Positions 1 through 64,000 of a stretch of 64,000 bases of DNA are shown piece by piece (the first letter of the stretch is position 1; every line of letters starts with the position of its first letter). The stretch lies in NCBI RefSeq assembly GCF_000214705.1, contig NC_015573.1:74501-138500 (forward strand), given 5' to 3'. The position numbers and the translations under genes are program-made. This DNA is from Desulfofundulus kuznetsovii DSM 6115. Lineage in GTDB: Bacteria > Bacillota > Desulfotomaculia > Desulfotomaculales > Desulfovirgulaceae. The notes beneath the pieces are model-generated. The model had not been told where the DNA came from and did not search any database. It was given only the letters and a program-made list of their open reading frames with translations.

Positions 1-629
1 GCGGTGCGAAAAGGGGAACCCAGGTGCCGGTGGGCAATGATGGCTTCCACCCCAATTTTCAGGCCTTTTTGGGCGGCCAGAGCCAGAGCTACCGGAGGTA
101 CGGCCAGTTCCCGTAAGGGTATCTGGATAAGGAACCTGCGGGAAACGGCATGGGGGCCGTGGGAGGGGGAGCCCGGCCCTATTGATTGGGCCAGGCCCAG
201 TTCCCGGTTTAAGGCCAGACGTATTTCCAGCAGGTAGCTGGCCAGGTCGGAAAGCCGGGCCAGTTCTTCGGCGGGATAACAGTTGGTTAAGGCCAGGTCC
301 ATTTCTTTGGCGGTAACCGCCGTGGCCAGTTCCCGCAACACGTCAACGATGTCCCCGTCCATATCCCCGTCTACAAAGAGGACGGCCCGGGCGCCCAGCT
401 TTTTGGCCTGGATTGCTCCCACCGCCCGGGGTATGTCAATGCCCAGGGCATCGGCAAAAACCAGCGGTTTTACCAGCCGCGAGGGGAAGTCCCGGACAAT
501 TTGTTCCGAGCAGTCATTACAACCGTTGAGTACGGGGACCACCAGGTCCACGGGTACGTCCAGCAAATTCTTTAAAACCGTTTCCAAACGTAGGGCTTCG
601 TTTTTTACCGGAACCACAGCTACCAGCAT
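1..629 (-). CDS. Family 2 glycosyltransferase-like protein, partial (3' end outside window)
   Basis: The frame is open from an ATG at 629 to the left edge of the window, so about 209 N-terminal residues are visible. The start follows a GAGAGGAGA ribosome site. The protein begins MLVAVVPVKNEALRLETVL, the usual opening of a GT-A fold glycosyltransferase (beta strand, then VPVxNE for nucleotide binding), and has FVDGDMDGD near residue 100, which fits the metal-binding DxD motif. The family transfers sugars from nucleotide-sugars at the cytoplasmic membrane. The substrate cannot be told. It is divergent from yabG, separated by about 130 bases. Confidence 0.7.
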   Translation of the reverse strand, partial: MLVAVVPVKNEALRLETVLKNLLDVPVDLVVPVLNGCNDCSEQIVRDFPSRLVKPLVFADALGIDIPRAVGAIQAKKLGARAVLFVDGDMDGDIVDVLRELATAVTAKEMDLALTNCYPAEELARLSDLASYLLEIRLALNRELGLAQSIGPGSPSHGPHAVSRRFLIQIPLRELAVPPVALALAAQKGLKIGVEAIIAHRHLGSPFRT

Positions 630-758
630 GGCAATCTCCTCTCTTCACCCGACTGATTTTTAATTTATGAAACCATACTGCGTTCGTTACCAGATATCCT
701 CACCCTTTCCAGAGGCTTCAACATAAAATGGGGATAAAAAGGTGAGGAGGAAGCCGCC

Positions 759-1628
759 GTGGAGGGAATCAGGGTTGGAGACATAGTGGGGCGGATTTCA
801 TACGGGTGCGATATCTTTTTTAAAGTAGTGGAGTTAACTGTAAAAGAAGATGGTAAAAAAAGTGCCCGTTTAAAGGGGCTGGATAAGCGCCTTTGTGCCA
901 CTGCGCCTTTAGAGGACCTGCGCAAGTTTGAACCGGCCGAGGTTGCTGCTTTCTGGCATTCGTTTATGACCAAAAATCACGAACATATGAAACGCATTTT
1001 TAAGCGCCGGGAACAGGACCGGCAGCGTTTGGTCCGGAGCAACGACGTGGTTTCCAATTTAGGCACTTTTGATGTTCCGGGTTCGGTGTTGCATATAGAT
1101 GGCGATGGTGACTACCTGGACCTCTGCCTCACTACCTACCGGCAGCTGGGCATACCGGCTTCCGGCTACCACATCGATGAGGAGAACCAGCCCGGGGTGG
1201 TTGCCGATCTGTTGCAAAAACACCGCCCCGATATACTGGTGCTTACCGGTCACGACGGTATTGAAAAGGATACTCAAAATTTTTCTGATTTGAACGGTTA
1301 CCACAACTCCCGTTATTTTGTGGAAGCGGTAAAAAAAGCACGCTTGTATGAAAAAAGCCGGGATGATCTGGTTATTTTTGCCGGGGCCTGCCAGTCGCAC
1401 TATGAAGCCATACTGGAGGCGGGCGCTAACTTTGCCAGTTCACCCCACCGGGTACTCATTCATACTTTTGATCCGGTGTTTGTGGTGGAAAAAATTGCTT
1501 ATACCTCAATATATGATCAGATCTCTTTAAAGGACATTATAGCCGGGACCATAACCGGGTTTCCCGGAATCGGCGGTGTGGAAACCAGGGGAAAATACCG
1601 CCTCGGGCTGCCAAAATCACCCTATTGA
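759..1628 (+). CDS. yabG: Sporulation-specific protease YabG
   Basis: The 289-residue length is almost exactly that of Bacillus subtilis YabG (about 290), and the N-terminal pattern MEGIRVGDIVGRISYG and the central VLHIDGDGDYLD and FAGACQSHYEAIL motifs are typical of peptidase family U57. The GACQSH segment carries the conserved Cys and His. YabG is made in the mother cell and trims spore coat proteins such as SpoIVA, SafA and YeeK-type substrates. The start is a GTG with a strong GGTGAGGAGG site 8 bases upstream. It opens a plus-strand run of envelope and spore genes, including SPOCS proteins that could be substrates (inference). Confidence 0.93.
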   Translation: MEGIRVGDIVGRISYGCDIFFKVVELTVKEDGKKSARLKGLDKRLCATAPLEDLRKFEPAEVAAFWHSFMTKNHEHMKRIFKRREQDRQRLVRSNDVVSNLGTFDVPGSVLHIDGDGDYLDLCLTTYRQLGIPASGYHIDEENQPGVVADLLQKHRPDILVLTGHDGIEKDTQNFSDLNGYHNSRYFVEAVKKARLYEKSRDDLVIFAGACQSHYEAILEAGANFASSPHRVLIHTFDPVFVVEKIAYTSIYDQISLKDIIAGTITGFPGIGGVETRGKYRLGLPKSPY

Positions 1629-1721
1629 TAGGTACCGCTTATCTCACTGCTAACAGGTTGCGTCACCCCTTCCAGTCCTTTTGCATATGATGGCACAAGG
1701 ACCTTGAGGAGGGGTTTTTTT

Positions 1722-2726
1722 ATGGAAAAGTATTTTCGCGTCCTGAAAAAATCCCGGGAAAAGCTCTTGCGGTTGCCCAATGTAACCGGCGTAGGAGTTG
1801 GCCTTAAACAGGTGTCCGGCGAAACCACCAATCGCCCCGCCCTCATTATCTTTGTAAAGAAAAAGGTGCCGTCCGACGGCCTGGTACGCGTACAACAGGT
1901 GCCGGCTTACATTGACGGATTGCCTACCGATATCATAGAAATCGGCGAGGTCAGGCTGCTTTCCCTGCGTACAGGTAAAGAGCGGCCGGCGCAGCCGGGA
2001 ATGAGCATCGGCCACTATAAAATCAGCGCCGGTACCTTTGGTGCGGTGGTGAAGGACCGGGTCACCAAGGAGCCGCTTATTTTAAGCAACAACCACATCC
2101 TGGCCAATGCCACCGACGGGAAGGATGGGCGGGCGGCCGTGGGGGATCCCATCCTGCAACCCGGTCCCCATGACGGCGGCCAGGCCGGGGACCGCATTGG
2201 CACGCTGTTGCGCTTTTCGCCCCTGTTGCGCAGCATCCAGGAGGCCGAATGCCCGGTGGCAGAAGCTCTGGTCAGGGCGGGCAACCTGCTGGTCCGCCTG
2301 GTCAGGCCCCATTACCAGTTAAAAATGTTCCAGTATTACCGGGGCGGCAATATTATCGATGCCGCCGTGGCCCGCCCGGACAGCCCAGGCTTAATTAACG
2401 ATGAAATTTTAGAGATTGGGAAGGTGGAAGGTGTGGCCCGGGTGGACCCAGGTCAGGGAGTGATGAAAAGCGGTCGTACCACCGGGATTTCCGAGGGTAC
2501 CGTTACCGCTGTTGGGGTGACCCTGGAAGTGGAGATAGGTAATGACGAAAAGGGCTGGTTTACCGACCAGGTGGTCACCGATATGAGTTCCCGGCCCGGG
2601 GATAGCGGTTCCTTGGTGCTGGATCGCGAAAAACGGGCCGTGGGGCTTTTATTTGCCGGTTCTGATAAATACACGGTTTTTAACCGCATTGAACAGGTGC
2701 TCTCCCGGCTGGAGGTAGAGTTTTAG
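1722..2726 (+). CDS. Trypsin-like serine protease (Nal1-like), cytoplasmic or spore
   Basis: A 334-residue protein with a chymotrypsin-fold catalytic set: His125 in LSNNHIL, Asp213 in NIIDAAVA and Ser295 in RPGDSGSLVL. The N-terminal 90 residues (LPNVTGVGVGLK) resemble the leading segment of bacterial relatives of plant NAL1 peptidases. There is no signal peptide, so it may act in the cytoplasm or forespore. The ATG at 1722 sits 8 bases after TTGAGGAGGGG. An upstream in-frame TTG at 1704 overlaps that site and is less likely. The substrate is unknown. The neighbouring yabG makes a sporulation role possible but unproven. Confidence 0.82.
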   Translation: MEKYFRVLKKSREKLLRLPNVTGVGVGLKQVSGETTNRPALIIFVKKKVPSDGLVRVQQVPAYIDGLPTDIIEIGEVRLLSLRTGKERPAQPGMSIGHYKISAGTFGAVVKDRVTKEPLILSNNHILANATDGKDGRAAVGDPILQPGPHDGGQAGDRIGTLLRFSPLLRSIQEAECPVAEALVRAGNLLVRLVRPHYQLKMFQYYRGGNIIDAAVARPDSPGLINDEILEIGKVEGVARVDPGQGVMKSGRTTGISEGTVTAVGVTLEVEIGNDEKGWFTDQVVTDMSSRPGDSGSLVLDREKRAVGLLFAGSDKYTVFNRIEQVLSRLEVEF

Positions 2727-2771
2727 AGCTTGTTGCCTTGAGCAAAGGTCGTAGCCAGAGGTGAAGCGGCG

Positions 2772-3164
2772 GTGATTGATCATTTCTTTCCGGGTGGTGC
2801 GGAGGTTGCCCTGGTAATGCTGGGGGGAAAAATCCCGGCCATTGGACCGTTGATTGATACCCGTCAGGAAGCAGTGAGCCTGGCCCGCTGCTATATGAAA
2901 AAACTCGATGCCCTGACTGACCGCTCCCGGTCCTTTCAGATAATGACCGCACGCCAAACCGACGGCCGCTATGCCCTGTTTTTGCAGGGCGAAGGGGTGG
3001 TCATGAAGGTATTATCTAATATAGATGAATTGTTGTTCTGGCGTTTTCGCAAAGCCTTTCGACGGGGGTTGTTCATCTTGACCGTCTTTTTTAAGGGGGA
3101 AGCGGGGATGGAATGCCTGGCCGTTACCGAGGGGCTGGGAGCGGTTATTTTTACCCCCAGCTGA
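2772..3164 (+). CDS. Hypothetical protein, 130 aa
   Basis: Not recognised. The frame starts at a GTG 45 bases after the protease gene and has good GC codon bias. It has no obvious signal peptide. Residues 20-27 (LGGKIPAI) and the C-terminal half contain alternating hydrophobic strands. It could be cotranscribed with the protease. Codon usage resembles its neighbours, so I regard it as a real gene, but the start is uncertain. Confidence 0.5.
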   Translation: MIDHFFPGGAEVALVMLGGKIPAIGPLIDTRQEAVSLARCYMKKLDALTDRSRSFQIMTARQTDGRYALFLQGEGVVMKVLSNIDELLFWRFRKAFRRGLFILTVFFKGEAGMECLAVTEGLGAVIFTPS

Positions 3165-3356
3165 AAATAATAACAAAATCCCCCAGTATACGCATAAGAT
3201 GTATAATCAGCCAGTAAAGGATGAAATCTGGATCTGCTGCTAATTTCATGGCAGATTGCGTCGAAATAGCGCTTTTGCCGTAAAGTGGCGATTTTTGATA
3301 GATTAGATAAAAACGCCCGGGACAACCAGGGCGTAAAAAAGAAAAGGAGTGTGATC

Positions 3357-4400
3357 ATGAACAAAAGCTTGAAGTTGCTGGCTGGTGTGGTTTTAGGTGT
3401 GTTGTTTTTGCTGGGGCTGTTTCTTTCCCCGTCCCTGGCCCAGGCCGCCGTCCCCTGCGGTTTTAACTATTTAGACGGCAGTGAGGGTCAAAAAGTTCCC
3501 GCTCCAGAAACCACCACGGCTGCCCGGGAGACAGCCCCCACCCCGGAAGAGAGCCGTATGCTGGCCCTGGTTAACCACCAGAGGAGCAAAAAAGGCCTGC
3601 CGGCCTTCCGGACCGATTCCCGGCTGGTGGAACTGGCCCGGCAGAGGGCCGGCGAGATGGCGGACAGGGGTTTTGGCGGATTGTCCGGCTCACTGCCCCA
3701 GCTGTTAAAAGCGGAAGGGATCAGTTACACTTATGCCGCCCAAACCCTGGTTCTGGCCCAATCGGTGGACAGCGCCTACCGGGCTTTAATTAAGTCTGCA
3801 GGCTACCAGCAGGATATACTGGGCACCAGATATGACCGCATAGGAGTGGGCGTGGTCCGGCAGGGTTCCAGGCTATATATAGTGCAGCTATTGGTGGGTG
3901 GACAAGGCGGGTTGTCACAGCAGGAGCCTGCATCTCAACCTGCACCTCAGCCCGCGCCTCAACCTGCGCAACCGCAGCCTGATCCACGGCCGGTACCGCA
4001 GCCCGGGCCGGTAAGCGGCCTTACGGTGGACGAGCAGCAGATGCTCCAGCTGGTCAACCAGGAGCGGGCGCGTTACGGTCTGGCTCCGTTAAAGGTAAAC
4101 ATGGAGCTGGTGAAGGTGGCCCGCCTCAAAGCGAAGGATATGGTGGAAAAAGACTATTTCAGCCACACCTCTCCCACCTACGGCAGTCCCTTTGAAATGA
4201 TGCGCCAGTTTGGCATCACCTATCGCTATGCCGGCGAGAACCTGGCGGGTGCACCCACAGTGGAGATTGCCCATGAAAACTTGATGAATTCCCCCGGCCA
4301 CCGGGCCAACATCTTAAACGCCAATTTTAAGGAGATCGGTATCGGAGTGGTTCCCAGTCCCCGCTACGGCAAGATTTTCGTGCAGATGTTCGTTGGTTGA
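3357..4400 (+). CDS. Secreted protein with two CAP/SCP (YkwD-like) domains
   Basis: 347 residues. The start ATG at 3357 follows AAAAGGAGTGTG. Residues 1-31 form a signal peptide ending SLAQAA. A first CAP domain (about 60-180, ESRMLALVNHQRSKKGLPAF) is degenerate and lacks the usual HxxxF and HRxN positions. A Pro/Gln-rich linker (about 185-220) leads to a complete second CAP domain with LVNQERARYGLAPL, FSHTSP, AGENLA and SPGHRANIL. In Clostridia and Bacilli such proteins are found on the cell or spore surface, and their biochemical activity is not settled. A Rho-independent terminator follows directly. Confidence 0.85.
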   Translation: MNKSLKLLAGVVLGVLFLLGLFLSPSLAQAAVPCGFNYLDGSEGQKVPAPETTTAARETAPTPEESRMLALVNHQRSKKGLPAFRTDSRLVELARQRAGEMADRGFGGLSGSLPQLLKAEGISYTYAAQTLVLAQSVDSAYRALIKSAGYQQDILGTRYDRIGVGVVRQGSRLYIVQLLVGGQGGLSQQEPASQPAPQPAPQPAQPQPDPRPVPQPGPVSGLTVDEQQMLQLVNQERARYGLAPLKVNMELVKVARLKAKDMVEKDYFSHTSPTYGSPFEMMRQFGITYRYAGENLAGAPTVEIAHENLMNSPGHRANILNANFKEIGIGVVPSPRYGKIFVQMFVG

Positions 4401-4414
4401 CTGGATTTATCCAG

Positions 4415-4456
4415 AAAATCTCCCGGTTTGCATTTAACCGGGGGATTTTTTCTTTT
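4415..4456 (+). terminator. Rho-independent terminator after the CAP gene
   Basis: A stem of AATCTCCCGGTT pairing with AACCGGGGGATT around a 7-base loop is followed by a T-rich run (TTTTTTCTTTTT). It ends the upstream transcript before the SPOCS genes. Confidence 0.8.
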
Positions 4457-4544
4457 TCTGGGGGATGGCCAAAATTCCGCACATTAATTGGCACGGCTCA
4501 TATATATATTTATAGACCACTCTTTGAAAGGAGGAGTATGCCCC

Positions 4545-6089
4545 ATGGTTGGAACCGCCGCACCGGCCACGGAACGGTTGCGGGTCAACCAGGTGGTTAG
4601 CGAAGACACGCAACAGGTCGTGGTTCGCGGCAAAATCACCGTACCCGACCCAAAACCCGACGTGCAAAAGATCCTTTCCACAGATAAATCGGCAAGGATC
4701 AAGAAAATTGAACTGGTTCCGGACAAGGCAATTGTGGAGGGGACCCTGACCCTGCAGATTGTTTACGTGGCCTTTGAACCCTCCCAATCGGTACACCACA
4801 TGCACCAGCAGCTCTCCTTCACCGCTTTTGTGGAACTTCCCGGGGCCAGGCCGGGCATGGATGTCACGGCCAGGGTTTCGGTGGAAGATGTCAGCATCAC
4901 CCGCAGTCCCGGCGACCCCCGGCAGTTTGATGTGACCGCTATCCTCAGTGTTTTTGTCAAAGTGACGGAGATGCAGGATGTGGACGTGGTTACCATGTGT
5001 CCCTCCGGCGCCACCTGCGAGATGGATACCATTAAGGTGGCCCATGTGGTAGGCAGCGGGACCAGGCAGGTTATCGTCAGCGAGGAGTTTAATGTACCGG
5101 ACGAAAAGCCGCCGGTAGAAAAAATCCTGGAAGTGGATGCCACCGCCGAAATTACCGACAAGAAGATCATTAAAAATAAAGTCATCATTGACGGCACGGT
5201 GACCATCCAGGTGCTGTACGTCGCTGCCGAGCCCGACCAGCCCGTCCACCAGCTCCACCGGACCTTCCGCTTCAGCGATTTTGTGGAGGTAACCGGAGCC
5301 GAACCGGATATGGATGTGCGGGTGGATGTCAGGGTGGAAAGTGCCGATGTGGATATCCTGGACGGCGACCGGCTGCGGGCCGACGTGGTCTTGATGCTGA
5401 CGGCCTTTGTTACCGAGCCCAGGCAGGTCAATGTCATTACGAAGATCACCGGTGTCCAGGCCACCATGACCAGGCTCAAGATTGATCATGTGGTGGGAGA
5501 GGACAGCACCCAGGTGGTGCTCCGGGATACCTTTGAGACTCCGGACCCCAAGCCCGATGTAGAGAAAATCATCGACGTTACCGTCCAAGAAGTTAAAGTC
5601 ACCGAAACAAAGATTGTTAATGATAAAGTGATCGTCCGCGGCTTTGTGGAAGTGCACGTGGTTTACGTGGCCAAAAAGCCGGACCAGGCCGTCCACGCCC
5701 TGGAACGGCGGCTGAATTTCCGTACCTTTGTGGAGATTAAAGGTGCCCGGGAAGGCATGGACGTGGATGTCCGCCCGGTGGTGGAGTTTGTTTCTGCCGA
5801 TGCCGAGGGACCAAACGTCACCCTGGAAGTGGTGCTCAAGGTAACGGTCAAGGTGACCGAGTCGCTGCAGCGGGATGTGGTTGTCTCCGTGGCTCCCGCC
5901 CCTCCCGTGGTCTGCCCGCCGGGTCAAACCATTGATTATGTGGTCCAGCCCGGTGATACTTACTGGAAAATTGCACAGCAGTTCGGCACAACGGTAAAGG
6001 CTATCGAAGAAGCCAATCCGAACAAGGACCCGCAAAACCTGCAGCCCGGTGATGTAATCAAGGTTCCCTGTCCCCCTGCCAAGGGTTGA
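4545..6089 (+). CDS. SPOCS (DUF3794) triple-repeat protein with C-terminal LysM
   Basis: 514 residues. Three homologous SPOCS/DUF3794 units of about 150 residues each can be aligned by their repeated openings: RLRVNQVVSEDTQQVVVRGK, IKVAHVVGSGTRQVIV and LKIDHVVGEDSTQVVLRD, with shared DPKPDVxKI and VxIxVxYVA blocks. The C-terminal 45 residues (YVVQPGDTYWKIAQQFGTT...LQPGDVIKVP) are a LysM domain that binds peptidoglycan-type glycans. SPOCS domains are found in spore coat and cortex-associated proteins of the SpoVID/SipL type, SipL also ending in LysM. The ATG at 4545 follows AAAGGAGGAGT. A spore-coat morphogenetic role is the likely reading. Confidence 0.87.
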   Translation: MVGTAAPATERLRVNQVVSEDTQQVVVRGKITVPDPKPDVQKILSTDKSARIKKIELVPDKAIVEGTLTLQIVYVAFEPSQSVHHMHQQLSFTAFVELPGARPGMDVTARVSVEDVSITRSPGDPRQFDVTAILSVFVKVTEMQDVDVVTMCPSGATCEMDTIKVAHVVGSGTRQVIVSEEFNVPDEKPPVEKILEVDATAEITDKKIIKNKVIIDGTVTIQVLYVAAEPDQPVHQLHRTFRFSDFVEVTGAEPDMDVRVDVRVESADVDILDGDRLRADVVLMLTAFVTEPRQVNVITKITGVQATMTRLKIDHVVGEDSTQVVLRDTFETPDPKPDVEKIIDVTVQEVKVTETKIVNDKVIVRGFVEVHVVYVAKKPDQAVHALERRLNFRTFVEIKGAREGMDVDVRPVVEFVSADAEGPNVTLEVVLKVTVKVTESLQRDVVVSVAPAPPVVCPPGQTIDYVVQPGDTYWKIAQQFGTTVKAIEEANPNKDPQNLQPGDVIKVPCPPAKG

Positions 6090-6121
6090 TTTAGCATGTT
6101 ATCCCAAAGGAGGTAAATCTA

Positions 6122-7201
6122 ATGCCCATCGAGTATGTCTATACCGAGCCGGAAGAGGTATTGTGCCTTAAGATCAAGGTGCCGGTGGTACTGGCCGAGG
6201 AAGAGGTGCAGGTGCTGGTGGACAGCACCGTTACCCTGCCCGAGCTGGCCAAGAAGGTGGATCACATCGACGCCCGGGTGGAAGACCTGGAGGCAGAGCC
6301 GGTATTCATTCACGAGAGCATCAGCACATGGTTCCCCAGGATCAATAACGAATGGAAAAACCATTTCAAGGACATTGTCGGACTTGTAGCCGTGGTAAAA
6401 AAGGTTATTGTCAGCGGGGTGCTGCACAAGCAAATCTTTTATGTCAACAACAGGGACGAAGTGAAACATTTTGCCGAAAACGTTCCTTTCACCAAGATGA
6501 TTGAGCTCAAGGAGCCCCAGGCTGTGCTCCGGGAAGATGATGTAATGGTGCAGTTTCCCAAACCCAAGTTTGATATTACCTGGGAGCTGGTACGGGCCAG
6601 CCGCCTGCACCAGACCGGTGTGATTATCGTGCGGATCAAGGTGGTGGAAGAGCGGCAGATCTTCGTGCAACTTTGCCCGTCTCCCGAACTCTGTCCTCCT
6701 GGCAACCTGCTGGAAGACCCGGGGTTTGAACAATGGGCGGGCAACGTGCCCATCTTCTGGGGCGCCACGACCAACGTCGCTCCCACTACCGTCGCCCGTA
6801 CTGGCAGTTTTGCCGCAGAACTGGGAGTCACGAATCCCGCAAGCACCGCGGCCATTTTCCAGACCGTGCGCCGGGGTATAGCTCCCGCCAGGGCTTACAG
6901 GCTGACCTTCTGGGCCCGGGAAAATGTTGCTCCCGTTACCCCCGTCAGTGCCTTCAACCTGGTGGCGGAGGTGCGCTTCTTTGACCGCAACGGTATGCAG
7001 ATTGACGGGGCCATCCAGAGCATTGGCAGCGTGAACATTCCTGATAACAACTACCAGCAGTTTACCCTGAACATACCTGTTTCCCCCGCCGGTGCCCGTA
7101 CTGCTCTGATTCGTTTCACCTTTAACCCGGCTACCGGAAACACCAACACGGTGAAAATCGATGATGCCAGCTTTGAGTGTATCGGAGGTTTTCCAACCTG
7201 A
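6122..7201 (+). CDS. SPOCS-domain protein with C-terminal carbohydrate-binding-like domain
   Basis: 359 residues, preceded by a perfect AAAGGAGG site. Residues 60-190 match the SPOCS pattern (ESISTWFPRINNEW, KKVIVSGVLHKQIFYVNNRD, ENVPFTKMI), and the N-terminus is a short beta-rich extension. After a CPSPELCPPGNLLEDPGFEQW hinge, residues about 200-359 look like a CBM4/9-type jelly roll (FWARENVA, FFDRNG, FTFNPA, VKIDDASFE). The domain pairing suggests a protein that docks in the spore envelope and binds glycan. It is 32 bases downstream of the SPOCS-LysM gene and probably in the same operon. Confidence 0.75.
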   Translation: MPIEYVYTEPEEVLCLKIKVPVVLAEEEVQVLVDSTVTLPELAKKVDHIDARVEDLEAEPVFIHESISTWFPRINNEWKNHFKDIVGLVAVVKKVIVSGVLHKQIFYVNNRDEVKHFAENVPFTKMIELKEPQAVLREDDVMVQFPKPKFDITWELVRASRLHQTGVIIVRIKVVEERQIFVQLCPSPELCPPGNLLEDPGFEQWAGNVPIFWGATTNVAPTTVARTGSFAAELGVTNPASTAAIFQTVRRGIAPARAYRLTFWARENVAPVTPVSAFNLVAEVRFFDRNGMQIDGAIQSIGSVNIPDNNYQQFTLNIPVSPAGARTALIRFTFNPATGNTNTVKIDDASFECIGGFPT

Positions 7202-7327
7202 ACACAGGAGTAAAAAAATGACGGCTCTGCAACGATATAAAACAAGCCAGGGAGTAAGCGCTATTTTGCATTTTCGACAAATAGAGCTGTTCACCACAGC
7301 TTTTCTTTTTGTCCACAGGAGGGGAAA

Positions 7328-7630
7328 ATGGTGTTCTTCAACACGCCCAAACTGACCCAGCAATTGCAGGAGTTACAGGAAGAAGCCCGGCGGATTGTGG
7401 TTACGAAAGAGGCACCCCAGGGGGCATTGCGCCTGACAGTGAACGGGCTGCAGCAGGTGCTGGAGGTAAGTTTCGGCCCCACTGCTCCGGCTTTAATGGA
7501 CCGGGGCGAACTGGCGGCGGTGGTCCGGGATACCTTTAACGAAGCCCTGGCCGAGGCGCGCAGGCAGCTGAAGGACGAAGTGGTCAAAATGACGGGGATA
7601 AATTTACCCCACCTGCCGGGACTGTTTTAG
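7328..7630 (+). CDS. YbaB/EbfC-like nucleoid-associated protein
   Basis: 100 residues with the YbaB arrangement: an N-terminal helix (LTQQLQELQEEARRIV), a short beta sheet (LRLTVNGLQQVLEVSFG) and a C-terminal helical arm rich in Ala, Glu and Lys ending GINLPHLPGLF. YbaB proteins form tweezer-like dimers that bind DNA. Canonical ybaB lies next to dnaX and recR, which is not the case here, so this is a divergent paralogue in a spore-gene neighbourhood. The start has GGAGGGGAAA upstream. Confidence 0.65.
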   Translation: MVFFNTPKLTQQLQELQEEARRIVVTKEAPQGALRLTVNGLQQVLEVSFGPTAPALMDRGELAAVVRDTFNEALAEARRQLKDEVVKMTGINLPHLPGLF

Positions 7631-7642
7631 GGGGGAGGTCAA

Positions 7643-8017
7643 ATGGGGGAAAAGGGGCAACTTCAGGGTCTGGAGGCAACCCTTTTTCAGTTGCTGGAAC
7701 AAAAAGGGCACTCAACGGATCCCCTTATTTTACTCAGCCTGGTGAACCTGATGGGGCTGATCAATCTCATGGGATACCGCTTCGGGACCCAGGGGCAGGA
7801 AGCAAAAGTGGAGGCCGGCGGAAAGGGTGTTACCGGGTCTTCCCGGTCCGGCAATCGGGAAACGCCTCCTCAGCTGGCCAATTTCCTTGGCAGCCTGCTG
7901 GGTCCATTAAACCCTCCCCGTTCCCCGGCAGCACCTTCCACGGAAGGAAGCGCCCCGGCCTCAAATGAAGCACCTGCCGCCTCTTCCGGTGTAAAGCCGG
8001 CTAAAGACCAAACTTGA
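7643..8017 (+). CDS. Unrecognised protein, family A copy 1
   Basis: 124 residues, no known family. Residues 9-45 hold a leucine-rich helical segment (LEATLFQLLEQK then LLSLVNLMGLINLMGY), followed by a low-complexity Gly/Pro/Ala/Ser tail. The same pattern recurs in the gene at 8780-9331, so the two are paralogues. GGGGGGAGGTCAA precedes the ATG, and the gene is 13 bases after the YbaB-like gene, so both are likely cotranscribed. Confidence 0.6.
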   Translation: MGEKGQLQGLEATLFQLLEQKGHSTDPLILLSLVNLMGLINLMGYRFGTQGQEAKVEAGGKGVTGSSRSGNRETPPQLANFLGSLLGPLNPPRSPAAPSTEGSAPASNEAPAASSGVKPAKDQT

Positions 8018-8025
8018 ATAGAAAA

Positions 8026-8057
8026 GGGGTTCCTCGTGGGGAACCCCCAGGTATTTT
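8026..8057. terminator. Bidirectional terminator between convergent genes
   Basis: GGGGTTCC pairs perfectly with GGAACCCC across a 6-base loop. T-rich sequence lies on the right (ATTTTTA) and, read on the minus strand, TTTTCTATT lies on the left. It separates family A copy 1 from family B copy 1. Confidence 0.7.
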
Positions 8058-8368
8058 TAGGGGTTTTTGTTTTCCGGCAGTTTGACGTCCGGAAACTGTA
8101 CCTCATCCGGGGGCGCCGGTTCCGGGCCTACCGGGATGTCGGCGGGCAGAAGTGTGGCGGGCTGGCTTGAGCTCGCCCCTTCGGCCAGCTGCATCATGCT
8201 CACATGCAGCGCTTCCAATCCTGCGCGCATGGTTTTAAGGGCATTCCGGGTGGCTTCAAGAAAAGAGGCCAGCTGGCTTAAACGGTCTTCCATGTCCGAT
8301 CTGGTGGATAACATGAGCAAGAAGGGGATCGAAAGCGGGTGAAACTGTCCACCGTAAAATTCCGGCAT
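8057..8368 (-). CDS. Unrecognised protein, family B copy 1
   Basis: 103 residues. A hydrophobic N-terminal stretch (HPLSIPFLLMLSTRSDME) leads into an amphipathic helix with hydrophobic residues every three to four positions (LSQLASFLEATRNALKTM), then a Pro-rich tail. The gene at 8444-8659 shares the layout residue for residue (LSTR, QLA-L, FLEAT/LLHAT, GLEALH/GMETFH). The ATG follows GGGAAAGGAGG. The function is unknown. The short hydrophobic segment could dock at a membrane or assemble with partners. Confidence 0.6.
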   Translation of the reverse strand: MPEFYGGQFHPLSIPFLLMLSTRSDMEDRLSQLASFLEATRNALKTMRAGLEALHVSMMQLAEGASSSQPATLLPADIPVGPEPAPPDEVQFPDVKLPENKNP

Positions 8369-8443
8369 TACAAAACCTCCTTTCCCTGTTTATACCAATT
8401 CTATGTTTACTGCCTTAAAGTTTGACACCATTTTCCAAAAAAG

Positions 8444-8659
8444 TTATTCCCGGCCCACCTGGCTTGAAGGGTTTACCAGACTTGCATGAAAGGTCTCCAT
8501 TCCACTGCGGAATATCTGTACTGATTGCTGGGTGGCATGGAGCAGCGAAGTCAGCTGGGCTAATTGTTGTTCCACGTTTGGCCTGGTGGAAAGTATCAAA
8601 AGGATAAGAATTAGAAACAGGGTGAAGGGGTTATTGGGCTGGAGCGCCTGGTCTGCCAC
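8444..8659 (-). CDS. Unrecognised protein, family B copy 2
   Basis: 71 residues from a GTG at 8659 placed 8 bases after AAAGGAGGAAAAG. An in-frame TTG at 8680 would swallow that site. Residues 9-25 are strongly hydrophobic (NNPFTLFLILILLILSTRP), followed by a helix QLAQLTSLLHATQQSVQIF similar to family B copy 1. It lies upstream of copy 1 on the same strand, with 75 bases between them. No family is recognised. Confidence 0.58.
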   Translation of the reverse strand: MADQALQPNNPFTLFLILILLILSTRPNVEQQLAQLTSLLHATQQSVQIFRSGMETFHASLVNPSSQVGRE

Positions 8660-8779
8660 CTTCTTTTCCTCCTTTCGCAATGCTTTTTCTAAGTTATACT
8701 ACGTCGTAAAAGCCTATCCGGTGACAGCAACTTTTGCGCAGGAGGTGAATATACCTGATAGAGGAAGGGGGATTAATGA

Positions 8780-9331
8780 ATGGCTGAAGAAAAGGCAGCG
8801 GGACATAACCTGGAACATATACTTTTTTCTTTGCTGGATTATCAATCAAAACAGGGAGCAACCCACGATGACACCATGCTGATGCTCGGGCTTTTGAACC
8901 TGCTGGGGATCGTGAGCTTGATGAATAAGCAAATGGGCGGCGTAGTTTCCCGGGCGGTAATGGCGGACCCCAATCCCATGCTCAATACCCTTTTACAGAT
9001 GATGGGCGGCATGCCGGGCGGCCCGCCGCCGGGTCAACCGCCCACCCCGGAGCAGAATGCCCCTCCTTTACCGTTAAACCCGGCCCTGCTGATGGCGCTG
9101 ATGAACCAGCAGCCGGGACAGGGGCCCGACCCGGCCGTGCTGCTCAGCCTTTTGGGCAGCATGATGGGTGCTCAGGGGGCACCACCCCGGCGGCCGCCGC
9201 CGGCAGTTCCGGCAACCATGGATGCAAAGAAAACCGTTTCTCCTTCCGCTTCTCCTCCCGCCGGGGGTGGCGAAGTAAAACAGAAAGTGGTGAAGTGGGG
9301 TTCACATCTGGAAAAAGAAAAACGGGCCTGA
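8780..9331 (+). CDS. Unrecognised protein, family A copy 2
   Basis: 183 residues. The N-terminal region LEHILFSLLDYQ and LMLGLLNLLGIVSLMNKQ matches family A copy 1. The remainder is Met/Pro/Gly/Gln-rich low complexity (LLQMMGGMPGGPPPGQPP) with repeated LLxLLxxMMG blocks, then a Lys-rich end. It diverges from family B copy 2, the two starts being about 120 bases apart, so a shared control region is possible. The start ATG follows GGAAGGGGG. A strong terminator ends it. The low-complexity sequence suggests a structural or coat-like protein (inference only). Confidence 0.58.
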   Translation: MAEEKAAGHNLEHILFSLLDYQSKQGATHDDTMLMLGLLNLLGIVSLMNKQMGGVVSRAVMADPNPMLNTLLQMMGGMPGGPPPGQPPTPEQNAPPLPLNPALLMALMNQQPGQGPDPAVLLSLLGSMMGAQGAPPRRPPPAVPATMDAKKTVSPSASPPAGGGEVKQKVVKWGSHLEKEKRA

Positions 9332-9341
9332 TCCAGATGAG

Positions 9342-9381
9342 TCGGCCGGCTCCACATGGTGCCGGCCGCACATATTTTTTG
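9342..9381 (+). terminator. Rho-independent terminator after family A copy 2
   Basis: TCGGCCGGC and GCCGGCCG form a GC-rich stem around a 10-base loop, followed by CATATTTTTTG. Confidence 0.75.
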
Positions 9382-9424
9382 CCCCGGGGAAGAACATTAA
9401 CAGCGTGGGTGTTTATGGTGCTGG

Positions 9425-9770
9425 GCCGCCCCGGTTAGTTATGCGACAGTATCTTAAAGGATACTGTTGCAAAACCAGAAATTAGATGGGCGGCGGTCGT
9501 CCCTTAAGGAGCGACATTGCGGAGGGCCGGATACGAAACACGGCGCTGCCGAGGTTAGCAAACCGGCAGCGCGAATCGCGCTGGTACCAGTATCGATATA
9601 ATGATTGGGTTACTTAGGCTGTTACTATTCATAAGATAAAGTATACTTCCGGCGCATATGCAGCGCTGCCAGGTTTGCTCCGAGGCAAGCCGATGTTTCG
9701 TCCGGCCCGGAGCACGGAGCGACGGGGGACGACCGCCGCCCCGATAGTTAATTCGACAGTATCTAAAGGG
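9425..9770. repeat. Structured non-coding repeat region (direct and inverted repeats)
   Basis: The gap 9382-9782 has no convincing gene. A 36-base unit at 9425-9460 (begins GCCGCCCCGGTTAGTTATGC) recurs in direct orientation at 9735-9769. The left unit folds into a hairpin (GCGACAGTATC with GATACTGTTGC). Between the units, 9488-9544 is the approximate reverse complement of 9689-9742 (shared GGGCGGCGGTCGTCCC and CCGGA-CGAAACA blocks), and GCGCTGCCG...CGGCAGCGC at 9543-9572 is a perfect 9-bp hairpin. It could be a small non-autonomous mobile element, or a structured leader of the HMA-like gene just downstream. Confidence 0.55.
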
Positions 9771-9782
9771 GGGCGAAATTTC

Positions 9783-10004
9783 ATGGGGAATTCCGTTATG
9801 ACCACTTTTCGGGTTGGCGGGTTGTGGGACGAGCAGGGTAGTAAAGAAATTGAACATAACCTGATCCAGCTCGACGGGGTGGAAGAGGTGCGCGTTTCTC
9901 TGGAAAACGGTACCGTGGATGTACGTTACGATCCGGAGGTCATTCGCCGGGAATACCTGGAACGCACCCTGGACTCCCTGGGTTACTCACCGTACGTGCG
10001 TTGA
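9783..10004 (+). CDS. HMA-like small protein lacking the CxxC metal site
   Basis: 73 residues with the ferredoxin-like HMA pattern: beta strand TTFRVGGLWDEQ, helix KEIEHNLIQLDGVEEVRVSL, strand GTVDVRYDP, then a helix ending TLDSLGYSP. In metallochaperones such as CopZ the first loop is MxCxxC. Here it is GGLWDEQ with no cysteines, so direct soft-metal binding as in CopZ is unlikely. The ATG at 9783 follows AAAGGGGGGCG. The longer open frame from 9675 runs through the structured repeat and is rejected as a start. ZIP and YdcZ transporters are downstream. Confidence 0.68.
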   Translation: MGNSVMTTFRVGGLWDEQGSKEIEHNLIQLDGVEEVRVSLENGTVDVRYDPEVIRREYLERTLDSLGYSPYVR

Positions 10005-10103
10005 ACCATGCTACGGTCGGTACGGTCCAGGGGAGCTGAAAATATGCGGGTTTAAGGACCACCGGTCCCGCTCTGAAAGATATGAAGGTGGAGGGGATCT
10101 TAA

Positions 10104-10550
10104 TTGAGCGTCAGGTTGCTGGCCCTGGCTATTGCCGCCCTCTCCGGGGTGACCATGGCCGTGCAGGGGTCTTTAAATGCGGCTCTGGGCAAAGTGCTCG
10201 GCTTGCTGGAAACCACCTTTGTGGTTCACCTGGTGGGTTTAGCTCTGGTAACGGTGCTTTTGTTTGGCTTTCGCCTGGGGGACGGCCGGCTGGCCGACTA
10301 CGCCCAGGCGCCGTGGTATTACTACCTGGGTGGTATCCTTGGGGTTGCGATCGTCTATCTGGTAATGCGCAGCATTCCCAGGGTGGGAGTGGCGCCGGCC
10401 ACCACGGCGATTATTATTGGGCAGGTACTCACCGCCAGCTTAATTGATCACCTGGGCCTGTTCGGCCTGGAAAGGCTTCCCTTCACATGGCACCGTGTGG
10501 TGGGCACCCTGCTCATGGCCGGGGGAGCGTGGTTTTTGTTAAAAAAATAG
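10104..10550 (+). CDS. DMT-superfamily YdcZ (DUF606) membrane protein
   Basis: 148 residues with five hydrophobic segments: SVRLLALAIAALSGVTMAVQ with the family's N-terminal GSLNAALG, then FVVHLVGLALVTVLLFGF, YYLGGILGVAIVYLVM, APATTAIIIGQVLTASLIDH and a final VVGTLLMAGGAWFLLKK. These small half-size DMT proteins usually act as dimers or pairs, and the substrate is unknown. The TTG start has GGAGGGGATC 5 bases upstream. The 3' end overlaps the convergent ZIP gene by 12 bases. Confidence 0.85.
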   Translation: MSVRLLALAIAALSGVTMAVQGSLNAALGKVLGLLETTFVVHLVGLALVTVLLFGFRLGDGRLADYAQAPWYYYLGGILGVAIVYLVMRSIPRVGVAPATTAIIIGQVLTASLIDHLGLFGLERLPFTWHRVVGTLLMAGGAWFLLKK

Positions 10551-11321
10551 GTTCAGGAAGAACACCAGGACAATTCCCCCAAAAAGTCCCAGATAGGCCA
10601 TGGGCGGGTGCAGGCGCAGGCATTCGGGCAGCAGTTTTGCTTTAACGATGTAGGCCATAGCCCCCGCGGCCAGGGCCAGGAGGGAAGATAGAAAGGCCGG
10701 GGAAGTGTGGGTGAGCAAAAGGCCCAACCAGCAACCCAGGGGAGTAACCAGGCTGACCAGCCCGTTTAAAAACAATACCACCGGCGGGGAAAGGCCCCCG
10801 GCCGCCAGGGGAGCCGCTGTGGCCATCCCTTCGGGGATGTTGTGCAGGGCTATGGCCAGGGCGAGAAGGGGGCCCAGATGGCCTGGTTCTACAAATCCGG
10901 CGGCAATGGCCAGTCCTTCCGGTAAATCGTGCAAGGCGATCCCGGCGGCAATGAGGTACCCCATTTTCAGGTAGGTATAATCATGCTTACCCACCGGGCT
11001 TTCGCTGTTTAGAAACAGATCCAGGGCGACCATCAACAAAACTCCGGCGGTAAATCCCAAAACCCCCTGGGTTGCGCTGCCATAGCGCAGCGATGCGGGA
11101 ATCAAATCCAGGAGCACTACGGCCAGCATTACCCCTGCCGCCAGGCCGGAAAAAAGAGAAAAGGACCGCCGCCCCAGGCGGCCCCAGATAAGCACCAGCA
11201 TGGCCCCCAGACAGGTGCTCAAGCCGGCAAAAAGGGCCATAAGCAGTACCGAGGCCAAGATATTCACCTGCCAGATCTGGTTCCCGGGATGTAATTTAAT
11301 AATGCGGGCGGCAGCTGTCAT
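10539..11321 (-). CDS. ZIP-family divalent metal transporter
   Basis: 260 residues, about eight membrane segments. The two metal-site helices carry the ZIP signatures HDLPEGLAIAAG and HNIPEGMATAAP, whose His, Asn/Asp and Glu residues bind the transported ion. ZIP proteins import Zn(II), Fe(II) or Mn(II) into the cytoplasm. The ion cannot be assigned. There is no His-rich cytoplasmic loop. It is convergent with the YdcZ gene. Confidence 0.88.
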   Translation of the reverse strand: MTAAARIIKLHPGNQIWQVNILASVLLMALFAGLSTCLGAMLVLIWGRLGRRSFSLFSGLAAGVMLAVVLLDLIPASLRYGSATQGVLGFTAGVLLMVALDLFLNSESPVGKHDYTYLKMGYLIAAGIALHDLPEGLAIAAGFVEPGHLGPLLALAIALHNIPEGMATAAPLAAGGLSPPVVLFLNGLVSLVTPLGCWLGLLLTHTSPAFLSSLLALAAGAMAYIVKAKLLPECLRLHPPMAYLGLFGGIVLVFFLNLFF

Positions 11322-11408
11322 TTCATAAGGCAGAATGGATGAGCGCCGCCCGAAATTTTTCCACTGCTAAATTATATTAATTCTGGCAGGCGGATAATAC
11401 CAGAGGTA

Positions 11409-11957
11409 TTAAATGGCTGATTGGGAGCCTGGAAGGACTATCACCTGCCCGGGGTAGATTTCATTGGGGTTGGCCGGGCTGTTCAATTCAATGAGGGTGG
11501 AAAGAGGTACGTCAAAGCGGCGGGCAATCTGCCACAGGGTGTCCCCCGGCTGGATTACGTATGTTTCCCCACGGTCGCTTTGGGCAACATTTGCCCCCGT
11601 TACAATGCGTACAGGGGTGCCGATCTGCACCTGGGGAAAGAGTTCCTCAATATGGTGGTTGTGCATGCGGATACAGCCGTTGGAAACGGCCTTGCCGATG
11701 GAGCCGGGGTTATTTGTCCCGTGAATGCCGTAATTACCGCCGGGAATATCCAGCCCCATCCAGCGGGTACCCAGTACCCCGCCGGGGTTGATCATTTTGT
11801 TTACCACGTGGTAGTCCCCGGTGGGTGTGGGAGTTTCCGGCTTACCCACGGCCACCGGGTAGGTACGCACCAGGGTATCGCCCTGGAAATGATGCAGCCG
11901 CCTGAGGGCCGTTTCCACCAGCAGGTGGGTACCGGCAGTGATTCCTTTTCCTGACAT
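11409..11957 (-). CDS. L,D-transpeptidase (YkuD) with C-terminal LysM
   Basis: 182 residues. The catalytic YkuD domain occupies residues 1-125, with His79 in YGIHGTNNPGSIG and the nucleophile Cys95 in SNGCIRMH. A LysM domain follows (YVIQPGDTLWQIARRF...IYPGQVIVLP, about 132-178). The enzyme makes 3-3 peptide crosslinks in peptidoglycan. There is no signal peptide, as in Bacillus YkuD, where LysM is N-terminal. The order is reversed here. A mother-cell or spore role would fit (inference). GAGGGG lies upstream of the ATG. Confidence 0.88.
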   Translation of the reverse strand: MSGKGITAGTHLLVETALRRLHHFQGDTLVRTYPVAVGKPETPTPTGDYHVVNKMINPGGVLGTRWMGLDIPGGNYGIHGTNNPGSIGKAVSNGCIRMHNHHIEELFPQVQIGTPVRIVTGANVAQSDRGETYVIQPGDTLWQIARRFDVPLSTLIELNSPANPNEIYPGQVIVLPGSQSAI

Positions 11958-12224
11958 ATATGTCGCCCCTCCTCGTTATCACGGGATTTGCACCTTTTCA
12001 TCATGATATGAAGGGGCGATGGATTTTGATTTGACCACATTTTCAGGGTCAGCCATGCGACGGCAAAGGAAATTCCCGCTAACTTGTGGAGGAAGATTCT
12101 TAAATACCAGTTAAAAATAACCGAAGAGGAATTCTAGAAGTCTTTATTTTTTCGAGAAACGCCGGAAATCAACGAATCCCTGATATAACTGAATTTTTAG
12201 CAATAGAAGCCCGGATAACTTCAG

Positions 12225-12500
12225 TCAGGAGAGGTTCAATTTCTTTTCCATCTTGTATACCCAGGCAATGATCTCGGCCACCACCTGGTATAACTCGGGC
12301 GGTATTTCCCGGCCGGCACCCAGGCCGGTGAGGGTCAGGGCCAGTTCTTCATGGCGGTAAACGGGCACATTGTTTTCCCGCGCCAGCTTTTCAATTAACC
12401 CGGCCAGATAACCCCGCCCGGCTGCCACCACCCGGGGAGCGGCATCCTTTTCCGGGTCGTAGGCCAGGGCGGCTGCAGCCTTTGGTTTATCCTGGGACAT
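12225..12500 (-). CDS. ylqH: FlhB C-terminal-like protein (FlhX/YlqH type)
   Basis: 91 residues matching only the cytoplasmic export-switch part of FlhB/EscU: ALAYDPEKDAAPRVVAAGRG and the tail VPVYRHEELALTLTGLGAGREIPPELYQVVAEIIAWVYKM. The FlhB autocleavage motif NPTH is absent. The position is occupied by ALAYDPEK. B. subtilis has the same stand-alone protein (YlqH) beside FliK-like YlqG, as here. The ATG at 12500 follows GAAAGGAGC. An earlier in-frame ATG at 12557 lies in a dispersed repeat and is unlikely. Confidence 0.85.
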   Translation of the reverse strand: MSQDKPKAAAALAYDPEKDAAPRVVAAGRGYLAGLIEKLARENNVPVYRHEELALTLTGLGAGREIPPELYQVVAEIIAWVYKMEKKLNLS

Positions 12501-12518
12501 GGCGGCAGCTCCTTTCGC

Positions 12519-12570
12519 GTAAATATTCAGTGAACCCGGTTGGATGCGGCCCAGCACTCACCCAAATATG
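12519..12570 (-). repeat. 52-bp dispersed repeat, copy 1
   Basis: Read on the minus strand it begins CATATTTGGGTGAGTGCTGG and ends CACTGAATATTTAC. It is identical in 50 of 52 positions to 26458-26509, which lies in the opposite orientation. It sits between the FliK-like and FlhB-like genes, just upstream of the FlhB-like ribosome site. Confidence 0.85.
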
Positions 12571-12667
12571 ACTTTGCTCCCGGTGTTTCAGGTCTAATTG
12601 ATGTTTTCGCTCCGGACAGCGCCGCACCCTTGTCATAACGGTTCTACTGAATATTACCTTTTCGCTT

Positions 12668-13609
12668 TTAAACCAGCGCGTTTACGGGCCGGTAGGGCGG
12701 CGGTTCGTGGGGGCGCAGCAGTTCACAGATACAGGAGATCCTTCGTGCGGTGACCTGAATATCATCAATGGAATACCCCAGGGCAGCCAGCCTGTCCCTT
12801 AGCTCCCCGGCGGCCTTTTTAAAAAGGGAGACGAAGTTTTCTTTTGCCACGGCCACCCTGGCCGTAAGTCCCGCCCTGCCCCGGGTCAGGTAAACCCAGG
12901 TTTCCCCCAGAACCGGGGTCTCCACCCGCACCACCAGGGCCAGGGGGAAGTCCTGCTCACCTTTCTTACCGGCCCGGCTGTCCACCATATACAGCTCGCC
13001 GTGTATTCCCTTCCCGCGAAAGGTGAAAAAGCTCACCATTTCCTGGTCCGGGAAAATTGGTACCGCCTGGTTCAACACCTCCTGCCCCCGGGGTGTGGCT
13101 TCTTTGCTTCCCAGGAGGTAGTCCAGGGCCTGCTTCACCTTGCCCGGATCAAAGCGTAAATCCAGGGTTTCCAGCCACACCCGGGCGGCCCAGAAGGCCG
13201 CCCGCTCCCGGGGAGGTAGATCCCTGGCGGCAGAGAAAAGCATCTCCACCAGGGAGCGGTCCAGGGGCAGCTGCCACTTGAGCATTTCCTGCAGCAACTT
13301 TGTGATTTCGGGGCCGGCGGGCATGCCCAGGACTCTGGCCATGGTTGCCAGTGCCGCGTTCTCGTCCGGTGTACCGGTGAGGTGCTGCAGGTGCAGGGTC
13401 TCGGGGGTAACCTCACGCACCAGGGCCCAGAACGTGGCCGGCGGGGAAGGTATCTCCCCCGTGGCCGTGAAGGTCTGGCCGCCTATGCGCACCGCGGCGA
13501 GACCGTTTTCCACCCTCAGGACCTCCACCTGCACCATTTGCCCCGGCTGCAGGGAAGTTGCCGTTTGCAGTTCAACAGCGGGGTTCAGGAAAATGCCCGA
13601 AATCTGCAT
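12668..13609 (-). CDS. ylqG: FliK-like flagellar hook-length control domain protein (YlqG type)
   Basis: 313 residues. The N-terminal 60 residues form a small beta domain (LQPGQMVQVEVLRVENGLAAVRIG). The middle is helical. The last 110 residues (LGETWVYLTRGRAGLTARVAVAKENFVSLF then ELRDRLAALGYSIDDIQV) match the FliK C-terminal Flg_hook fold that talks to FlhB in type III export. It lies upstream of, and on the same strand as, the FlhB-like gene, the same pairing as ylqG-ylqH in Bacillus. No other flagellar genes are in view. The ribosome site is weak. Confidence 0.75.
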   Translation of the reverse strand: MQISGIFLNPAVELQTATSLQPGQMVQVEVLRVENGLAAVRIGGQTFTATGEIPSPPATFWALVREVTPETLHLQHLTGTPDENAALATMARVLGMPAGPEITKLLQEMLKWQLPLDRSLVEMLFSAARDLPPRERAAFWAARVWLETLDLRFDPGKVKQALDYLLGSKEATPRGQEVLNQAVPIFPDQEMVSFFTFRGKGIHGELYMVDSRAGKKGEQDFPLALVVRVETPVLGETWVYLTRGRAGLTARVAVAKENFVSLFKKAAGELRDRLAALGYSIDDIQVTARRISCICELLRPHEPPPYRPVNALV

Positions 13610-13777
13610 AAGTCAATTATACCATTTCCTGTTATCGTGAACAATGGGAGGGGTGCCCATCATCTGCTGGCCGGCAATGAAAAGCCGTTTTATTTCCAGC
13701 GATTGTTTACAAAATGTCTGAAAATTGATATCATGCTATTAAGCAATCGCCATAGTTGTGGAAAGGGAGTGCGTTCC

Positions 13778-14356
13778 ATGCCGTTTCAGCATAAAAGGCA
13801 AACGAAAATTTATTATACTTATGCGGATTATGCTTCATTGCCGGAAGAAGAAAGGTGTGAAATCATTGATGGCGTGCTGTATATGCAGGCCGCTCCATCC
13901 AGGATTCACCAGGAAATCTTGATGGAACTTTCAAGGCAGATAGCAAATTATCTGGCGGGTAAGCCATGTAAAGTCTACCCGGCGCCGTTTTGCGTAAGGC
14001 TGCCGGATGGTGATGAAAAAGGCGATGAGGATATCAAAACAGTGGTGGAACCCGACATAAGCATTGTCTGCGACCAATCCAAATTAGACGGGCGGGGATG
14101 TATAGGCGCCCCCGATATGATAGTTGAGATTACTTCGCCATCTTCGGCGAGGAAGGACAGGTTGGAAAAGTTTTATAAATATGAGAGGGCCGGTGTGAAA
14201 GAATACTGGATCGTGGAACCGGAAGAAAAGTTGGTCAGCGTATTTGTGCAGGGCGACAATAATAGATACGGCAGGCCGGATATTTACACAGAAGGCGATG
14301 AAATAAAAGTGAGTATATTTCCGGATCTTGTAATAAGCCTGAAGAATATTTTTTGA
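13778..14356 (+). CDS. Uma2-family (DUF820) putative restriction endonuclease
   Basis: 192 residues. The fold is PD-(D/E)XK: EIIDGVLYM, VVEPDISIVCD with the acidic residue, GAPDMIVEITSPSSARKD with the E-x-T motif, then KFYKYERAGVKEYWIVEPEE. Uma2 proteins are abundant in cyanobacteria and Firmicutes, often in mobile or defence regions, and few are tested. The ATG at 13778 follows GAAAGGGAG. An open frame from 13382 upstream overlaps the FliK-like gene and is not used. A terminator follows. Confidence 0.85.
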   Translation: MPFQHKRQTKIYYTYADYASLPEEERCEIIDGVLYMQAAPSRIHQEILMELSRQIANYLAGKPCKVYPAPFCVRLPDGDEKGDEDIKTVVEPDISIVCDQSKLDGRGCIGAPDMIVEITSPSSARKDRLEKFYKYERAGVKEYWIVEPEEKLVSVFVQGDNNRYGRPDIYTEGDEIKVSIFPDLVISLKNIF

Positions 14357-14423
14357 CCTTATAGAGGGGCCGCTTAAATGAAGCAGGGGATTTCTGGTGG
14401 TGGATACAAAAGCCATGCTCAAT

Positions 14424-14485
14424 CTCCTTATTATGGGAGTTGGACGGGACTACCTGCACATTCCCATTATAAGGAGTTTTTTTAT
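14424..14485 (+). terminator. Rho-independent terminator after the Uma2 gene
   Basis: CTCCTTATTATGGGA pairs with TCCCATTATAAGGAG (14 of 15) around a 23-base loop, followed by TTTTTTTAT. Confidence 0.75.
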
Positions 14486-14502
14486 AGAACAGGAAAATGC
14501 AG

Positions 14503-14546
14503 TTGTATTCAGTGATGTATATTTATATAATATACACAGGGTATAT
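14503..14546 (+). promoter_or_regulatory. vapBC promoter and likely autoregulatory operator
   Basis: TTGTAT at 14503-14508 and TATAAT at 14526-14531 are spaced by 17 bases, a good sigma-A promoter. An inverted repeat ATATAC(5)GTATAT at 14530-14546 overlaps the -10 and start region, where a VapB dimer would be expected to bind. Confidence 0.6.
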
Positions 14547-14562
14547 ACAAGGGGGTGATGGC

Positions 14563-14838
14563 TTGGAAAAAACCAGACTAACCCCAATCCGGTTTCCAGT
14601 TGACCTGCTGCTTGAGCTGGACAGGTTTGTCGGTCAGGGGCAGAGGAGCAAGTTTATTATTGAAGCCACGCAAAAGGAATTGCTCCGGTTAAAACAAAAG
14701 AAGGCTTTACAGTCGACGGCCGGAATTTTCAAGAAAGAGGATTACCCCGGTTTTGCCGGGCCGGAAGATGTTTCCTCCTGGGTTCGCCGGTTGAGGGAGG
14801 AAGCGGAAGCCCGGAGGAGGGAGATTTTTGGCCACTAA
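14563..14838 (+). CDS. vapB: Ribbon-helix-helix antitoxin of VapBC pair
   Basis: 91 residues from a TTG that follows AAGGGGGTGATG. Residues 4-38 (RLTPIRFPVDLLLELDRFVG...RSKFIIEATQKEL) are a ribbon-helix-helix DNA-binding domain. The C-terminal half, with SSWVRRLREEAEARR, is the expected toxin-wrapping tail. It overlaps the PIN toxin gene by 11 bases. Antitoxin and toxin together probably repress their own promoter. Confidence 0.8.
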   Translation: MEKTRLTPIRFPVDLLLELDRFVGQGQRSKFIIEATQKELLRLKQKKALQSTAGIFKKEDYPGFAGPEDVSSWVRRLREEAEARRREIFGH

Positions 14839-15217
14839 TGGTTTTTTACTGGATACCACGATTTTAATAGATTTTTTACGCGGCAGAAAAGAAGCAATAG
14901 ATATGCTTAACAGACTGGTTGAGGCAGGCCCCCTGGCATGCTGTCCGGTTACAGTGGCCGAGGTTTTTTCGGGAGCAAGGCCCGAGGAACTGCCTAAAAT
15001 AGAAGAATTTTTCGAAGCCCTGCTTTTTTATCCTGTTGGATACAAAACAGCCCGTCGGGCCGGTTTGTACCGGAGGGAATACGGGAAAAAAGGCATCACC
15101 CTGAGCATTTCGGATACCATTATTGCCGCGGTGGCGGTGGAAAATTCCCTGACTCTGGTTACAAAGAACGTGAGGCACTTTCCCATGCCGGAACTGGCTG
15201 TAATTGAGCACGGTTAA
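14828..15217 (+). CDS. vapC: VapC-type PIN-domain toxin ribonuclease
   Basis: 129 residues from a TTG inside the end of the antitoxin gene. The acidic metal-binding residues of PIN nucleases are present: Asp in LLDTTILIDFL, Glu in VTVAEVFSGA, Asp in SISDTIIAA, and the closing TKNVRHF. VapC toxins cleave tRNA or rRNA. The gene lies directly before the large defence operon. This is a common neighbourhood, and the pair may stabilise the island (inference). Confidence 0.85.
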   Translation: MATNGFLLDTTILIDFLRGRKEAIDMLNRLVEAGPLACCPVTVAEVFSGARPEELPKIEEFFEALLFYPVGYKTARRAGLYRREYGKKGITLSISDTIIAAVAVENSLTLVTKNVRHFPMPELAVIEHG

Positions 15218-15256
15218 CTTTATATAGCGGTCGATATAGCGCTCGCCGCCCGGCAA

Positions 15257-15279
15257 CCGGTCAACCCCGCAAAGACCGG
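15257..15279. promoter_or_regulatory. Inverted repeat upstream of the defence operon
   Basis: CCGGTC and GACCGG are separated by 11 bases in the 123-base gap before the DUF499 gene. It could be an operator or an RNA hairpin. No regulator gene is identified. Confidence 0.3.
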
Positions 15280-15340
15280 GCGGGGGATAATACGGAATCC
15301 GCAGCGGAAACCGGGAGCTAAGAACTGGAGGTCCGAAAAA

Positions 15341-18300
15341 GTGAAATCAGTGCTGGATGCGTGCAAGCCGCGGCCCGAGATCCTGGCCGGTACGTTCAAC
15401 CCCGAGGTTTTTACGGCGTCGCTCAGCCCGGTCGTCGAGTTTTACCGCAGCGGCCGGGGTCTCATCGACAGTATTTACACCAATGCGGAGCTCTTTTTCC
15501 GGGAGGCTACTTACCCCACCCAGGGTTTGCGGTTGACCCTGGCGGAAGTTTTCGGCCGCATTGCGGGGGATATGACCGTTCCGGCCATACACCGGCTGGA
15601 GACGGCCTTTGGCGGCGGCAAGACCCACACGCTGATCGCCTGTACGCACATCGCCCATAAAGGTACGGAGCTGCGCAGCGTCATCCGGGACATCCTCGAC
15701 CCGGAGCTTCTCCCCGGGCCCGGCGAGATTGCCGTCGTCGGGGTGGCGGGTGATGAAATCCCGGTGCATAAGCCAAAGGGGAGGGATTTAGTGCCCTACA
15801 CCCTCTGGGGCGAGATCGCCTACCAGATCGGCGGAGAAACCCTCTACCGGGAGGTTGAGGATGAAGCGAACTCCCATGCTGCGCCCGGCAAAACGTATTT
15901 CGACAGGGTGTTTGCCGGCCGTAAGGTCCTCATCCTGCTGGACGAGCTGGCCCAGTACGCGGCGCGGCTGGAAGCGGCCCGGCCCGACGGTGCCAGCCAG
16001 CTGGCCGCCTTCTTAATGGCCCTGCACGGCTACGCCCGCAACCATCCGGGGATGGCGGTGGTGCTCACCCTGGCCAGCACAACTGATGCCTTTGCCAGGC
16101 AGACGGAGTACCTGGCCAGGCTCATCAGCCAGGTGCGCGGCGAAGAGGTTGGCGAGGACGATGCCCTGGGGATTGGGGAAAGAGCCGTGCAGGGCGTAGC
16201 CAGCGTGGTTGCCCGTGACGCGGTCCAGGTGACGCCGGTGCAGGCGGCGGAAATTTCGTCCGTCCTCACCAAACGGCTGTTTGTCTGCATAGATCGGGAA
16301 GCCGCCCGGGAAACTGCTGAGGAGTACATGGCCATGTACCGCCGGAACGCGGCCCTGCTGCCGGACGAGGCTTCCAGCGATGACTTCAAGGGCCGGATGA
16401 TTGCCAACTACCCGTTCCACCCGACCCTCGTTGATTTTCTTAATAAGAAGCTGGCCAGTGCCGAAAACTTTCAGGGGACGCGCGGCGTCCTGCGGGTTCT
16501 CTCCCTGGCCGTGCGCAGCCTGTGGCAGAAGCAAAAGGCCGTTCCCATGATCCACGCGTGCCACCTTGACCTGCGCGAGGAGCGGGTGGTCAATGAAATC
16601 CTGGGCCGCACGGGCAGCTCTGACCTGCTCTTTGTCCTGAACGCCGATATCGGCGGCGTAGATACGGGCACGCTGGAGGGCGGCCACAGCAACGCAGAAC
16701 TGGCCGACCGGCGCAACCCCCACCCGGAAGGCCACCCCCTTTATGAGTATACATGGAAGACTGTTTTCCTCCACAGCCTGGTCGGCCGTGAAGAGGGCCT
16801 GGGCTCCAGAATCTTCGGCCTCACCGAGTCCGAAGCCTGTTTTGACGTTTCCTTCCCCGGCTTAACGCCGCCGCAGGTGCGCACGGCGCTGGAAGAGATC
16901 GGCGAAAGCGCCTTTTACCTCCGTTACGAGCAGGGGAAATATTTCGCCAGCGAAGAGCCGACCATCAACAGCGTTCTGGCCAGAATCCGCAGGACGTTAA
17001 AAACTGCCCAGGTGGAGGAGCTGCTGGAGGCGGCGGCGCGAAAGGTGGTCACCGGGGGGGCGGGTTTGTTTCACATAGAACACGATGTTTCGCTGCCGGA
17101 GCACCTGCCCGACGGCAAAGACCGGCCCGTGCTCGGGGTCGTTTCGTTAACTGCCGGGACCATTGATGTGGAGGCCATGGTGACCACAAAAGGCCAGAAC
17201 AGGCCGCGGGAGCGGCAGAATCTCATCTTTCTCCTCGTTCCGGAAACCGTTATTGTGAAGGGTATAAACGATCAGGACGGGCTCTTCGAAAACACCCGCG
17301 TCCGGGACGCCCGGCAGCGGATTGAGGGTACTGCCCGCCAGGTCATGGCCATGCGCCTGCTGATGGAGAAGCCGCAGAGCTACGGGGTGAACCCCCGCCG
17401 CCTGGAAGATGAAGATTTCAAGAAGCGTTACGCTGAACGCGAGAACGGCCTGCTTACCGATGTTTCGAGAATCTATACGGGCTTCTATTACCCGGGGGCA
17501 GCGGGATATATCGTGCGCAGGGAAATAAAGACTGCCGGGGGCGAAGGCGGGGCACCCTTTATCGAACTGATCCGCGACGCGCTGAGCAAGGACGGCAAGC
17601 TCCTTACCGGCAGCAACACGACCCAGGCCGACCTGTTGAACTTGAGCAAGCTTTTCTTTGAGCACGGCGACGCCGTAACCTTAAAGGAGTTGCGGGAAAA
17701 CTTTTACCGCCTGCGCAGCTGGCCGGTGCTGGAGAGCCCCGCAGTTTTCGACCAGATCGTGCGGGCCGGGGTCCAGAAGGGCGTCTGGTGCGTCTTCCGC
17801 ATGGATACCGGGGATAGCGCGAAACCGGCCGAATTTTACGACCGGGAAAACGATATCCCGCTGGGGGTTGACCTGGCTGCCGGGGATTACGGCCTCATCA
17901 CCCCCCAGGGGGCCAACCAGCGCGGCTGGGCAGTAAACCAGAAGGTGGACCCGGTTGAAGTGCGCGAGGGTGTGATTTATACTGTTGCGCAGGGCGGCGT
18001 TTCCACAGTGGAGAAGGTTGCCGAAAGCATGGCCGGGAAATACGGAGAGGTTCCCGCCCGGGACCTGGAGGAGGCCGTGGTGACGCTGGTGAAAAGCGGC
18101 CAGCTTTTCGTTTTTCGCGGCGCGCCGGATCAAAAGGAAAAGCTCGACCTCATCCACGGTTCCGCCGCAGCCCTTTACACCCCTTTACCCGGTGACGTCC
18201 TGATCACGCCGGCTGAAGCGGCCGGACGGGGATGGGTGACCGCCGGCCGTCGCAGGTTTGTCCTGGAAGGAAAGGAAGGAGCTAGGAAGCTGCTGCCGCT

Positions 18301-18562
18301 GCTCCGGCGTCTGGGCAGCCTCTACAATAAAGGCGCCCGCTCCACCATTGAAAGTATGGATTTGATTGACCTGGAGCTTCCCGGCGGCGGCTTGATCCGG
18401 CTTCAACTGACCGGCGTTACCCCGGAATCCATGAAGGCTCTTGGCGAGCTTTTTGAAGTGCTGGCCGGCGTGGTACAGCAGGGCGAACAAACCGAGGCCA
18501 TTCTTGAAATAGCCGATCCGGATGATGATTGCTTATTCATCCAGGAGTTGAAGAAACAATAA
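15341..18562 (+). CDS. DUF499-type large AAA+ ATPase of a defence operon
   Basis: 1073 residues. The Walker A loop is GGGKTHT at 91-97 and Walker B is LILLDE at 197-202 (LDELAQYAARLE), with LTLASTT as the likely sensor strand. RLETAFGGGKTHTL and the following helices are typical of DUF499 ATPases. The C-terminal 300 residues are repetitive winged-helix-like and beta segments (LGVDLAAGDYGLITPQGANQ). The start is a GTG after AACTGGAGGTC. It is first of four genes with 13-17-base gaps. In established families, DUF499 ATPases co-occur with DUF1156 methylases and helicases in candidate phage-defence loci. The role of ATP hydrolysis there is not known to me. Confidence 0.85.
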   Translation: MKSVLDACKPRPEILAGTFNPEVFTASLSPVVEFYRSGRGLIDSIYTNAELFFREATYPTQGLRLTLAEVFGRIAGDMTVPAIHRLETAFGGGKTHTLIACTHIAHKGTELRSVIRDILDPELLPGPGEIAVVGVAGDEIPVHKPKGRDLVPYTLWGEIAYQIGGETLYREVEDEANSHAAPGKTYFDRVFAGRKVLILLDELAQYAARLEAARPDGASQLAAFLMALHGYARNHPGMAVVLTLASTTDAFARQTEYLARLISQVRGEEVGEDDALGIGERAVQGVASVVARDAVQVTPVQAAEISSVLTKRLFVCIDREAARETAEEYMAMYRRNAALLPDEASSDDFKGRMIANYPFHPTLVDFLNKKLASAENFQGTRGVLRVLSLAVRSLWQKQKAVPMIHACHLDLREERVVNEILGRTGSSDLLFVLNADIGGVDTGTLEGGHSNAELADRRNPHPEGHPLYEYTWKTVFLHSLVGREEGLGSRIFGLTESEACFDVSFPGLTPPQVRTALEEIGESAFYLRYEQGKYFASEEPTINSVLARIRRTLKTAQVEELLEAAARKVVTGGAGLFHIEHDVSLPEHLPDGKDRPVLGVVSLTAGTIDVEAMVTTKGQNRPRERQNLIFLLVPETVIVKGINDQDGLFENTRVRDARQRIEGTARQVMAMRLLMEKPQSYGVNPRRLEDEDFKKRYAERENGLLTDVSRIYTGFYYPGAAGYIVRREIKTAGGEGGAPFIELIRDALSKDGKLLTGSNTTQADLLNLSKLFFEHGDAVTLKELRENFYRLRSWPVLESPAVFDQIVRAGVQKGVWCVFRMDTGDSAKPAEFYDRENDIPLGVDLAAGDYGLITPQGANQRGWAVNQKVDPVEVREGVIYTVAQGGVSTVEKVAESMAGKYGEVPARDLEEAVVTLVKSGQLFVFRGAPDQKEKLDLIHGSAAALYTPLPGDVLITPAEAAGRGWVTAGRRRFVLEGKEGARKLLPLLRRLGSLYNKGARSTIESMDLIDLELPGGGLIRLQLTGVTPESMKALGELFEVLAGVVQQGEQTEAILEIADPDDDCLFIQELKKQ

Positions 18563-18577
18563 GGCGGGGCGGATCAA

Positions 18578-19189
18578 ATGGCAAACCGGAAGTCAAACAC
18601 CGGCCGGGGCCTGCTGCCTGACCTGCAGCACCGCATCCGGCCCCTGCTGAAGAGTGCCCCCTGGATCCTGAGGGTAACCGAATATAAGGACAAACCGGCG
18701 CCCGTCCTGGTAATCAAAGAGCGCGGCGAAGGCGCGGATGACGCCCCAAATAACGGCGGGGTTCCGGGCAGGGCGGTTCTTAAGGACCGGGGTCTGCTCT
18801 ACGGCCAGCCCCTGCGCCGCTGCCTGCCCGTGATCCGTAACATTGTCAGCCGCGTCTGCGATCATGCCGGGATCCCGCTCGAACTCCAGCGGTATTTTGG
18901 CAACGGGGGCATTGCGTTCAGGGGCAACCTGCCCCTTGACGAGGAGGCGGGCGCCAAGCTAGCGCTCATCTTCAAGCTCCGGGAGGGCGTCAAAGACATG
19001 GACCGGGTTGAGCTCATGGCCCGGCGGGTGCAGCGCTTCAGCCGCGAGGAAGCGGTCTACTGGTTGACCAGGGCGACCCAGTACGGCGGGGCGGCCAGCC
19101 GCTGGGCCAGGTCGGGCATGCGGATCATGCTCGGCGGCCAGCCCGGGGATGAGGAGATCATTCATATGCTGGAAAAGTTGCGTGAATAG
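18578..19189 (+). CDS. Unrecognised 203-aa component of the defence operon
   Basis: Not assigned to a family with confidence. It is basic and probably cytoplasmic. Residues 25-47 (SAPWILRVTEYKDKPAPVL) form a beta pair, and the second half is helical (MARRVQRFSREEAVYWLTRA). The tail, PGDEEIIHMLEKLRE, is acidic. The RFSREEAVYWLTRAT block reads like a helix that could bind DNA or a partner. The gene has 15- and 17-base gaps to the ATPase and methylase genes, so it should be a system subunit. It takes the place that other loci of this kind fill with a small DUF3780-type protein, but I see no clear similarity. Confidence 0.7.
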   Translation: MANRKSNTGRGLLPDLQHRIRPLLKSAPWILRVTEYKDKPAPVLVIKERGEGADDAPNNGGVPGRAVLKDRGLLYGQPLRRCLPVIRNIVSRVCDHAGIPLELQRYFGNGGIAFRGNLPLDEEAGAKLALIFKLREGVKDMDRVELMARRVQRFSREEAVYWLTRATQYGGAASRWARSGMRIMLGGQPGDEEIIHMLEKLRE

Positions 19190-19206
19190 AGAGAGGAGAT
19201 TGTTTC

Positions 19207-22200
19207 GTGGAACAGCACGCTGTGCCCGGAACGGACCTGCGCCTGATCGAGGCGGGCTTCCCCTGCCACCAGGTCGGCGCGGAGACACAGCGGGAGCGCG
19301 GTGCAAGTTCCGCTCTCCCACCACTATATTTTCTTCACGTCTGGTGGGCGCGGCGCCCCCTTGTGCCCAGCCGCGCCGCCGTTCTCGGCTCCCTCCTGCC
19401 CGCCGGGACGGACCCGGACTGGTTTCTCCGCCAGCTGGGCATCGAAAAAGTACAGGCGCTGGTGAACGGGGAGCCGTGGACGCTTACCGGTCGTTTGCTT
19501 AATTACCTAAAAACCGATAAAACTGGAATAGAGTGGTTGCCAGTTGATGATGCGGTCCTCAGGGCACTTGAGAAGGAGCAGGAACGACGGAAAAAGAACC
19601 GGGATGTTATTCAAAAGCTCTGCGACGCGGACCCGAGCCTTGGCAGCCATCCGGTGATTACACGCTGGTTACGAGAGTCCCAGCCGTTGCCGAAACCATG
19701 GCCTAAAAAGGGTGACCGCCTCCCGGTCCAACGGGTGGCGGCGGACCCGGCTCACGTTAATGAGCGGATTGAATTTGCTAAATCGGAACGTGTAAAAAGC
19801 GTTTTAGGTTCTGTCCTTAAATGGGACAATGAAGACCTTTACGCCTACGGGCGAGCTTATGCTCACCATCCAGTTCAAATGAATAAACCATTGACAGTAC
19901 TCGATCCAACGGCAGGAGGAGGTTCTATTCCATTTGAGGCCATGCGCCTCGGATGTAATGTTATTGCGAATGAGCTAAATCCTGTCGCTGCTGTTATCCT
20001 CTATGCCACTCTGATCTACCCGGCGAGGTTTGGGATTGGTCTTGTTGAAGACCTGGAGAAATGGGGCAACCGCCTTATCTCACATGTAGAGCAAAAAATG
20101 GCTGATGTAACGCCGTTTTCACCCCTCCCAAAAGAGGAACTGGAACATCTCAAGAAACATTGTATTAACTGCCAGGAAATTGTTTCCCAATTTGATGGGC
20201 CTGAGCAGGATCAAATAGGCCTAATTTATTGTCGCCAGGTCACCTGCCCCCATTGCGGCGGCGAGGCACCCCTGCTGAACACCTGCTGGCTGTCGAAGGA
20301 AGGCGAAAAGTGGGGCGTGCGCATTGTCACGGACGGCCGGCCGCGGGGCGGCAGGGTCCGGTTTGAAACCTACCGCCTCAAGGGCAACCGGGGGCCGAAC
20401 GGCGAGGACCCGGACTTCGCCACGGTGAAGGATGGTGTAGGCCTGTGCGTCCACTGCCGCCAGGCCATTCCCGCCGACGAGATCAAAGCCCAGGCGAGGG
20501 GTGAGTCGCCCCACGGCAGGTGGCAGGACCGTCTTTACTGCGTCGTGGCCGTGCGCTACCAGCCGAAGCTGGATAAACACGGCAGGCCCGAGCGCTACAA
20601 AAGCGGCGAGCGGGCCGGTGAAATTAAGACCGAGAAGATCCGCTTCTTCCGGCCGCCCAACGACCGCGATCTTGAGGCCCTGCGTGAGGCCGAAAAGCGC
20701 CTTGCCGAGTGCTGGCCCGGCTGGGAGCGGCAGGGGCTCATTCCGACGGAGAGCATTCCAAGGGGCCATAAGACAATGGAACCTCTACGTGTTGGCATGA
20801 CGCGCTGGTGCGACATGTTCACGCCGCGCCAGCTCCTGGGGCACCTCATCCTGGTGGAGGAGCTCAACCGCCTCAAGCCGGAAATCCTCCGGGAGCTCGG
20901 CGAGGAGCGCGGCCGCGCCGTAGTTACATACCTCCAGTTTATGATCGATAAATGCCTGGATTATAACAGCAAGCAGACAAGGTGGCATTATAATCGAGGT
21001 GTCCTGATAAATACTTTTGGAAGGCATGATTATTCAATTAAATGGACGTTTGGCGAGATGATCTTAACCGGCCCCAACTCGGGCGCAGCCTGGGCGCTCG
21101 CGCAGGTCGTTGACGCCTACGCAGGAATGGCGGAACTGCTGGCGCCCCTGCACGCAAAGCTCAACGGGGCCGCGCCGCCGGTGACCATCCGGTGCGGCAC
21201 GGCGGCCCGGATGGAAATCCCCGATGGTTCGGTGGATCTGATCTGTATCGATCCACCCTATTACAACAACGTCCAGTATGCAGAGCTGTCCGACTACTTC
21301 TACGTCTGGCAGCGCCGCACCCTCCACGACCTCTACCCGGAGCTGTTCCGGCGGCGGCTCACGAACAAGACGGACGAGGCCGTGGCCAACCCGGCGCGGG
21401 ACGGGTCGGCCGCCGGGGCGCAGAAGGAATACGAGCGTCTGATGGGCGAGATTTTCGCCGAGTGCCGCCGCGTGCTCAAAGACGACGGCATCATGACCAT
21501 TATGTTCACCCACAAGACGCAGGAGGCCTGGGAAGCGCTGACGCGCTCGCTGATCGAGAACGGCTGGACTATTACGTCGTCGATGCCTGTCGAATCTGAA
21601 GCGGCCGAATCCATTCACCAGAAGGGAATGGCAGCCGCCGCCAGTTCCATCTTTCTTACCTGCCGTAAGCGCCAGAAAACAGGCGGCCCGCCGGCCACCT
21701 GGACGGGATTCGGCGGCACGGGGGTGGCCCGGCGCGTGCGCGAAGCCGTGCGCCAGGGCCTGGAGGAGCTTGAGCGGCTGCGGTTAAACCCCGTGGACGA
21801 GATGGTGGCCAGTTACGGCCGGGCCCTGCGCGTGCTTTCCGAACACTGGCCGGTGCTGGACGGCGACGAACCGGTCAGCCCCACCCGCGCCATGAACGAG
21901 GCCAGCGCGGTGGTGGCCCAGTATCAGGTCGCCCGCCTGACGCAGGGGCGCTTGCAGGTGGACGACCTGCATCCCGAGGCAGCCATGGCCCTGACCCTCT
22001 ACGGTATTTTCGGCCTGGCCGAATTTCCCTATGACGAGGCACTGAACCTCTCGCGCTCGCTTGGTATTAAACTGGAGGTCAAAACCGCCGGGTATACCGT
22101 TAACGGCCGGATGACCGGCATCAACGACGAGAACCGGGGCGGCCGCCCGGGGCGCGGCAGCGCGCAGGAGATCGGTTACCACGCGCCCCTTGTCCGCCGC

Positions 22201-22458
22201 GGGTCAAAGCTGCGCCTGGCCCGGCCGGAGGAGCGCCACAAAAAACGTGTGGACAATCCGCAGACGGAGTGGGACGTCCTGCACGGTTTGATTCTTGCCT
22301 ACCGGGAGGGCGACATTCCCGTCGCCCGCGCTTATCTGGCGCAGCACGCGCCGGCGCGCGAACAGGTGATCCTGGATTTGCTCTCCGTATGGGCGGCGGA
22401 AATGACCGACGAAGAATTGCGCCGGGAGGCCGGGGCCATCCTGTTCGGCCTCAAGTGA
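19207..22458 (+). CDS. DUF1156 DNA methyltransferase of the defence operon
   Basis: 1083 residues. The DUF1156 signature is FLHVWWARRPL at 42-52. SAM-binding motif I is LDPTAGGGSIPFEAM near residue 232, and the catalytic DPPY is at 682-685 (CIDPPYYNNVQYAELSDYF), typical of N6-adenine or N4-cytosine methylases. About 450 residues lie between, including cysteine clusters CINC, CPHC and CVHC that look like zinc ribbons. It probably marks host DNA so that the other subunits spare it (inference from methylase-based defence). Base composition is mosaic: about 19500-20240 and 20925-21065 are clearly more AT-rich than the rest. The start is a GTG after GAGAGGAGATTG. Confidence 0.87.
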   Translation: MEQHAVPGTDLRLIEAGFPCHQVGAETQRERGASSALPPLYFLHVWWARRPLVPSRAAVLGSLLPAGTDPDWFLRQLGIEKVQALVNGEPWTLTGRLLNYLKTDKTGIEWLPVDDAVLRALEKEQERRKKNRDVIQKLCDADPSLGSHPVITRWLRESQPLPKPWPKKGDRLPVQRVAADPAHVNERIEFAKSERVKSVLGSVLKWDNEDLYAYGRAYAHHPVQMNKPLTVLDPTAGGGSIPFEAMRLGCNVIANELNPVAAVILYATLIYPARFGIGLVEDLEKWGNRLISHVEQKMADVTPFSPLPKEELEHLKKHCINCQEIVSQFDGPEQDQIGLIYCRQVTCPHCGGEAPLLNTCWLSKEGEKWGVRIVTDGRPRGGRVRFETYRLKGNRGPNGEDPDFATVKDGVGLCVHCRQAIPADEIKAQARGESPHGRWQDRLYCVVAVRYQPKLDKHGRPERYKSGERAGEIKTEKIRFFRPPNDRDLEALREAEKRLAECWPGWERQGLIPTESIPRGHKTMEPLRVGMTRWCDMFTPRQLLGHLILVEELNRLKPEILRELGEERGRAVVTYLQFMIDKCLDYNSKQTRWHYNRGVLINTFGRHDYSIKWTFGEMILTGPNSGAAWALAQVVDAYAGMAELLAPLHAKLNGAAPPVTIRCGTAARMEIPDGSVDLICIDPPYYNNVQYAELSDYFYVWQRRTLHDLYPELFRRRLTNKTDEAVANPARDGSAAGAQKEYERLMGEIFAECRRVLKDDGIMTIMFTHKTQEAWEALTRSLIENGWTITSSMPVESEAAESIHQKGMAAAASSIFLTCRKRQKTGGPPATWTGFGGTGVARRVREAVRQGLEELERLRLNPVDEMVASYGRALRVLSEHWPVLDGDEPVSPTRAMNEASAVVAQYQVARLTQGRLQVDDLHPEAAMALTLYGIFGLAEFPYDEALNLSRSLGIKLEVKTAGYTVNGRMTGINDENRGGRPGRGSAQEIGYHAPLVRRGSKLRLARPEERHKKRVDNPQTEWDVLHGLILAYREGDIPVARAYLAQHAPAREQVILDLLSVWAAEMTDEELRREAGAILFGLK

Positions 22459-22471
22459 GGGGAGGAGTCCA

Positions 22472-25400
22472 ATGGAGTCAACCGGTATCTCTTCGGAAGG
22501 GAAGGGCCTGCGGTCCCGCCGCTGGCTCCTCTCCTACAAGACATCTTCAACTCTCATCGACGGCCGCCCGGTGGACATGCTGCACGATTTTTACATACCC
22601 GCCCTGCGCCTGGCAGTGCGGTACGACCGGGTGGCCGGGTATTTCCGCTCGTCCTCCCTGGCCGCCGCCTCCATGGGCTTCTCTGCCTTTACCGGCCGGC
22701 GGGGCAAAATGCGCCTCATCGTCGGTGCCGACCTGGAACCGGAAGACGTAAAGGCCATCCTGGCCGGTGACAGGGAGCGGCTGGCGGCGAGGTTGAATGG
22801 TGAGCTCGACCGGCCCGCGTCCTGGCCGGAGGGCGTGCAAAACGGCGTAACGCTCCTGGCCTGGATGGTGGCCCACGGGTACCTGGAGGTGCGCGTGGCT
22901 TTCCGGGTGCACAAAGAGACCGGCGAGCCGCTTCCCTTCGATGCGGTGGACGACGGCTACGTGCACGAAAAATGGTTTGTTCTGCACGATGAATTCGGCA
23001 ACCGCCTGTACGGGGCGGGTACGCTCAACGAATCAAAAACGGCCCTTATCCTTAATGCCGAGAATATCGATATCCACTGCGACTGGTGGGGGGAGACGGA
23101 CCGCCGGCGGGTCGATGAAGCCGTGGAAGCTTTTGAAAACCTCTGGCAGGGCCGGGTCCCCCACCTGCCGGTAATGACCCTGCCGGAGGCGGTTAAGCGG
23201 CGCCTGGTCCGGATTGCGGGAGAAATTGACCGCCCGGTGGAGATTGACGGCACCAGTGCCGCCTCCGGGGCGGTGGAACCACCTCCGGCCATGGAGCGGC
23301 TGCGGTTTGCCGTTTTGCGCGACGCGCCGAAAATGCCCGGCGGCCGGTTCGTGGGCATAAAGACCGCGCCTGTGGAACCGTGGCCGCATCAGGCCGTGGT
23401 CGTGCGCAGGCTGGTGGAAACCTGGCCGCACTCCTACCTGCTTTGCGACGAGGTGGGCCTGGGCAAGACCATCGAAGCCGGGCTGGCGTTCCGCTCCCTG
23501 TACCTTTCGGGCCTGGTGAAGCGCATCCTCATTGCCGCACCGGCCGGCCTTACCCGGCAGTGGCAGCGCCAGATGGCGTCCAGGGTCCTGCTTTCCTTCG
23601 GCCGGGCGCGCACCAGCCCGGAGCTCTCCCATGAATACATTTTTCCGTTTGCAGAGAACCGGGCGGCGGCGTCGATTTACGAGCCGGACCTGGTCATCGT
23701 GTCCACGGGGTTGCTCGCCCGCCGGGAACGGGCCGCGGCCCTGGTAAACGCCGAAACTTTTGATATCGCCCTGGTGGACGAGGCCCATGCGCTCCGGCGG
23801 CGGAACCCCCAGGGGGGATCCCGGGAGCACCCGGATTACGGGCACCTCTATCTGACCGTCCGCGATAGCCTGCGGGTCAGAGCACGCAGCCTGTGGCTGG
23901 CCACCGCCACACCCATGCAGATCGACCCCGTGGAGGTTTGCGACCTGCTGGCCCTGACCAACCGCGCCGGTGCGTTCCAGTTCGACCCGGCACTGACCCT
24001 GCAGTATTACGAGATCCTGGGCAGGCTCGTGCGCGGGCAGGAGGCCAGCGTTCAGGAATGGGAGTTCCTGCGGCGCTCCGTGCGGGCAGTGAAAATGCAG
24101 GACCCGGTGCTCTGGGATTTTCTTGAGAAAAGTGTCATCGACGGGCGCATCCGGACGGCGGTGCGGCAGTGGCTTGAATACGGGCGGGTTCCCCGGGGCA
24201 GGGACCGGGAGTTAATGTACCGCCTGATTTTCAGCGCGTCGCCGCTCTCGCGGGTGATGCTGCGCCATACCCGGCGCCTGCTGGAAATCTACCGCGACAA
24301 CGGTCAGCTGCAGCAGAACCTACCCCGGCGCCACATTTTGCCTGTGCCCCGGATCGTCTTTACCCCGCTGGAGCGGCGTATCTACGATCGGCTGGAAGAA
24401 TACTGCGCCGGCCTGGCCGGCCAGCTCAGCGGGCGTAAAGACCAGCAGACCCGCCAGATGGTCAGTTTCCTGCTGAGCTTTTTGCGTCTCCGGTTCGCCT
24501 CCAGCCTGTATGCGCTCCGCGAGACCCTGCGGCGGCGCCTGCGCAAGGTGGAAGCCACGCTGAAAAATCAGCTCGTTGAAGAGGCAGGTGAACCCGAACC
24601 TGAATTTTTCCCGCTTGCGCACCCGGTATTTGAGGATGAAATCGAGGACGACCTGCCCTTAGCCTCCGAATCCCTGTTGAAGAACAGGACTCCGGCTGAC
24701 CTGGAATGGGAGCGGGACCGTCTTAAAACCATGCTCGAGGAAATGGCCGATATTACCGGACTGCCGTCCAAAATGAAGGTGCTCCTTGACACGCTAAACC
24801 GGCGCCGGGACCGGCAGACCGGGCGTATCCGGCAGACCGTCGTCTTCACCCGTTTTTACGATACGCTCAGGGATATCGTAACCCGGCTGCGCCGGGCTGA
24901 TCCCCAGATGCTCGTCGGCACCTATGCGGGTCGGGAAGCCGGGTATTTCGACCCCGGAACTGGAAAGATGATCCCGGTGGACCACGAAGAGGTGAAGGAG
25001 CGGTTCCTGCGCGGCGAGATCGACGTTCTTGTCTGTACGGACGCGGCGGCGGAAGGTTTAAACCTGCAGACCGCCGACCTGCTGGTCAACTACGATCTGG
25101 GCTGGAACCCGATGAAAGTGGAGCAGCGGATCGGGCGCATCGACCGCATCGGGCAGAAGCACGAGGACATCCATGTTCTCAACCTCTGTTATTCGGGCAG
25201 TGCTGAGGAAGAGGTTTATATCCGCCTGCTGTCCCGCCTGGCCCGGGCCAACATGGTCGTGGGCACGCAGCAGATCTCTTTGCTCCCGGTGGGACCGGAA
25301 GATTTTCAGGAGCTGGCCGAAGGAAAGCTCACTTCCGAAGGACTGTGGGCCCGCGCCCGGGAAAGGATTGAGGTCCAGCGCCGGCGGGTGGAGAGCATGG

Positions 25401-26383
25401 AGATCCGCCCGGAAGAACTTTACGAAATCTACATGCGCACAGCCCGGTCTGGCGACGGGTGGGCCGCCCCGGTGGACCTGCCGGCCATATGGGAGGCCCT
25501 GAGCGGATCGCAGTACCTGCGGAGCCTGGGATGTACCGTATTCCTGGAGCCCTGGCCGCATCTTGCGCTTTCCGGTATAGACGGCGTGCCGGATGGCTCA
25601 GTCCTCACCGTTTCCCGGGAGCTTTACGAGGAAGGCCTGGCCGGCGGTGGAGTGCGCGTTCATTTTGCCTCGTACGGCGATCCCTTCTTCGATGCTGTCC
25701 TGGAACAGTTCGGCAGGTTCGGGCTGCCCGGGTGCGTGCGGCGGGTAGCCGTTAAAGTTCCCGGCATGAATGATGTGGAGATGGTGGGTTACGCGGCGGC
25801 CTGCCGCGGGGCCGGTGGCGTGCGCGAGGTCCGGCTCATCCGGGGATGGAGCGACCTGGAGGGTCTTTGCCTGGCGGAGGAGGAATCCCTGACAGAAGCG
25901 GAGGTCGCACCGCTGCGGGAAAAACTGGAGCTGCTGGCCCGGGAAGAGTTCGCACCCTGCCTGGCGGCGGAGCGGATCGAACGGGAGAACATCCGCGCCG
26001 CCCGGGCGCAGGAGATGTTCAATTTCCTGGTGATCCGTGACCTTCTTGAGACCAGGGCGCGGCCTGCCGGGGAAGGGGCGCTTTTCTGGCCCGTCCTGCG
26101 CGAAGTTGCTTCCCTGATCGAGGAGCGGGAACAAATTCTTGCCGGCGGCCTGCCGGCGGAGGCCCTCAGGGCGGTGGTCGGGGAGCTGCTTTTCGACTGC
26201 CAGGTGCCCGGCGCCGGCGGCAAAGCTAATGTTCTGGTGCCGCGCGTCCTGGCCCGGGCGGCTGTCGACGCCGCCAGCCGCCTGGCGGACAGTATGAAGG
26301 TGCGCAAAAGCGAGCTCCGCGTTGATACGGTGCTGGCGCGCCTTAAGCGCGAAGCAGAGGCCAGATGGCGGCAAATACGTTAA
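22472..26383 (+). CDS. PLD-SNF2 helicase fusion of the defence operon
   Basis: 1303 residues. The N-terminal 200 residues are a phospholipase-D-like nuclease domain with a single HxK motif (VHEKWFVLHDEFGNRLYGAG, His165 and Lys167). An SNF2/superfamily 2 helicase follows: Walker A DEVGLGKT at 326-333, DEAH box at 436-439, LATATP motif III, and a C-terminal lobe with TDAAAEGLNLQ and QRIGRIDRIGQ. The last 350 residues are unassigned. In DISARM the PLD protein and the SNF2 helicase are separate genes. Here they are joined. A half-PLD unit would be expected to dimerise. It likely tracks and cleaves unmodified DNA (inference). Confidence 0.9.
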   Translation: MESTGISSEGKGLRSRRWLLSYKTSSTLIDGRPVDMLHDFYIPALRLAVRYDRVAGYFRSSSLAAASMGFSAFTGRRGKMRLIVGADLEPEDVKAILAGDRERLAARLNGELDRPASWPEGVQNGVTLLAWMVAHGYLEVRVAFRVHKETGEPLPFDAVDDGYVHEKWFVLHDEFGNRLYGAGTLNESKTALILNAENIDIHCDWWGETDRRRVDEAVEAFENLWQGRVPHLPVMTLPEAVKRRLVRIAGEIDRPVEIDGTSAASGAVEPPPAMERLRFAVLRDAPKMPGGRFVGIKTAPVEPWPHQAVVVRRLVETWPHSYLLCDEVGLGKTIEAGLAFRSLYLSGLVKRILIAAPAGLTRQWQRQMASRVLLSFGRARTSPELSHEYIFPFAENRAAASIYEPDLVIVSTGLLARRERAAALVNAETFDIALVDEAHALRRRNPQGGSREHPDYGHLYLTVRDSLRVRARSLWLATATPMQIDPVEVCDLLALTNRAGAFQFDPALTLQYYEILGRLVRGQEASVQEWEFLRRSVRAVKMQDPVLWDFLEKSVIDGRIRTAVRQWLEYGRVPRGRDRELMYRLIFSASPLSRVMLRHTRRLLEIYRDNGQLQQNLPRRHILPVPRIVFTPLERRIYDRLEEYCAGLAGQLSGRKDQQTRQMVSFLLSFLRLRFASSLYALRETLRRRLRKVEATLKNQLVEEAGEPEPEFFPLAHPVFEDEIEDDLPLASESLLKNRTPADLEWERDRLKTMLEEMADITGLPSKMKVLLDTLNRRRDRQTGRIRQTVVFTRFYDTLRDIVTRLRRADPQMLVGTYAGREAGYFDPGTGKMIPVDHEEVKERFLRGEIDVLVCTDAAAEGLNLQTADLLVNYDLGWNPMKVEQRIGRIDRIGQKHEDIHVLNLCYSGSAEEEVYIRLLSRLARANMVVGTQQISLLPVGPEDFQELAEGKLTSEGLWARARERIEVQRRRVESMEIRPEELYEIYMRTARSGDGWAAPVDLPAIWEALSGSQYLRSLGCTVFLEPWPHLALSGIDGVPDGSVLTVSRELYEEGLAGGGVRVHFASYGDPFFDAVLEQFGRFGLPGCVRRVAVKVPGMNDVEMVGYAAACRGAGGVREVRLIRGWSDLEGLCLAEEESLTEAEVAPLREKLELLAREEFAPCLAAERIERENIRAARAQEMFNFLVIRDLLETRARPAGEGALFWPVLREVASLIEEREQILAGGLPAEALRAVVGELLFDCQVPGAGGKANVLVPRVLARAAVDAASRLADSMKVRKSELRVDTVLARLKREAEARWRQIR

Positions 26384-26457
26384 ATAATCCTTTAACTTTT
26401 GACAATGGGTTAACAGCACCCGCCCAGGACTCACCGGCAATGACGCTCTTTCTAACT

Positions 26458-26509
26458 CATATTTAGGTGAGTGCTGGGCCGCATCCAACCGGGTTTACTG
26501 AATATTTAC
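26458..26509 (+). repeat. 52-bp dispersed repeat, copy 2
   Basis: Begins CATATTTAGGTGAGTGCTGG and ends TACTGAATATTTAC. It matches 12519-12570 in inverted orientation with only two differences. It lies 75 bases after the helicase stop codon, and the 52 bases do not fold on themselves. Confidence 0.85.
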
Positions 26510-26597
26510 AATTACCCGGCTTTTTTTGTTATAGATGATTAATTTTTTTAATGCGGCGTAAAACAATTGTAAATGGTTATCAAGCGGGGTGTCTTAA

Positions 26598-27449
26598 ATG
26601 GCAGTAAATGGACTCTTGCCAAAAGATACCGGGGGGCCTTTCCTGCTCATCGGGGGGGCGGAGGATAAGGACGGAGAGTGCCTTATCCTACGCGAGTTTG
26701 TCCGCCTGGCCGGGGGAGAACGGGCAAGCATTGTGGTGATTACCACGGCCACCCGTCTGCCCGGGGAGGTGGGTGAGGCCTACCGCCGGGTATTCCTGCG
26801 GCTGGGGGCAGGGGAAGTTTCCCCGGTCCACCTGGACAGCCGGGAAAAGGCCGGGGACCTGCGCCATGCCGCCATTTTGCAGCGGGCCACGGGCATTTTT
26901 TTTACCGGGGGCGACCAGTTGCGGATTACCAGGATCCTGGGGAAGACCCTCTTTGAACATGCTTTGGAGGTCGCCAGCCTTGGGGGAGTGGTGATCGGCG
27001 GTACCAGTGCCGGTGCGGCGGCCATGGGCGAGATCATGATCACGGGCGGCAGGGGAGGACGTTCTCCCGGAAAGAATACGGTGAAAATGGCCCCCGGCCT
27101 GGGGCTTATCAGCGGCGTGGTGATTGACCAGCATTTCGCCCAGCGGGGGCGCATCGGCCGGCTTCTTGCCGCCGTGGCCCATAATCCCCATGTTCTGGGT
27201 ATCGGTATTGATGAAGATACGGCCATCGTAGTTTCGCCGGACGGTCGTTTTAATGTGCTGGGTTCCGGCACGGTGACGGTGGTGGACGGGCGGACCATCA
27301 CGCATACCAACGCTTCCGATTTACACCCCCAGCCCATGCTGGCCCTCACCGGGGTAACCCTGCACGTTCTGCCGCAGGGTTACGGCTATGATTTTAAAGC
27401 CGGAAAACCTTACTCCCCCGGCAGCAGAATGGCTTGTGACCTGTTTTAA
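26598..27449 (+). CDS. cphB: Cyanophycinase (S51-type serine exopeptidase)
   Basis: 283 residues with the family blocks FLLIGGAEDKDG, VVITTATR, GIFFTGGDQLRITR and the nucleophile elbow GGTSAGAAAMG (Ser137), followed by GLISGVVIDQHFAQRGRIGRL. The enzyme releases beta-Asp-Arg dipeptides from cyanophycin in the cytoplasm. No cyanophycin synthetase is in the window, so it may serve stored polymer made by a distant gene or scavenging. It overlaps the convergent HepT-like gene by 4 bases. Confidence 0.9.
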   Translation: MAVNGLLPKDTGGPFLLIGGAEDKDGECLILREFVRLAGGERASIVVITTATRLPGEVGEAYRRVFLRLGAGEVSPVHLDSREKAGDLRHAAILQRATGIFFTGGDQLRITRILGKTLFEHALEVASLGGVVIGGTSAGAAAMGEIMITGGRGGRSPGKNTVKMAPGLGLISGVVIDQHFAQRGRIGRLLAAVAHNPHVLGIGIDEDTAIVVSPDGRFNVLGSGTVTVVDGRTITHTNASDLHPQPMLALTGVTLHVLPQGYGYDFKAGKPYSPGSRMACDLF

Positions 27450-27955
27450 TCCAGTTCGCCGGCAAGGCGCACCAGGAAGGACCGGAAGGCGGCAACTTCC
27501 CGGGTGAACTGCTGGTATACGGAGTCCAGGTTCTGCAGGAGAGGCCGTATGCGTTTCCAGTCGAGCAGGTAGCCGTAGACGTTTCTAAAGACGTGGCGGA
27601 AACGGAGGTACTCGTCCAGTTTCCAGCGCAATTCTTCGGAAATAACCGCTGGACGGAGCCCGGGAATGGGGATGGACATTTTCACCAGCAATTCTTTATG
27701 CCAGGTTGTTCCCTCCGGCAGGGTGCCGTTAACATCTCCGGCAATAGCCTCGAAAACGTCCTCGACAGCCGTATAAAAATCATGGAGCAGGCTGCCGAGC
27801 CCGCGCAGTTCGAACGGGGTGGGAATGATCGTACTGAATTCCCGCTCTTTTGCTTCTGCTTCTTCGACAGTTAGCCGCAGGGCTTTCATAATGTGGTCCA
27901 GCTGACCCACCAGGGAGAGAAGGTCTTCTTTAGTTCTGGCCCGCATGAGATCCAC
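27446..27955 (-). CDS. HepT-like ribonuclease toxin
   Basis: 169 residues, all helical. The conserved block EYLRFRHVFRNVYGYLLDW carries the RHxFRxxY pattern of the larger HepT-like toxins. The canonical HepT motif is RNxxxHxY. The family forms HEPN-fold RNase dimers. The gene overlaps the MNT antitoxin gene by 26 bases, on the same strand, the usual toxin-antitoxin arrangement. Confidence 0.78.
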   Translation of the reverse strand: MDLMRARTKEDLLSLVGQLDHIMKALRLTVEEAEAKEREFSTIIPTPFELRGLGSLLHDFYTAVEDVFEAIAGDVNGTLPEGTTWHKELLVKMSIPIPGLRPAVISEELRWKLDEYLRFRHVFRNVYGYLLDWKRIRPLLQNLDSVYQQFTREVAAFRSFLVRLAGELD

Positions 27956-28355
27956 CCGTTTCTTTTTCGCAAAATAGCGGTTCTAATTGTTTTCCCCCAA
28001 GCAGCTTTCCTTCCTTTCTGATGGTTGCCGCCAGCCAGGGAGGGCAGGCATCCAGATCAACTAAATCAACGGCAAATTCGGTGGCGGCATTGAGCCGCGC
28101 CATAATCCGGAAGAATTCCTGCGCTGGCAGACCGGCGGCGGCAAGATCGATGTCGGAGTTCCTGTGGAAACTGCCTGACCGGATCAGCGAGCCAAAAAGC
28201 CAGACCTCTTTGGCTCCGTAATCCTGAACAAGCATTTCAGCCAATTTTCCGGCTGTTTCCCTGGCCTGTCGCAGTTTCTTTCTCCGCTTCCTTTCCTCGT
28301 CTCTTTGCCTTTTGCGCCAGGCTTTTGCGTATTGTTGAAAAACCTCTTCGTCCAT
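27930..28355 (-). CDS. MNT-type nucleotidyltransferase antitoxin
   Basis: 141 residues. After a very basic N-terminal coiled helix (KRQRDEERKRRKKLRQARE) comes the minimal nucleotidyltransferase core: VWLFGSLIRSGSFHRNSDIDL (GSxxR...DxD) and VDLVDLD. Antitoxins of this class AMPylate their HepT partner on a tyrosine. The ATG at 28355 has GGGGGA 8 bases upstream. The ATG 6 codons earlier has no ribosome site. Confidence 0.82.
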   Translation of the reverse strand: MDEEVFQQYAKAWRKRQRDEERKRRKKLRQARETAGKLAEMLVQDYGAKEVWLFGSLIRSGSFHRNSDIDLAAAGLPAQEFFRIMARLNAATEFAVDLVDLDACPPWLAATIRKEGKLLGGKQLEPLFCEKETGGSHAGQN

Positions 28356-28373
28356 CAGGTTGTCCCCCAACAT

Positions 28374-28767
28374 AAAAATATTTGAGGACCTGGTTATTTC
28401 TTCTAAAATTATAACACAGGCTCAAGGAGAATTTCACTTGTCTTGTGTATTTTCTTCCCTCAAAAGGGCTACCAGCTCCTGCAAATAAATCCCCGGGTGT
28501 ACCGGCTGCGAAATCCACTTTCCCTTTCCAGTCTTCATTCAGGAAGTGCTTATCCAAGCTTTGTAGATTTTCAAATTGATTCGGGAAATAGTGGGGCATT
28601 TCAATATACGAAGCAGTTTAGTGCGGCGTAAAACAACTGGAATAAATGTCCAAATATTGGGTAATTCTTTGCCTGGCCTCGCGGAGGGCCGAATTGTGAG
28701 GAAGACGTAACCCGGCACTCAGAAGTCTGAGTGCCGGGTGGTTTACTTTTGCGCTTGCTCTGGTTTG
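28374..28767. other. Intergenic region with possible gene remnant
   Basis: No convincing gene. On the minus strand 28434-28538 encodes a 34-residue frame ending QPVHPGIYLQELVALLREEN, which looks like the C-terminus of a real protein but lacks a ribosome site and any upstream part. It may be a remnant. At 28622-28639 there is an 18-base element TGCGGCGTAAAACAAC that matches 26552-26569 in the same orientation. A strong hairpin lies at the right end. Confidence 0.4.
28711..28738. terminator. Strong hairpin, probable terminator of the RND operon
   Basis: CCCGGCACTCAG and CTGAGTGCCGGG form a perfect 12-bp stem with an AAGT loop. The flanking T tracts are short, on the right TGGTTTACTTTT. It lies 30 bases beyond the stop codon of the minus-strand PII-like gene. 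Confidence 0.6.
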
Positions 28768-29061
28768 CTAAATAACCGTTAAAACCGGCAGCACAAAGAC
28801 CTTAAAACCCTTACCGTCAAGCCGTGAGGAAAATTTTTTAAGCTCCGCCAGGATCCTTTCTTGATCGTCATCGCCGACTACCGCCGCTACGGCACAGTTG
28901 AACCCCGGCCATACCGGATCGTCCAGCCTGGGCTCACTGTTTTTCCCTTTGCCCAGTACCCTGTCCCATTTGGTAAAGCCCGTAACCCCCAGCGAATTGA
29001 GCATCCCCATTACGTCCTCGTCAAAATCCACATCATAGGTAATAAAAAGCAGCTTCATCAC
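28768..29061 (-). CDS. PII-like RND-transporter-associated protein (PG0541 type)
   Basis: 97 residues beginning MKLLFITYDVDFDEDVMGML, with GFTKWDRVLGKGKNSEPRLD in the middle and a final beta strand VFVLPVLTVI. This is the pattern of the small ferredoxin-like/PII-like proteins encoded next to RND pumps. Their role is thought to be regulatory, but it is not established. It is the last gene of the minus-strand efflux operon, 57 bases after the pump gene. Confidence 0.72.
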   Translation of the reverse strand: MMKLLFITYDVDFDEDVMGMLNSLGVTGFTKWDRVLGKGKNSEPRLDDPVWPGFNCAVAAVVGDDDQERILAELKKFSSRLDGKGFKVFVLPVLTVI

Positions 29062-29118
29062 CGCACCCCTTTAGAAAACAGAACTTGGCAAAAACCGCAG
29101 ATCCTCATGTGCAGGTCA

Positions 29119-32100
29119 TCAGGAGAACTTTACGCTTACCTTTTGAATGCCGGACGCCTTGCGGAGTTTTCTCTCCTCAAACAGGCAGTAAACCGTCGGG
29201 ATCAGCACCAGGGTGACCAGGGTGGACACGGCCAGCCCTCCCATCATGGTGATTCCCAGCGGGTTCCATAATTCCGCCCCTACCCCCCGGGAAATGGCCA
29301 GCGGCAGCATGCCGAAAAACATGGCGGCGGTAGTCATCAGGATTGGCCTTAACCTGTTGCGCCCGGCATTGGTTATTGCTTCCCGTAAAGGCTGGCCCCT
29401 GCTTTGCAACAGGTGGGTATAGTCGACCAAAATAATGGCGTTTTTAACTACAATCCCGGTTAACATGATGATGCCCATGAAAGAAACCAGGCTTAAGGTC
29501 GTCCCGGTCAAATAAAAGGCGTAAAATACCCCCGTTAAAGCAAAGGGCACAGAAAACATCACGATCAGGGGATCCCGGAAATTGCCGTACAACGAGGCCA
29601 TAACCATGTAAACAAGAACAATTCCCAGGACCAGCAACAGGCTGAGGTCCTTAAAGGCTTTTTGCTGCTCTTCAACTTCTCCGCCGAAGCTGACTGAAAC
29701 CCCCGGCGGTATATCCATATTTTTAAGAGCATCTCTGATGTCGCTGGTGATTTCCCCCAGAGAACGGCCGTACCTGTCTGCCTCTACCTTGACGATCCGC
29801 TGGCGGTTTTTCCTTTCAATTTCTACAGGTCCCTCACCACTTTTTATTTCGGCGATATTTTTCAATTTAATCATCCTGCCGTCGGGAGTAAAAATCGACA
29901 CTTCCGGCAAATTTTCCAGCCTGTTTTTGTCCGCCTCGCTCAGGCGGGTGAAAATATCAAAGCTATCGCCCGCATCGCGGAATTCGGTAGGATTATCGCC
30001 ATAAAAATAGTTACGGACCGCACCTGCGATCGTAGCAATGTTTAGCCCGAAAGAGGCTGCTTTCTGGCGATCTACCTCTATCCAGAGTTCCGGCCGGGGA
30101 TCTTTTTGACTGAGGGAAACATCCACCGTGCCGGGAACTTCCTTAACAATCTTTTTTACCTGTTCTGCCACTTCGAGATTGGTCTTCAGGTCGGGGCCTG
30201 CAACTTCAATAATAATGGGCTTTCCGCCGCCCATCATGAGGGAGGAAATCGGGCTCGTGGCAGTAACCTTCATCCGGCTTATGCCCGGTATTCTTTCCAG
30301 TTGTTCTCTTAATTTGCTGGCGATATCGTGAGTGCTGCGCTCCCGCTTATCTCTGTCCACCAGTTTAAAACCAATCATTCCCACATTGGGTCCTTCATCC
30401 ATGCCCAGGGCCGCGCCAAACCCTTCTTCGCTCTGCCCGTCAAAAGCGTAAGAGTGCCTCAATTCTTCCGGTTTGACTACTTTATTGATGGTTTGCAGCA
30501 TTTTTTCAATAACCCTGTTTGTTTCTTCTATCCTTGTTCCTTCCGGCAGGCGAAATTCAATGTTGACATCCCCGGAATCCATATCCGGTACAAAACTGGT
30601 GCCTATAAAAGGAACCAGGGCGAGGCTGCTGGCGAAAATCGAGACGGCCAGGGTAATTACGGTCTTTTTGTGGGCCAGGGCCCAGGTGAGGACGCGGCCG
30701 TAAGCATCTTCAATAAGAACCAGATATTTCTCTATAGTTGTGTAAAATTTGCTCCCGAGGCTTTCTTTTGCCGCGGATTCTTTATTGCCGGCTCCCAGCC
30801 ATTTTGAGGCCAGCATCGGCGTCATGGAGAGGGCAGTAAAAAGGGAAGCCAGCAGGGTCACGACAATCACAAACCCCAGTTCCTTAAAAAGCGTCCCTGT
30901 AATCCCCCCAACAAACATCAGCGGAACAAAAACCACCACGACCGTCATGGTGGAAGCCGTCACGGCCATGCCCACTTCGCTTGCGCCATAAATGGCGCTG
31001 GTTTTCGGCCGGCCGCCGCGCTCCAGGTGGCGGGTGATATTCTCCAGGATCACAATCCCGTCATCGACCACCAGGCCGCAGGCAATGGCCAGTGACATCA
31101 GCGAAATCAGGTTTATAGTATGACCAAATAAAGAGAGCGGGATGAAGGCAGCCAGCAGGGAAAAGGGAATGGTCAGGGCGATGATGGCAGCCGCCTTAAC
31201 TCTCCTTAAAAAGAGAATGGTTACGATTATTACGAGCAAAATAGCTCTTAATAATTCATCCTGTAAAGTTTTAACAGAACGCAAAATATCTTCGGAACTG
31301 TCCATTACGGTATTGATTTTCACGTCGGTGGGCAGGTTTTTTTCTATTTCTTTAAGTTTATCCTTGACACCCTGAACAACTTTTACGGTATTTTTACCGG
31401 CCTGCTTTTGTAAAATAAGAACGATGGCCTTCTTCCCGTCCGCCCAGCCGTTTACGGTTTGTTCTTTATAGGCGTCTTCCACTTCGGCGACATCCTTAAG
31501 GTAAACAGGCCTGCCGCTAAAATAGCCGACGACCGTATTTTTTATTTCCTCTACGTCCCTGTACCTGGCCGGAATCCGGACAAAGTATTCCTGCGTACCG
31601 GATTTTATACTGCCGGCCGGCAGGTTTAAGTTTTCTGCCGCCAGAACCTGCTTTACTTGTAACAAATTCAGGTGATAACCGTCTATTTTTTGAAGATCGA
31701 AATGAACATTTATTTGCCTCTCCATACCTCCGTACAGTTGAATGGCACCAACTCCCGGAACGCGTTTTAATTCGTCGGCAATCTTTTTCTCGGTCAGATA
31801 ATAAAGCCTCGGCCAGCTGGTATCCCCGGTGACGGTCATTACCAGGATGGGGATGCTGGCGCTGCTGAACTTAAAAATTAACGGTTCTTCTGCATCGTCC
31901 GGCAGTTTCCTTTTGGCCAGATCCAGCTTGTCCCGTATGTCGTTGGTAGCTTCCTCCAGATCCGTGCCCCACTCAAACTTACAGGATACCAGGGAGAGAT
32001 TATCCAGGGACTTGGAGGTGAGCGTATCCAAATTATTTACCATATTGAGCTGATCTTCAATGTGCTCGGTGATTTCCGTTTCCACGTCGGAAGCGCTGGC

Positions 32101-32271
32101 TCCCGGCCAGGCGGTCAGGACACTTACCACCGGCGGTTCGATGTCCGGAAGCAGATCGATGGGGAGCCTGGTTAGAGAAAGTGCTCCCAGAATAATTACG
32201 GCCAGGAAAAGCATTAAAGTGGCCACCGGCTGTTTAACAGAGAACTCAGGAAGCCTCACTGCCCGCAGCAC
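29119..32271 (-). CDS. RND-family efflux pump inner-membrane subunit
   Basis: 1050 residues, full length for AcrB/HAE1-type pumps. TM1 is near the N-terminus (PVATLMLFLAVIILGALSL), followed by LPDIEPPVVSVLT and PGASASDVETEITEHIE. The proton-relay TM4 has LAIACGLVVDDGIVILENI, with the two Asp residues. Two large periplasmic loops follow TM1 and TM7. In Gram-positive spore formers these pumps work with a membrane fusion protein, with no outer-membrane channel in single-membrane species. It overlaps the fusion-protein gene by 26 bases. The substrate is unknown. Confidence 0.93.
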   Translation of the reverse strand: MLRAVRLPEFSVKQPVATLMLFLAVIILGALSLTRLPIDLLPDIEPPVVSVLTAWPGASASDVETEITEHIEDQLNMVNNLDTLTSKSLDNLSLVSCKFEWGTDLEEATNDIRDKLDLAKRKLPDDAEEPLIFKFSSASIPILVMTVTGDTSWPRLYYLTEKKIADELKRVPGVGAIQLYGGMERQINVHFDLQKIDGYHLNLLQVKQVLAAENLNLPAGSIKSGTQEYFVRIPARYRDVEEIKNTVVGYFSGRPVYLKDVAEVEDAYKEQTVNGWADGKKAIVLILQKQAGKNTVKVVQGVKDKLKEIEKNLPTDVKINTVMDSSEDILRSVKTLQDELLRAILLVIIVTILFLRRVKAAAIIALTIPFSLLAAFIPLSLFGHTINLISLMSLAIACGLVVDDGIVILENITRHLERGGRPKTSAIYGASEVGMAVTASTMTVVVVFVPLMFVGGITGTLFKELGFVIVVTLLASLFTALSMTPMLASKWLGAGNKESAAKESLGSKFYTTIEKYLVLIEDAYGRVLTWALAHKKTVITLAVSIFASSLALVPFIGTSFVPDMDSGDVNIEFRLPEGTRIEETNRVIEKMLQTINKVVKPEELRHSYAFDGQSEEGFGAALGMDEGPNVGMIGFKLVDRDKRERSTHDIASKLREQLERIPGISRMKVTATSPISSLMMGGGKPIIIEVAGPDLKTNLEVAEQVKKIVKEVPGTVDVSLSQKDPRPELWIEVDRQKAASFGLNIATIAGAVRNYFYGDNPTEFRDAGDSFDIFTRLSEADKNRLENLPEVSIFTPDGRMIKLKNIAEIKSGEGPVEIERKNRQRIVKVEADRYGRSLGEITSDIRDALKNMDIPPGVSVSFGGEVEEQQKAFKDLSLLLVLGIVLVYMVMASLYGNFRDPLIVMFSVPFALTGVFYAFYLTGTTLSLVSFMGIIMLTGIVVKNAIILVDYTHLLQSRGQPLREAITNAGRNRLRPILMTTAAMFFGMLPLAISRGVGAELWNPLGITMMGGLAVSTLVTLVLIPTVYCLFEERKLRKASGIQKVSVKFS

Positions 32272-33436
32272 CTCTTTCCTCTATAGAAACGCGTGCACCG
32301 TCATAAAGCCGGTTCTGCCCTCTGGTAACGACCAGATCTTTTTCAGTTAAACCATCGGTTATCTCGGTAATATTACCCTGACTGATGCCCGTTTTTACGT
32401 TTTTTAAGATTGCTTTGTTATCTTTAACGATATATACAAAATAGCTTCCCGTTCCCGGCATTTTATTCAGGGATTCGGTGGGAACTGCCAGGGCTTTCCG
32501 TTCGCCTAAATATAATTTAATATGGGCAAACATGCCGGAACGAAGCTTATACTCCTTATTGGGGATATGTATTTCAATCCCGGCTGTCCGGGTAGCCGGG
32601 TCGATGGTCGGGCTGATAACCGAGACAACCCCTTTAAAAACTTTTCCGGGGAAAGCATCTACGGTTATTTCTGCTTCCATTCCCTTTTTGAGATGGGGGA
32701 AGTCTTTTTCTGTTACGCTGCAGATGATTTTCAGCTCATCTTCCCGGGAAATGCGAATCACCGGTTTCGCCGTATCTGTCCGGTTCCCCTGCTCCACGTA
32801 ACGGGCGGCTACAAATCCCGAAATGGGTGCATATATACTGTACTCGCGGTAAAGTACCTGTAGCTGGTTTAAAACTGCTTTCGCCTTCTCAACCTGGGCA
32901 CCCGCGAGTTTCTTTGATTCAACGGCAGCCTTGTACTGGGCATTTATATGATCCAGTTCCTGTTTGGATACAGCATTTGCCTGGTAAAGATTTTCCACAC
33001 GCAGGCGGTCTTTTTCTAACAGTTCCAGATTCGCCTCGCTCTGCCTTAACCCGGCCTCCGCTGCAGCCAGGCCTGCCGTTGCCTCTTCAAGCTGGGCTTT
33101 TATGACATCATCTTCCAAAACAGCTATCAGGTCTCCTTTTTTAACGTAATCGCCGGTTTCTACATATATTTTCTCAATAATCTCCCCCCCAATCTTGGGG
33201 TGAACATCTACCACGGCTGCTGGTTTGATTTCTCCTGTCAGTTCCAGTACCTGTTGCAGGTTCGTTAACCTTGCTTCGGCCACCTGTACGGGTACGGTTT
33301 CCATTTTGTTAACAGTAATCTTTTCCTTTTCGCTTTGCCGAACGTAATTAAAGGCAGCAAACCCAACAAAGAGAAAGATCAAGATAAAAGCAATGATGAT
33401 CCCTGTTTTGCTTTTGAGAGCCACCTTGTCTTCCAA
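32246..33436 (-). CDS. RND membrane fusion (HlyD/AcrA-type) subunit
   Basis: 396 residues. One N-terminal membrane anchor (GIIIAFILIFLFVGFAAF) is followed by a lipoyl half (AAVVDVHPKIGGEIIEKIYV), a helical hairpin (about 110-180) and the second lipoyl half (YSIYAPISGFVAARYVEQGN), then beta-barrel and membrane-proximal domains. The TTG at 33436 lies 7 bases after GCGAAGGAGG. The longer frame from 33481 contains that site and is rejected. It probably stabilises and couples the RND pump. Confidence 0.88.
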   Translation of the reverse strand: MEDKVALKSKTGIIIAFILIFLFVGFAAFNYVRQSEKEKITVNKMETVPVQVAEARLTNLQQVLELTGEIKPAAVVDVHPKIGGEIIEKIYVETGDYVKKGDLIAVLEDDVIKAQLEEATAGLAAAEAGLRQSEANLELLEKDRLRVENLYQANAVSKQELDHINAQYKAAVESKKLAGAQVEKAKAVLNQLQVLYREYSIYAPISGFVAARYVEQGNRTDTAKPVIRISREDELKIICSVTEKDFPHLKKGMEAEITVDAFPGKVFKGVVSVISPTIDPATRTAGIEIHIPNKEYKLRSGMFAHIKLYLGERKALAVPTESLNKMPGTGSYFVYIVKDNKAILKNVKTGISQGNITEITDGLTEKDLVVTRGQNRLYDGARVSIEERGAAGSEAS

Positions 33437-33581
33437 AACGATAACCTCCTTCGCCGCCCGGCGCAAGATCCCCTCCGGCACCTTCGTTTAGGGGAAGCTG
33501 GCCGCCATCCGGTTAAATTCACCGTGGGTGCGGTTCCTCCGGGTTACGCGCCGCTCCCCTTTGGCGCGACCATAAAACTCC

Positions 33582-34205
33582 TTACCGGTGTACCAGATAT
33601 ATTCGTTCAAAGAAGATTTCTTCGATCAGGTCTGTATCAACGGGATGTCTATCGGGGTTTTCCATCCAGCAAAAAAGAAAGGCATTGCTTATACTGTCAA
33701 GGGCCAAAGCCAGGTAATACGGGTCAAGCGGGCGGAAAATCTTCTTTTGAATGCCCTTTTCAAAAACTGTAGCCAGCTTCTGGATTAGCTGGTCATAGAA
33801 ACTGCACAGCTCAGTTTCTAACCCCCTCCTGACGTTAAAGCTCACACCGGCACCCGACACTGAAAAGTAAAGCCGCACCGACAGGATGTTTTCCATAAAA
33901 AGTTTACATTTTGTTTTTAGAAAATTTTTTACCCTGGCATATTCGTCCCCCTTTTCTTCCAGCGCTTTCGATAAAGCAGAATAAAACAGCATTGCCGTCT
34001 GCATTAAAATCTCTTTATACAGTTCCTCCTTATTTTTGAAGAACTTGTAAAGAGTGCCCACGGCAAATTCTGCCCGTACGGCTATTTCGTGCATGGAAAC
34101 GTTATGATAACCCTTTTGCGAGAATAACTCCAGCGCAGCTTGCAGAATTTCCGCCCGGCGCTGCAGTTGTTCCCGTTCTTTTCTGGAAAGTTTATCCTTT
34201 TTCAT
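33582..34205 (-). CDS. TetR-family regulator of the efflux operon
   Basis: 207 residues. The N-terminal helix-turn-helix is RRAEILQAALELFSQKGYHN, then VSMHEIAVRAEFAVGTLYKFF, the classical TetR core. The C-terminal ligand domain is all helical. The ATG at 34205 follows CTGGGGGGC. It is upstream of, and on the same strand as, the pump genes, so it most likely represses them in response to a pump substrate (inference). Confidence 0.88.
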   Translation of the reverse strand: MKKDKLSRKEREQLQRRAEILQAALELFSQKGYHNVSMHEIAVRAEFAVGTLYKFFKNKEELYKEILMQTAMLFYSALSKALEEKGDEYARVKNFLKTKCKLFMENILSVRLYFSVSGAGVSFNVRRGLETELCSFYDQLIQKLATVFEKGIQKKIFRPLDPYYLALALDSISNAFLFCWMENPDRHPVDTDLIEEIFFERIYLVHR

Positions 34206-34665
34206 AGTAGCCCCCCAGGTAAAGATGTATGAAGTTGGCATCACAAAATGAACTTTAAATTCACTGTACAGCATTACCATTTTCTTGTCAAGCGCTATCC
34301 GGGAGAAATTGCCGGTCGCAGCTAAAACAGACGGGGAGGAAAGCCGGTTGGAACCGGTTCTGCCGGGTAAAAATAAAGCGCGTGGCTGTGGGAAAGTTAA
34401 ATGCAAAGTAAGGAAGTAAAGAAGGAATTTGGGGAAATTGAGCGAATCTTTTTGGCAAGAAGGTGGCCGAAGCCACTGGTTTCCTGGATGTGTAACAATG
34501 TGCCATAACCGTTAATAATATGTAACGCCCTGCCCGGAAGGGCAAGGCGATATTTTAAAAAAAGGTACTCGATTTGAGGCCACGAAGGCCCTTTACACCT
34601 CGCCGTAGCGGGGTGTGGGTTTCCGTGGCCTTTTAGTTTTACTTAACCGGGGAGTGTGTTTTTAA
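34206..34665. other. Gene-free control region between tetR and the Nik/Opp operon
   Basis: 460 bases without a gene. It should hold the minus-strand promoter of the TetR gene and the plus-strand promoter of the transporter operon. A hairpin GCCCTGCCC(GGAA)GGGCAAGGC lies at 34527-34548, followed by an AT-rich run, and the larger leader structure described next follows. Confidence 0.55.
34578..34640 (+). promoter_or_regulatory. Leader hairpin with terminator-like tail before the Nik/Opp operon
   Basis: GGCCACGAA at the left pairs with TTCCGTGGCC at the right, with an inner hairpin ACACCTCGCCGTAGCGGGGTGT and a tail TTTTAGTTTT. The opening CCACGAAGG and the outer stem plus inner hairpin design recur at 43280-43345 in front of the second ABC operon. 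It could be an intrinsic terminator or an attenuator that controls the operon. Confidence 0.45.
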
Positions 34666-35604
34666 TTGGGCCGTTACCTGGCAAAGCGCCTTCTTTACCT
34701 CATCCCCGTGATGCTGGGGGTATCCATCGTCACCTTCGGGCTGATCAACCTGGCGCCCGGTGACCCGGCAGAGCTTATCTTGCGCTCCGGCGGGGTGGAG
34801 CCCACCAGGGAAGCCGTGGAGGCCCTGCGGGAAGAGCTGGGTTTGAACGACCCCCTTTACGTACAGTACGGGCGCTGGCTGTGGCGGATGTTGCACGGGG
34901 ACCTGGGCAAATCTTTTCGCACCGGGCGGCCCGTGGCGGAAGAAATTCTCTCCCGCTTTCCGGCCACCCTGGAGCTTGCTTTCGCGGCCATGGCCTTCAT
35001 GATCTGTCTTGCCCTGCCGGCGGGGATCCTCTCTGCCATTTACCGGCACGCCTTCCTTGACCACTTAAGCCGCCTCGGGGCTCTTCTGGGTGCTTCGCTT
35101 CCCGGCTTCTGGCTGGGGCTCGTGCTCATCTACTTTTTCGCCGTGAAACTGGGGGTGCTGCCGGTAATGGGCCGGGGCGGGCCGGAGCATCTGGTGCTGC
35201 CGGCGGTAACCCTGGGGTTTGGGCTGGCCGCCGTCTACGCCCGGATTTTGCGGGCCGGCATGCTGGACGTGCTGGGGCAGGACTACATCAGGGTGGCCCG
35301 GGCCAAGGGGCTAAAGGAAAAGTGGGTGATCGGGCGCCACGCCTTGAAGAACGCCCTTTTGCCCGCGGTGACGTTGCTGGGCATGAGCTTCGGGCACCTT
35401 TTGGGGGGAGCGGTAATTGTGGAAACCATCTTTGCCTGGCCGGGCGTGGGGAAGTTTGCCGTGGATTCCATCTTCAACCGGGACTACCCGGTGATCCAGG
35501 GATACGCCCTTTTCATGGCCGTGGTTTTTGTCCTGGTGAACCTCCTGGTGGATATATCCTACGTTTTTCTCGACCCGCGCATCCGCCTGGAAAGGGGGAA
35601 ATAG
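34666..35604 (+). CDS. nikB: Nickel/oligopeptide-type ABC permease (NikB/OppB)
   Basis: 312 residues with six membrane segments. The N-terminus YLAKRLLYLIPVMLGVSIVT and the following LAPGDPAE are typical of NikB/DppB permeases, and the cytoplasmic EAA loop is present (ARAKGLKEKWVIGRHALKNA). It forms the membrane channel with the next gene product. The TTG start follows GGGGAGTGTG. The ligand is a metal chelate or a peptide and cannot be decided from this gene alone. The cluster context favours metal. Confidence 0.85.
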   Translation: MGRYLAKRLLYLIPVMLGVSIVTFGLINLAPGDPAELILRSGGVEPTREAVEALREELGLNDPLYVQYGRWLWRMLHGDLGKSFRTGRPVAEEILSRFPATLELAFAAMAFMICLALPAGILSAIYRHAFLDHLSRLGALLGASLPGFWLGLVLIYFFAVKLGVLPVMGRGGPEHLVLPAVTLGFGLAAVYARILRAGMLDVLGQDYIRVARAKGLKEKWVIGRHALKNALLPAVTLLGMSFGHLLGGAVIVETIFAWPGVGKFAVDSIFNRDYPVIQGYALFMAVVFVLVNLLVDISYVFLDPRIRLERGK

Positions 35605-35607
35605 CCG

Positions 35608-36537
35608 GTGAGTATCTCGAAAAATTCCGGTGTGGGGGTTGCCGGTTATCGTGCCGCCGGGAAACCGGCGGGCCGGGCAGGAGCCGGCCCGCGCGGACTG
35701 CCGGGTGAAGCACTGGCAAGACTCTGGCAGGATAAACTGGCTCTTTTGGGGCTGGTGATCATCCTGGCCGTGGTGGCCGTGGCGGTCTTTGCGCCCTATC
35801 TTGCGCCCAACGACCCCGTAAAGGTGGATCTGGCGCAGCGTCTTGCACCGCCCGGCGCGCAGTACCCCCTGGGCACCGACCACCTGGGGCGCTGCCTCTT
35901 GTCGCGGTTGATCTATGGCACGAGGATTTCCCTGGCCACGGCGGCTCTGGCCCTGACGGCAATCATGCTCATCAGCATTCCCCTGGGCACCCTGGCGGGC
36001 TACTGCGGGGGGCGGGTGGACAACGTCATCATGCGGGTAGTGGACGTGCTGCTGGCCTTTCCGGGCCTGATCCTGGCGCTGGTCATCGCCGGGACGCTGG
36101 GGCCGGGGCTTTTAAACGTGATGCTGGCGTTATCTTTAGTCTGGTGGGTGGGGTACGCCCGGGTCATCCGGGGGATGGTTCTTTCAGTGAAAGAGAAGGA
36201 GTTCGTCCTGGCGGCCCGGGCCTGCGGCACGCGTGAGATGGGCATCATCACGCGGCACATCCTGCCCAACGTGCTCTCCCCGGTGATCGTCCTGGCCACG
36301 CTGGACATGGGCAAGCTGATCCTGGCCATCTCCGGGCTTTCCTTCCTGGGCCTCGGCGCCCAGCCGCCCACGCCGGAGTGGGGGGCCATGCTGAACGACG
36401 GCCGTCCTTACATGCAGGTGGCGCCGCAGCTCATGGTCTACCCGGGTCTTTGCATCATGACGGTGGTGCTGGCCTTCAACCTGCTGGGCGACGGCTTAAG
36501 GGACGCCCTGGACCCGCGAGGGATGACCAGAATTTAA
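35608..36537 (+). CDS. nikC: Nickel/oligopeptide-type ABC permease (NikC/OppC)
   Basis: 309 residues. A Pro/Gly-rich cytoplasmic start (about 40 residues) precedes the first membrane segment (LALLGLVIILAVVAVAVFAPYL). PLGTDHLGRCLLSRLIYGTR and the EAA loop ARACGTREMGIITRHILPN are the NikC/DppC signatures. The GTG start is 3 bases after the previous stop, so the two permeases are translationally coupled. Confidence 0.87.
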   Translation: MSISKNSGVGVAGYRAAGKPAGRAGAGPRGLPGEALARLWQDKLALLGLVIILAVVAVAVFAPYLAPNDPVKVDLAQRLAPPGAQYPLGTDHLGRCLLSRLIYGTRISLATAALALTAIMLISIPLGTLAGYCGGRVDNVIMRVVDVLLAFPGLILALVIAGTLGPGLLNVMLALSLVWWVGYARVIRGMVLSVKEKEFVLAARACGTREMGIITRHILPNVLSPVIVLATLDMGKLILAISGLSFLGLGAQPPTPEWGAMLNDGRPYMQVAPQLMVYPGLCIMTVVLAFNLLGDGLRDALDPRGMTRI

Positions 36538-36557
36538 AAAAACAGGGGGAGAAGCGG

Positions 36558-37532
36558 ATGTCCCTTGTTCCTGTTTTAAAGGTGAATAATTTATCCACTC
36601 ACTTTCATACCCGGTACGGCGTCATCAAGGCTGTAGATGGGGTCAGCTTCACGGTGGCGGCCGGGAAAACCCTGGGCCTGGTGGGGGAGAGCGGCTGCGG
36701 CAAGAGCGTTACAGCCCTGTCCATCCTGCGCCTGATTGAGCCGCCGGGAAAAATTCTCTCCGGCGAAGTCTGGTTAAACGGCTACGACCTGCTGAGACTC
36801 CCCTCAAGGCAGTTGCGGCAGGTGCGGGGCCGGGAAATAGCGCTGGTTTTCCAGGACCCGCTGACCTCCCTGAATCCGGTTTTAACCATCGGCACGCAGC
36901 TTGCGGAAACCATTGTCTCCCATGAAGAGGTATCCCGGGCTGAAGCGCGGCGTCGTGCGGTGGAGCTTCTTTTGCGCCTGGGCCTGCCCGACCCGGAAAG
37001 GCTCATGCGCCTGTACCCTTTTCAGCTTTCCGGGGGCATGCGCCAGCGGGTGATGATGGCCATGGCGCTCTCGATGCGCCCGAAGGTGTTGATTGCCGAT
37101 GAGCCCACCACCGCCCTGGACGTTACCGTCCAGGCCCAGATCCTGGCGGAGCTGAAGCGGCTGCAGGAAGAGCTGGGGATGGCCATCATCCTCATCACCC
37201 ACGACCTGGGGGTGGTCGCGGCCGTGGCCGACGAAGTGGCGGTAATGTACGCCGGTTCAATTGTGGAGCGCGGCCCGGTGGCGCAAATATTTGACCGTCC
37301 CGCCCACCCCTACACCCGGGCTTTGCTCCGTTCCGTGCCGCGCCTGGACAGGGAAGAACTGGTGCCCGTTGAGGGGCAGCCGCCGTCGCTCCTAAATCTC
37401 CCGGCCCATTGCGCCTTTCTCCCCCGCTGCCCGCAGGCGGGCGCGGCGTGCTGGGGGGAGAAGCCGGAATTGCGGGAGATCGGGCCGGGCCACGCGGCAG
37501 CCTGCCACCGTTTATTTCCCTGGGCCGGCTAG
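36558..37532 (+). CDS. nikD: ABC transporter ATPase (NikD/OppD)
   Basis: 324 residues. Walker A is GESGCGKSV, the signature is LSGGMRQRV, and Walker B is [12 protein letters not shown] with a switch His in ITHDLG. The C-terminal oligopeptide/nickel extension has [15 protein letters not shown], which in relatives binds an iron-sulfur cluster or zinc. The ATG follows CAGGGGGAGAAG. It energises import with the next ATPase. Confidence 0.9.
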
Positions 37533-37542
37533 GGGAGGAGGG

Positions 37543-38523
37543 ATGCGGGTGAGCCTCCTGGAGGTAAGGGATCTGGTTAAGCACTACCCGGGGAAAGGAG
37601 GGATTCTGGCCGGCCGCCGGGAAAAGGTGCGGGCTGTTGACGGGGTTTCTCTCTCCATAGCCCGGGGAGAAACCCTGGGCCTGGTGGGGGAGAGCGGCTG
37701 CGGCAAGAGCACCCTGGGGCGGCTGGTGGTGCGGCTGGAAGAACCTACGGCCGGAAAGATTTTTTTCGCCGGCAAGGAGATCACCGTCTGGACGGGGAGA
37801 AAGCTGCGGGAGCTGCGCCGCCGCTTCCAGATCATCTTCCAGGACTCTTCTTCCTCCCTCAACCCGCGCCGGACGGTGGGGGCAATCATTGAAGAACCCC
37901 TGGCCAATTTCGGCGTGGGGAAGGAGGAGCGCCGGCAGCGGGTGCGTGAGCTTTTGACGCTTGTCGGCCTTGAACCCGGGGATGCGTCGAAATACCCGCA
38001 CGAATTCAGCGGGGGGCAGCGCCAGCGCATCAACATTGCCCGGGCGCTGGCCCTGCAGCCGGAACTGGTGGTCTGTGACGAGCCCGTTTCCAGCCTGGAC
38101 GTCTCCATCCGGGCGCAGATCTTGAATCTGTTGCGGGAGCTGAAAAGACGGCTTAATCTTTCATACCTCTTCATCTCCCACGACCTGGCGGCGGTGAATT
38201 ATCTTGCCGACCGGGTGGCGGTAATGTACCTGGGCAAGATCGTGGAGATCCTGCCGGCAGAAGGTCTCGTATCACAGGCCCGCCACCCCTACACCCGGGC
38301 GCTCCTGCAGGCGGTGCCGGAACCCGACCCGCGGCAAAGATACAGCCAGAAACCGGTGGTGCGGGGCGAGCCGCCCGACCCGGCCAGTCCACCACCGGGC
38401 TGCCGCTTTCACCCCCGGTGCCCCGAAGCCCGCGACGTTTGCCGGCAGGAGGAGCCCGTCTTGAAGGAGGTGGGGGAGGGACACCTGGTGGCTTGTCATT
38501 TTGGTGAGACTTGCCTTAAGTAA
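37543..38523 (+). CDS. nikE: ABC transporter ATPase (NikE/OppF)
   Basis: 326 residues. Walker [11 protein letters not shown], signature FSGGQRQRIN, Walker B LVVCDEPVSSLD and switch ISHDLA are present. The tail has CRFHPRCPEARDVCRQEEPV. A 43-base piece of DNA from this tail (38428-38470) recurs at 55028-55070 in front of another binding-protein gene, evidence that the module was copied. The gap from the previous gene is 10 bases. Confidence 0.9.
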   Translation: MRVSLLEVRDLVKHYPGKGGILAGRREKVRAVDGVSLSIARGETLGLVGESGCGKSTLGRLVVRLEEPTAGKIFFAGKEITVWTGRKLRELRRRFQIIFQDSSSSLNPRRTVGAIIEEPLANFGVGKEERRQRVRELLTLVGLEPGDASKYPHEFSGGQRQRINIARALALQPELVVCDEPVSSLDVSIRAQILNLLRELKRRLNLSYLFISHDLAAVNYLADRVAVMYLGKIVEILPAEGLVSQARHPYTRALLQAVPEPDPRQRYSQKPVVRGEPPDPASPPPGCRFHPRCPEARDVCRQEEPVLKEVGEGHLVACHFGETCLK

Positions 38524-38572
38524 AGTAATGTTAAAACAGTATGGTTTGAGTAATTTCGAAAGGGAGGCATGA

Positions 38573-40138
38573 ATGTTGAGACTCAAGAAGTGTTTAATCG
38601 TACTCGTAGCATTTTGTGCACTTTTGCTGCTCCTGGCAGGCTGTACTGCAAAGGTTTCTGAGAAAACGGAAAACAAAGGAGAAACCGAAAATAAAACCTT
38701 GGCTGTCGGTTTGGCCCAGTTCCCCGGCAACCTGGACCCTGCCGACCAGTACAACGGCTGGTACGTAGTCAAATTCGGTGTGGGTGAAACTCTTGTAAAA
38801 ATAGGCAAGGACATGAAAATTGAACCATGGCTTGCGGAAACATGGAAAAAAGTGGACGATTTAACTTGGCAGATAAAAATCAGGGATAATGTTATTTTTC
38901 ACAACGGAACGAAGGTTACCGGTGAGGCGGTGAAGGCTTCGCTGGAACGCACAGTCGCAATGAATAAAAGGGCGTCCCAGTTGCTTGATATTGCTTCCAT
39001 AGAGGTGAATGGCAATGAAATAACGGTTAAGAACAATCATCCGAACCCATCGTTTATACCGGCTCTAGCTGATCCTTTTGCGGTAATAGTGGATGTAGAT
39101 GCGGCCAGGACAATGGGTGAAGAGTTTGCCGAAAAACCCGTGGCAACCGGGCCTTTTAAAATCAAAGGGTACGCAAAAGATGTTGAAGTAGTGGTTGAAA
39201 AAAACGACAATTATTGGGGAAGTAAGCCAAAGTTGGATGAGGTGGTCTTTAAATTCATACCAGACAGCAATACACGGGTGATGGCATTACAGGCGGGTGA
39301 AATTCAGGTTGCGGACAACATCCCCGCGGAAAGCGTGGAAGCAATTATTAAAACCGGGGCCTATCAAATTTTAAGCGGATCTTCGCTTCGGACCCATATG
39401 CTCATTTTTAACGTAACGAAACCTGGGCTTGATGATGTCAATGTCAGAAAAGCCATTAATATGGCTATCAACAGGGAAGACCTGGCCAATAAAGTGATGA
39501 AAGAAAGCGCCATTCCCGCCGTCGGTCCGTTCCCCCTTGTCCTGCCTTTTGGAGGCAATGAATTAGAGGGTTACGCTTATCAGCCCGAGGAGGCCAAAAA
39601 GCTTCTTGATGCTGCCGGGTGGAAGCCCGGATCCGACGGTGTCCGCCGGAAGAACGACAGGAAGCTGGAGTTCTCCGTGCTTTGCTATAAAAACCGGCCG
39701 GAACTGCCGGTTCTCCTGGAGGCCATCCAGGCAGAACTGAAGGAGATTGGTGTTAAGATAAACATAATCAATGTGGAAAACATTGGTGAAGCCCTGAAAA
39801 AAGACTTTGACGCCACCATTTACAGCCTGAATACAGCTCCGTACGGCGATCCGCAATACTTTCTTGAAACCGTTTTTAAAACAGGGGCGGCTTCCAACTT
39901 TGGGAAATACAGCAATCCCAGGCTTGATTTACTGACCGACAAACTGAAGACAACCTTTAATGTACAGGAAAGAAACACCATTGCAAAAGAAGCTCAACAG
40001 ATCGTACTAAATGACGCGGCTTTTGCCTTTCTGGTCTATCCCAAATCTCTACTGGCTATGAGCAATAAAGTCGAGGGTATTGAATTATCTCCATCCGAGT
40101 TCTATATGCTGAACCCGGATGTAACTGTCAGGCCTTAG
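38573..40138 (+). CDS. Family 5 substrate-binding lipoprotein (NikA/OppA-like)
   Basis: 521 residues. A lipoprotein signal ends LLLLAGC with Cys24, so the protein is anchored outside the membrane. The SBP_bac_5 blocks are clear: LAETWKKVDDLTWQIKIRDN, TGPFKIKGYAKD, NDNYWGSKPKLDEVVFKFIP and TRVMALQAGEIQ. It belongs to the Nik/Opp operon, 50 bases after the second ATPase. It binds the ligand, a metal complex or peptide, and delivers it to the permeases. Three further paralogues lie in the window (52633, 55079, 60728). Confidence 0.88.
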   Translation: MLRLKKCLIVLVAFCALLLLLAGCTAKVSEKTENKGETENKTLAVGLAQFPGNLDPADQYNGWYVVKFGVGETLVKIGKDMKIEPWLAETWKKVDDLTWQIKIRDNVIFHNGTKVTGEAVKASLERTVAMNKRASQLLDIASIEVNGNEITVKNNHPNPSFIPALADPFAVIVDVDAARTMGEEFAEKPVATGPFKIKGYAKDVEVVVEKNDNYWGSKPKLDEVVFKFIPDSNTRVMALQAGEIQVADNIPAESVEAIIKTGAYQILSGSSLRTHMLIFNVTKPGLDDVNVRKAINMAINREDLANKVMKESAIPAVGPFPLVLPFGGNELEGYAYQPEEAKKLLDAAGWKPGSDGVRRKNDRKLEFSVLCYKNRPELPVLLEAIQAELKEIGVKINIINVENIGEALKKDFDATIYSLNTAPYGDPQYFLETVFKTGAASNFGKYSNPRLDLLTDKLKTTFNVQERNTIAKEAQQIVLNDAAFAFLVYPKSLLAMSNKVEGIELSPSEFYMLNPDVTVRP

Positions 40139-40179
40139 TTAACTTCAGGCTCATTGCCCCAAAATAAGGGGGTAGTTGT

Positions 40180-40698
40180 ATGTTAAAAAATACAAGGATC
40201 TTTGTTAAAAGACTGGGTAATAGTGATATCCAGCCCGCCACGGAATTTGCCTTTAAAATGATCAAAGAAGTTTATGGCAGAGGAATTGACCCTGTTTGGG
40301 ACCATGACCTGCTTAATTTTGAAGATTTATACATAAAAACCCGGGGAAATACCTTTCTGGCCGCTTTTAATGAAAATGGCGAAATCGTTGGAACCCTGGC
40401 TGTACGCCGTTATGATGGGCGAATTAAGTCTCTGGAGGGTTTTTATGATTTAAAGGCGACGGCGGAGCTGGCCAAATGTTACGTTGACAGGAAATACCGG
40501 AGGAGGGGAATTGGTTCCCTGCTGGTTAAAGAGGCTGAACAATTCTGCAGGGGAGCAGGGTATAAAGTAATTTATCTCCATACCCACATGTACCTGCCGG
40601 GTGCTTATGAATTCTGGCATTCGCAGGGGTTCAAGCTGAGGCTGGATGAAGGCGGTCCCCGGCAAACTGTTCATATGGAAAAATTTTTATCGCCATAA
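40180..40698 (+). CDS. GNAT-family N-acetyltransferase
   Basis: 172 residues. The acetyl-CoA motif is RKYRRRGIGSLLVKEAEQFC, with a following strand KVIYLHTHMYLPGAYEFWHSQGF typical of GNAT enzymes. The substrate is not evident. It is encoded between the binding lipoprotein and the Gate-domain protein on the same strand, so it may modify a chelator or detoxify it (inference). The ATG follows AAGGGGGTAGTTG. Confidence 0.8.
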   Translation: MLKNTRIFVKRLGNSDIQPATEFAFKMIKEVYGRGIDPVWDHDLLNFEDLYIKTRGNTFLAAFNENGEIVGTLAVRRYDGRIKSLEGFYDLKATAELAKCYVDRKYRRRGIGSLLVKEAEQFCRGAGYKVIYLHTHMYLPGAYEFWHSQGFKLRLDEGGPRQTVHMEKFLSP

Positions 40699-40734
40699 AC
40701 TCCTGCTGATCTTCTTAAAAGGTGGGGAAGACAG

Positions 40735-41694
40735 GTGCAGCCCATTTCAGATGTCCTGCCCGATGTGCTGAATCTGTGGAAAAACGTACTGCCTTCCATG
40801 CTGCTGGGTTGTTTTCTTGGTAATCTGTTTCAAAATACTGTTCTTCTGCAGCGCCTGGGCCGGGTAATGCACCCCCTGGCGCGGTTGGGCCGTTTGCCTG
40901 TGGGCTGTGCCACCTCCCTCACCTTATGTCTGGCCGACCGGATTGCAGGCTATGCCATGCTGGCAGAGTTGAAGAATAGCGGGGTAGTTAAGACCCGGGA
41001 AGTTGTAATTACTTTCCTTGTTTCTGCCATTCCCACCGGGCTATATTTCACGATTTTTTTCTTCGGCCCGGCGGTTGTTGCTTCCCTGGGGTACCATACC
41101 GGAGGCATGTACCTGACCATTTACCTCAGTACGAACTTGATGGTCGGCACTGCCGGGTTGTTGCTCGGCAGGTTAATTTTGCTGCGGCCTGGGCAGGTCC
41201 GGGAAGGAAGTACGCAAATCCAGGAAGCAGTTCATACGTCCTGGCGGGATAAATTGGTTACCGCGGTGCGGCGGACCATTCCCGCTTTTTGCCGCCTCGC
41301 TGCGGTTTTCATGCCGGTTACCTTCCTGGCATCGATCCTGCTGCACACGGAGCTGGTCAAACAGGTGCTACGGCAGGTGGAACCCATATTGAGTTACATG
41401 GGCCTGCCGGGCCCCATGCTCTTTGTCATTACTACCGGTGTGCTGAGCATGATCGCTGCCGTGGGTACCCTCGGCCCCATCCTGCAGGCCGGTCTGGTCA
41501 CCCCGGCAGAGGCGGTTACCACTTTGCTGGTGACTTCGGTGTTGCATTACCTGTATGAATTCTGGAGCCATGGTTTGCCGACCAATGTCTCTATTTTCGG
41601 ACCTAAACTGGGAATGGAGGTGAGTCTGGCAGCGTTGCTGGTGCGGGAACTTGCAACGTTCCTGGCCGTGGGAACAGTGGTCCTGCTGGTCTAG
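40735..41694 (+). CDS. Gate (nucleoside-recognition) domain membrane protein
   Basis: 319 residues, about eight membrane segments, with two Gate-like halves: the first around VLNLWKNVLPSMLLGCFLGN and the second around TIPAFCRLAAVFMPVTFLAS. Gate domains also form the membrane part of FeoB iron importers, and in other spore formers of SpmA/SpmB-type proteins. Here it is in a metal-uptake neighbourhood, so a transport role is plausible but unproven. A decayed near-identical copy of its 5' part lies at 51158-51562. The GTG start follows AAAGGTGGGGAAG. Confidence 0.72.
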   Translation: MQPISDVLPDVLNLWKNVLPSMLLGCFLGNLFQNTVLLQRLGRVMHPLARLGRLPVGCATSLTLCLADRIAGYAMLAELKNSGVVKTREVVITFLVSAIPTGLYFTIFFFGPAVVASLGYHTGGMYLTIYLSTNLMVGTAGLLLGRLILLRPGQVREGSTQIQEAVHTSWRDKLVTAVRRTIPAFCRLAAVFMPVTFLASILLHTELVKQVLRQVEPILSYMGLPGPMLFVITTGVLSMIAAVGTLGPILQAGLVTPAEAVTTLLVTSVLHYLYEFWSHGLPTNVSIFGPKLGMEVSLAALLVRELATFLAVGTVVLLV

Positions 41695-41746
41695 TTGTTT
41701 TTCGTGATGAAAGCACGCATACGTTTGAAAAGGGGGTACTATCGTA

Positions 41747-41962
41747 ATGAAGGTAACAAGGACGGGAATTCTTTTGTTGATTTGCCTTTTGGTTGTCGCA
41801 GTGACTGCAGGATGTGCTTCAGGTAAAAAAGGTGCAGATGCTGGTGCTGGCAAGACAGTTCTGACCATGGCCTTAAATCAAGATACAGGTCCCCTGGACC
41901 CTCACGCGGTCAGGCAGAGCGGGGTGGAGTACCCTCTCTTCTACGCCCTCTGGGACAACATC
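41747..41962 (+). pseudogene. Truncated family 5 substrate-binding lipoprotein
   Basis: A signal peptide with lipobox VTAGC and the first 70 residues of an SBP_bac_5 protein (LTMALNQDTGPLDPHAVRQS...YALWDNI) are intact, with AAAAGGGGG before the ATG. The reading then runs into transposase sequence and stops at 42007. The rest of the gene is missing. It is the remains of another binding protein in the module series. Confidence 0.75.
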
Positions 41963-42795
41963 CGCACGGAATTCGAACTGGCCCTGGAGGTGCTCAAGGA
42001 GACTTAAGAGCGGCCTTGCTAGAAAAGCTCAGGCTGTGGCTCAGCATAGATCGCTGGTACTTCAACAAAAATTTCCTTTGGACTTTGGGGGGGTTGCATT
42101 ACGACTGGGTAACCAAGGCCAAGCGGAACACTGTACTTTATCGCCTGGAACAGGGTAAAAAAAGACCGTTACGCCCTGGTGAACGCCCGGCAGCTTTTAA
42201 AGCAGTACTACCCTTTCCTGGTCGCAGGGAAAAAAAGTCTGGTTCCTCTGGCTATTCCCGGTCTTTTCCTGGCTTTTTACCAAGAAGTTACTACCCCCAC
42301 AAGGGCAAAAAAAAGAAGAAAAAGATTTACAGGCCTGTAGCAGTGGTAACAGTACTCAGGTTAACCGAAGACAGTACTCCGAAAGCAAGGGAGTTATCTT
42401 TTTCGACCGACCAGGAACCCCCGGCTACTTACAAAGGAGCATACTTTCTCTTGAGTAACCATTTTGATGTGCCGGCAGAGGTGGTGGCCTACCAGAAACG
42501 CTGGCGGATAGAGATTTTCTTCCGGAACGCAAAGCAGGAACTGGGGATGACCCAGTGCCACTCCACCAGCGAAAATCTCGTCCATGCCTATTTCACCTTG
42601 CTTTTCCTGGCGGAAACGCTGATTCGCTTTGCCCAGTGGGAACATAACAAGGAAGGGGAGGCACGGGGATATTATGGAAATTATAGGGCTTCTTTTCAGG
42701 AGTTGCTACTGGGTGGAATTTCGTTCTTCTTCCTCAGGAAAAAGTGTCCACCCCGTAATGGATACAGGAGCCCAGTGTTTTCAAAGGTTGAGTAA
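41963..42795 (+). pseudogene. Degenerate IS4-type transposase
   Basis: The DDE transposase pattern is visible in pieces: SIDRWYFNKNFLWTLG, HYDWVTKAKRNTVLYRLEQG, and RWRIEIFFRNAKQELGMTQC, the last containing the catalytic Glu. Two shifts of frame interrupt it: around 42000, where a stop intervenes, and around 42170-42330, where the likely original frame reads DRYALVNARQLLKQYYPFL. It has lost its 5' end and I find no terminal repeats. Its insertion truncated the binding-protein gene at its left. Confidence 0.7.
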
Positions 42796-43477
42796 GGCTT
42801 ATTGGCCTAATAAAGCGGAAATGAGGTGGTTCGGTGGTAACTTAAAATGGAAACAATTACCATTAAGTGCATAGTTATGTTCGATTAACTTTATTTGAAG
42901 AGTTTTTCTCCTTGACTTTTCATTAGCTTGATAGGAGAAAATTAATGTTTTTTCGCATCCTTGACTGTCTTTTTCATAATGCCTGCAGGAATTTGGGGAC
43001 TAATGGCGTATAAACATTATAGATATTAACATAGCAATAAACGGCTAGATGAAATTTCCTGGTACGAAGCCAGGAGAAAAGGTACGAAAGGTAGAAGGTC
43101 CCTGATAATTTAATCAAGATGGTAAACGAACCATTTAGGTGCTATTCTATGAGACAAACAAAAAATGAAAAGACTATAAGGGTAGATTGGCCAAATAGCC
43201 GGGCCGAGGTAAGATTTTATTCAAAAACATATAAAGAGTAACTAAAAATTTTTGTAATTATAACCAATTATTGGTAATTAAACCACGAAGGTTCAAGCTT
43301 CTCCAGGAGGGGAAGTGGTGTGTACTTTCGTGGTTTTTTGTTTTCAATTGCACAAGTTAACATCCCTTGAAACTTTAGGTAATTGGTTTTCTTTTGGGGG
43401 GGATGGTGATGCTCGTGAAAAATTAATTTGGTGGGAGGAATTAAATATAAAAAATATCATGCGAGGGGATGTATATT
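42796..43477. other. AT-rich gene-poor region before the siderophore-type operon
   Basis: About 680 bases with a sharp drop in GC compared with the left side. A 30-residue frame at 43149-43241 (MRQTKNEKTIRVDWPNSRAE..., AGGTG upstream) is possible but weak. A palindrome ACCAATTATTGGT at 43263-43275 and the leader hairpin described next lie near its right end. The promoter of the siderophore-type operon must be in this region, but I do not see an unambiguous one. Confidence 0.45.
43280..43345 (+). promoter_or_regulatory. Leader hairpin with T-run before the siderophore/B12-type ABC operon
   Basis: AAACCACGAA pairs with TTTCGTGGTTT around an inner hairpin CTTCTCCAGGAGGGGAAG, followed by TTTTTTGTTTT. 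It resembles the structure at 34578-34640 (shared CCACGAAGG and the same nested layout). With no gene directly upstream to terminate, a 5' attenuator of the operon at 43478 is a reasonable reading. Confidence 0.5.
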
Positions 43478-44635
43478 ATGCAAAAAGTTAACGTACCATT
43501 AAAAACAATAATTTTAATTATTTTGATCATTGTATTTACATCTTTGTCGGGTTGTGGACAAAAAAAGGAAGTAGATGTAGGAAAAGGACAGCAAATTACA
43601 GTCACAGATCTTGCAGGAAGGCAAGTGACTTTGAAAGTTCCGGTTGATAAAGTAATCCTTCAGTCCAGTGGGAGTGGCGGCGGCTTTATTACCTTGGTTG
43701 CCATAGAAGGAAAAGATGCCCCTAAAAAAATAGCAGGTTGGGACCCGGGATTGAAAGAATACCGGTACGACATGTGGACCAAGTTTTCAGAAGCAATGCC
43801 AGGTCTAAAAGACATACCAGATGTGGGAGACATAACCAAAGAAACATTTAGTGTAGAAAAGGTTCTATCTTTACAACCTGACCTAGTTATTTTGCCTTTA
43901 TATGCGTATCTGCAAGCCAAAGAGGTTGTCAAAAAATTAGAAGATGTAGGTATACCTACTATAGTGATTGATTATCATTCAGAAACCTTGGAAAACCATA
44001 CGAAAAGTATTCTTTTATTGGGCAGGTTATTGGGAAAAGAAAAGAGAGCCCAGGAAATCGTAGATTTTTACCAAGAGCAGGTTAACAAAGTATATACCCG
44101 CCTGGAAAAAATAGATAAGACGAAACCGACAGTTTACGTAGAATGTGGGATGGAGGGGCCGTCTACTTACTCCAATACGTATGGCAATTATATGTGGGGA
44201 GCATTAATCGAAAAGTGCGGAGGAGTGAACATAGCTAAAGGAAAAGTTGAAAGGTGGGGCCCAATCAATCCCGAGTATCTTTTGAAGGCTGACCCTGACG
44301 TGATAATTATCACGGGATCATATTGGCCAAAGAGGGCTGACTCAATGAGAATGGGGTATCTTGACAGCCCGGAAAAAGCAAAAGCTCTCCTTGAGAATTT
44401 TACAAAGCGTCCGGGCTGGGAAAATCTTAAGGCAGTGAAAAACAACAGGGTTTATTCTATCCATCATGGACTCGGAAGGGATATTTACGACTCAGCCGCA
44501 ATCCAATTTCTTGCCAAGATCTTCTATCCTGACGAATTCAAGGATTTAGATCCGTTGGGAAACTATAAAGAGTTCCACAAAAGATTCCTGCCTGTGGAAT
44601 ATAGCGGTGTATGGATGATTAGTCTTAAAGACTAG
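43478..44635 (+). CDS. Siderophore/cobalamin-type substrate-binding lipoprotein
   Basis: 385 residues. The lipobox is SLSGC after a hydrophobic stretch. The fold is the class III type (FepB/BtuF): VTDLAGRQVTLKVPVDKVIL, SLQPDLVILPL, GIPTIVIDYHSETLENHTKS, then the long helix and VYVECGMEGPSTYSNTYGNY, ending with IDPDVIIIT-like LLKADPDVIIITGS. It feeds the permease and ATPase that follow. Known ligands of the family are Fe-siderophores, haem, B12 and metal chelates. The ATG at 43478 lies 9 bases after GCGAGGGG. Confidence 0.88.
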   Translation: MQKVNVPLKTIILIILIIVFTSLSGCGQKKEVDVGKGQQITVTDLAGRQVTLKVPVDKVILQSSGSGGGFITLVAIEGKDAPKKIAGWDPGLKEYRYDMWTKFSEAMPGLKDIPDVGDITKETFSVEKVLSLQPDLVILPLYAYLQAKEVVKKLEDVGIPTIVIDYHSETLENHTKSILLLGRLLGKEKRAQEIVDFYQEQVNKVYTRLEKIDKTKPTVYVECGMEGPSTYSNTYGNYMWGALIEKCGGVNIAKGKVERWGPINPEYLLKADPDVIIITGSYWPKRADSMRMGYLDSPEKAKALLENFTKRPGWENLKAVKNNRVYSIHHGLGRDIYDSAAIQFLAKIFYPDEFKDLDPLGNYKEFHKRFLPVEYSGVWMISLKD

Positions 44636-44735
44636 CTTATCTGATATAAGTTGGGGGGCATGCGCTGTTAGATTTTTAGGCGCTGCTCCCCAAAAGATAA
44701 TAATTTTTTATGTGACCAAAGAAGGGAATGAAGGA

Positions 44736-45788
44736 ATGAAAGAAAAGATTGACATTCAGGCGAAAGAGATATACGACGAGATAACGGAACGAAAGTATGC
44801 CCTTCTGCTCTTGCTTGCAGTCACCTGCGTTCTCACCCTGGTGGTGGATATTTTGGTGGGTCCAGCGTGGCTATCAATTCAGGAAGTCTTTTCAGCAATT
44901 TTCTTGGCCAATCCCAGCGAATCTGCCCATGTTATAGTTTGGACAATCAGGTTACCAACTGCTTTGATGGCCATAGCAGTTGGCGCCACCCTTGGTATTG
45001 CAGGTGCGGAAATGCAAACGATACTTGATAATCCTCTGGCGAGCCCTTATACGCTGGGGGTGTCGGCAGGAGCGGGATTTGGCGCCGCTTTGGCCATCGT
45101 TCTTGGGGTGGGTGTAGTTCCTTATGTGGGTGAATATCTTGTTTCCATAAACGCCTTTTTTTTCTCCTTGCTTACCTGTCTAATAATATATTTTATTGGC
45201 CAGGCAAGAAAGATGACAGCAGAAACCATGGTGCTTGCCGGAATCGCTTTGCAGTTTCTGTTTCACTCGTTGTTAGCTTTGTTACAATATATTGCTTCCG
45301 AAGAAGCTTTGCAGGCCATAGTCTTTTGGTTATTTGGGAGTCTTTCAAAGACTACCTGGCCAAAGTTGGGCTTTGTTGCTACAGTTTTAATTATCATTAT
45401 CCCATTGTTGGCCAGGGATGCCTGGAAGCTTACCGCTTTGAGACTGGGAGATGAAAAGGCCAAAAGCTTGGGAATTGATGTAGAAAAGCTAAGGAAAAAA
45501 ACCCTTTTATTGATTTCTCTTCTTACGGCAGCCGCCGTATGTTTTGTTGGGACGATAGGTTTCATTGGTCTTGTGGGCCCCCATATCGCCAGAATGCTGG
45601 TGGGAGAAGATCAGCGGTTTTTCATACCCATGTCGGCCCTGGGAGGTGCGGTCCTGCTTTCGGCTGCGTCGATTGGTAGCAAAGTGATCATTCCCGGGGC
45701 GATTTTCCCGATCGGGATCGTGACTTCCCTAATAGGTATACCTTTCTTTTTCTCCTTAATCTTAACCAGGAGAGGGGGATATTGGTGA
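44736..45788 (+). CDS. FecCD-family ABC permease
   Basis: 350 residues, about ten membrane segments. Typical FecCD/BtuC blocks are VWTIRLPTALMAIAVGATLG, GAEMQTILDNPLASPYTLGV and the C-terminal VGTIGFIGLVGPHIARMLVG. The cytoplasmic coupling helix has KAKSLGIDVEKLR. It forms a homodimeric channel for chelate import. The ATG at 44736 is chosen because the GTG at 44712 has no ribosome site. The 3' end overlaps the ATPase gene. Confidence 0.9.
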   Translation: MKEKIDIQAKEIYDEITERKYALLLLLAVTCVLTLVVDILVGPAWLSIQEVFSAIFLANPSESAHVIVWTIRLPTALMAIAVGATLGIAGAEMQTILDNPLASPYTLGVSAGAGFGAALAIVLGVGVVPYVGEYLVSINAFFFSLLTCLIIYFIGQARKMTAETMVLAGIALQFLFHSLLALLQYIASEEALQAIVFWLFGSLSKTTWPKLGFVATVLIIIIPLLARDAWKLTALRLGDEKAKSLGIDVEKLRKKTLLLISLLTAAAVCFVGTIGFIGLVGPHIARMLVGEDQRFFIPMSALGGAVLLSAASIGSKVIIPGAIFPIGIVTSLIGIPFFFSLILTRRGGYW

Positions 45789-46567
45789 GGCTGGAGATCA
45801 AGAACCTAAAGTTTAGTTATAATTCCAAACCGGTCTTAAAAAATATCAGTATGGAGGTGTCACCAGGAAAGGTTACTGCTGTTATTGGTCCTAATGCTGC
45901 TGGAAAGTCGACGCTTCTTAAGTGTATAGCCGGTATACTAAAACCAGAGGGAAGCATTTTACTTGATGGAAAAGAAATAAATAATTTCAAAAGAGAAAAT
46001 CTGACAAGGGCCGTCAGCTATCTATCTCAGGAAAGTTCTACCCGTGCTGTTCTAACTGTTTTTGAAGGAGTTCTTCTTGGGAGAATACATTCTCTATCAT
46101 GGAGAGTAAGTGATGAGGATCTTAAGGCTGCATGGAACATATTGAGATCCATGGATATTCACAAATTGGCGAAAAGATATCTTAACGAACTTAGTGGCGG
46201 GCAAAGACAGATGGTTTCCATAGCTCAAGCTCTTGTTCGAGAACCAAAAGTTCTTCTCTTGGATGAGCCAACAAGTAATCTCGATCTTCAACATCAATTA
46301 GAGATTCTCGAGCTGATCAGGGGTTTAACAATAGAGCGGAAAATTTCTACCCTCATTGTCTTGCACCATCTTAATCTGGCGGCAAGGTATGCCGATGAGC
46401 TAGTTATACTCAATAATGGAGAGGTCTATGCATCAGGAAAACCGTCGGTTTTAACGCCAGAGACGCTTAGATCTATATACGGGGTTAATGCAAGAGTAAC
46501 TCTTGATGATCACGGAATACCGCAAATAACACCAATTAGTTCTGTTAGGAGCAAGCACTTGGCTTAA
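45782..46567 (+). CDS. FecE/BtuD-type ABC ATPase
   Basis: 261 residues. Walker A GPNAAGKSTLLK, Q-loop SYLSQESSTR, signature LSGGQRQMVSIAQ, Walker B VLLLDEPTSNLD and the switch LHHLNLA are all present. It overlaps the permease by 7 bases and energises it. The region is AT-rich, unlike the Nik/Opp genes, suggesting a different origin. Confidence 0.9.
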   Translation: MVRLEIKNLKFSYNSKPVLKNISMEVSPGKVTAVIGPNAAGKSTLLKCIAGILKPEGSILLDGKEINNFKRENLTRAVSYLSQESSTRAVLTVFEGVLLGRIHSLSWRVSDEDLKAAWNILRSMDIHKLAKRYLNELSGGQRQMVSIAQALVREPKVLLLDEPTSNLDLQHQLEILELIRGLTIERKISTLIVLHHLNLAARYADELVILNNGEVYASGKPSVLTPETLRSIYGVNARVTLDDHGIPQITPISSVRSKHLA

Positions 46568-46596
46568 GAAATAAAGTGGAGGGGAGATGCTGGTAT

Positions 46597-47415
46597 ATGC
46601 AGGAAATAAAAAATTGGGAAAGGGAATGGGAAGAAAAAACGATTGAAACCAGTAGGGTTAGCGGGAACGATTACTGGAACAAGAGGGCTGAGGATTATGC
46701 CAATTATATAAAAACAAGTGATTTCGATCATGGGAGAAAGATAAGAAGTATATTTGAAAATGTAGGTATACTGAAGCCAGATTTTGTAATTCTGGATATT
46801 GCAGCTGGACCTGGTTCGGTATCCATTCCCTTTGCAGAGGCAGTAAAGAAAGTAATTGCCGTAGAACCAGCAAAAGAGATGGCTAAACATTTGATAAAAA
46901 ACGCTCAGGAAAAAGGGCTTCAAAATATTGAGATAATAAATAAGAAATGGGAGGAAGTAAATGAGGAAGAGCATGAGAAAAAATTCGATATGGTAATTTG
47001 TGCACACGCTTCATGGCATTTCGTGGATATAGGGGAACAAATAAAAAGAATGAATAAAGTATCGAGGGGTTATTGCTGTTTTGCAGAAGGTGTCAAAAGT
47101 GATGATGAATACGATGAAATGTACAAGAAATTAGGAATAAATACAGAAAGCTTGGACCGCTTTATTTACCTATTTAATATTCTTTACCAAAAAGGTATCT
47201 TGGCTAATGTCAGGATATTTGATGTTATTATGAGGAGGTCAATTAATTCCGCGATAAATATGTGGGAACTTCTTATTAGTAAATACAGGGAATCGACTGA
47301 ACTGGATAAGGAGATTATCAAAAAACATGTAGATAGTTATTCCGTGGATGGCATATACGAAAGAAAGAGCAAAATGGCAGTAATTTGGTGGAATGCGAGA
47401 GAATTGATTAATTAA
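46597..47415 (+). CDS. Class I SAM-dependent transferase, subfamily 1 copy a
   Basis: 272 residues. The SAM site is VILDIAAGPGSVSIPFAEAV (motif I), followed by VIAVEPAKEM with the acidic ribose-binding residue. The N-terminus has WERE and YWNKRAEDYANY. The C-terminus (GIYERKSKMAVIWWNARE) is shared with 47447/49924 and 59708. The fold suits methyl or aminocarboxypropyl transfer from SAM. The substrate is unknown. It lies 29 bases after the ATPase gene, in the same operon, an unusual place for a methyltransferase. Confidence 0.8.
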   Translation: MQEIKNWEREWEEKTIETSRVSGNDYWNKRAEDYANYIKTSDFDHGRKIRSIFENVGILKPDFVILDIAAGPGSVSIPFAEAVKKVIAVEPAKEMAKHLIKNAQEKGLQNIEIINKKWEEVNEEEHEKKFDMVICAHASWHFVDIGEQIKRMNKVSRGYCCFAEGVKSDDEYDEMYKKLGINTESLDRFIYLFNILYQKGILANVRIFDVIMRRSINSAINMWELLISKYRESTELDKEIIKKHVDSYSVDGIYERKSKMAVIWWNARELIN

Positions 47416-47446
47416 TTTAAGCAATGAATTGGGAGGGTTACCTACC

Positions 47447-48154
47447 GTGCAAAGAATTGATTGGGTGGCTTTATGGAAGAAAAACTATGCAGAAAGAAAA
47501 AAGATTGAATGTAGGGATCCTGGAATAGAATACTGGGACAAGCGAGCTGAAGACTTTTCCGAGAGTAGGAAGACGAATGACTATGAATATGGAAGAAAAG
47601 TGATGAAGGCTCTTGGTGAAATCATAGATTCTAATTCTGAGGTATTAGATATTGGAGCAGGGCCAGGAACCTTTGTAATACCATTTGCAAAAAAGGTTAA
47701 AAGAATTACTGCCGTAGAACCTTCCAATGGGATGCTCGAAATGCTAAGAAAAAATGCTCAAGAAGCAGGAGTTAACAACTATGAAATCATTAACAAAGGA
47801 TGGGAGGAAGTCGATATTTCCGTGCTTGCCAAAAAATACCACATTGTTGTCTCCTCTATCGTTTTATGGATTTTTGAAAATGTATGGGAACAATTATTGA
47901 GAATGGAGCAAGCGTCAAAAGGGCATTGTTGTATTGTTGCGGGAGCAGGAGACTGGAATGGTGAAGAGCAAAAGTTATGGCAAAAGATAATGGGAGATAT
48001 CAGAAAACCAAGATACTCAGAATATCCTCTCGTCTATAATTTACTCTATAGCAAGGGTAGATACCCGAATGTCGATATAATACATTATATTAGCGAAAGG
48101 TCTGTAGACTCAACTTTGACAGTAAAAGCGGGTTTTAGGCTTCATCAACTCTTG
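47447..48154 (+). pseudogene. Class I SAM-dependent transferase, subfamily 1 copy b, 5' part (IS-interrupted)
   Basis: The GTG at 47447 follows GGGAGGG. The 5' part encodes IDWVALWKKNYAERK, EYWDKRAEDFSES and the SAM motif VLDIGAGPGTFVIPFAKKV, up to about residue 236, where an IS1634-like element begins. The C-terminal part resumes on the far side of the element at 49924-50131. Compared with its neighbours, the reading of the two halves overlaps at a Thr-Val-Lys / Val-Lys junction, so the break is close to the conserved pre-C-terminal linker. Confidence 0.75.
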
Positions 48155-49923
48155 AAAACCCAGTAAAATCAAGGATGTATATTGGGAATATCAAAAAATG
48201 TTGTGCCACGTATACCATTTACTGTCTTTGAATATCCAATATTGCCATGTTATAATGATTATGCTATGTTTGTCAGGACTAAAACCTTCGCCAATAAAGA
48301 TGGCACCAAAAGGACGTACTTACAAATAGTTGAAGGTGTTCGTGAAAACGGTAAAGTACGCCAGAAAGTTGTTGCTAACCTGGGCCGCATTGAAGATGCC
48401 CAGTCGGGTAGCCTCGACCGTTTAATTGAAAGCCTGGCTAAATTCTCCAAAAAGAGGTGGGTTCAAGCTGAAGCCGCCAGGCTCATGGTTTTAGAGGCAA
48501 AAGAATGGGGTACCGAGCTGATCTTCCGGCACCTGTGGGAAAAGCTGGGACTGGCTGCCATTATCAAAAACCTTCTTGAGAAAACAGAAATAACCAGCCC
48601 TCTTGATGAAGCCATATACGCCATGGTCCTAAACCGTATCAGTGATCCATTGTCCAAGCGGGCGGTCAACGAATGGGTCAACGAGATCTACCGGCCCGCC
48701 TTTAAGGAACTGGAGTTACACCATTTTTACCGGGCACTGGACTTTCTCATCTTACATAAGGAAACCATTGAACTGGAGTTGTTTGAGCAAACGAAAAATC
48801 TATTTAACCTGGAACTGGATCTGGTTTTCTGGGACACCACCTCCACCTACTTCACTGGAAATGGTCCCGAAGGTCTGGCGGAATACGGGTATTCCAAAGA
48901 CCACCGCTCCGACCGGGTGCAGATTATTGTAGGAGTGCTTATGACCCGGGAAGGAATACCGGTGGCTCACCAGGTTTTCCCGGTAATACTGCTGACATCG
49001 AGACCTTCAAGAAGGTCATCCATGATACCCGAACACGGTTTCTGCTCCGGCGGGTAATCTTCGTAGCCGACCGGGGAATGGTTAGCCCAACACTTCTGGA
49101 TGAGCTGGATAGAGAACATATCGAATATATCGTCGGCGTAAAAATGCGCCGGATGCAGGCAGTTGCGGAAGTGTTGAAAACGGGCGGCCGTTATAAAGAA
49201 GTGGCCGAGAACTTGAAAGTAAAAGAAGTCTGGCATGATGCCAATCGTTACATTATCTGCTATAACCCAATGGAGGCTGAACACGACCGAAAAGCCCGGG
49301 AAGAGATTGTTAAGAAATTGGAAAAACAGCTCAACGAAAAAGGTCTTAAATCAATGCTGTCAAACAGTGGTTACAGCAGGTTTCTGAAAATATCAGGCGC
49401 TAATGTTACCGTGGATCAGAAGGCTCTGGAAGAAGATGCCCGTTATGACGGTAAGTATGTTCTCAGGACCAACTCCCAACTGGACACCGCAGAGGCAGCC
49501 CTGGCATACAAAGAACTCTGGCGGGTGGAAAGGGCCTTCCGGGAATTAAAATCCACCCTTGATTTAAGGCCAATCTACCACTGGAAAGACCGCCGGGTAA
49601 GGGCACATGTCATGGTTTGTTTTCTGGCGCTGGTGTTGGAATCGGCTTTTTACCGGTATCTCAAGCTGGCCGGCAGCCAGGTTGAATACTTGTATCTCAT
49701 GAGAGATTTAAAAAATCTAAAAGCCGTCGAGTTAACCCTGGAGGGCATAAGATATTTGTGCCGAACTGAATTACCAGGAAATGCTTTTCAAGCTTTTAAA
49801 GCATTAGGAATAGGAGTTCCAAATCATGTAAGAATCATTAATTAGCATATCTACCACAATAAGGAAAAATGTTGTGGCACGCCAACTCGTTATGTCCCGG
49901 AAGCCTTGATTTTCCGGGGTTTT
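48155..49923 (+). mobile_element. IS1634-like insertion sequence inside a transferase gene
   Basis: Imperfect 20-base terminal repeats are AAAACCCAGTAAAATCAAGG at 48155-48174 and, inverted, CCTTGATTTTCCGGGGTTTT at 49904-49923. A GTGCCAC block lies inside both ends. The right end includes a hairpin that could stop transcription. I could not find a clear target duplication, so the limits may be off by a few dozen bases. The transposase is broken by a frameshift. Confidence 0.7.
48266..49845 (+). pseudogene. IS1634-family transposase, frameshifted
   Basis: The first part (48266 to about 48980) encodes MFVRTKTFANKDGTKRTYL...LVFWDTTSTYFTG and reads to VAHQVFP. The frame then loses one base at about 48981, where the expected continuation is GNTADIETFKKVI. 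The second part from 49078 has MVSPTLLDELDREHIEYIVG and the C-terminal YKELWRVERAFRELKSTLDL with the catalytic Glu. Without the shift it would be one protein of about 525 residues. Either it is inactive or it needs a frameshift event. Confidence 0.82.
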
Positions 49924-50131
49924 ATTGGGATTGGGTGTTAAAGTTCAGGTAGAAAGCAAGATCAGGCAAAATAAACTCTTCTTTGAAAAGTATATAGAAG
50001 TAACACCAGATATTGAACAAATAATTAGAGAACATGTGTCAGCAAAAGCGGAGGGTGGAAAATACAAAGAAGAGGGAAGAGCAGCGGTGATATGGTGGAA
50101 TGTTCAAGAAACGGGGGATGAAAGAAAATGA
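49924..50131 (+). pseudogene. Subfamily 1 copy b transferase, 3' part
   Basis: Encodes YIEVTPDIEQIIREHV and RAAVIWWNVQETG, matching the C-termini of the transferases at 46597 (MAVIWWNARE) and 59708 (YTEVTPEIKKTIAGYV). It completes the gene that starts at 47447. Its stop codon overlaps the ATG of the next transferase gene (ATGA), showing that the genes formed one operon before the insertion. Confidence 0.75.
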
Positions 50132-51048
50132 AAGTAGCAAATGTAGTACAGGAATATTGGAATAAAGAGGGCGCAAGACTTTATGACAAGATCCACTATA
50201 TTAACAAAGATAAGTTTAAAAACACCCTGTTGAATTATTTAGATGTAGAAAAAGACTGCATTATACTTGACTTTGGTACGGGGACCGGTTTTTTAGCTTC
50301 AATTTTGGCTGAATTAGGCTATAAAAGGATCATCGGCTTGGATATAAACGAATATATGCTTTTAAGGGCAAAGCAAAAATTATCAGGTTTCCCGGTAATG
50401 TTAGTGCGCGGTGATGGCTTAAATCTTCCGCTCAAAGATAATTCTGTAGATGCCGTTGTGAGTAGATGGGTTCTTTGGGTGATGCCCGATCCAGAGCGAG
50501 CGATCAAGGAAATGATTAGAGTTACTAAGCCAGGAGGAAAAGTTATCACATTTGAATCAAGTAACTATGACGATAAGGAAAAAAGACTTACCCTAAAAAA
50601 GCTAGTAAAACAACTCCATACCGTTTATATAACCTTGTTAACCGGAGCTTCACCTTTTAGAACAAAGAGATTCTGGGAAAAAACGAAAGGTAAGCTTCCA
50701 ATGTACTCTTTGGATAGATATGTTCAATTTTTTGAACAACTAGGGTTAAAAGCTGTTGAAAAAACAGCAGAAGAAGAATATGGAACTACATTTGCAAGAC
50801 TTTTTTACGAAGGGTTTAAATTTTCCTTGATTAAAGGTGTTAAACCAAACTTAGTCAGCCATGTTCTCAATTTAGAATGTAAAGAGTGGGGAGAAAATGA
50901 ACTCCTAAGGATTCTTGCTTGTTCGGAATGTTATAGTAATGTTAGGATAATGGAGGGAAATGGGCTTGTTTGCGAAGGATGCAAGAAAACTTTTTTAATA
51001 AAAGGGGGAATACCCGATTTACTCCCGGCCGAAGATAAACTGCTTTGA
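50128..51048 (+). CDS. Class I SAM-dependent transferase, subfamily 2 copy a, with C-terminal zinc ribbon
   Basis: 306 residues. The SAM motif is IILDFGTGTGFLASILAELG, followed by IIGLDINEYML and the family block AVVSRWVLWVMPDPERAIKE. Unlike the other copies it ends with a Trm112-like ribbon, LACSECYSNVRIMEGNGLVC, then EGCKKTFLIKGGIPDLLP, whose four cysteines would hold zinc. The start ATG overlaps the end of the broken transferase. It could be the distal gene of the siderophore-type operon. Confidence 0.82.
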   Translation: MKVANVVQEYWNKEGARLYDKIHYINKDKFKNTLLNYLDVEKDCIILDFGTGTGFLASILAELGYKRIIGLDINEYMLLRAKQKLSGFPVMLVRGDGLNLPLKDNSVDAVVSRWVLWVMPDPERAIKEMIRVTKPGGKVITFESSNYDDKEKRLTLKKLVKQLHTVYITLLTGASPFRTKRFWEKTKGKLPMYSLDRYVQFFEQLGLKAVEKTAEEEYGTTFARLFYEGFKFSLIKGVKPNLVSHVLNLECKEWGENELLRILACSECYSNVRIMEGNGLVCEGCKKTFLIKGGIPDLLPAEDKLL

Positions 51049-51157
51049 TTAAAAAATACGGGCCAAAGTAGTCCCTTCGATGGTCGCCCCGTTTGCTGGT
51101 GGCTTCGCACCGGAGTTCATATAAATCTGCAGAGTAATTTTGGCTCATTCCCGGTTC

Positions 51158-51562
51158 AGACAGGTACATTCCGTTCCAGATGTCCTACCCAATGTGCTAA
51201 ATCTGTGGAAAAATGTATTGCCTTCCTTGTTGCTAGGTTTGTTTTCTCGGCAATTTATTTCATAATACTGTTCTTCTGCAGCGTTTGGGCCGGGTAATGT
51301 ACCCCCTGGAGCGGTTGGGCCGTTTGCCTGTGGGCTATGCTACCTCCCTCACCTTATGCCTGGCCGAACGGATTGCAGGCTATACCATGCTGGCAGAGTT
51401 GAAAAATAACGGGGTAGTTAAGACCTGGGAAATTGTAATTACTTTTCTCGTTTCTGCCATTCCAAGCGGGCTATATTTCACGATTTTTTTCTTCAGCCCG
51501 GCGGTTATTGCATCCCTGGGGTGCCTCACCGGAGCGTATACCTGATAATTTACTTTGGTATA
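51158..51562 (+). pseudogene. Decayed copy of the Gate-domain gene
   Basis: The DNA closely follows 40730-41115 (same reading VLNLWKNVLPS...RLPVGYATSLTLCLAERIAGYTMLAELKN). It has small deletions around 51240-51260 that break the frame, and ends at about TYLIIYFGI-like sequence with no second half. The remaining open stretch is 51285-51545. A recent partial duplication is the simplest account. The intervening 51049-51157 holds nothing I can identify. Confidence 0.8.
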
Positions 51563-51710
51563 TTCGCCCATCAGTTAGTAATTTAGAAAGATTAAGATTG
51601 CCGGTGGTCATTATCGTCAAAGAGGGGGTGATGCATTTTAAGTTAAATAATGTGACATCTTGCCAGTTGCAGTTATGAGCTTAATTTTACACTTAAAGGA
51701 GGGGAATTGG

Positions 51711-52460
51711 ATGAAAGAAAAGAACGTCACCTTGTGCGATACCACGGACTTGATGGTGTACGGCCACGAAGTGTGGCTGGAAATGGCCGGCAGCCACGGC
51801 CACGCAGGCGGCAGCGTAGATATCTATGTGAAGTGGGGACACAATATGCAGACGGACGGGCTGGCCCGGAAAGAGGGCATGGCCGCGCTGGTTGTGGCTC
51901 CGGGTGGGGAAAAAGAAGAGTTGGCCATTGCCGACGGCGGCCCCGATTATTATCTCCTGCGCATCCCCACACCTGTGGAAGGGTTTTACCACGTTGTGGT
52001 GCAAAACACCGGCAGCTACGTGTTGGATAAAGAGGGCAAGTACCAGCGGGGTACCCGCAGGGAACACCCGGATGCGGTGCAGGCCGTTTTGTATAACCAG
52101 TACGCGCAGGCTTTCGTACCGGTGGGACACGACCTGGAGGGTGTTCCCCAGCGGGCGGGAATGCCGTTGGAAATAATACCGGCAGTGTGGAAACAATGGC
52201 GGGTGGGTGATGAAATCGGCCTGCAGGTACAATTCCGCGGTGAGCCGCTGGATGGTGTGGCCCTGGATGTGGCCTGCAACGGGCCCGGTGGATACCGGCA
52301 GTGGCAGGAAATGACGGGCGGGGACGGCCGCATCAATCTGCAGGCCCGGGAGCCCGGCCGCTACCTGGTGGTGGCCCGCTACCGGATGCCGGAAGGGGAA
52401 GAAGGGGTGTATGATGCCCTGTCCCTGACGGCAACGCTATGCTTTCTTGTGACTAAATAA
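51711..52460 (+). CDS. DUF4198 (NikM/NikK-type) protein
   Basis: 249 residues. The DUF4198 pattern is present: YGHEVWLEMAGSHGHAGG, VKWGHNMQTDG, VVVQNTGSYV, YNQYAQAFVPVGH and a C-terminal Ig-like half (RVGDEIGLQVQFRGEPLDG, LQAREPGRYLVVARY). In nickel and cobalt uptake systems DUF4198 proteins are extracytoplasmic metal-handling subunits. The N-terminus here lacks a signal peptide, so its location is uncertain. The ATG follows AAAGGAGGGGAATT. A His-rich paralogue lies at 58263. Confidence 0.75.
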   Translation: MKEKNVTLCDTTDLMVYGHEVWLEMAGSHGHAGGSVDIYVKWGHNMQTDGLARKEGMAALVVAPGGEKEELAIADGGPDYYLLRIPTPVEGFYHVVVQNTGSYVLDKEGKYQRGTRREHPDAVQAVLYNQYAQAFVPVGHDLEGVPQRAGMPLEIIPAVWKQWRVGDEIGLQVQFRGEPLDGVALDVACNGPGGYRQWQEMTGGDGRINLQAREPGRYLVVARYRMPEGEEGVYDALSLTATLCFLVTK

Positions 52461-52545
52461 AACCTTGTTACGAGCAAAGTGGCACTTAAGCTACAAGGAA
52501 GTTAGACATTACGCGGCAACGTCTTTTGTCTACAGGCTCTGAAAG

Positions 52546-52584
52546 ACCGTCATGGCCGCCATTCGTGTTGCCGGCCATGACGGT
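52546..52584. promoter_or_regulatory. Perfect 13-bp inverted repeat upstream of a binding-protein gene
   Basis: ACCGTCATGGCCG and CGGCCATGACGGT are separated by 13 bases. There is no T run, so a terminator is unlikely. It lies 49 bases before the start of the lipoprotein gene and may be an operator or an RNA hairpin in its leader. Confidence 0.45.
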
Positions 52585-52632
52585 TCAACAAGGCGTATGC
52601 CCGTAAAAAATCTAGGAAAAGAGGGGTGAATT

Positions 52633-54243
52633 ATGTTTCAAAGACACAAGTTTTTTATCAACTTGTTTATCGTAATGCTGCTGGTTGCAATCTTGACGTG
52701 CTGTACAACGAAGACCGGGGTGAGTGAAAAAGAAAAGGGAGGAGAATTAACGGTGGCTGTCGCTGAAGACCCCGGTTTTGATCAACTGGATGCAGCCTCC
52801 TATAACGGTTTAATTCAAGCTTATCCGATGATCTATGACTCTTTGGTAGAGTATGGAGAAAAAGGCAAGATTCTACCCGCTTTAGCCACCTCCTGGGAGA
52901 TTTCACCTGATGGAAAAACTTACACCTTTTATTTGCGAAAAGGAGTAAAGTTTTCCGACGGTACACCTTTTAACGCTGATGCGGTCAAGTTTTCCCTGGA
53001 AAGGTGGCGCCAGAAGCCAGAGCATTCTTCAATCACTGCCTCCAAAGCCCTGGAGAAGATTGAGGTTGTTGATTCTCATACCATTAAGTTGCACTTTAAC
53101 ATCTGCTATTACCCCATCCTGACGGAATTAACGTATCCCCGGCCGGTGAGAATTATGAGCCCTTCTGCGGTTACTCCTGCCGGAGATCCCAATGGCAAAT
53201 TTGCCAAACCCATCGGGACAGGTCCCTGGATGGTTGAAAGCTATACTAAAGACCAGCAGGCTGTCTTGGTGAGAAATCCCAATTATTGGGGAGAAAAGCC
53301 CAGGCTAAGCAAGATCGTTTTAAAGGTTATTCCCGACCCCCAAACCAGGGTGCTGGCTCTCCAGAGCGGACAGGTGGATTTGGCCGGAGGGCGAATGAGC
53401 AGTATTCCTCCGGAAAGTCTCCCGTTAATAACGAAAGACAGCAAGTTGCAAATTCACCGGACCGAGGGGAGCACATCTTATTTCTTGATCTTCAATTATA
53501 ACAATGAGTTTTTCCAAGATGTCCGCATTAGGCAGGCCATCAACTATGCGGTCAACAAAAGGAGCATGGTGGACAATCTCCTTGGTGGGGTGGGCAAACC
53601 CGCGCAAGGGCTTTTCCAATTCACTGTTCCCTATGTTACCGAAAGAAATAACCAGGGTTACCCGTACGATGTGAACAAGGCCAGGGAACTGTTGGCGGAA
53701 GCCGGATGGAAAGATACAGATGGCGACGGCATACTGGACAAGAATGGGAAACCTTTTAAGGTTTCTTTAGCCTTCCAAAACGTAGAGTATCCTGAATGGA
53801 AACCCATGTGTGAAGCCATCCAGGGAGACCTGGCGAAAGTGGGTATTCAGGTAAACTTGAAAATGCTGGAGCGCACTGCCTATTATGATGAACTCTGGAA
53901 AAACAGGGGCTACGAACTCATTATCTACCGCACCTATTCGGACTCCTGGAATCCTCATGGCTTTTTAGCGGGACTTTTCCATACTGCCAAGGGCAAACCC
54001 GCTGTTGCCTGGGCTGATCCAAAACTTGAGTTGCTGATTGATAATGTCCTGTCTACTATGGATGAAACGGAAAGGCAAAAAATCTATGATGAAATCTTCC
54101 ACTTGATTTACGAACAGGCCATGTGTGTGCCTCTTTATTACCCGGAAGAAATTATGGTAGTTAATTCGCGTGTCCAGGGTTTTGAATTCGGAACAACGGC
54201 GTATTGTCCCGTAAAATGGGAAAGGCTTTTTGTGACCAAATAA
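52633..54243 (+). CDS. Family 5 substrate-binding lipoprotein, copy 2
   Basis: 536 residues. The signal ends VAILTC followed by CTTKTG, so Cys23 or Cys24 carries the lipid. SBP_bac_5 blocks are LATSWEISPDGKTYTFYLRK, TGPWMVESYTKDQQ, NPNYWGEKPRLSKIVLKVIP and TRVLALQSGQVDL. No permeases accompany it, so it probably feeds the Nik/Opp permeases at 34666-36537. A transferase gene follows 22 bases downstream, a pairing repeated in the next two modules. AAAAGAGGGGTG precedes the ATG. Confidence 0.88.
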   Translation: MFQRHKFFINLFIVMLLVAILTCCTTKTGVSEKEKGGELTVAVAEDPGFDQLDAASYNGLIQAYPMIYDSLVEYGEKGKILPALATSWEISPDGKTYTFYLRKGVKFSDGTPFNADAVKFSLERWRQKPEHSSITASKALEKIEVVDSHTIKLHFNICYYPILTELTYPRPVRIMSPSAVTPAGDPNGKFAKPIGTGPWMVESYTKDQQAVLVRNPNYWGEKPRLSKIVLKVIPDPQTRVLALQSGQVDLAGGRMSSIPPESLPLITKDSKLQIHRTEGSTSYFLIFNYNNEFFQDVRIRQAINYAVNKRSMVDNLLGGVGKPAQGLFQFTVPYVTERNNQGYPYDVNKARELLAEAGWKDTDGDGILDKNGKPFKVSLAFQNVEYPEWKPMCEAIQGDLAKVGIQVNLKMLERTAYYDELWKNRGYELIIYRTYSDSWNPHGFLAGLFHTAKGKPAVAWADPKLELLIDNVLSTMDETERQKIYDEIFHLIYEQAMCVPLYYPEEIMVVNSRVQGFEFGTTAYCPVKWERLFVTK

Positions 54244-54265
54244 AGCCGGGCGAGAGGGGAGTAAG

Positions 54266-55027
54266 ATGATCAACGAGATATCAAAGTACTGGAGCCGGGA
54301 AGCGAGTGAGTATGATAAAAGTATCCAGGCTGAGTTTCGTAATCAGAAGGGTATTGCGGCGTGGAAAAAACTCCTTCGAGAAGCTTTGGGAGAGAAAGTA
54401 CCCCAGCATGTCCTGGACGTGGGAACCGGTTCCGGATTTTTATCCATTCTCCTGGCCGAAATGGGACACCGTGTTGTGGCCGTGGATGCTGCACCGGGAA
54501 TGCTGGAAATTGCATCTAAAAATGCTGCCCAACGCGGTTTACGAATAGATTTTCGTTTAAATGACGCATCGGAACTCGTTGGATTTGCCGACGATACGTT
54601 TGATGCGGTAGTTTCCCGACATGTCGTCTGGACATTGCCAGATCCGGAGAAGGCATACGCTGAATGGTGGCGGGTCCTGCGCCCGGGAGGAAAGTTAATA
54701 GTTATTGACGGCAATTGGTACCTAAACCTGCGTTCCCCGTTCAGGAGGGCCTGGCGAGTGTTCTCCTGGCTGTTAATCTTTCTTACTGAAGGCCGCAAAC
54801 CCTGGAAGCGGCAGAAAATTGATGAGGAGCTTTTGCAGAGATTGCCTCTTGCCGATCGCCTTCGCCCTCAGGAGGACCAAAAATTACTGGACTTATGCGG
54901 TTACAAAATAATCAGTATTAATACGAACATTTATTATTTTAAAATGCGCGGTGCGTTCGAATTCTTAAAGACAGGCTACTGGGGAGATACCTTTATGATT
55001 GTGGCCGAAAAGCCTGTATATCGTTAG
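54266..55027 (+). CDS. Class I SAM-dependent transferase, subfamily 2 copy b
   Basis: 253 residues. MINEISKYWSREASEYDKSI leads to the SAM motif VLDVGTGSGFLSILLAEMGH and VVAVDAAPGMLEIASKNAAQ. The AVVSRHVVWTLPDPEKAYAE block matches subfamily 2 at 50128 and 56896, and the WWRVLRPGGKLIVIDGNWY block follows. It has no zinc ribbon. It probably acts with the binding-protein gene just before it. The stop codon is at once followed by a remnant of a NikE-type gene. Confidence 0.82.
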   Translation: MINEISKYWSREASEYDKSIQAEFRNQKGIAAWKKLLREALGEKVPQHVLDVGTGSGFLSILLAEMGHRVVAVDAAPGMLEIASKNAAQRGLRIDFRLNDASELVGFADDTFDAVVSRHVVWTLPDPEKAYAEWWRVLRPGGKLIVIDGNWYLNLRSPFRRAWRVFSWLLIFLTEGRKPWKRQKIDEELLQRLPLADRLRPQEDQKLLDLCGYKIISINTNIYYFKMRGAFEFLKTGYWGDTFMIVAEKPVYR

Positions 55028-55070
55028 GCCCGCGACGTTTGCCGGCAAGTTGAGCCTGTTTTGAAGGAGG
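55028..55070 (+). pseudogene. 43-base remnant of the 3' end of a NikE-type ATPase gene
   Basis: Identical in 38 of 43 positions to 38428-38470 inside the NikE gene, whose reading there is ARDVCRQEEPVLKE. Here no ATPase frame remains. The last ten bases, TTGAAGGAGG, now serve as the ribosome-binding site of the following lipoprotein gene. Confidence 0.8.
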
Positions 55071-55078
55071 TAACGACA

Positions 55079-56674
55079 TTGAAAAGTTTCAGGAGACTGG
55101 TTGCATTGGTCGTGATTGTCGCCCTGGCATGTTTCATGGCTGTCGGGTGCGGACAAAAAGAGCCTGAATCCGGGGTAACAAAAGTGCCTCAAGTATTAAC
55201 TGTAGCAATTATCAAGGATATCGGAAGTATGAATCCACATTTGTATGACAGCGATATGGGCGCCCAGTCACTGGTTTATGAACCCTTGGTAAATTTGGAC
55301 AAGCAGGGGAAAATTATTCCCTGGCTGGCGAAATCCTGGGAAATGCGGGACGGAGGCCGAAAGATAACCATGAAGCTGAGGGAGGACGTCAAGTTTACTG
55401 ATGGCCAACCATTTAATGCCGCGGCTGTCAAGCAAAACTTTGATGCCGTCTTGGCCAATGCGAAAGTTCATAGTTGGCTTCCTTTGGTCGAAAAAATCGC
55501 AAAGGTGGACGTTGTTGATGAGTACACTGTAACATTTGAGTTAAAAGAACCTTATCCATACTTCTTACTTGAGCTTACAATGGTCAGGCCGGTGAGATTC
55601 CTGAGTCCCGGCGGCTTTGCATCTGATGGAAAGACTTTCGCCAAGCCAATAGGAACAGGTCCCTTTATTTTGGAGGAGTATGTGAAGGATCAAAAAGCGG
55701 TATTTATTAGAAATGAGAATTACTGGCAGAATAAACCAAAACTTGAGAAAATTATTCTTAGGCCTATACCTGATACAAATACCCGAATTAGTGCTTTAAT
55801 GGCAGGGGAAGTGGATTTAATAAAAGGGAGCGGTGTAACAGCCGTTTCTTATCTCGACTTATTAACCCTAAAAAAGAATCCTAACCTGGTGACGGCTACC
55901 CAGATGGGTGACGTCTGCAACTTTTTGTTGGTAAACCCCAGTCGGGAGCCTTTAAATGACAGGGCGGTCAGGGAAGCTATTGCGCTTACTGTAAACAAGG
56001 CTGAAATAAATCAGGTAGCTTATGAAGGCCAAGAAAAAGTGGCAGAGACCATGTTTTCTCCACGGCTGCCTGAAATCTTGGGCGAGGCAAAAGCGCCTGC
56101 CAGAGATGTCGCAAAGGCAAAGAGGCTGCTTGCAGAAGCCGGTTGGGTGGATACAAATGGTGACGGGTATTTGGAGAAAGACGGCAAAACACTGGAATTT
56201 ACGTACATGATCCGTTCTGATATTAGCACTCAAAAAATAGTAGCTGAAGTTATCCAGGCTCAACTCAAAGAAGTGGGGATCAAGATGGATATAGACGCTG
56301 TTGAAAAAACAGTTTACTATGACCGGAGGAAATCTGGTGAATATGGTATCATGCCTGATATCACCTGGGGTATTCAATATGATCCGCAAAGTATTTTTAA
56401 ATCCTTCCGTAATGAAAGGCCTTACCTGGCCGGTATATTTGCGGGAGAAGTAGGTCGTAAATTTGAACGGGCGCTTAAGTCCATGGACCAAAGGGAAAGA
56501 CAAAAATTATATGATGAAATAATAGATGTTTTGATGAATAAGGAGTTTGTGGTAATTCCCTTGACAGTTCAAACAGACATTGCCGTCTATAACAAGAAGG
56601 TAAAAGGCTTTGAGTTCTCAGCAAACGTTTGGGAATTGGGTTTGGATTTGACCAAAGTGTATGTTGAGCAATAG
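55079..56674 (+). CDS. Family 5 substrate-binding lipoprotein, copy 3
   Basis: 531 residues from a TTG at 55079 set 8 bases after AAGGAGG. The lipobox is FMAVGC with Cys24. Family blocks are LAKSWEMRDGGRKITMKLRE, TGPFILEEYVKDQKAVFI, NENYWQNKPKLEKIILRPIP and TRISALMAGEVDLI. It most resembles the copy at 52633 (shared SBP arrangement SLVEYG/EPLVNLDKQGKIIPWLA). Another transferase gene follows at 56896. Confidence 0.88.
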   Translation: MKSFRRLVALVVIVALACFMAVGCGQKEPESGVTKVPQVLTVAIIKDIGSMNPHLYDSDMGAQSLVYEPLVNLDKQGKIIPWLAKSWEMRDGGRKITMKLREDVKFTDGQPFNAAAVKQNFDAVLANAKVHSWLPLVEKIAKVDVVDEYTVTFELKEPYPYFLLELTMVRPVRFLSPGGFASDGKTFAKPIGTGPFILEEYVKDQKAVFIRNENYWQNKPKLEKIILRPIPDTNTRISALMAGEVDLIKGSGVTAVSYLDLLTLKKNPNLVTATQMGDVCNFLLVNPSREPLNDRAVREAIALTVNKAEINQVAYEGQEKVAETMFSPRLPEILGEAKAPARDVAKAKRLLAEAGWVDTNGDGYLEKDGKTLEFTYMIRSDISTQKIVAEVIQAQLKEVGIKMDIDAVEKTVYYDRRKSGEYGIMPDITWGIQYDPQSIFKSFRNERPYLAGIFAGEVGRKFERALKSMDQRERQKLYDEIIDVLMNKEFVVIPLTVQTDIAVYNKKVKGFEFSANVWELGLDLTKVYVEQ

Positions 56675-56895
56675 ATATTATGTTCCAGTGAAAGGATGTA
56701 TTTCTTTCAAATATCAGCTCAGAACAAGCAAAACTGCAGATCCTTGATATGGAGAATGCCCGTGTTACCTTGTCAGGCAAGGGGCCATAACTAAATCCAG
56801 GTTGCTCCTTGCCCCTTGGAAACACGGGTATGAGGCTCCATGTCAAGGGTGGCCACGTTTCTTGTTATGATGGCTTATTGGAGGGTTTTTCTATT

Positions 56896-57639
56896 ATGGA
56901 TAAAATTGTCTCTTATTGGAATTGGCGGGCTACCTCTTATAGTAATGGCGTAAAGAGAGAATTAAGCAACGTTTCGAAAGTTCTCTGGTATGATATCCTC
57001 TACGAGGCGATTGAAGGCCGAAATGGTTTACGCAGTTTAGATATCGGCACGGGGCCAGGCTTCTTTGCGATTTTGCTGGCCGAAATGGGACATCAAGTGA
57101 CGGCACTTGACAGTAGTCAGGCTATGCTGGACATGGCAGCAAAAAATGTAGAAGTAGCCGGCAAAAAAGTAACTTTTATATTGAGCGACATGGCTGAGTT
57201 GCCGTTTGAAGATGAGAGCTTCGATTTGCTGGTTTGCCGAAATGTCACGTGGATGTTGAAGCAGGCCCAAGAAACATACAACGAATGGTATCGAGTTTTA
57301 GCTCGCGAGGGAATACTACTGATTTTTGATGCAAATTGGTGTGCGTGGATGGTCCATCCGCTAAAGAAAATTCAATACCAGTTATGCTCTTTGGCAAGGC
57401 TATTATTGAATGATGAGAGATGGATCAAGGATAAGGCAAAACTTAGAGAATACCAGGAATGGGCCCGTTGTTTGCCAATGAACGATAAACCCCGGCCATA
57501 CTGGGATGTGCCTCTGCTTCAAAAAGCAGGCTTTCGACAGGTGACCTGCGATTGGTCGGTCAATAGCCGTACGCGCAACTGGAAGGAACGTATTGTTTAC
57601 GCATATGCCCCCATGTTCATGATAAAAGCCCGCAAATGA
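56896..57639 (+). CDS. Class I SAM-dependent transferase, subfamily 2 copy c
   Basis: 247 residues. MDKIVSYWNWRATSYSNGVK leads to SLDIGTGPGFFAILLAEMGH, VTALDSSQAMLDMAAKNVE and LLVCRNVTWMLKQAQETYNE. The ATG at 56896 lies 11 bases after GGAGGG. The frame extends upstream to 56809 without support. The enzyme would use SAM on an unknown acceptor. The EamA exporter gene overlaps or follows closely, which hints that its product is exported (inference). Confidence 0.82.
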   Translation: MDKIVSYWNWRATSYSNGVKRELSNVSKVLWYDILYEAIEGRNGLRSLDIGTGPGFFAILLAEMGHQVTALDSSQAMLDMAAKNVEVAGKKVTFILSDMAELPFEDESFDLLVCRNVTWMLKQAQETYNEWYRVLAREGILLIFDANWCAWMVHPLKKIQYQLCSLARLLLNDERWIKDKAKLREYQEWARCLPMNDKPRPYWDVPLLQKAGFRQVTCDWSVNSRTRNWKERIVYAYAPMFMIKARK

Positions 57640-57710
57640 AAAGCTGGGGAATGAGGTGTGGGGCAGGGGATATTCGCACTGCTAATTTTTACCGGGAGGC
57701 TTCTTTAATC

Positions 57711-58130
57711 TTGAAGTCATTTACTTTTGCCCTGTTAACAATGGTATTTTGGGGTCTCGCACCGGTTTTGGCCAAAATAGGCCTGGTTAAAACGGACCCA
57801 TTTACCGGTCTGGCTTTGCGAACTTTTGTTATTAGCGGAATTATCCTCTTATACGGTATCCTCACGGGGAAACTGGGGGGACTGGCGCAATTAGATTTCC
57901 GGTCGGCTGCTTTTCTTGCCGGAGAAGGTATTTTTGCGTCTCTTTTAGGTCACCTTGCTTATTACCATGCCCTGAAACTTGGCGAAGCGTCCCGTATTGT
58001 CCCCGTTGTTGCAGCGTTTCCGTTGGTGACTGTGGCAGTGGGACTGTTGTTTTTAGGAGAAAAGTTGAGCTGGTATAAGCTGGTGGGAGCTTCTTTAATT
58101 ATTGCCGGGATCTTGCTAATAAAAAAATAA
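57711..58130 (+). CDS. Half-size EamA (DMT) transporter
   Basis: 139 residues from a TTG at 57711 (GGGAGG 12 bases upstream). The frame is open from 57636 but lacks a better start. One EamA domain with five membrane segments: FALLTMVFWGLAPVLAKIGL, FTGLALRTFVISGIILLYGI, FLAGEGIFASLLGHLAYYHA, IVPVVAAFPLVTVAVGLLFL and LVGASLIIAGILLIKK. Half-size EamA proteins work as dimers. EamA proteins export metabolites, including the metallophore pseudopaline in Pseudomonas (CntI), which makes this a candidate chelator exporter here. Confidence 0.78.
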   Translation: MKSFTFALLTMVFWGLAPVLAKIGLVKTDPFTGLALRTFVISGIILLYGILTGKLGGLAQLDFRSAAFLAGEGIFASLLGHLAYYHALKLGEASRIVPVVAAFPLVTVAVGLLFLGEKLSWYKLVGASLIIAGILLIKK

Positions 58131-58137
58131 ACTGGAT

Positions 58138-58223
58138 ACCTTAGAAAGCCAAGCCACAGGATTGATTGTTACCATCGCTGTGGGACTGGCAGGAATAATT
58201 GTTCTGGCCCTGGCCCTTTGTTA
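58138..58223 (+). pseudogene. Possible remnant of a membrane-protein C-terminus
   Basis: The frame from 58138 reads ESQATGLIVTIAVGLAGII then VLALALC and a stop. It has no start or ribosome site. It looks like the last membrane helix of a lost transporter subunit. The match to a specific family is not evident. Confidence 0.3.
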
Positions 58224-58262
58224 GCGGAGGCTGGCCAAAAAATGTGGAGGTGTTCCATAAAA

Positions 58263-59123
58263 ATGGATTCCCTGCGCAAAGTAATTCAGGGGCACGAAAT
58301 CTGGGTGCTGGCGGAAGGAAGCCACGGCCATCCCGGACACCGGGTTGCGGGACGGGTTTTTTACGGGCACGCCATGCACCCGGACGGGCTGGCCGACCTT
58401 GCCCGGCTCAAAGCGCTGGCTGTGGGGCCGGGACAGGAAACGGCAGAAGTGTCTTTTGAAGAAGGAAAGCGGGATTTTCACCTGGTGGTATTTACTCCGG
58501 AGCGGGAAGGCGTCTGGACACTGGCGGTGGAATATGACGTAGGGCCGCTGGTGATTACCCGGGACGGGCAGTATAAACGGGGAACCCGCCGGGACTACCC
58601 GGACGCCCGGAAAGCCGCCTACTATTATCAGTTTGCAAAAACGTACATACCTGTGGGGTACCTGGGGCATGAACGCGGCCACGGTCATGGCCATCAGCAT
58701 GGCTATCACGAGCTGGCAGATCATTCCCATTGTGGTTTTAACCAGCCTCAACCCGTTCCTCATCAGCACGGGCATAACCATGGCCATCACCACCACCGGG
58801 ATGGGTTTTCTTTCCTGGGCCACCAACTGGAAATCGCCGCCTGGCCGGGCTTCTGCCGGAAAGGGCAAGAGGTGACCATCGAAGTCCGCTACCGGGGCTT
58901 ACCCCTGCTGGATGCAAATTTATGCACTACCTGGAGTTTTTACGAAAAGAGGAGGTATCCGTACCAGGTGAAAACCGGTCCCGACGGACGGGCGGTGATC
59001 CCCTTGCGGGCCGAGGGACACTGGCTTTTCTACGTCCGGCACGAGGACAGCCAGGTAGCAAGAGAAGGGGAGTACGACCAAAAAATTTACAGCGCCACCC
59101 TTACCATTTTCGGCGTGCGGTAA
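58263..59123 (+). CDS. DUF4198 protein with a histidine-rich metal-binding insert
   Basis: 286 residues. The DUF4198 core matches 51711: QGHEIWVLAEGSHGHPGHRV, YGHAMHPDGL, LAVEYDVGPL, YYQFAKTYIPVGYLGHE. Between the two halves lies an insert with more than a dozen His (GHGHGHQHGYHELADHSHCG, QHGHNHGHHHHRDG), absent from the copy at 51711. Such inserts bind Ni, Co or Zn. The C-terminal domain is Ig-like. No signal peptide is seen. The ATG follows GGAGGTGTTCC. It is likely a metal-handling partner of the importers nearby. Confidence 0.8.
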   Translation: MDSLRKVIQGHEIWVLAEGSHGHPGHRVAGRVFYGHAMHPDGLADLARLKALAVGPGQETAEVSFEEGKRDFHLVVFTPEREGVWTLAVEYDVGPLVITRDGQYKRGTRRDYPDARKAAYYYQFAKTYIPVGYLGHERGHGHGHQHGYHELADHSHCGFNQPQPVPHQHGHNHGHHHHRDGFSFLGHQLEIAAWPGFCRKGQEVTIEVRYRGLPLLDANLCTTWSFYEKRRYPYQVKTGPDGRAVIPLRAEGHWLFYVRHEDSQVAREGEYDQKIYSATLTIFGVR

Positions 59124-59262
59124 GTTTTTAAGAAAACAGCCAATTGCTGCGCGTTCTGGATTACCGTTGGGAACGGAATCCGGAAAAAGCAAATTCGGCA
59201 ATCAAGCGTTGTTTCGCCGTATCAGCGACACCGCCTAAATCTACAAAGGTTTTTTTGTTTAA

Positions 59263-59565
59263 CTAAGGCATGGCCTTGGTCCAGAAACGGTAACAAAAGG
59301 AACCCAGGAGGTGTTTTAAGCCTTTAAAAGTGACCTCGATCTTGAAACGATAGCTGTAGGCCTTGATCTCCCCGGGAAGCCATTGCAAATTGGAGCACAT
59401 CAGGATAAAACGTTCTGACCCGTTTTTCACCAGGACAAAGCGGACCCTTTTTTCGAGCGGCTTCCAGGTCAAATCCAGACAGAGGTAGGAGAGGGTAACC
59501 TCTTTACCGTAAAGCATCAGGATCAGCGCTTGGAAATCGTTGGCTCTTAAGCGGAACTGCTCCCA
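59263..59565 (-). pseudogene. Fragment of an IS4-type transposase
   Basis: Only the C-terminal part remains: LWEQFRLRANDFQALILMLYG, CLDLTWKPLEKRVRFVLVKN and YSYRFKIEVTFKGLKHLLGS. The last block holds the catalytic Glu of DDE transposases. No N-terminal domain or terminal repeats are visible. The rest of 59124-59707 has nothing else I can identify. Confidence 0.72.
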
Positions 59566-59707
59566 TAACTTTACTTTCTTTCCCCAAAAGGGCGGTTTTC
59601 CCTATCCTCGTTTACCCTTTGCCGGACTTACTTCTCATCCTTCAAATATTAACACGAGATGGGACACGTCTATTATAGAAGAATAGAAGGTTCAGGGAGG
59701 AAGCCTT

Positions 59708-60649
59708 ATGATAACAGAAAAGCTGAATCCGGAAGGGGGAACCCTGAATTGTTGTTCAGGGTATTCGTTGAAGGATCCCCATTTCTGGACAAAAACGTGG
59801 AACGAGGCGCATTGCAATTCCCTATCTGCTAGGCGACGCCATGACCTAAACCCTGTAGAATACTGGAACCGGCTGGCCGGGCGGTTTGAACACTGGGCCG
59901 GCCAGGAGCGCACCAGGAGACGCGTAGGCCGGGTGCTGTCCTGGTTGGAGGGGCAGGGGGTCCTGCAGCCGGGGATGGAAGTGCTGGACATCGGTGCCGG
60001 TACGGGTGTCTTCACCGTTCCCCTGGCCCGCCGGCGGGCAAAGGTGACCGCCCTGGAGCCGGCCCCGGCCATGCTGGCCGCCCTGCAAAAGAGGGTGGAA
60101 GCAGAAGGGTTCTCAAGGGTGGAGTTTTTGTGCCGGGAGTGGGAAAAGGTGGACCCGGAAGCGGAAGGTCTGGCCAGGCGGTTCGACCTGGTCTTTGCCT
60201 CCCTCACGCCGGGTGTGCGGGATGTGGCGACGCTCGAAAAAATGATGGCCTGCTCCCGCCGGTGGTGTTTCCTGTGCGACTTTGCCGGGCGGCGCCGGAG
60301 TCCGGCGCGGGAGGAGCTGTGGCAGGTGATCTTCGGCGAGGAAATGCCCCCGCCGGGGCATGATATTATCTACCCCCTCAACTACCTCTACACCTCGGGT
60401 TATTGCCCCTCTTTTCAGGTGTGGGTGGACGAGTGGGACGAGGAGTTGCCGGTGGCGGAGGCGGCGGCCGGGCTGGAGGATTTCTTCCGGCTCTACACGG
60501 AGGTTACCCCGGAGATCAAAAAGACAATTGCCGGTTACGTGGAGCAGCGCGCAGTCAATGGGGTTTACAGCGAGGAATACCGTGTGCGCCTGGGCATGAT
60601 CCTCTGGACGGGGGGTGAAAAATGGGAATTAGAAACAGGTGCTGTTTGA
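59708..60649 (+). CDS. Class I SAM-dependent transferase, subfamily 1 copy c
   Basis: 313 residues. WTKTWNEAHCN and PVEYWNRLAGRFEHW precede the SAM motif VLDIGAGTGVFTVPLARRRA, then VTALEPAPAMLAALQKRVEA. The C-terminal FRLYTEVTPEIKKTIAGYVE matches the subfamily 1 copies at 46597 and 47447/49924, though base composition here is GC-rich. The gene pairs with the binding-protein gene 78 bases downstream, in the order opposite to the previous modules. AGGGAGGAAGCC precedes the ATG. Confidence 0.82.
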   Translation: MITEKLNPEGGTLNCCSGYSLKDPHFWTKTWNEAHCNSLSARRRHDLNPVEYWNRLAGRFEHWAGQERTRRRVGRVLSWLEGQGVLQPGMEVLDIGAGTGVFTVPLARRRAKVTALEPAPAMLAALQKRVEAEGFSRVEFLCREWEKVDPEAEGLARRFDLVFASLTPGVRDVATLEKMMACSRRWCFLCDFAGRRRSPAREELWQVIFGEEMPPPGHDIIYPLNYLYTSGYCPSFQVWVDEWDEELPVAEAAAGLEDFFRLYTEVTPEIKKTIAGYVEQRAVNGVYSEEYRVRLGMILWTGGEKWELETGAV

Positions 60650-60727
60650 GGAGAAGGTCAGGTTTGGGCAGGTGAGGCGATGGAGCATAACTGCAGGGTA
60701 ATCGAACCCGGATAATGGGAAGGAGAG

Positions 60728-62272
60728 ATGATGATGTTAAAACAGAGAAAATCCATTTTAATCTGGTGTTTAATTCTTCTCGTCCTGGCCGGCCTGCTTT
60801 CCGGTTGCAATGCCAGGGAGCAGGCGCAGACCAAAACGCAAGAACTGGTGATCGGCATCGGGCGGGACTTTTATGACGGCCCGGATAGCAGTAATTTTCT
60901 CCACGGCAGCACGGGCGTGTGGGAGAGCCTTACCTACCTGAACGAAAACCTGGAGCCCGTGCCGCATTTGGCCGAAAAGCTCGTCTCCGATGACACGGGC
61001 AAGGTATGGACGGTTTACCTGCGGCAGGGCGTCAGATTCCACGACGGAGCGCCGCTTACCGCCGGGGCGGTGGTGAAAAGCGTAACGCGGCTGAAAGAGC
61101 GGGCCAAACTCGACGAGTACGGCACTTTTTTAAACCTGGAAAAGGTGGAAGCTGCCGGCGAGCGGGAGGTAAAGTTCACCTTCAGACAGCCCGAGCCGGC
61201 CTTCCCGGCCAAGGTGGCCTACCACGGCTGCCCCATCTTCAGCCCCCAAAGCTTTGACGCCGAAGGAAAAATTGTCCATCCTTATGGCACGGGGCCTTTT
61301 AAGTTTGCCGAATACAAAAAGGGTGAAGCCCTGGTGATGGTCCGGAACGACGACTACTGGGGCGGCAAACCTAAACTGGAAAAAGTAACCTTTAAAGTCA
61401 TTCCCGATCCCTCCACCCGCCTGGCCGCCCTGCAGACCGGCGAAATTCAGGCCGTAGCCGATGTGGGCGGCATCCTGCCTGAGCAGGCGCAGGTAATTAA
61501 AGGCGATTCCAACCTGGTTTTGTTATCCCGGCCGGTCACCACGACCCACTACCTGCTCTTTAACAACAAAAAGCCACCTTTTAACGATGTGCACCTGCGC
61601 CAGGCGGTGAGCCTGGCCATAGACCGCGCGCAGATGGTCAAAGAAGTGCTTAACGGTTACGGTGAGCCGGCGGATACCATCTTTACTTCTCTTGCCAGGG
61701 CATGGGTGGTTAAGGGGCTGTGGACAACGGACAAGAACAAGGCCCGGGAACTGGCCGCGCAGGTAAAGGCCGGCACACCGCGCAAAGTGGTTTTTATCGT
61801 CAACTCCGCCCTGGCCAACCGCTGGCCGTACAAGCCGATAGCGGAGATACTGCAGTCGGAACTCAAAGCTTTTGGATTTGAGGTTGAGCTGAGGATACTG
61901 GAAATGGGCGCCTGGAAAGAAGCGGTAAAGAAAGGCGAATATGACCTTACCTTAACGCCCTACACGTTGATGACCGGCGACCCGGACTTCTTCTTCGGCC
62001 GCTGGATCCACTCCAACGGGCAGATGAACGTGCAGCGGGGAGTGGGATACAATAACCCGGAGGCGGACCGGCTGGTGGAGTTGGCTGCTGCCGAGCGAGA
62101 ACCGGCAAAGAAAAAGGAGCTTTATGACCGGCTGCAGCGGCTGGTAGCAAGTGATGTGCCTCTCTGCTCCATCTACCATGATGTGTGCCTGTACGCAACA
62201 AGAAAGGAAGTCCAGGATTTAACGCTGGACCCCTTCTTTAAACCGAGCTTGGAAAAGGCCTGGATTAAATAA
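60728..62272 (+). CDS. Family 5 substrate-binding lipoprotein, copy 4
   Basis: 514 residues, possibly two fewer, because ATG triplets at 60728, 60731 and 60734 follow GGGAAGGAGAG and the third has the best spacing. The lipobox is GLLSGC. Family blocks are LAEKLVSDDTGKVWTVYLRQ, TGPFKFAEYKKGEALVMV, NDDYWGGKPKLEKVTFKVIP and TRLAALQTGEIQAV. The opening VIGIGRDFYDGPDSSNFLHG resembles nickel-binding NikA-type proteins more than peptide binders, but this is a weak cue. No permease accompanies it. Confidence 0.87.
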   Translation: MMMLKQRKSILIWCLILLVLAGLLSGCNAREQAQTKTQELVIGIGRDFYDGPDSSNFLHGSTGVWESLTYLNENLEPVPHLAEKLVSDDTGKVWTVYLRQGVRFHDGAPLTAGAVVKSVTRLKERAKLDEYGTFLNLEKVEAAGEREVKFTFRQPEPAFPAKVAYHGCPIFSPQSFDAEGKIVHPYGTGPFKFAEYKKGEALVMVRNDDYWGGKPKLEKVTFKVIPDPSTRLAALQTGEIQAVADVGGILPEQAQVIKGDSNLVLLSRPVTTTHYLLFNNKKPPFNDVHLRQAVSLAIDRAQMVKEVLNGYGEPADTIFTSLARAWVVKGLWTTDKNKARELAAQVKAGTPRKVVFIVNSALANRWPYKPIAEILQSELKAFGFEVELRILEMGAWKEAVKKGEYDLTLTPYTLMTGDPDFFFGRWIHSNGQMNVQRGVGYNNPEADRLVELAAAEREPAKKKELYDRLQRLVASDVPLCSIYHDVCLYATRKEVQDLTLDPFFKPSLEKAWIK

Positions 62273-62449
62273 AAAGAGTGTCAGTGGAAGCAGTTCGTTA
62301 ACCCAAATAAACTGGTGGAACAGGACGGGTTGAGTTTACACTGAGTAATCCCGGCCACTGGCTCTTTGGATCTTGACATGGACCCGTTACTGTTTTCGGT
62401 TGCCGGAGCAAAGTATATCGAGTATAATTTGTCCTGGAGGTGGCTTCCC

Positions 62450-62710
62450 TTGGTTCAAATAAGCTGGTTTTACGGAATTAAAATATCCATGTATTATGAT
62501 GAACATTTGCCGCCCCATTTTCACGTTGAATATGGAGATTATCATGCGGTGGTAGATATTCAAAAAGCGGTGATAATCAAAGGGGAACTTCCTAAGAAAC
62601 AGGCGAGTTTGGTTATAGCCTGGACGTTGCTGCACCAGGATGAATTGATGGATAACTGGCATAACGCATATCATAAAAAAGAGCTCTTTAAAATTGATCC
62701 TCTCCGGTAA
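62450..62710 (+). CDS. DUF4160 protein
   Basis: 86 residues from a TTG at 62450 set 8 bases after GGAGGTGG. The frame is open from 62366 but the family is about 80-90 residues. The family block GIKISMYYDEHLPPHFHVEY, followed by AVVDIQKAVIIKGELPKKQ, is clear. DUF4160 is commonly paired with DUF2442, as here, in a toxin-antitoxin-like arrangement. The function is not established. Confidence 0.8.
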   Translation: MVQISWFYGIKISMYYDEHLPPHFHVEYGDYHAVVDIQKAVIIKGELPKKQASLVIAWTLLHQDELMDNWHNAYHKKELFKIDPLR

Positions 62711-62723
62711 AGAGGTGAACAGA

Positions 62724-62993
62724 ATGATTCCGCCAGCGCTTATCCAGGTGTATGCCGATAAAACGGATGACTATACAATTATATGCCAGTTTGTTGACGG
62801 TAAGGTAACCAGATATCATATGAGAGATAAGTTAACCGGGGTTTTTGAACCCTTGAAGAATAAAGATTTATTTAAAAACGCCCTGACCATATTAGATAAC
62901 ACGGCGGCATGGGATCTGACCGGGAAAAGAGATGCATCGGAATGTTTGACCATTGATCCCTGGCAGTTGTATAACGCTGAAGATATTACCTGA
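62724..62993 (+). CDS. DUF2442 protein
   Basis: 89 residues. The pattern TIICQFVDGKVTRYHMRDKL, LKNKDLFKNALTI and AAWDLTGKRDASECLTIDP is that of DUF2442. AAAGAGGTGAAC precedes the ATG at 62724. It is 13 bases after the DUF4160 gene and they are probably cotranscribed. The usual partner relation is known, the biochemical activity is not. Confidence 0.8.
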   Translation: MIPPALIQVYADKTDDYTIICQFVDGKVTRYHMRDKLTGVFEPLKNKDLFKNALTILDNTAAWDLTGKRDASECLTIDPWQLYNAEDIT

Positions 62994-63060
62994 GTTAAGT
63001 TGTCAAGGGGTTGACATATTGCAGATGGCTTGCTTTCTGCAGCGTAATGCTGTAGGATGA

Positions 63061-63393
63061 GTATACACATCCCTTGAGCTCAAATGCCGTCGCTGCGGCC
63101 GGGTTTACCATTATGAGGTAGAAGAGCTCTTTGTTGATATTAGCCAGTACAGGAAGGAATCTGCAAACCTGCGCGATGCCCTGCTGTTCCAGGAAGACAT
63201 TGTTTGCAAGGGATGCGGCGCCGTTAACGATTATGAGTATACAAACGCAGCCATGCTGGCGTTGACGGCAGAGATAATGCTTTTGGCCGCCCGGGGGCAG
63301 AAGGCCAGTTCCTGGCTTACGTTTGGCAGGAGCACCACCTTCGACGGGAAGGAAATCCCGCTTTCAAAAATGCCCGCGCCTTTGCCGACATGA
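63061..63393 (+). pseudogene. Zinc-ribbon protein fragment without a start
   Basis: The frame is open from a stop at 63058 to TGA at 63391 but has no start codon near its beginning. It reads LELKCRRCGRVYHYEVEELF and later IVCKGCGAVNDYEYTNA, two CxxC pairs of a zinc ribbon, then a helical tail. It looks like the C-terminal part of a larger protein whose 5' end is lost. The remaining 63394-63528 has nothing clear. Confidence 0.6.
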
Positions 63394-63528
63394 ATACCGC
63401 AATTTGCGTTCTTGAAGAACAAAGCTCCCGGCCGGGTTTCTCTACTTGTCACCGGGGGTTAGGTACTTATTTTTTTGAATAATCCGGGCGGTTAGAAAGG
63501 GGTGCCGGTGCCTTCGGATTTGGTGATC

Positions 63529-63978
63529 TCACTGTCTTTGAACATATTCCCGGGGTGTAAAAACCGCAATGGCTGTTCTGCCGGAGAAATGTTTTTTGTT
63601 CCAGGTGACAATGGCCGCGGCCCCGTACATTTCTGCTTCTCTTAAAAAGATGGCGTCGCCGACGGTCATTTTCTTCAGGATGTACGCCGTTAGTTCGCTG
63701 AAGTAATCGAGACTGCCCGTTGTTTCCCCCGGGCGCTCGAAAGGGTCGAGAATTTCAACGGGATAAACCTCCGGAAACGAATATAGCCATTTTTCTTGCT
63801 CCTCAGCGGATAGGTTGAAAGAAGTGATTCCGCAAATTTCTAAGAGTGTAAAAAACGGAACGGCTGCTCTGATCCCCATTTCGTTTATTTTCTCCAGGAA
63901 CTGCTTATTCACCTTGTAATTGTTATCCCTGGGGAAAAAGCGGTCTAATAAAAAAATATTGCTATCGAGAAAAACCAT
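63529..63978 (-). CDS. PIN-domain protein (VapC-like)
   Basis: 149 residues from an ATG at 63978 after AAAGGTGAT. Acidic PIN residues are in VFLDSNIFLLDR (Asp), FFTLLEICGI (Glu) and KMTVGDAIFLREAEMYGA (Asp), and it closes with IVTWNKKHFSGRT. It is a probable RNase toxin. The antitoxin would be expected upstream on the minus strand, beyond the right edge of the window, so the pair cannot be confirmed. Confidence 0.8.
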   Translation of the reverse strand: MVFLDSNIFLLDRFFPRDNNYKVNKQFLEKINEMGIRAAVPFFTLLEICGITSFNLSAEEQEKWLYSFPEVYPVEILDPFERPGETTGSLDYFSELTAYILKKMTVGDAIFLREAEMYGAAAIVTWNKKHFSGRTAIAVFTPREYVQRQ

Positions 63979-64000
63979 AAAAATCACCTTTGGCAGCTCT

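Follow-up and report, generated by a model that had tools for sequence, protein, structure and literature searches.

What do the four short open reading frames do that lie behind a run of spore genes in Desulfofundulus kuznetsovii? We analysed a window of 64,000 nucleotides from a single-contig genome of 3,601,386 bases (C1:74501-138500). A sequence-only reading of this window had picked out two unrecognised small protein families, each duplicated, and had taken them for co-acting partners, perhaps in the spore envelope or in a small secretion unit. We call these families A and B. The gene order is YabG, a NAL1-type trypsin-like protease, YkwD/CAP, SPOCS-LysM, SPOCS2, a YbaB paralogue, A1, B1 and B2 on the minus strand, and A2 (Table 1). 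YabG acts as a spore-coat processing protease. The SPOCS-LysM frame is listed from position 4488, and by inspection the ATG at 4545 is its likely start. SPOCS2 carries a weak CsxC-like N-terminal part (NF045794) and a weak NTTRR-F1-like C-terminal part (NF033675), both far under cut-off.

Two further features of the window lie downstream of the block. Between A2 and a CopZ-like gene there is a MITE-like repeat of about 300 bp (9460-9765) with an inner perfect inverted repeat of 16 bp (9488-9503/9726-9741). This repeat has 41 matches in its own genome, itself and fragments included, and 16 other copies span about 245 bases or more at 81-94% identity. At 14497-15217 a VapC-like toxin gene (62.6 bits, cut-off 80) comes after a small gene, and the two are probably a toxin-antitoxin pair.

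Table 1. Features of the spore-gene locus, in window positions.
Feature	Position	Strand	Evidence
YabG, sporulation peptidase	759..1628	+	NCBIfam TIGR02855 equivalog 346.7 bits (cut-off 270.4); Pfam PF05582 E 5.2e-119
Trypsin-like (NAL1-type) protease	1704..2726	+	PF25608 33.1 bits (cut-off 27); PF13365 26.1 bits, just under cut-off 27.6
YkwD-family CAP-domain protein	3285..4400	+	TIGR02909 spore_YkwD 264.9 bits (cut-off 171)
SPOCS-LysM protein (SipL-like)	4545..6089	+	PF12673, 3 stretches, E 6e-68; LysM E 1.5e-15
Second SPOCS protein (SPOCS2)	6122..7201	+	PF12673 27.5 bits (cut-off 23.6)
Diverged YbaB/EbfC paralogue	7328..7630	+	PF02575 51.7 bits (gathering cut-off 25.5); TIGR00103 33.9 bits (cut-off 49.45)
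A1, family A, 124 aa	7643..8017	+	
B1, family B, 103 aa	8057..8368	-	
B2, family B, 71 aa, GTG start	8444..8659	-	
Putative sigma-K-type promoter of B2: AC, 17 nt, CGTAGTATA	8695..8722	-	1 mismatch to CATANNNTA
A2, family A, 183 aa	8780..9331	+	
C-terminal VVKWGSHLEKEKRA of A2 (tryptophan motif)	9287..9328	+	

We found that the four frames are real. They lie where the sequence-only reading had placed them, at 7643-8017 (+), 8057-8368 (-), 8444-8680 (-) and 8780-9331 (+), and only the start of B2 is amended, most likely to the GTG at 8659, behind AAAGGAGG, rather than the TTG at 8680. No internal stop was found in any of the four reading frames in five of five congeners, and pN/pS over A1, B1, B2 and A2 in these congeners ranges from 0.05 to 0.62. 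A1, B1, B2 and A2 are genuine genes under purifying selection.

The division into two families, each duplicated, was supported by profile-profile comparison. A direct comparison of the two window sequences shows only a weak likeness between A1 and A2 (38% over 51 aa, E 0.048). As profiles, the N-domains of the A1 and A2 types match with 98.4% probability (E 6.5e-15) and the B1 and B2 types with 99.3% probability (E 1.7e-20), and all four A-versus-B comparisons gave at most 0.5%. On these profiles A and B are unrelated to each other. Both families are indeed unrecognised: A1, A2, B1 and B2 match no family at E up to 1 in Pfam and NCBIfam, and ten distant A and B proteins gave no match over cut-off there. 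Cysteine is absent from all four window proteins. When searched by sequence against known structures, A gave no match, and B matched 14 distinct sequences at E up to 1 (best 0.0009), mostly coiled-coil, designed-helix or other helical stretches; we read these matches as helix composition and rejected them as homology. Residues 51-98 of A2 also match an 849-aa frame elsewhere in the genome, through a Pro/Gly/Met stretch that we took as low complexity. We found no description of A or B in the literature, where the families have no searchable name and our coverage was mostly of papers outside subscription. As far as searched, A and B are a conserved, undescribed pair of families.

The plus-minus-minus-plus block is kept among relatives. 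All eight other genomes of the family have A1-B1-B2-A2 with YbaB upstream and SPOCS-LysM in the same locus, and in six of these eight SPOCS2 lies directly upstream of YbaB. The earlier reading would have taken a lack of homologues elsewhere, together with a lack of expression, as a sign of spurious frames. Homologues do exist: profile searches matched A in 89 and B in 97 of the 113 genomes of the order, and a class-wide search for B returned the same 113 genomes. Both families occur in 87 of them, A only in 2, B only in 10 and neither in 14. Among the hits listed, 84 genomes have both families; the two are at most 3 kb apart in 54 of these and not so in 30, many on separate contigs, and two A genes lie within 3 kb of each other in 42 of the 45 genomes with at least two. 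The arrangement varies. Four of five loci read in family f4 are A1-B-A2 with a single detected B; two loci read in f16 have B genes convergent with A-YbaB-SPOCS2-SPOCS; and in f15 g40 genomes B stays beside SPOCS2 with no match to A. The f9 genome G065 has A and B at unlinked places, the A locus with two YbaB copies. The linkage fits the proposal that A and B may be co-acting partners; the genomes that have one family without the other count against it. In f9 a B1-type gene stands apart from the A locus (for example L180 4985-5431, in G065), at about 10 kb from spoIVA in six of the nine genomes with a match, at 20-22 kb in two and on another contig in one.

We also compared the distribution with that of SpoIVA. 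Since 104 of the 113 genomes are SpoIVA-positive, the correlation of A and B with sporulation by this measure is weak. The two SpoIVA-negative genomes that are at least 90% complete (G039, G048) have neither A nor B; six of the nine SpoIVA-negative genomes have A or B, and all six are less than 90% complete. Sporulation in general does not depend on the module, since eleven SpoIVA-positive genomes, eight of them of f8, are without A and B.

The protein encoded just upstream of A1 belongs to the YbaB/EbfC superfamily. It resembles this nucleoid-associated family in scoring over the Pfam cut-off and differs from it in falling under the cut-off of the canonical YbaB equivalog TIGR00103, in lying outside the canonical clade and in being embedded among spore genes. 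In a tree of 48 rows, 34 block YbaB copies are split from 14 canonical YbaB by one 99/95 branch. These block paralogues (window 7328-7630, L178 6047-6662) form their own group, with mostly longer branches than canonical YbaB; G065 (f9) and G050 (f7) have two of them each, and nine of ten f9 genomes have three PF02575 matches in all. Across the order PF02575 is matched in 112 of 113 genomes, with a second, weaker match in most genomes that have A. In all 39 genomes with a listed second YbaB, this copy is no more than 1.5 kb from A, and the eight f8 genomes, without A and B, have one PF02575 match each. In f5 and f15 g38, genomes that have A and B match PF02575 only once, which argues that the YbaB paralogue is dispensable.

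We then looked upstream of the B genes for the pattern AC-(15-18)-CATANNNTA, whose letters we take to be those of the sigma-K consensus. From the 140 B matches we kept 79 distinct proteins whose genes have 90 nt or more of upstream sequence, and these fall into 38 clusters under 50% identity; these rows are related sequences, thinned by identity alone. A site with at most one mismatch was present at 54 of the 79 genes (expected 8.6; maximum 16 in 100 shuffles) and an exact site at 15 (expected 0.5; shuffle maximum 3). By cluster the counts were 25 of 38 (expected 3.9; maximum 8 in 200 shuffles) and, for exact sites, 10 of 38 (expected 0.26). The commonest dinucleotide-spacing pair in the 38-cluster set was AC at exactly 17 bases, in 21 of 44 sites. 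Family B as a whole has a sigma-K-type promoter above chance. Simple sigma-E, sigma-G and sigma-A patterns, whose letters are likewise our assumption, showed no clear enrichment upstream of B.

Neighbouring genes were compared in a different locus set (72 B genes). There SPOCS_LysM genes had an exact site in 15 of 36 cases (expected 0.4) and A genes were weakly enriched (12/76 vs 4.6 expected). YbaB, SPOCS2 and CAP genes were not clearly enriched (6/46 vs 3.6, 3/32 vs 1.9 and 5/24 vs 2.8 expected), YbaB and SPOCS2 being mostly internal to the plus-strand run, and DMT, ZIP, HMA, LDT and CAP neighbours had no exact site and no clear excess. In the window only B2 has a fair match, with AC at 8722-8721 and the -10 block at 8703-8695; both are identical in the window and in five of five congeners, and a one-mismatch site is expected by chance in about one in nine upstream regions (8.6/79). 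The window SPOCS-LysM gene has no sigma-K-type site at up to one mismatch, and the match at B1 is doubtful and looks spurious. Sigma-K promoters of Bacillus subtilis are described as having a -35 element of five bases and a -10 element of ten, 14-16 bases apart (PMC517825). The final stages of coat and exosporium assembly in C. difficile are described as most likely under sigma-K (PMC3789829).

Outside the order we used a sample of 398 genomes of the phylum, with no more than 13 first-look candidates scored in any one genome by the first B search. Most matches of this B profile were short and lay in the hydrophobic stretch, and taken alone we would call these chance. The A profile, built from other sequences, gave weak matches near the B matches, and of 12 genomes that lie outside the order and were hit by both first profiles, 11 by our reading have the two matches within 1.6 kb. 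A broadened A profile matched in 88 of the 398 genomes. Outside the order 24 genomes then had both families, and in 21 of these the matches were at most 1.6 kb apart, where 0.03 would be expected; the broadened profile includes rows from some counted loci, and leaving out the source genomes gives 15 of 18. YbaB-like, SPOCS or CAP genes are present as well at several of these loci. In 13 of 20 loci from outside the order, chosen for having A or B matches, we found a homologue of the window trypsin-like protease, and in 5 of the 20 its gene overlaps, touches or lies within 27 bp of B. In f31, A adjoins a SleB-like gene (181.7 bits, under the cut-off of 236.5) and YpeB at locus L153, and YpeB lies about 1 kb from A at L154. 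An FLILILLLL-type hydrophobic motif is common to four tiny neighbouring frames at L172 5360-6617, a pattern that a cassette-like spread of the B motif would give.

Structure models were of uneven quality. In that of B2, of moderate confidence (pLDDT 74.7, pTM 0.40), a helix at 12-25 is followed by one at 30-63, and on this model B combines a hydrophobic segment with a long helix. Over 21 rows, mostly of the B2 type, the mean majority share is 0.80 in the hydrophobic segment versus 0.48 in the long helix. A segment that served as an anchor and nothing more would not usually be so conserved, and its packing may be sequence-specific. The mean hydropathy of the segment is 1.05 in B1 versus 2.54 in B2, and the weakly hydrophobic segment of B1 argues against a general membrane anchor. 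The model of A2 is poor (pLDDT 57.3, pTM 0.21) and shows a helical hairpin (6-25/29-53) and, after it, short helices in a stretch of low confidence; the Pro/Gly/Met tail is probably disordered. The motif W[DGNES]xxL lies within 30 residues of the C-terminus in 27 of 47 A proteins of at least 150 aa versus 26 of 96 shorter ones, and by reading of the ends 44 of the 47 long proteins have a tryptophan in their last 28 residues, often as KWD, KWG or KWK.

We consider it likely, from gene context and promoters, that A and B belong to a late mother-cell gene module that builds the spore envelope, either coat or exosporium, in clostridial-type endospores, and the module is probably sigma-K-driven. 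The spore-envelope half of the earlier proposal has good support from the YabG, SPOCS-LysM and YkwD neighbours, by the sigma-K-type promoter at many B genes and by the A-B linkage beyond the order. Nothing points to a secretion unit, and for substrates of the WXG100/ESX kind there is no Pfam or NCBIfam match and tryptophan is absent from B1 and B2 of the window.

Such a module might work as follows. After engulfment sigma-K would turn on the plus-strand run of SPOCS-LysM, SPOCS2, YbaB and A1, with SPOCS-LysM at its head, and also B on the opposite strand. SPOCS-LysM would dock on the spore surface, as SipL does. B would insert its hydrophobic segment, which is short and unusually conserved, into either the outer membrane of the forespore or a hydrophobic layer of the coat, and would present its long coiled-coil-like helix, with which A could bundle through its leucine-rich hairpin. 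The flexible tail of A and its C-terminal tryptophan motif may then tether another coat component, be it SPOCS, a YbaB dimer or a protease substrate.

Other explanations were weighed against this one. The block could be a regulatory module, with the YbaB paralogue as a late-sporulation binder of mother-cell DNA and with A and B as its cofactors or membrane tethers, not coat parts. YbaB-fold families are annotated as nucleoid-associated or DNA-binding, and the second YbaB keeps close to A wherever it is listed; however, f5 and f15 g38 retain A and B with a single PF02575 match, and the neighbours are structural and proteolytic spore genes. Net charge does not decide the matter, since the ranges of block copies (-7 to +4) and canonical YbaB (-6 to -2) overlap. 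We regard a regulatory role as quite improbable. We think it just as doubtful that A and B help to hold SleB/YpeB, YabG and the NAL1-type protease at the spore surface as a germination or cortex module. YabG at the window locus and the recurrence of the NAL1-type protease, next to B in five loci, would suit it, as would SleB-like and YpeB genes beside A, but the SleB/YpeB evidence covers f31 loci only, and the recurrent neighbours in the order are SPOCS genes and, in most loci read, YbaB.

Small paired genes in opposite orientation might also be toxin-antitoxin, phage or defence genes that came to lie beside spore genes by chance. This is very improbable: A1, A2, B1 and B2 have no convincing match in PHROGs (best 0.013, B1 to an unnamed phrog) and none in PADLOC at E up to 0.1, no match was found in phages (A2 and B2 searched) or plasmids (B2 searched), and the syntenic pattern extends across the order. 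Spurious or decaying frames, which would be of low complexity, unannotated and without a family match as these are, have next to no probability given purifying selection and profile-level homologues across the order; the stop-free frames and pN/pS values in the five congeners led us to reject them.

The spore-envelope reading can be set beside known systems, and while families A and B are new, the kind of system is already known. SpoVM, a very small peptide of the mother cell, marks out the forespore membrane as the place of coat assembly; B is like it in the idea of how it may work only, and is longer, with a hydrophobic segment and a long helix. YjcZ-type proteins are tiny, hydrophobic sporulation proteins that share with B a short, strongly conserved hydrophobic stretch, but no such Pfam or NCBIfam model was matched by the window B proteins or by six distant ones. 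SipL of Clostridioides difficile is reported to bind SpoIVA through its LysM domain and to be needed for spore assembly (PMC6436350). The SPOCS-LysM neighbour of the block has the same domains, whereas A and B have no SPOCS or LysM match and are partners by genome position only. SPOCS2 has a weak family match to CsxC of the Clostridium sporogenes exosporium, at 29 bits far under the cut-off of 135, and A1, A2, B1 and B2 are free of cysteine, in contrast to CsxC, which is described as cysteine-rich (PMC4942563).

Little has been described of clostridial coats, and the coat proteins known so far are mostly those of Bacillus. Other firmicutes are described as likely to have coat proteins still unidentified (PMC3533761). 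The gain here is two defined families with a regulon predicted for them and neighbours that recur, and a YbaB paralogue where none would be expected; each of these is open to direct testing. The genus also has practical interest; cultures of D. kuznetsovii are reported to have survived 15 min in an oil bath at 140 C (PMC4817712). In a bolder form, which we hold to be unlikely as a whole, A, B, the YbaB paralogue and SPOCS would make up an ancient clostridial spore-envelope layer, in which a YbaB-fold dimer was recruited from nucleoid protein to scaffold, is clamped to the forespore by the sequence-specific hydrophobic segment of B, is tied by the tryptophan tails of A and is matured by YabG and the NAL1-type protease; in Desulfofundulus such a layer may add to extreme spore heat survival.
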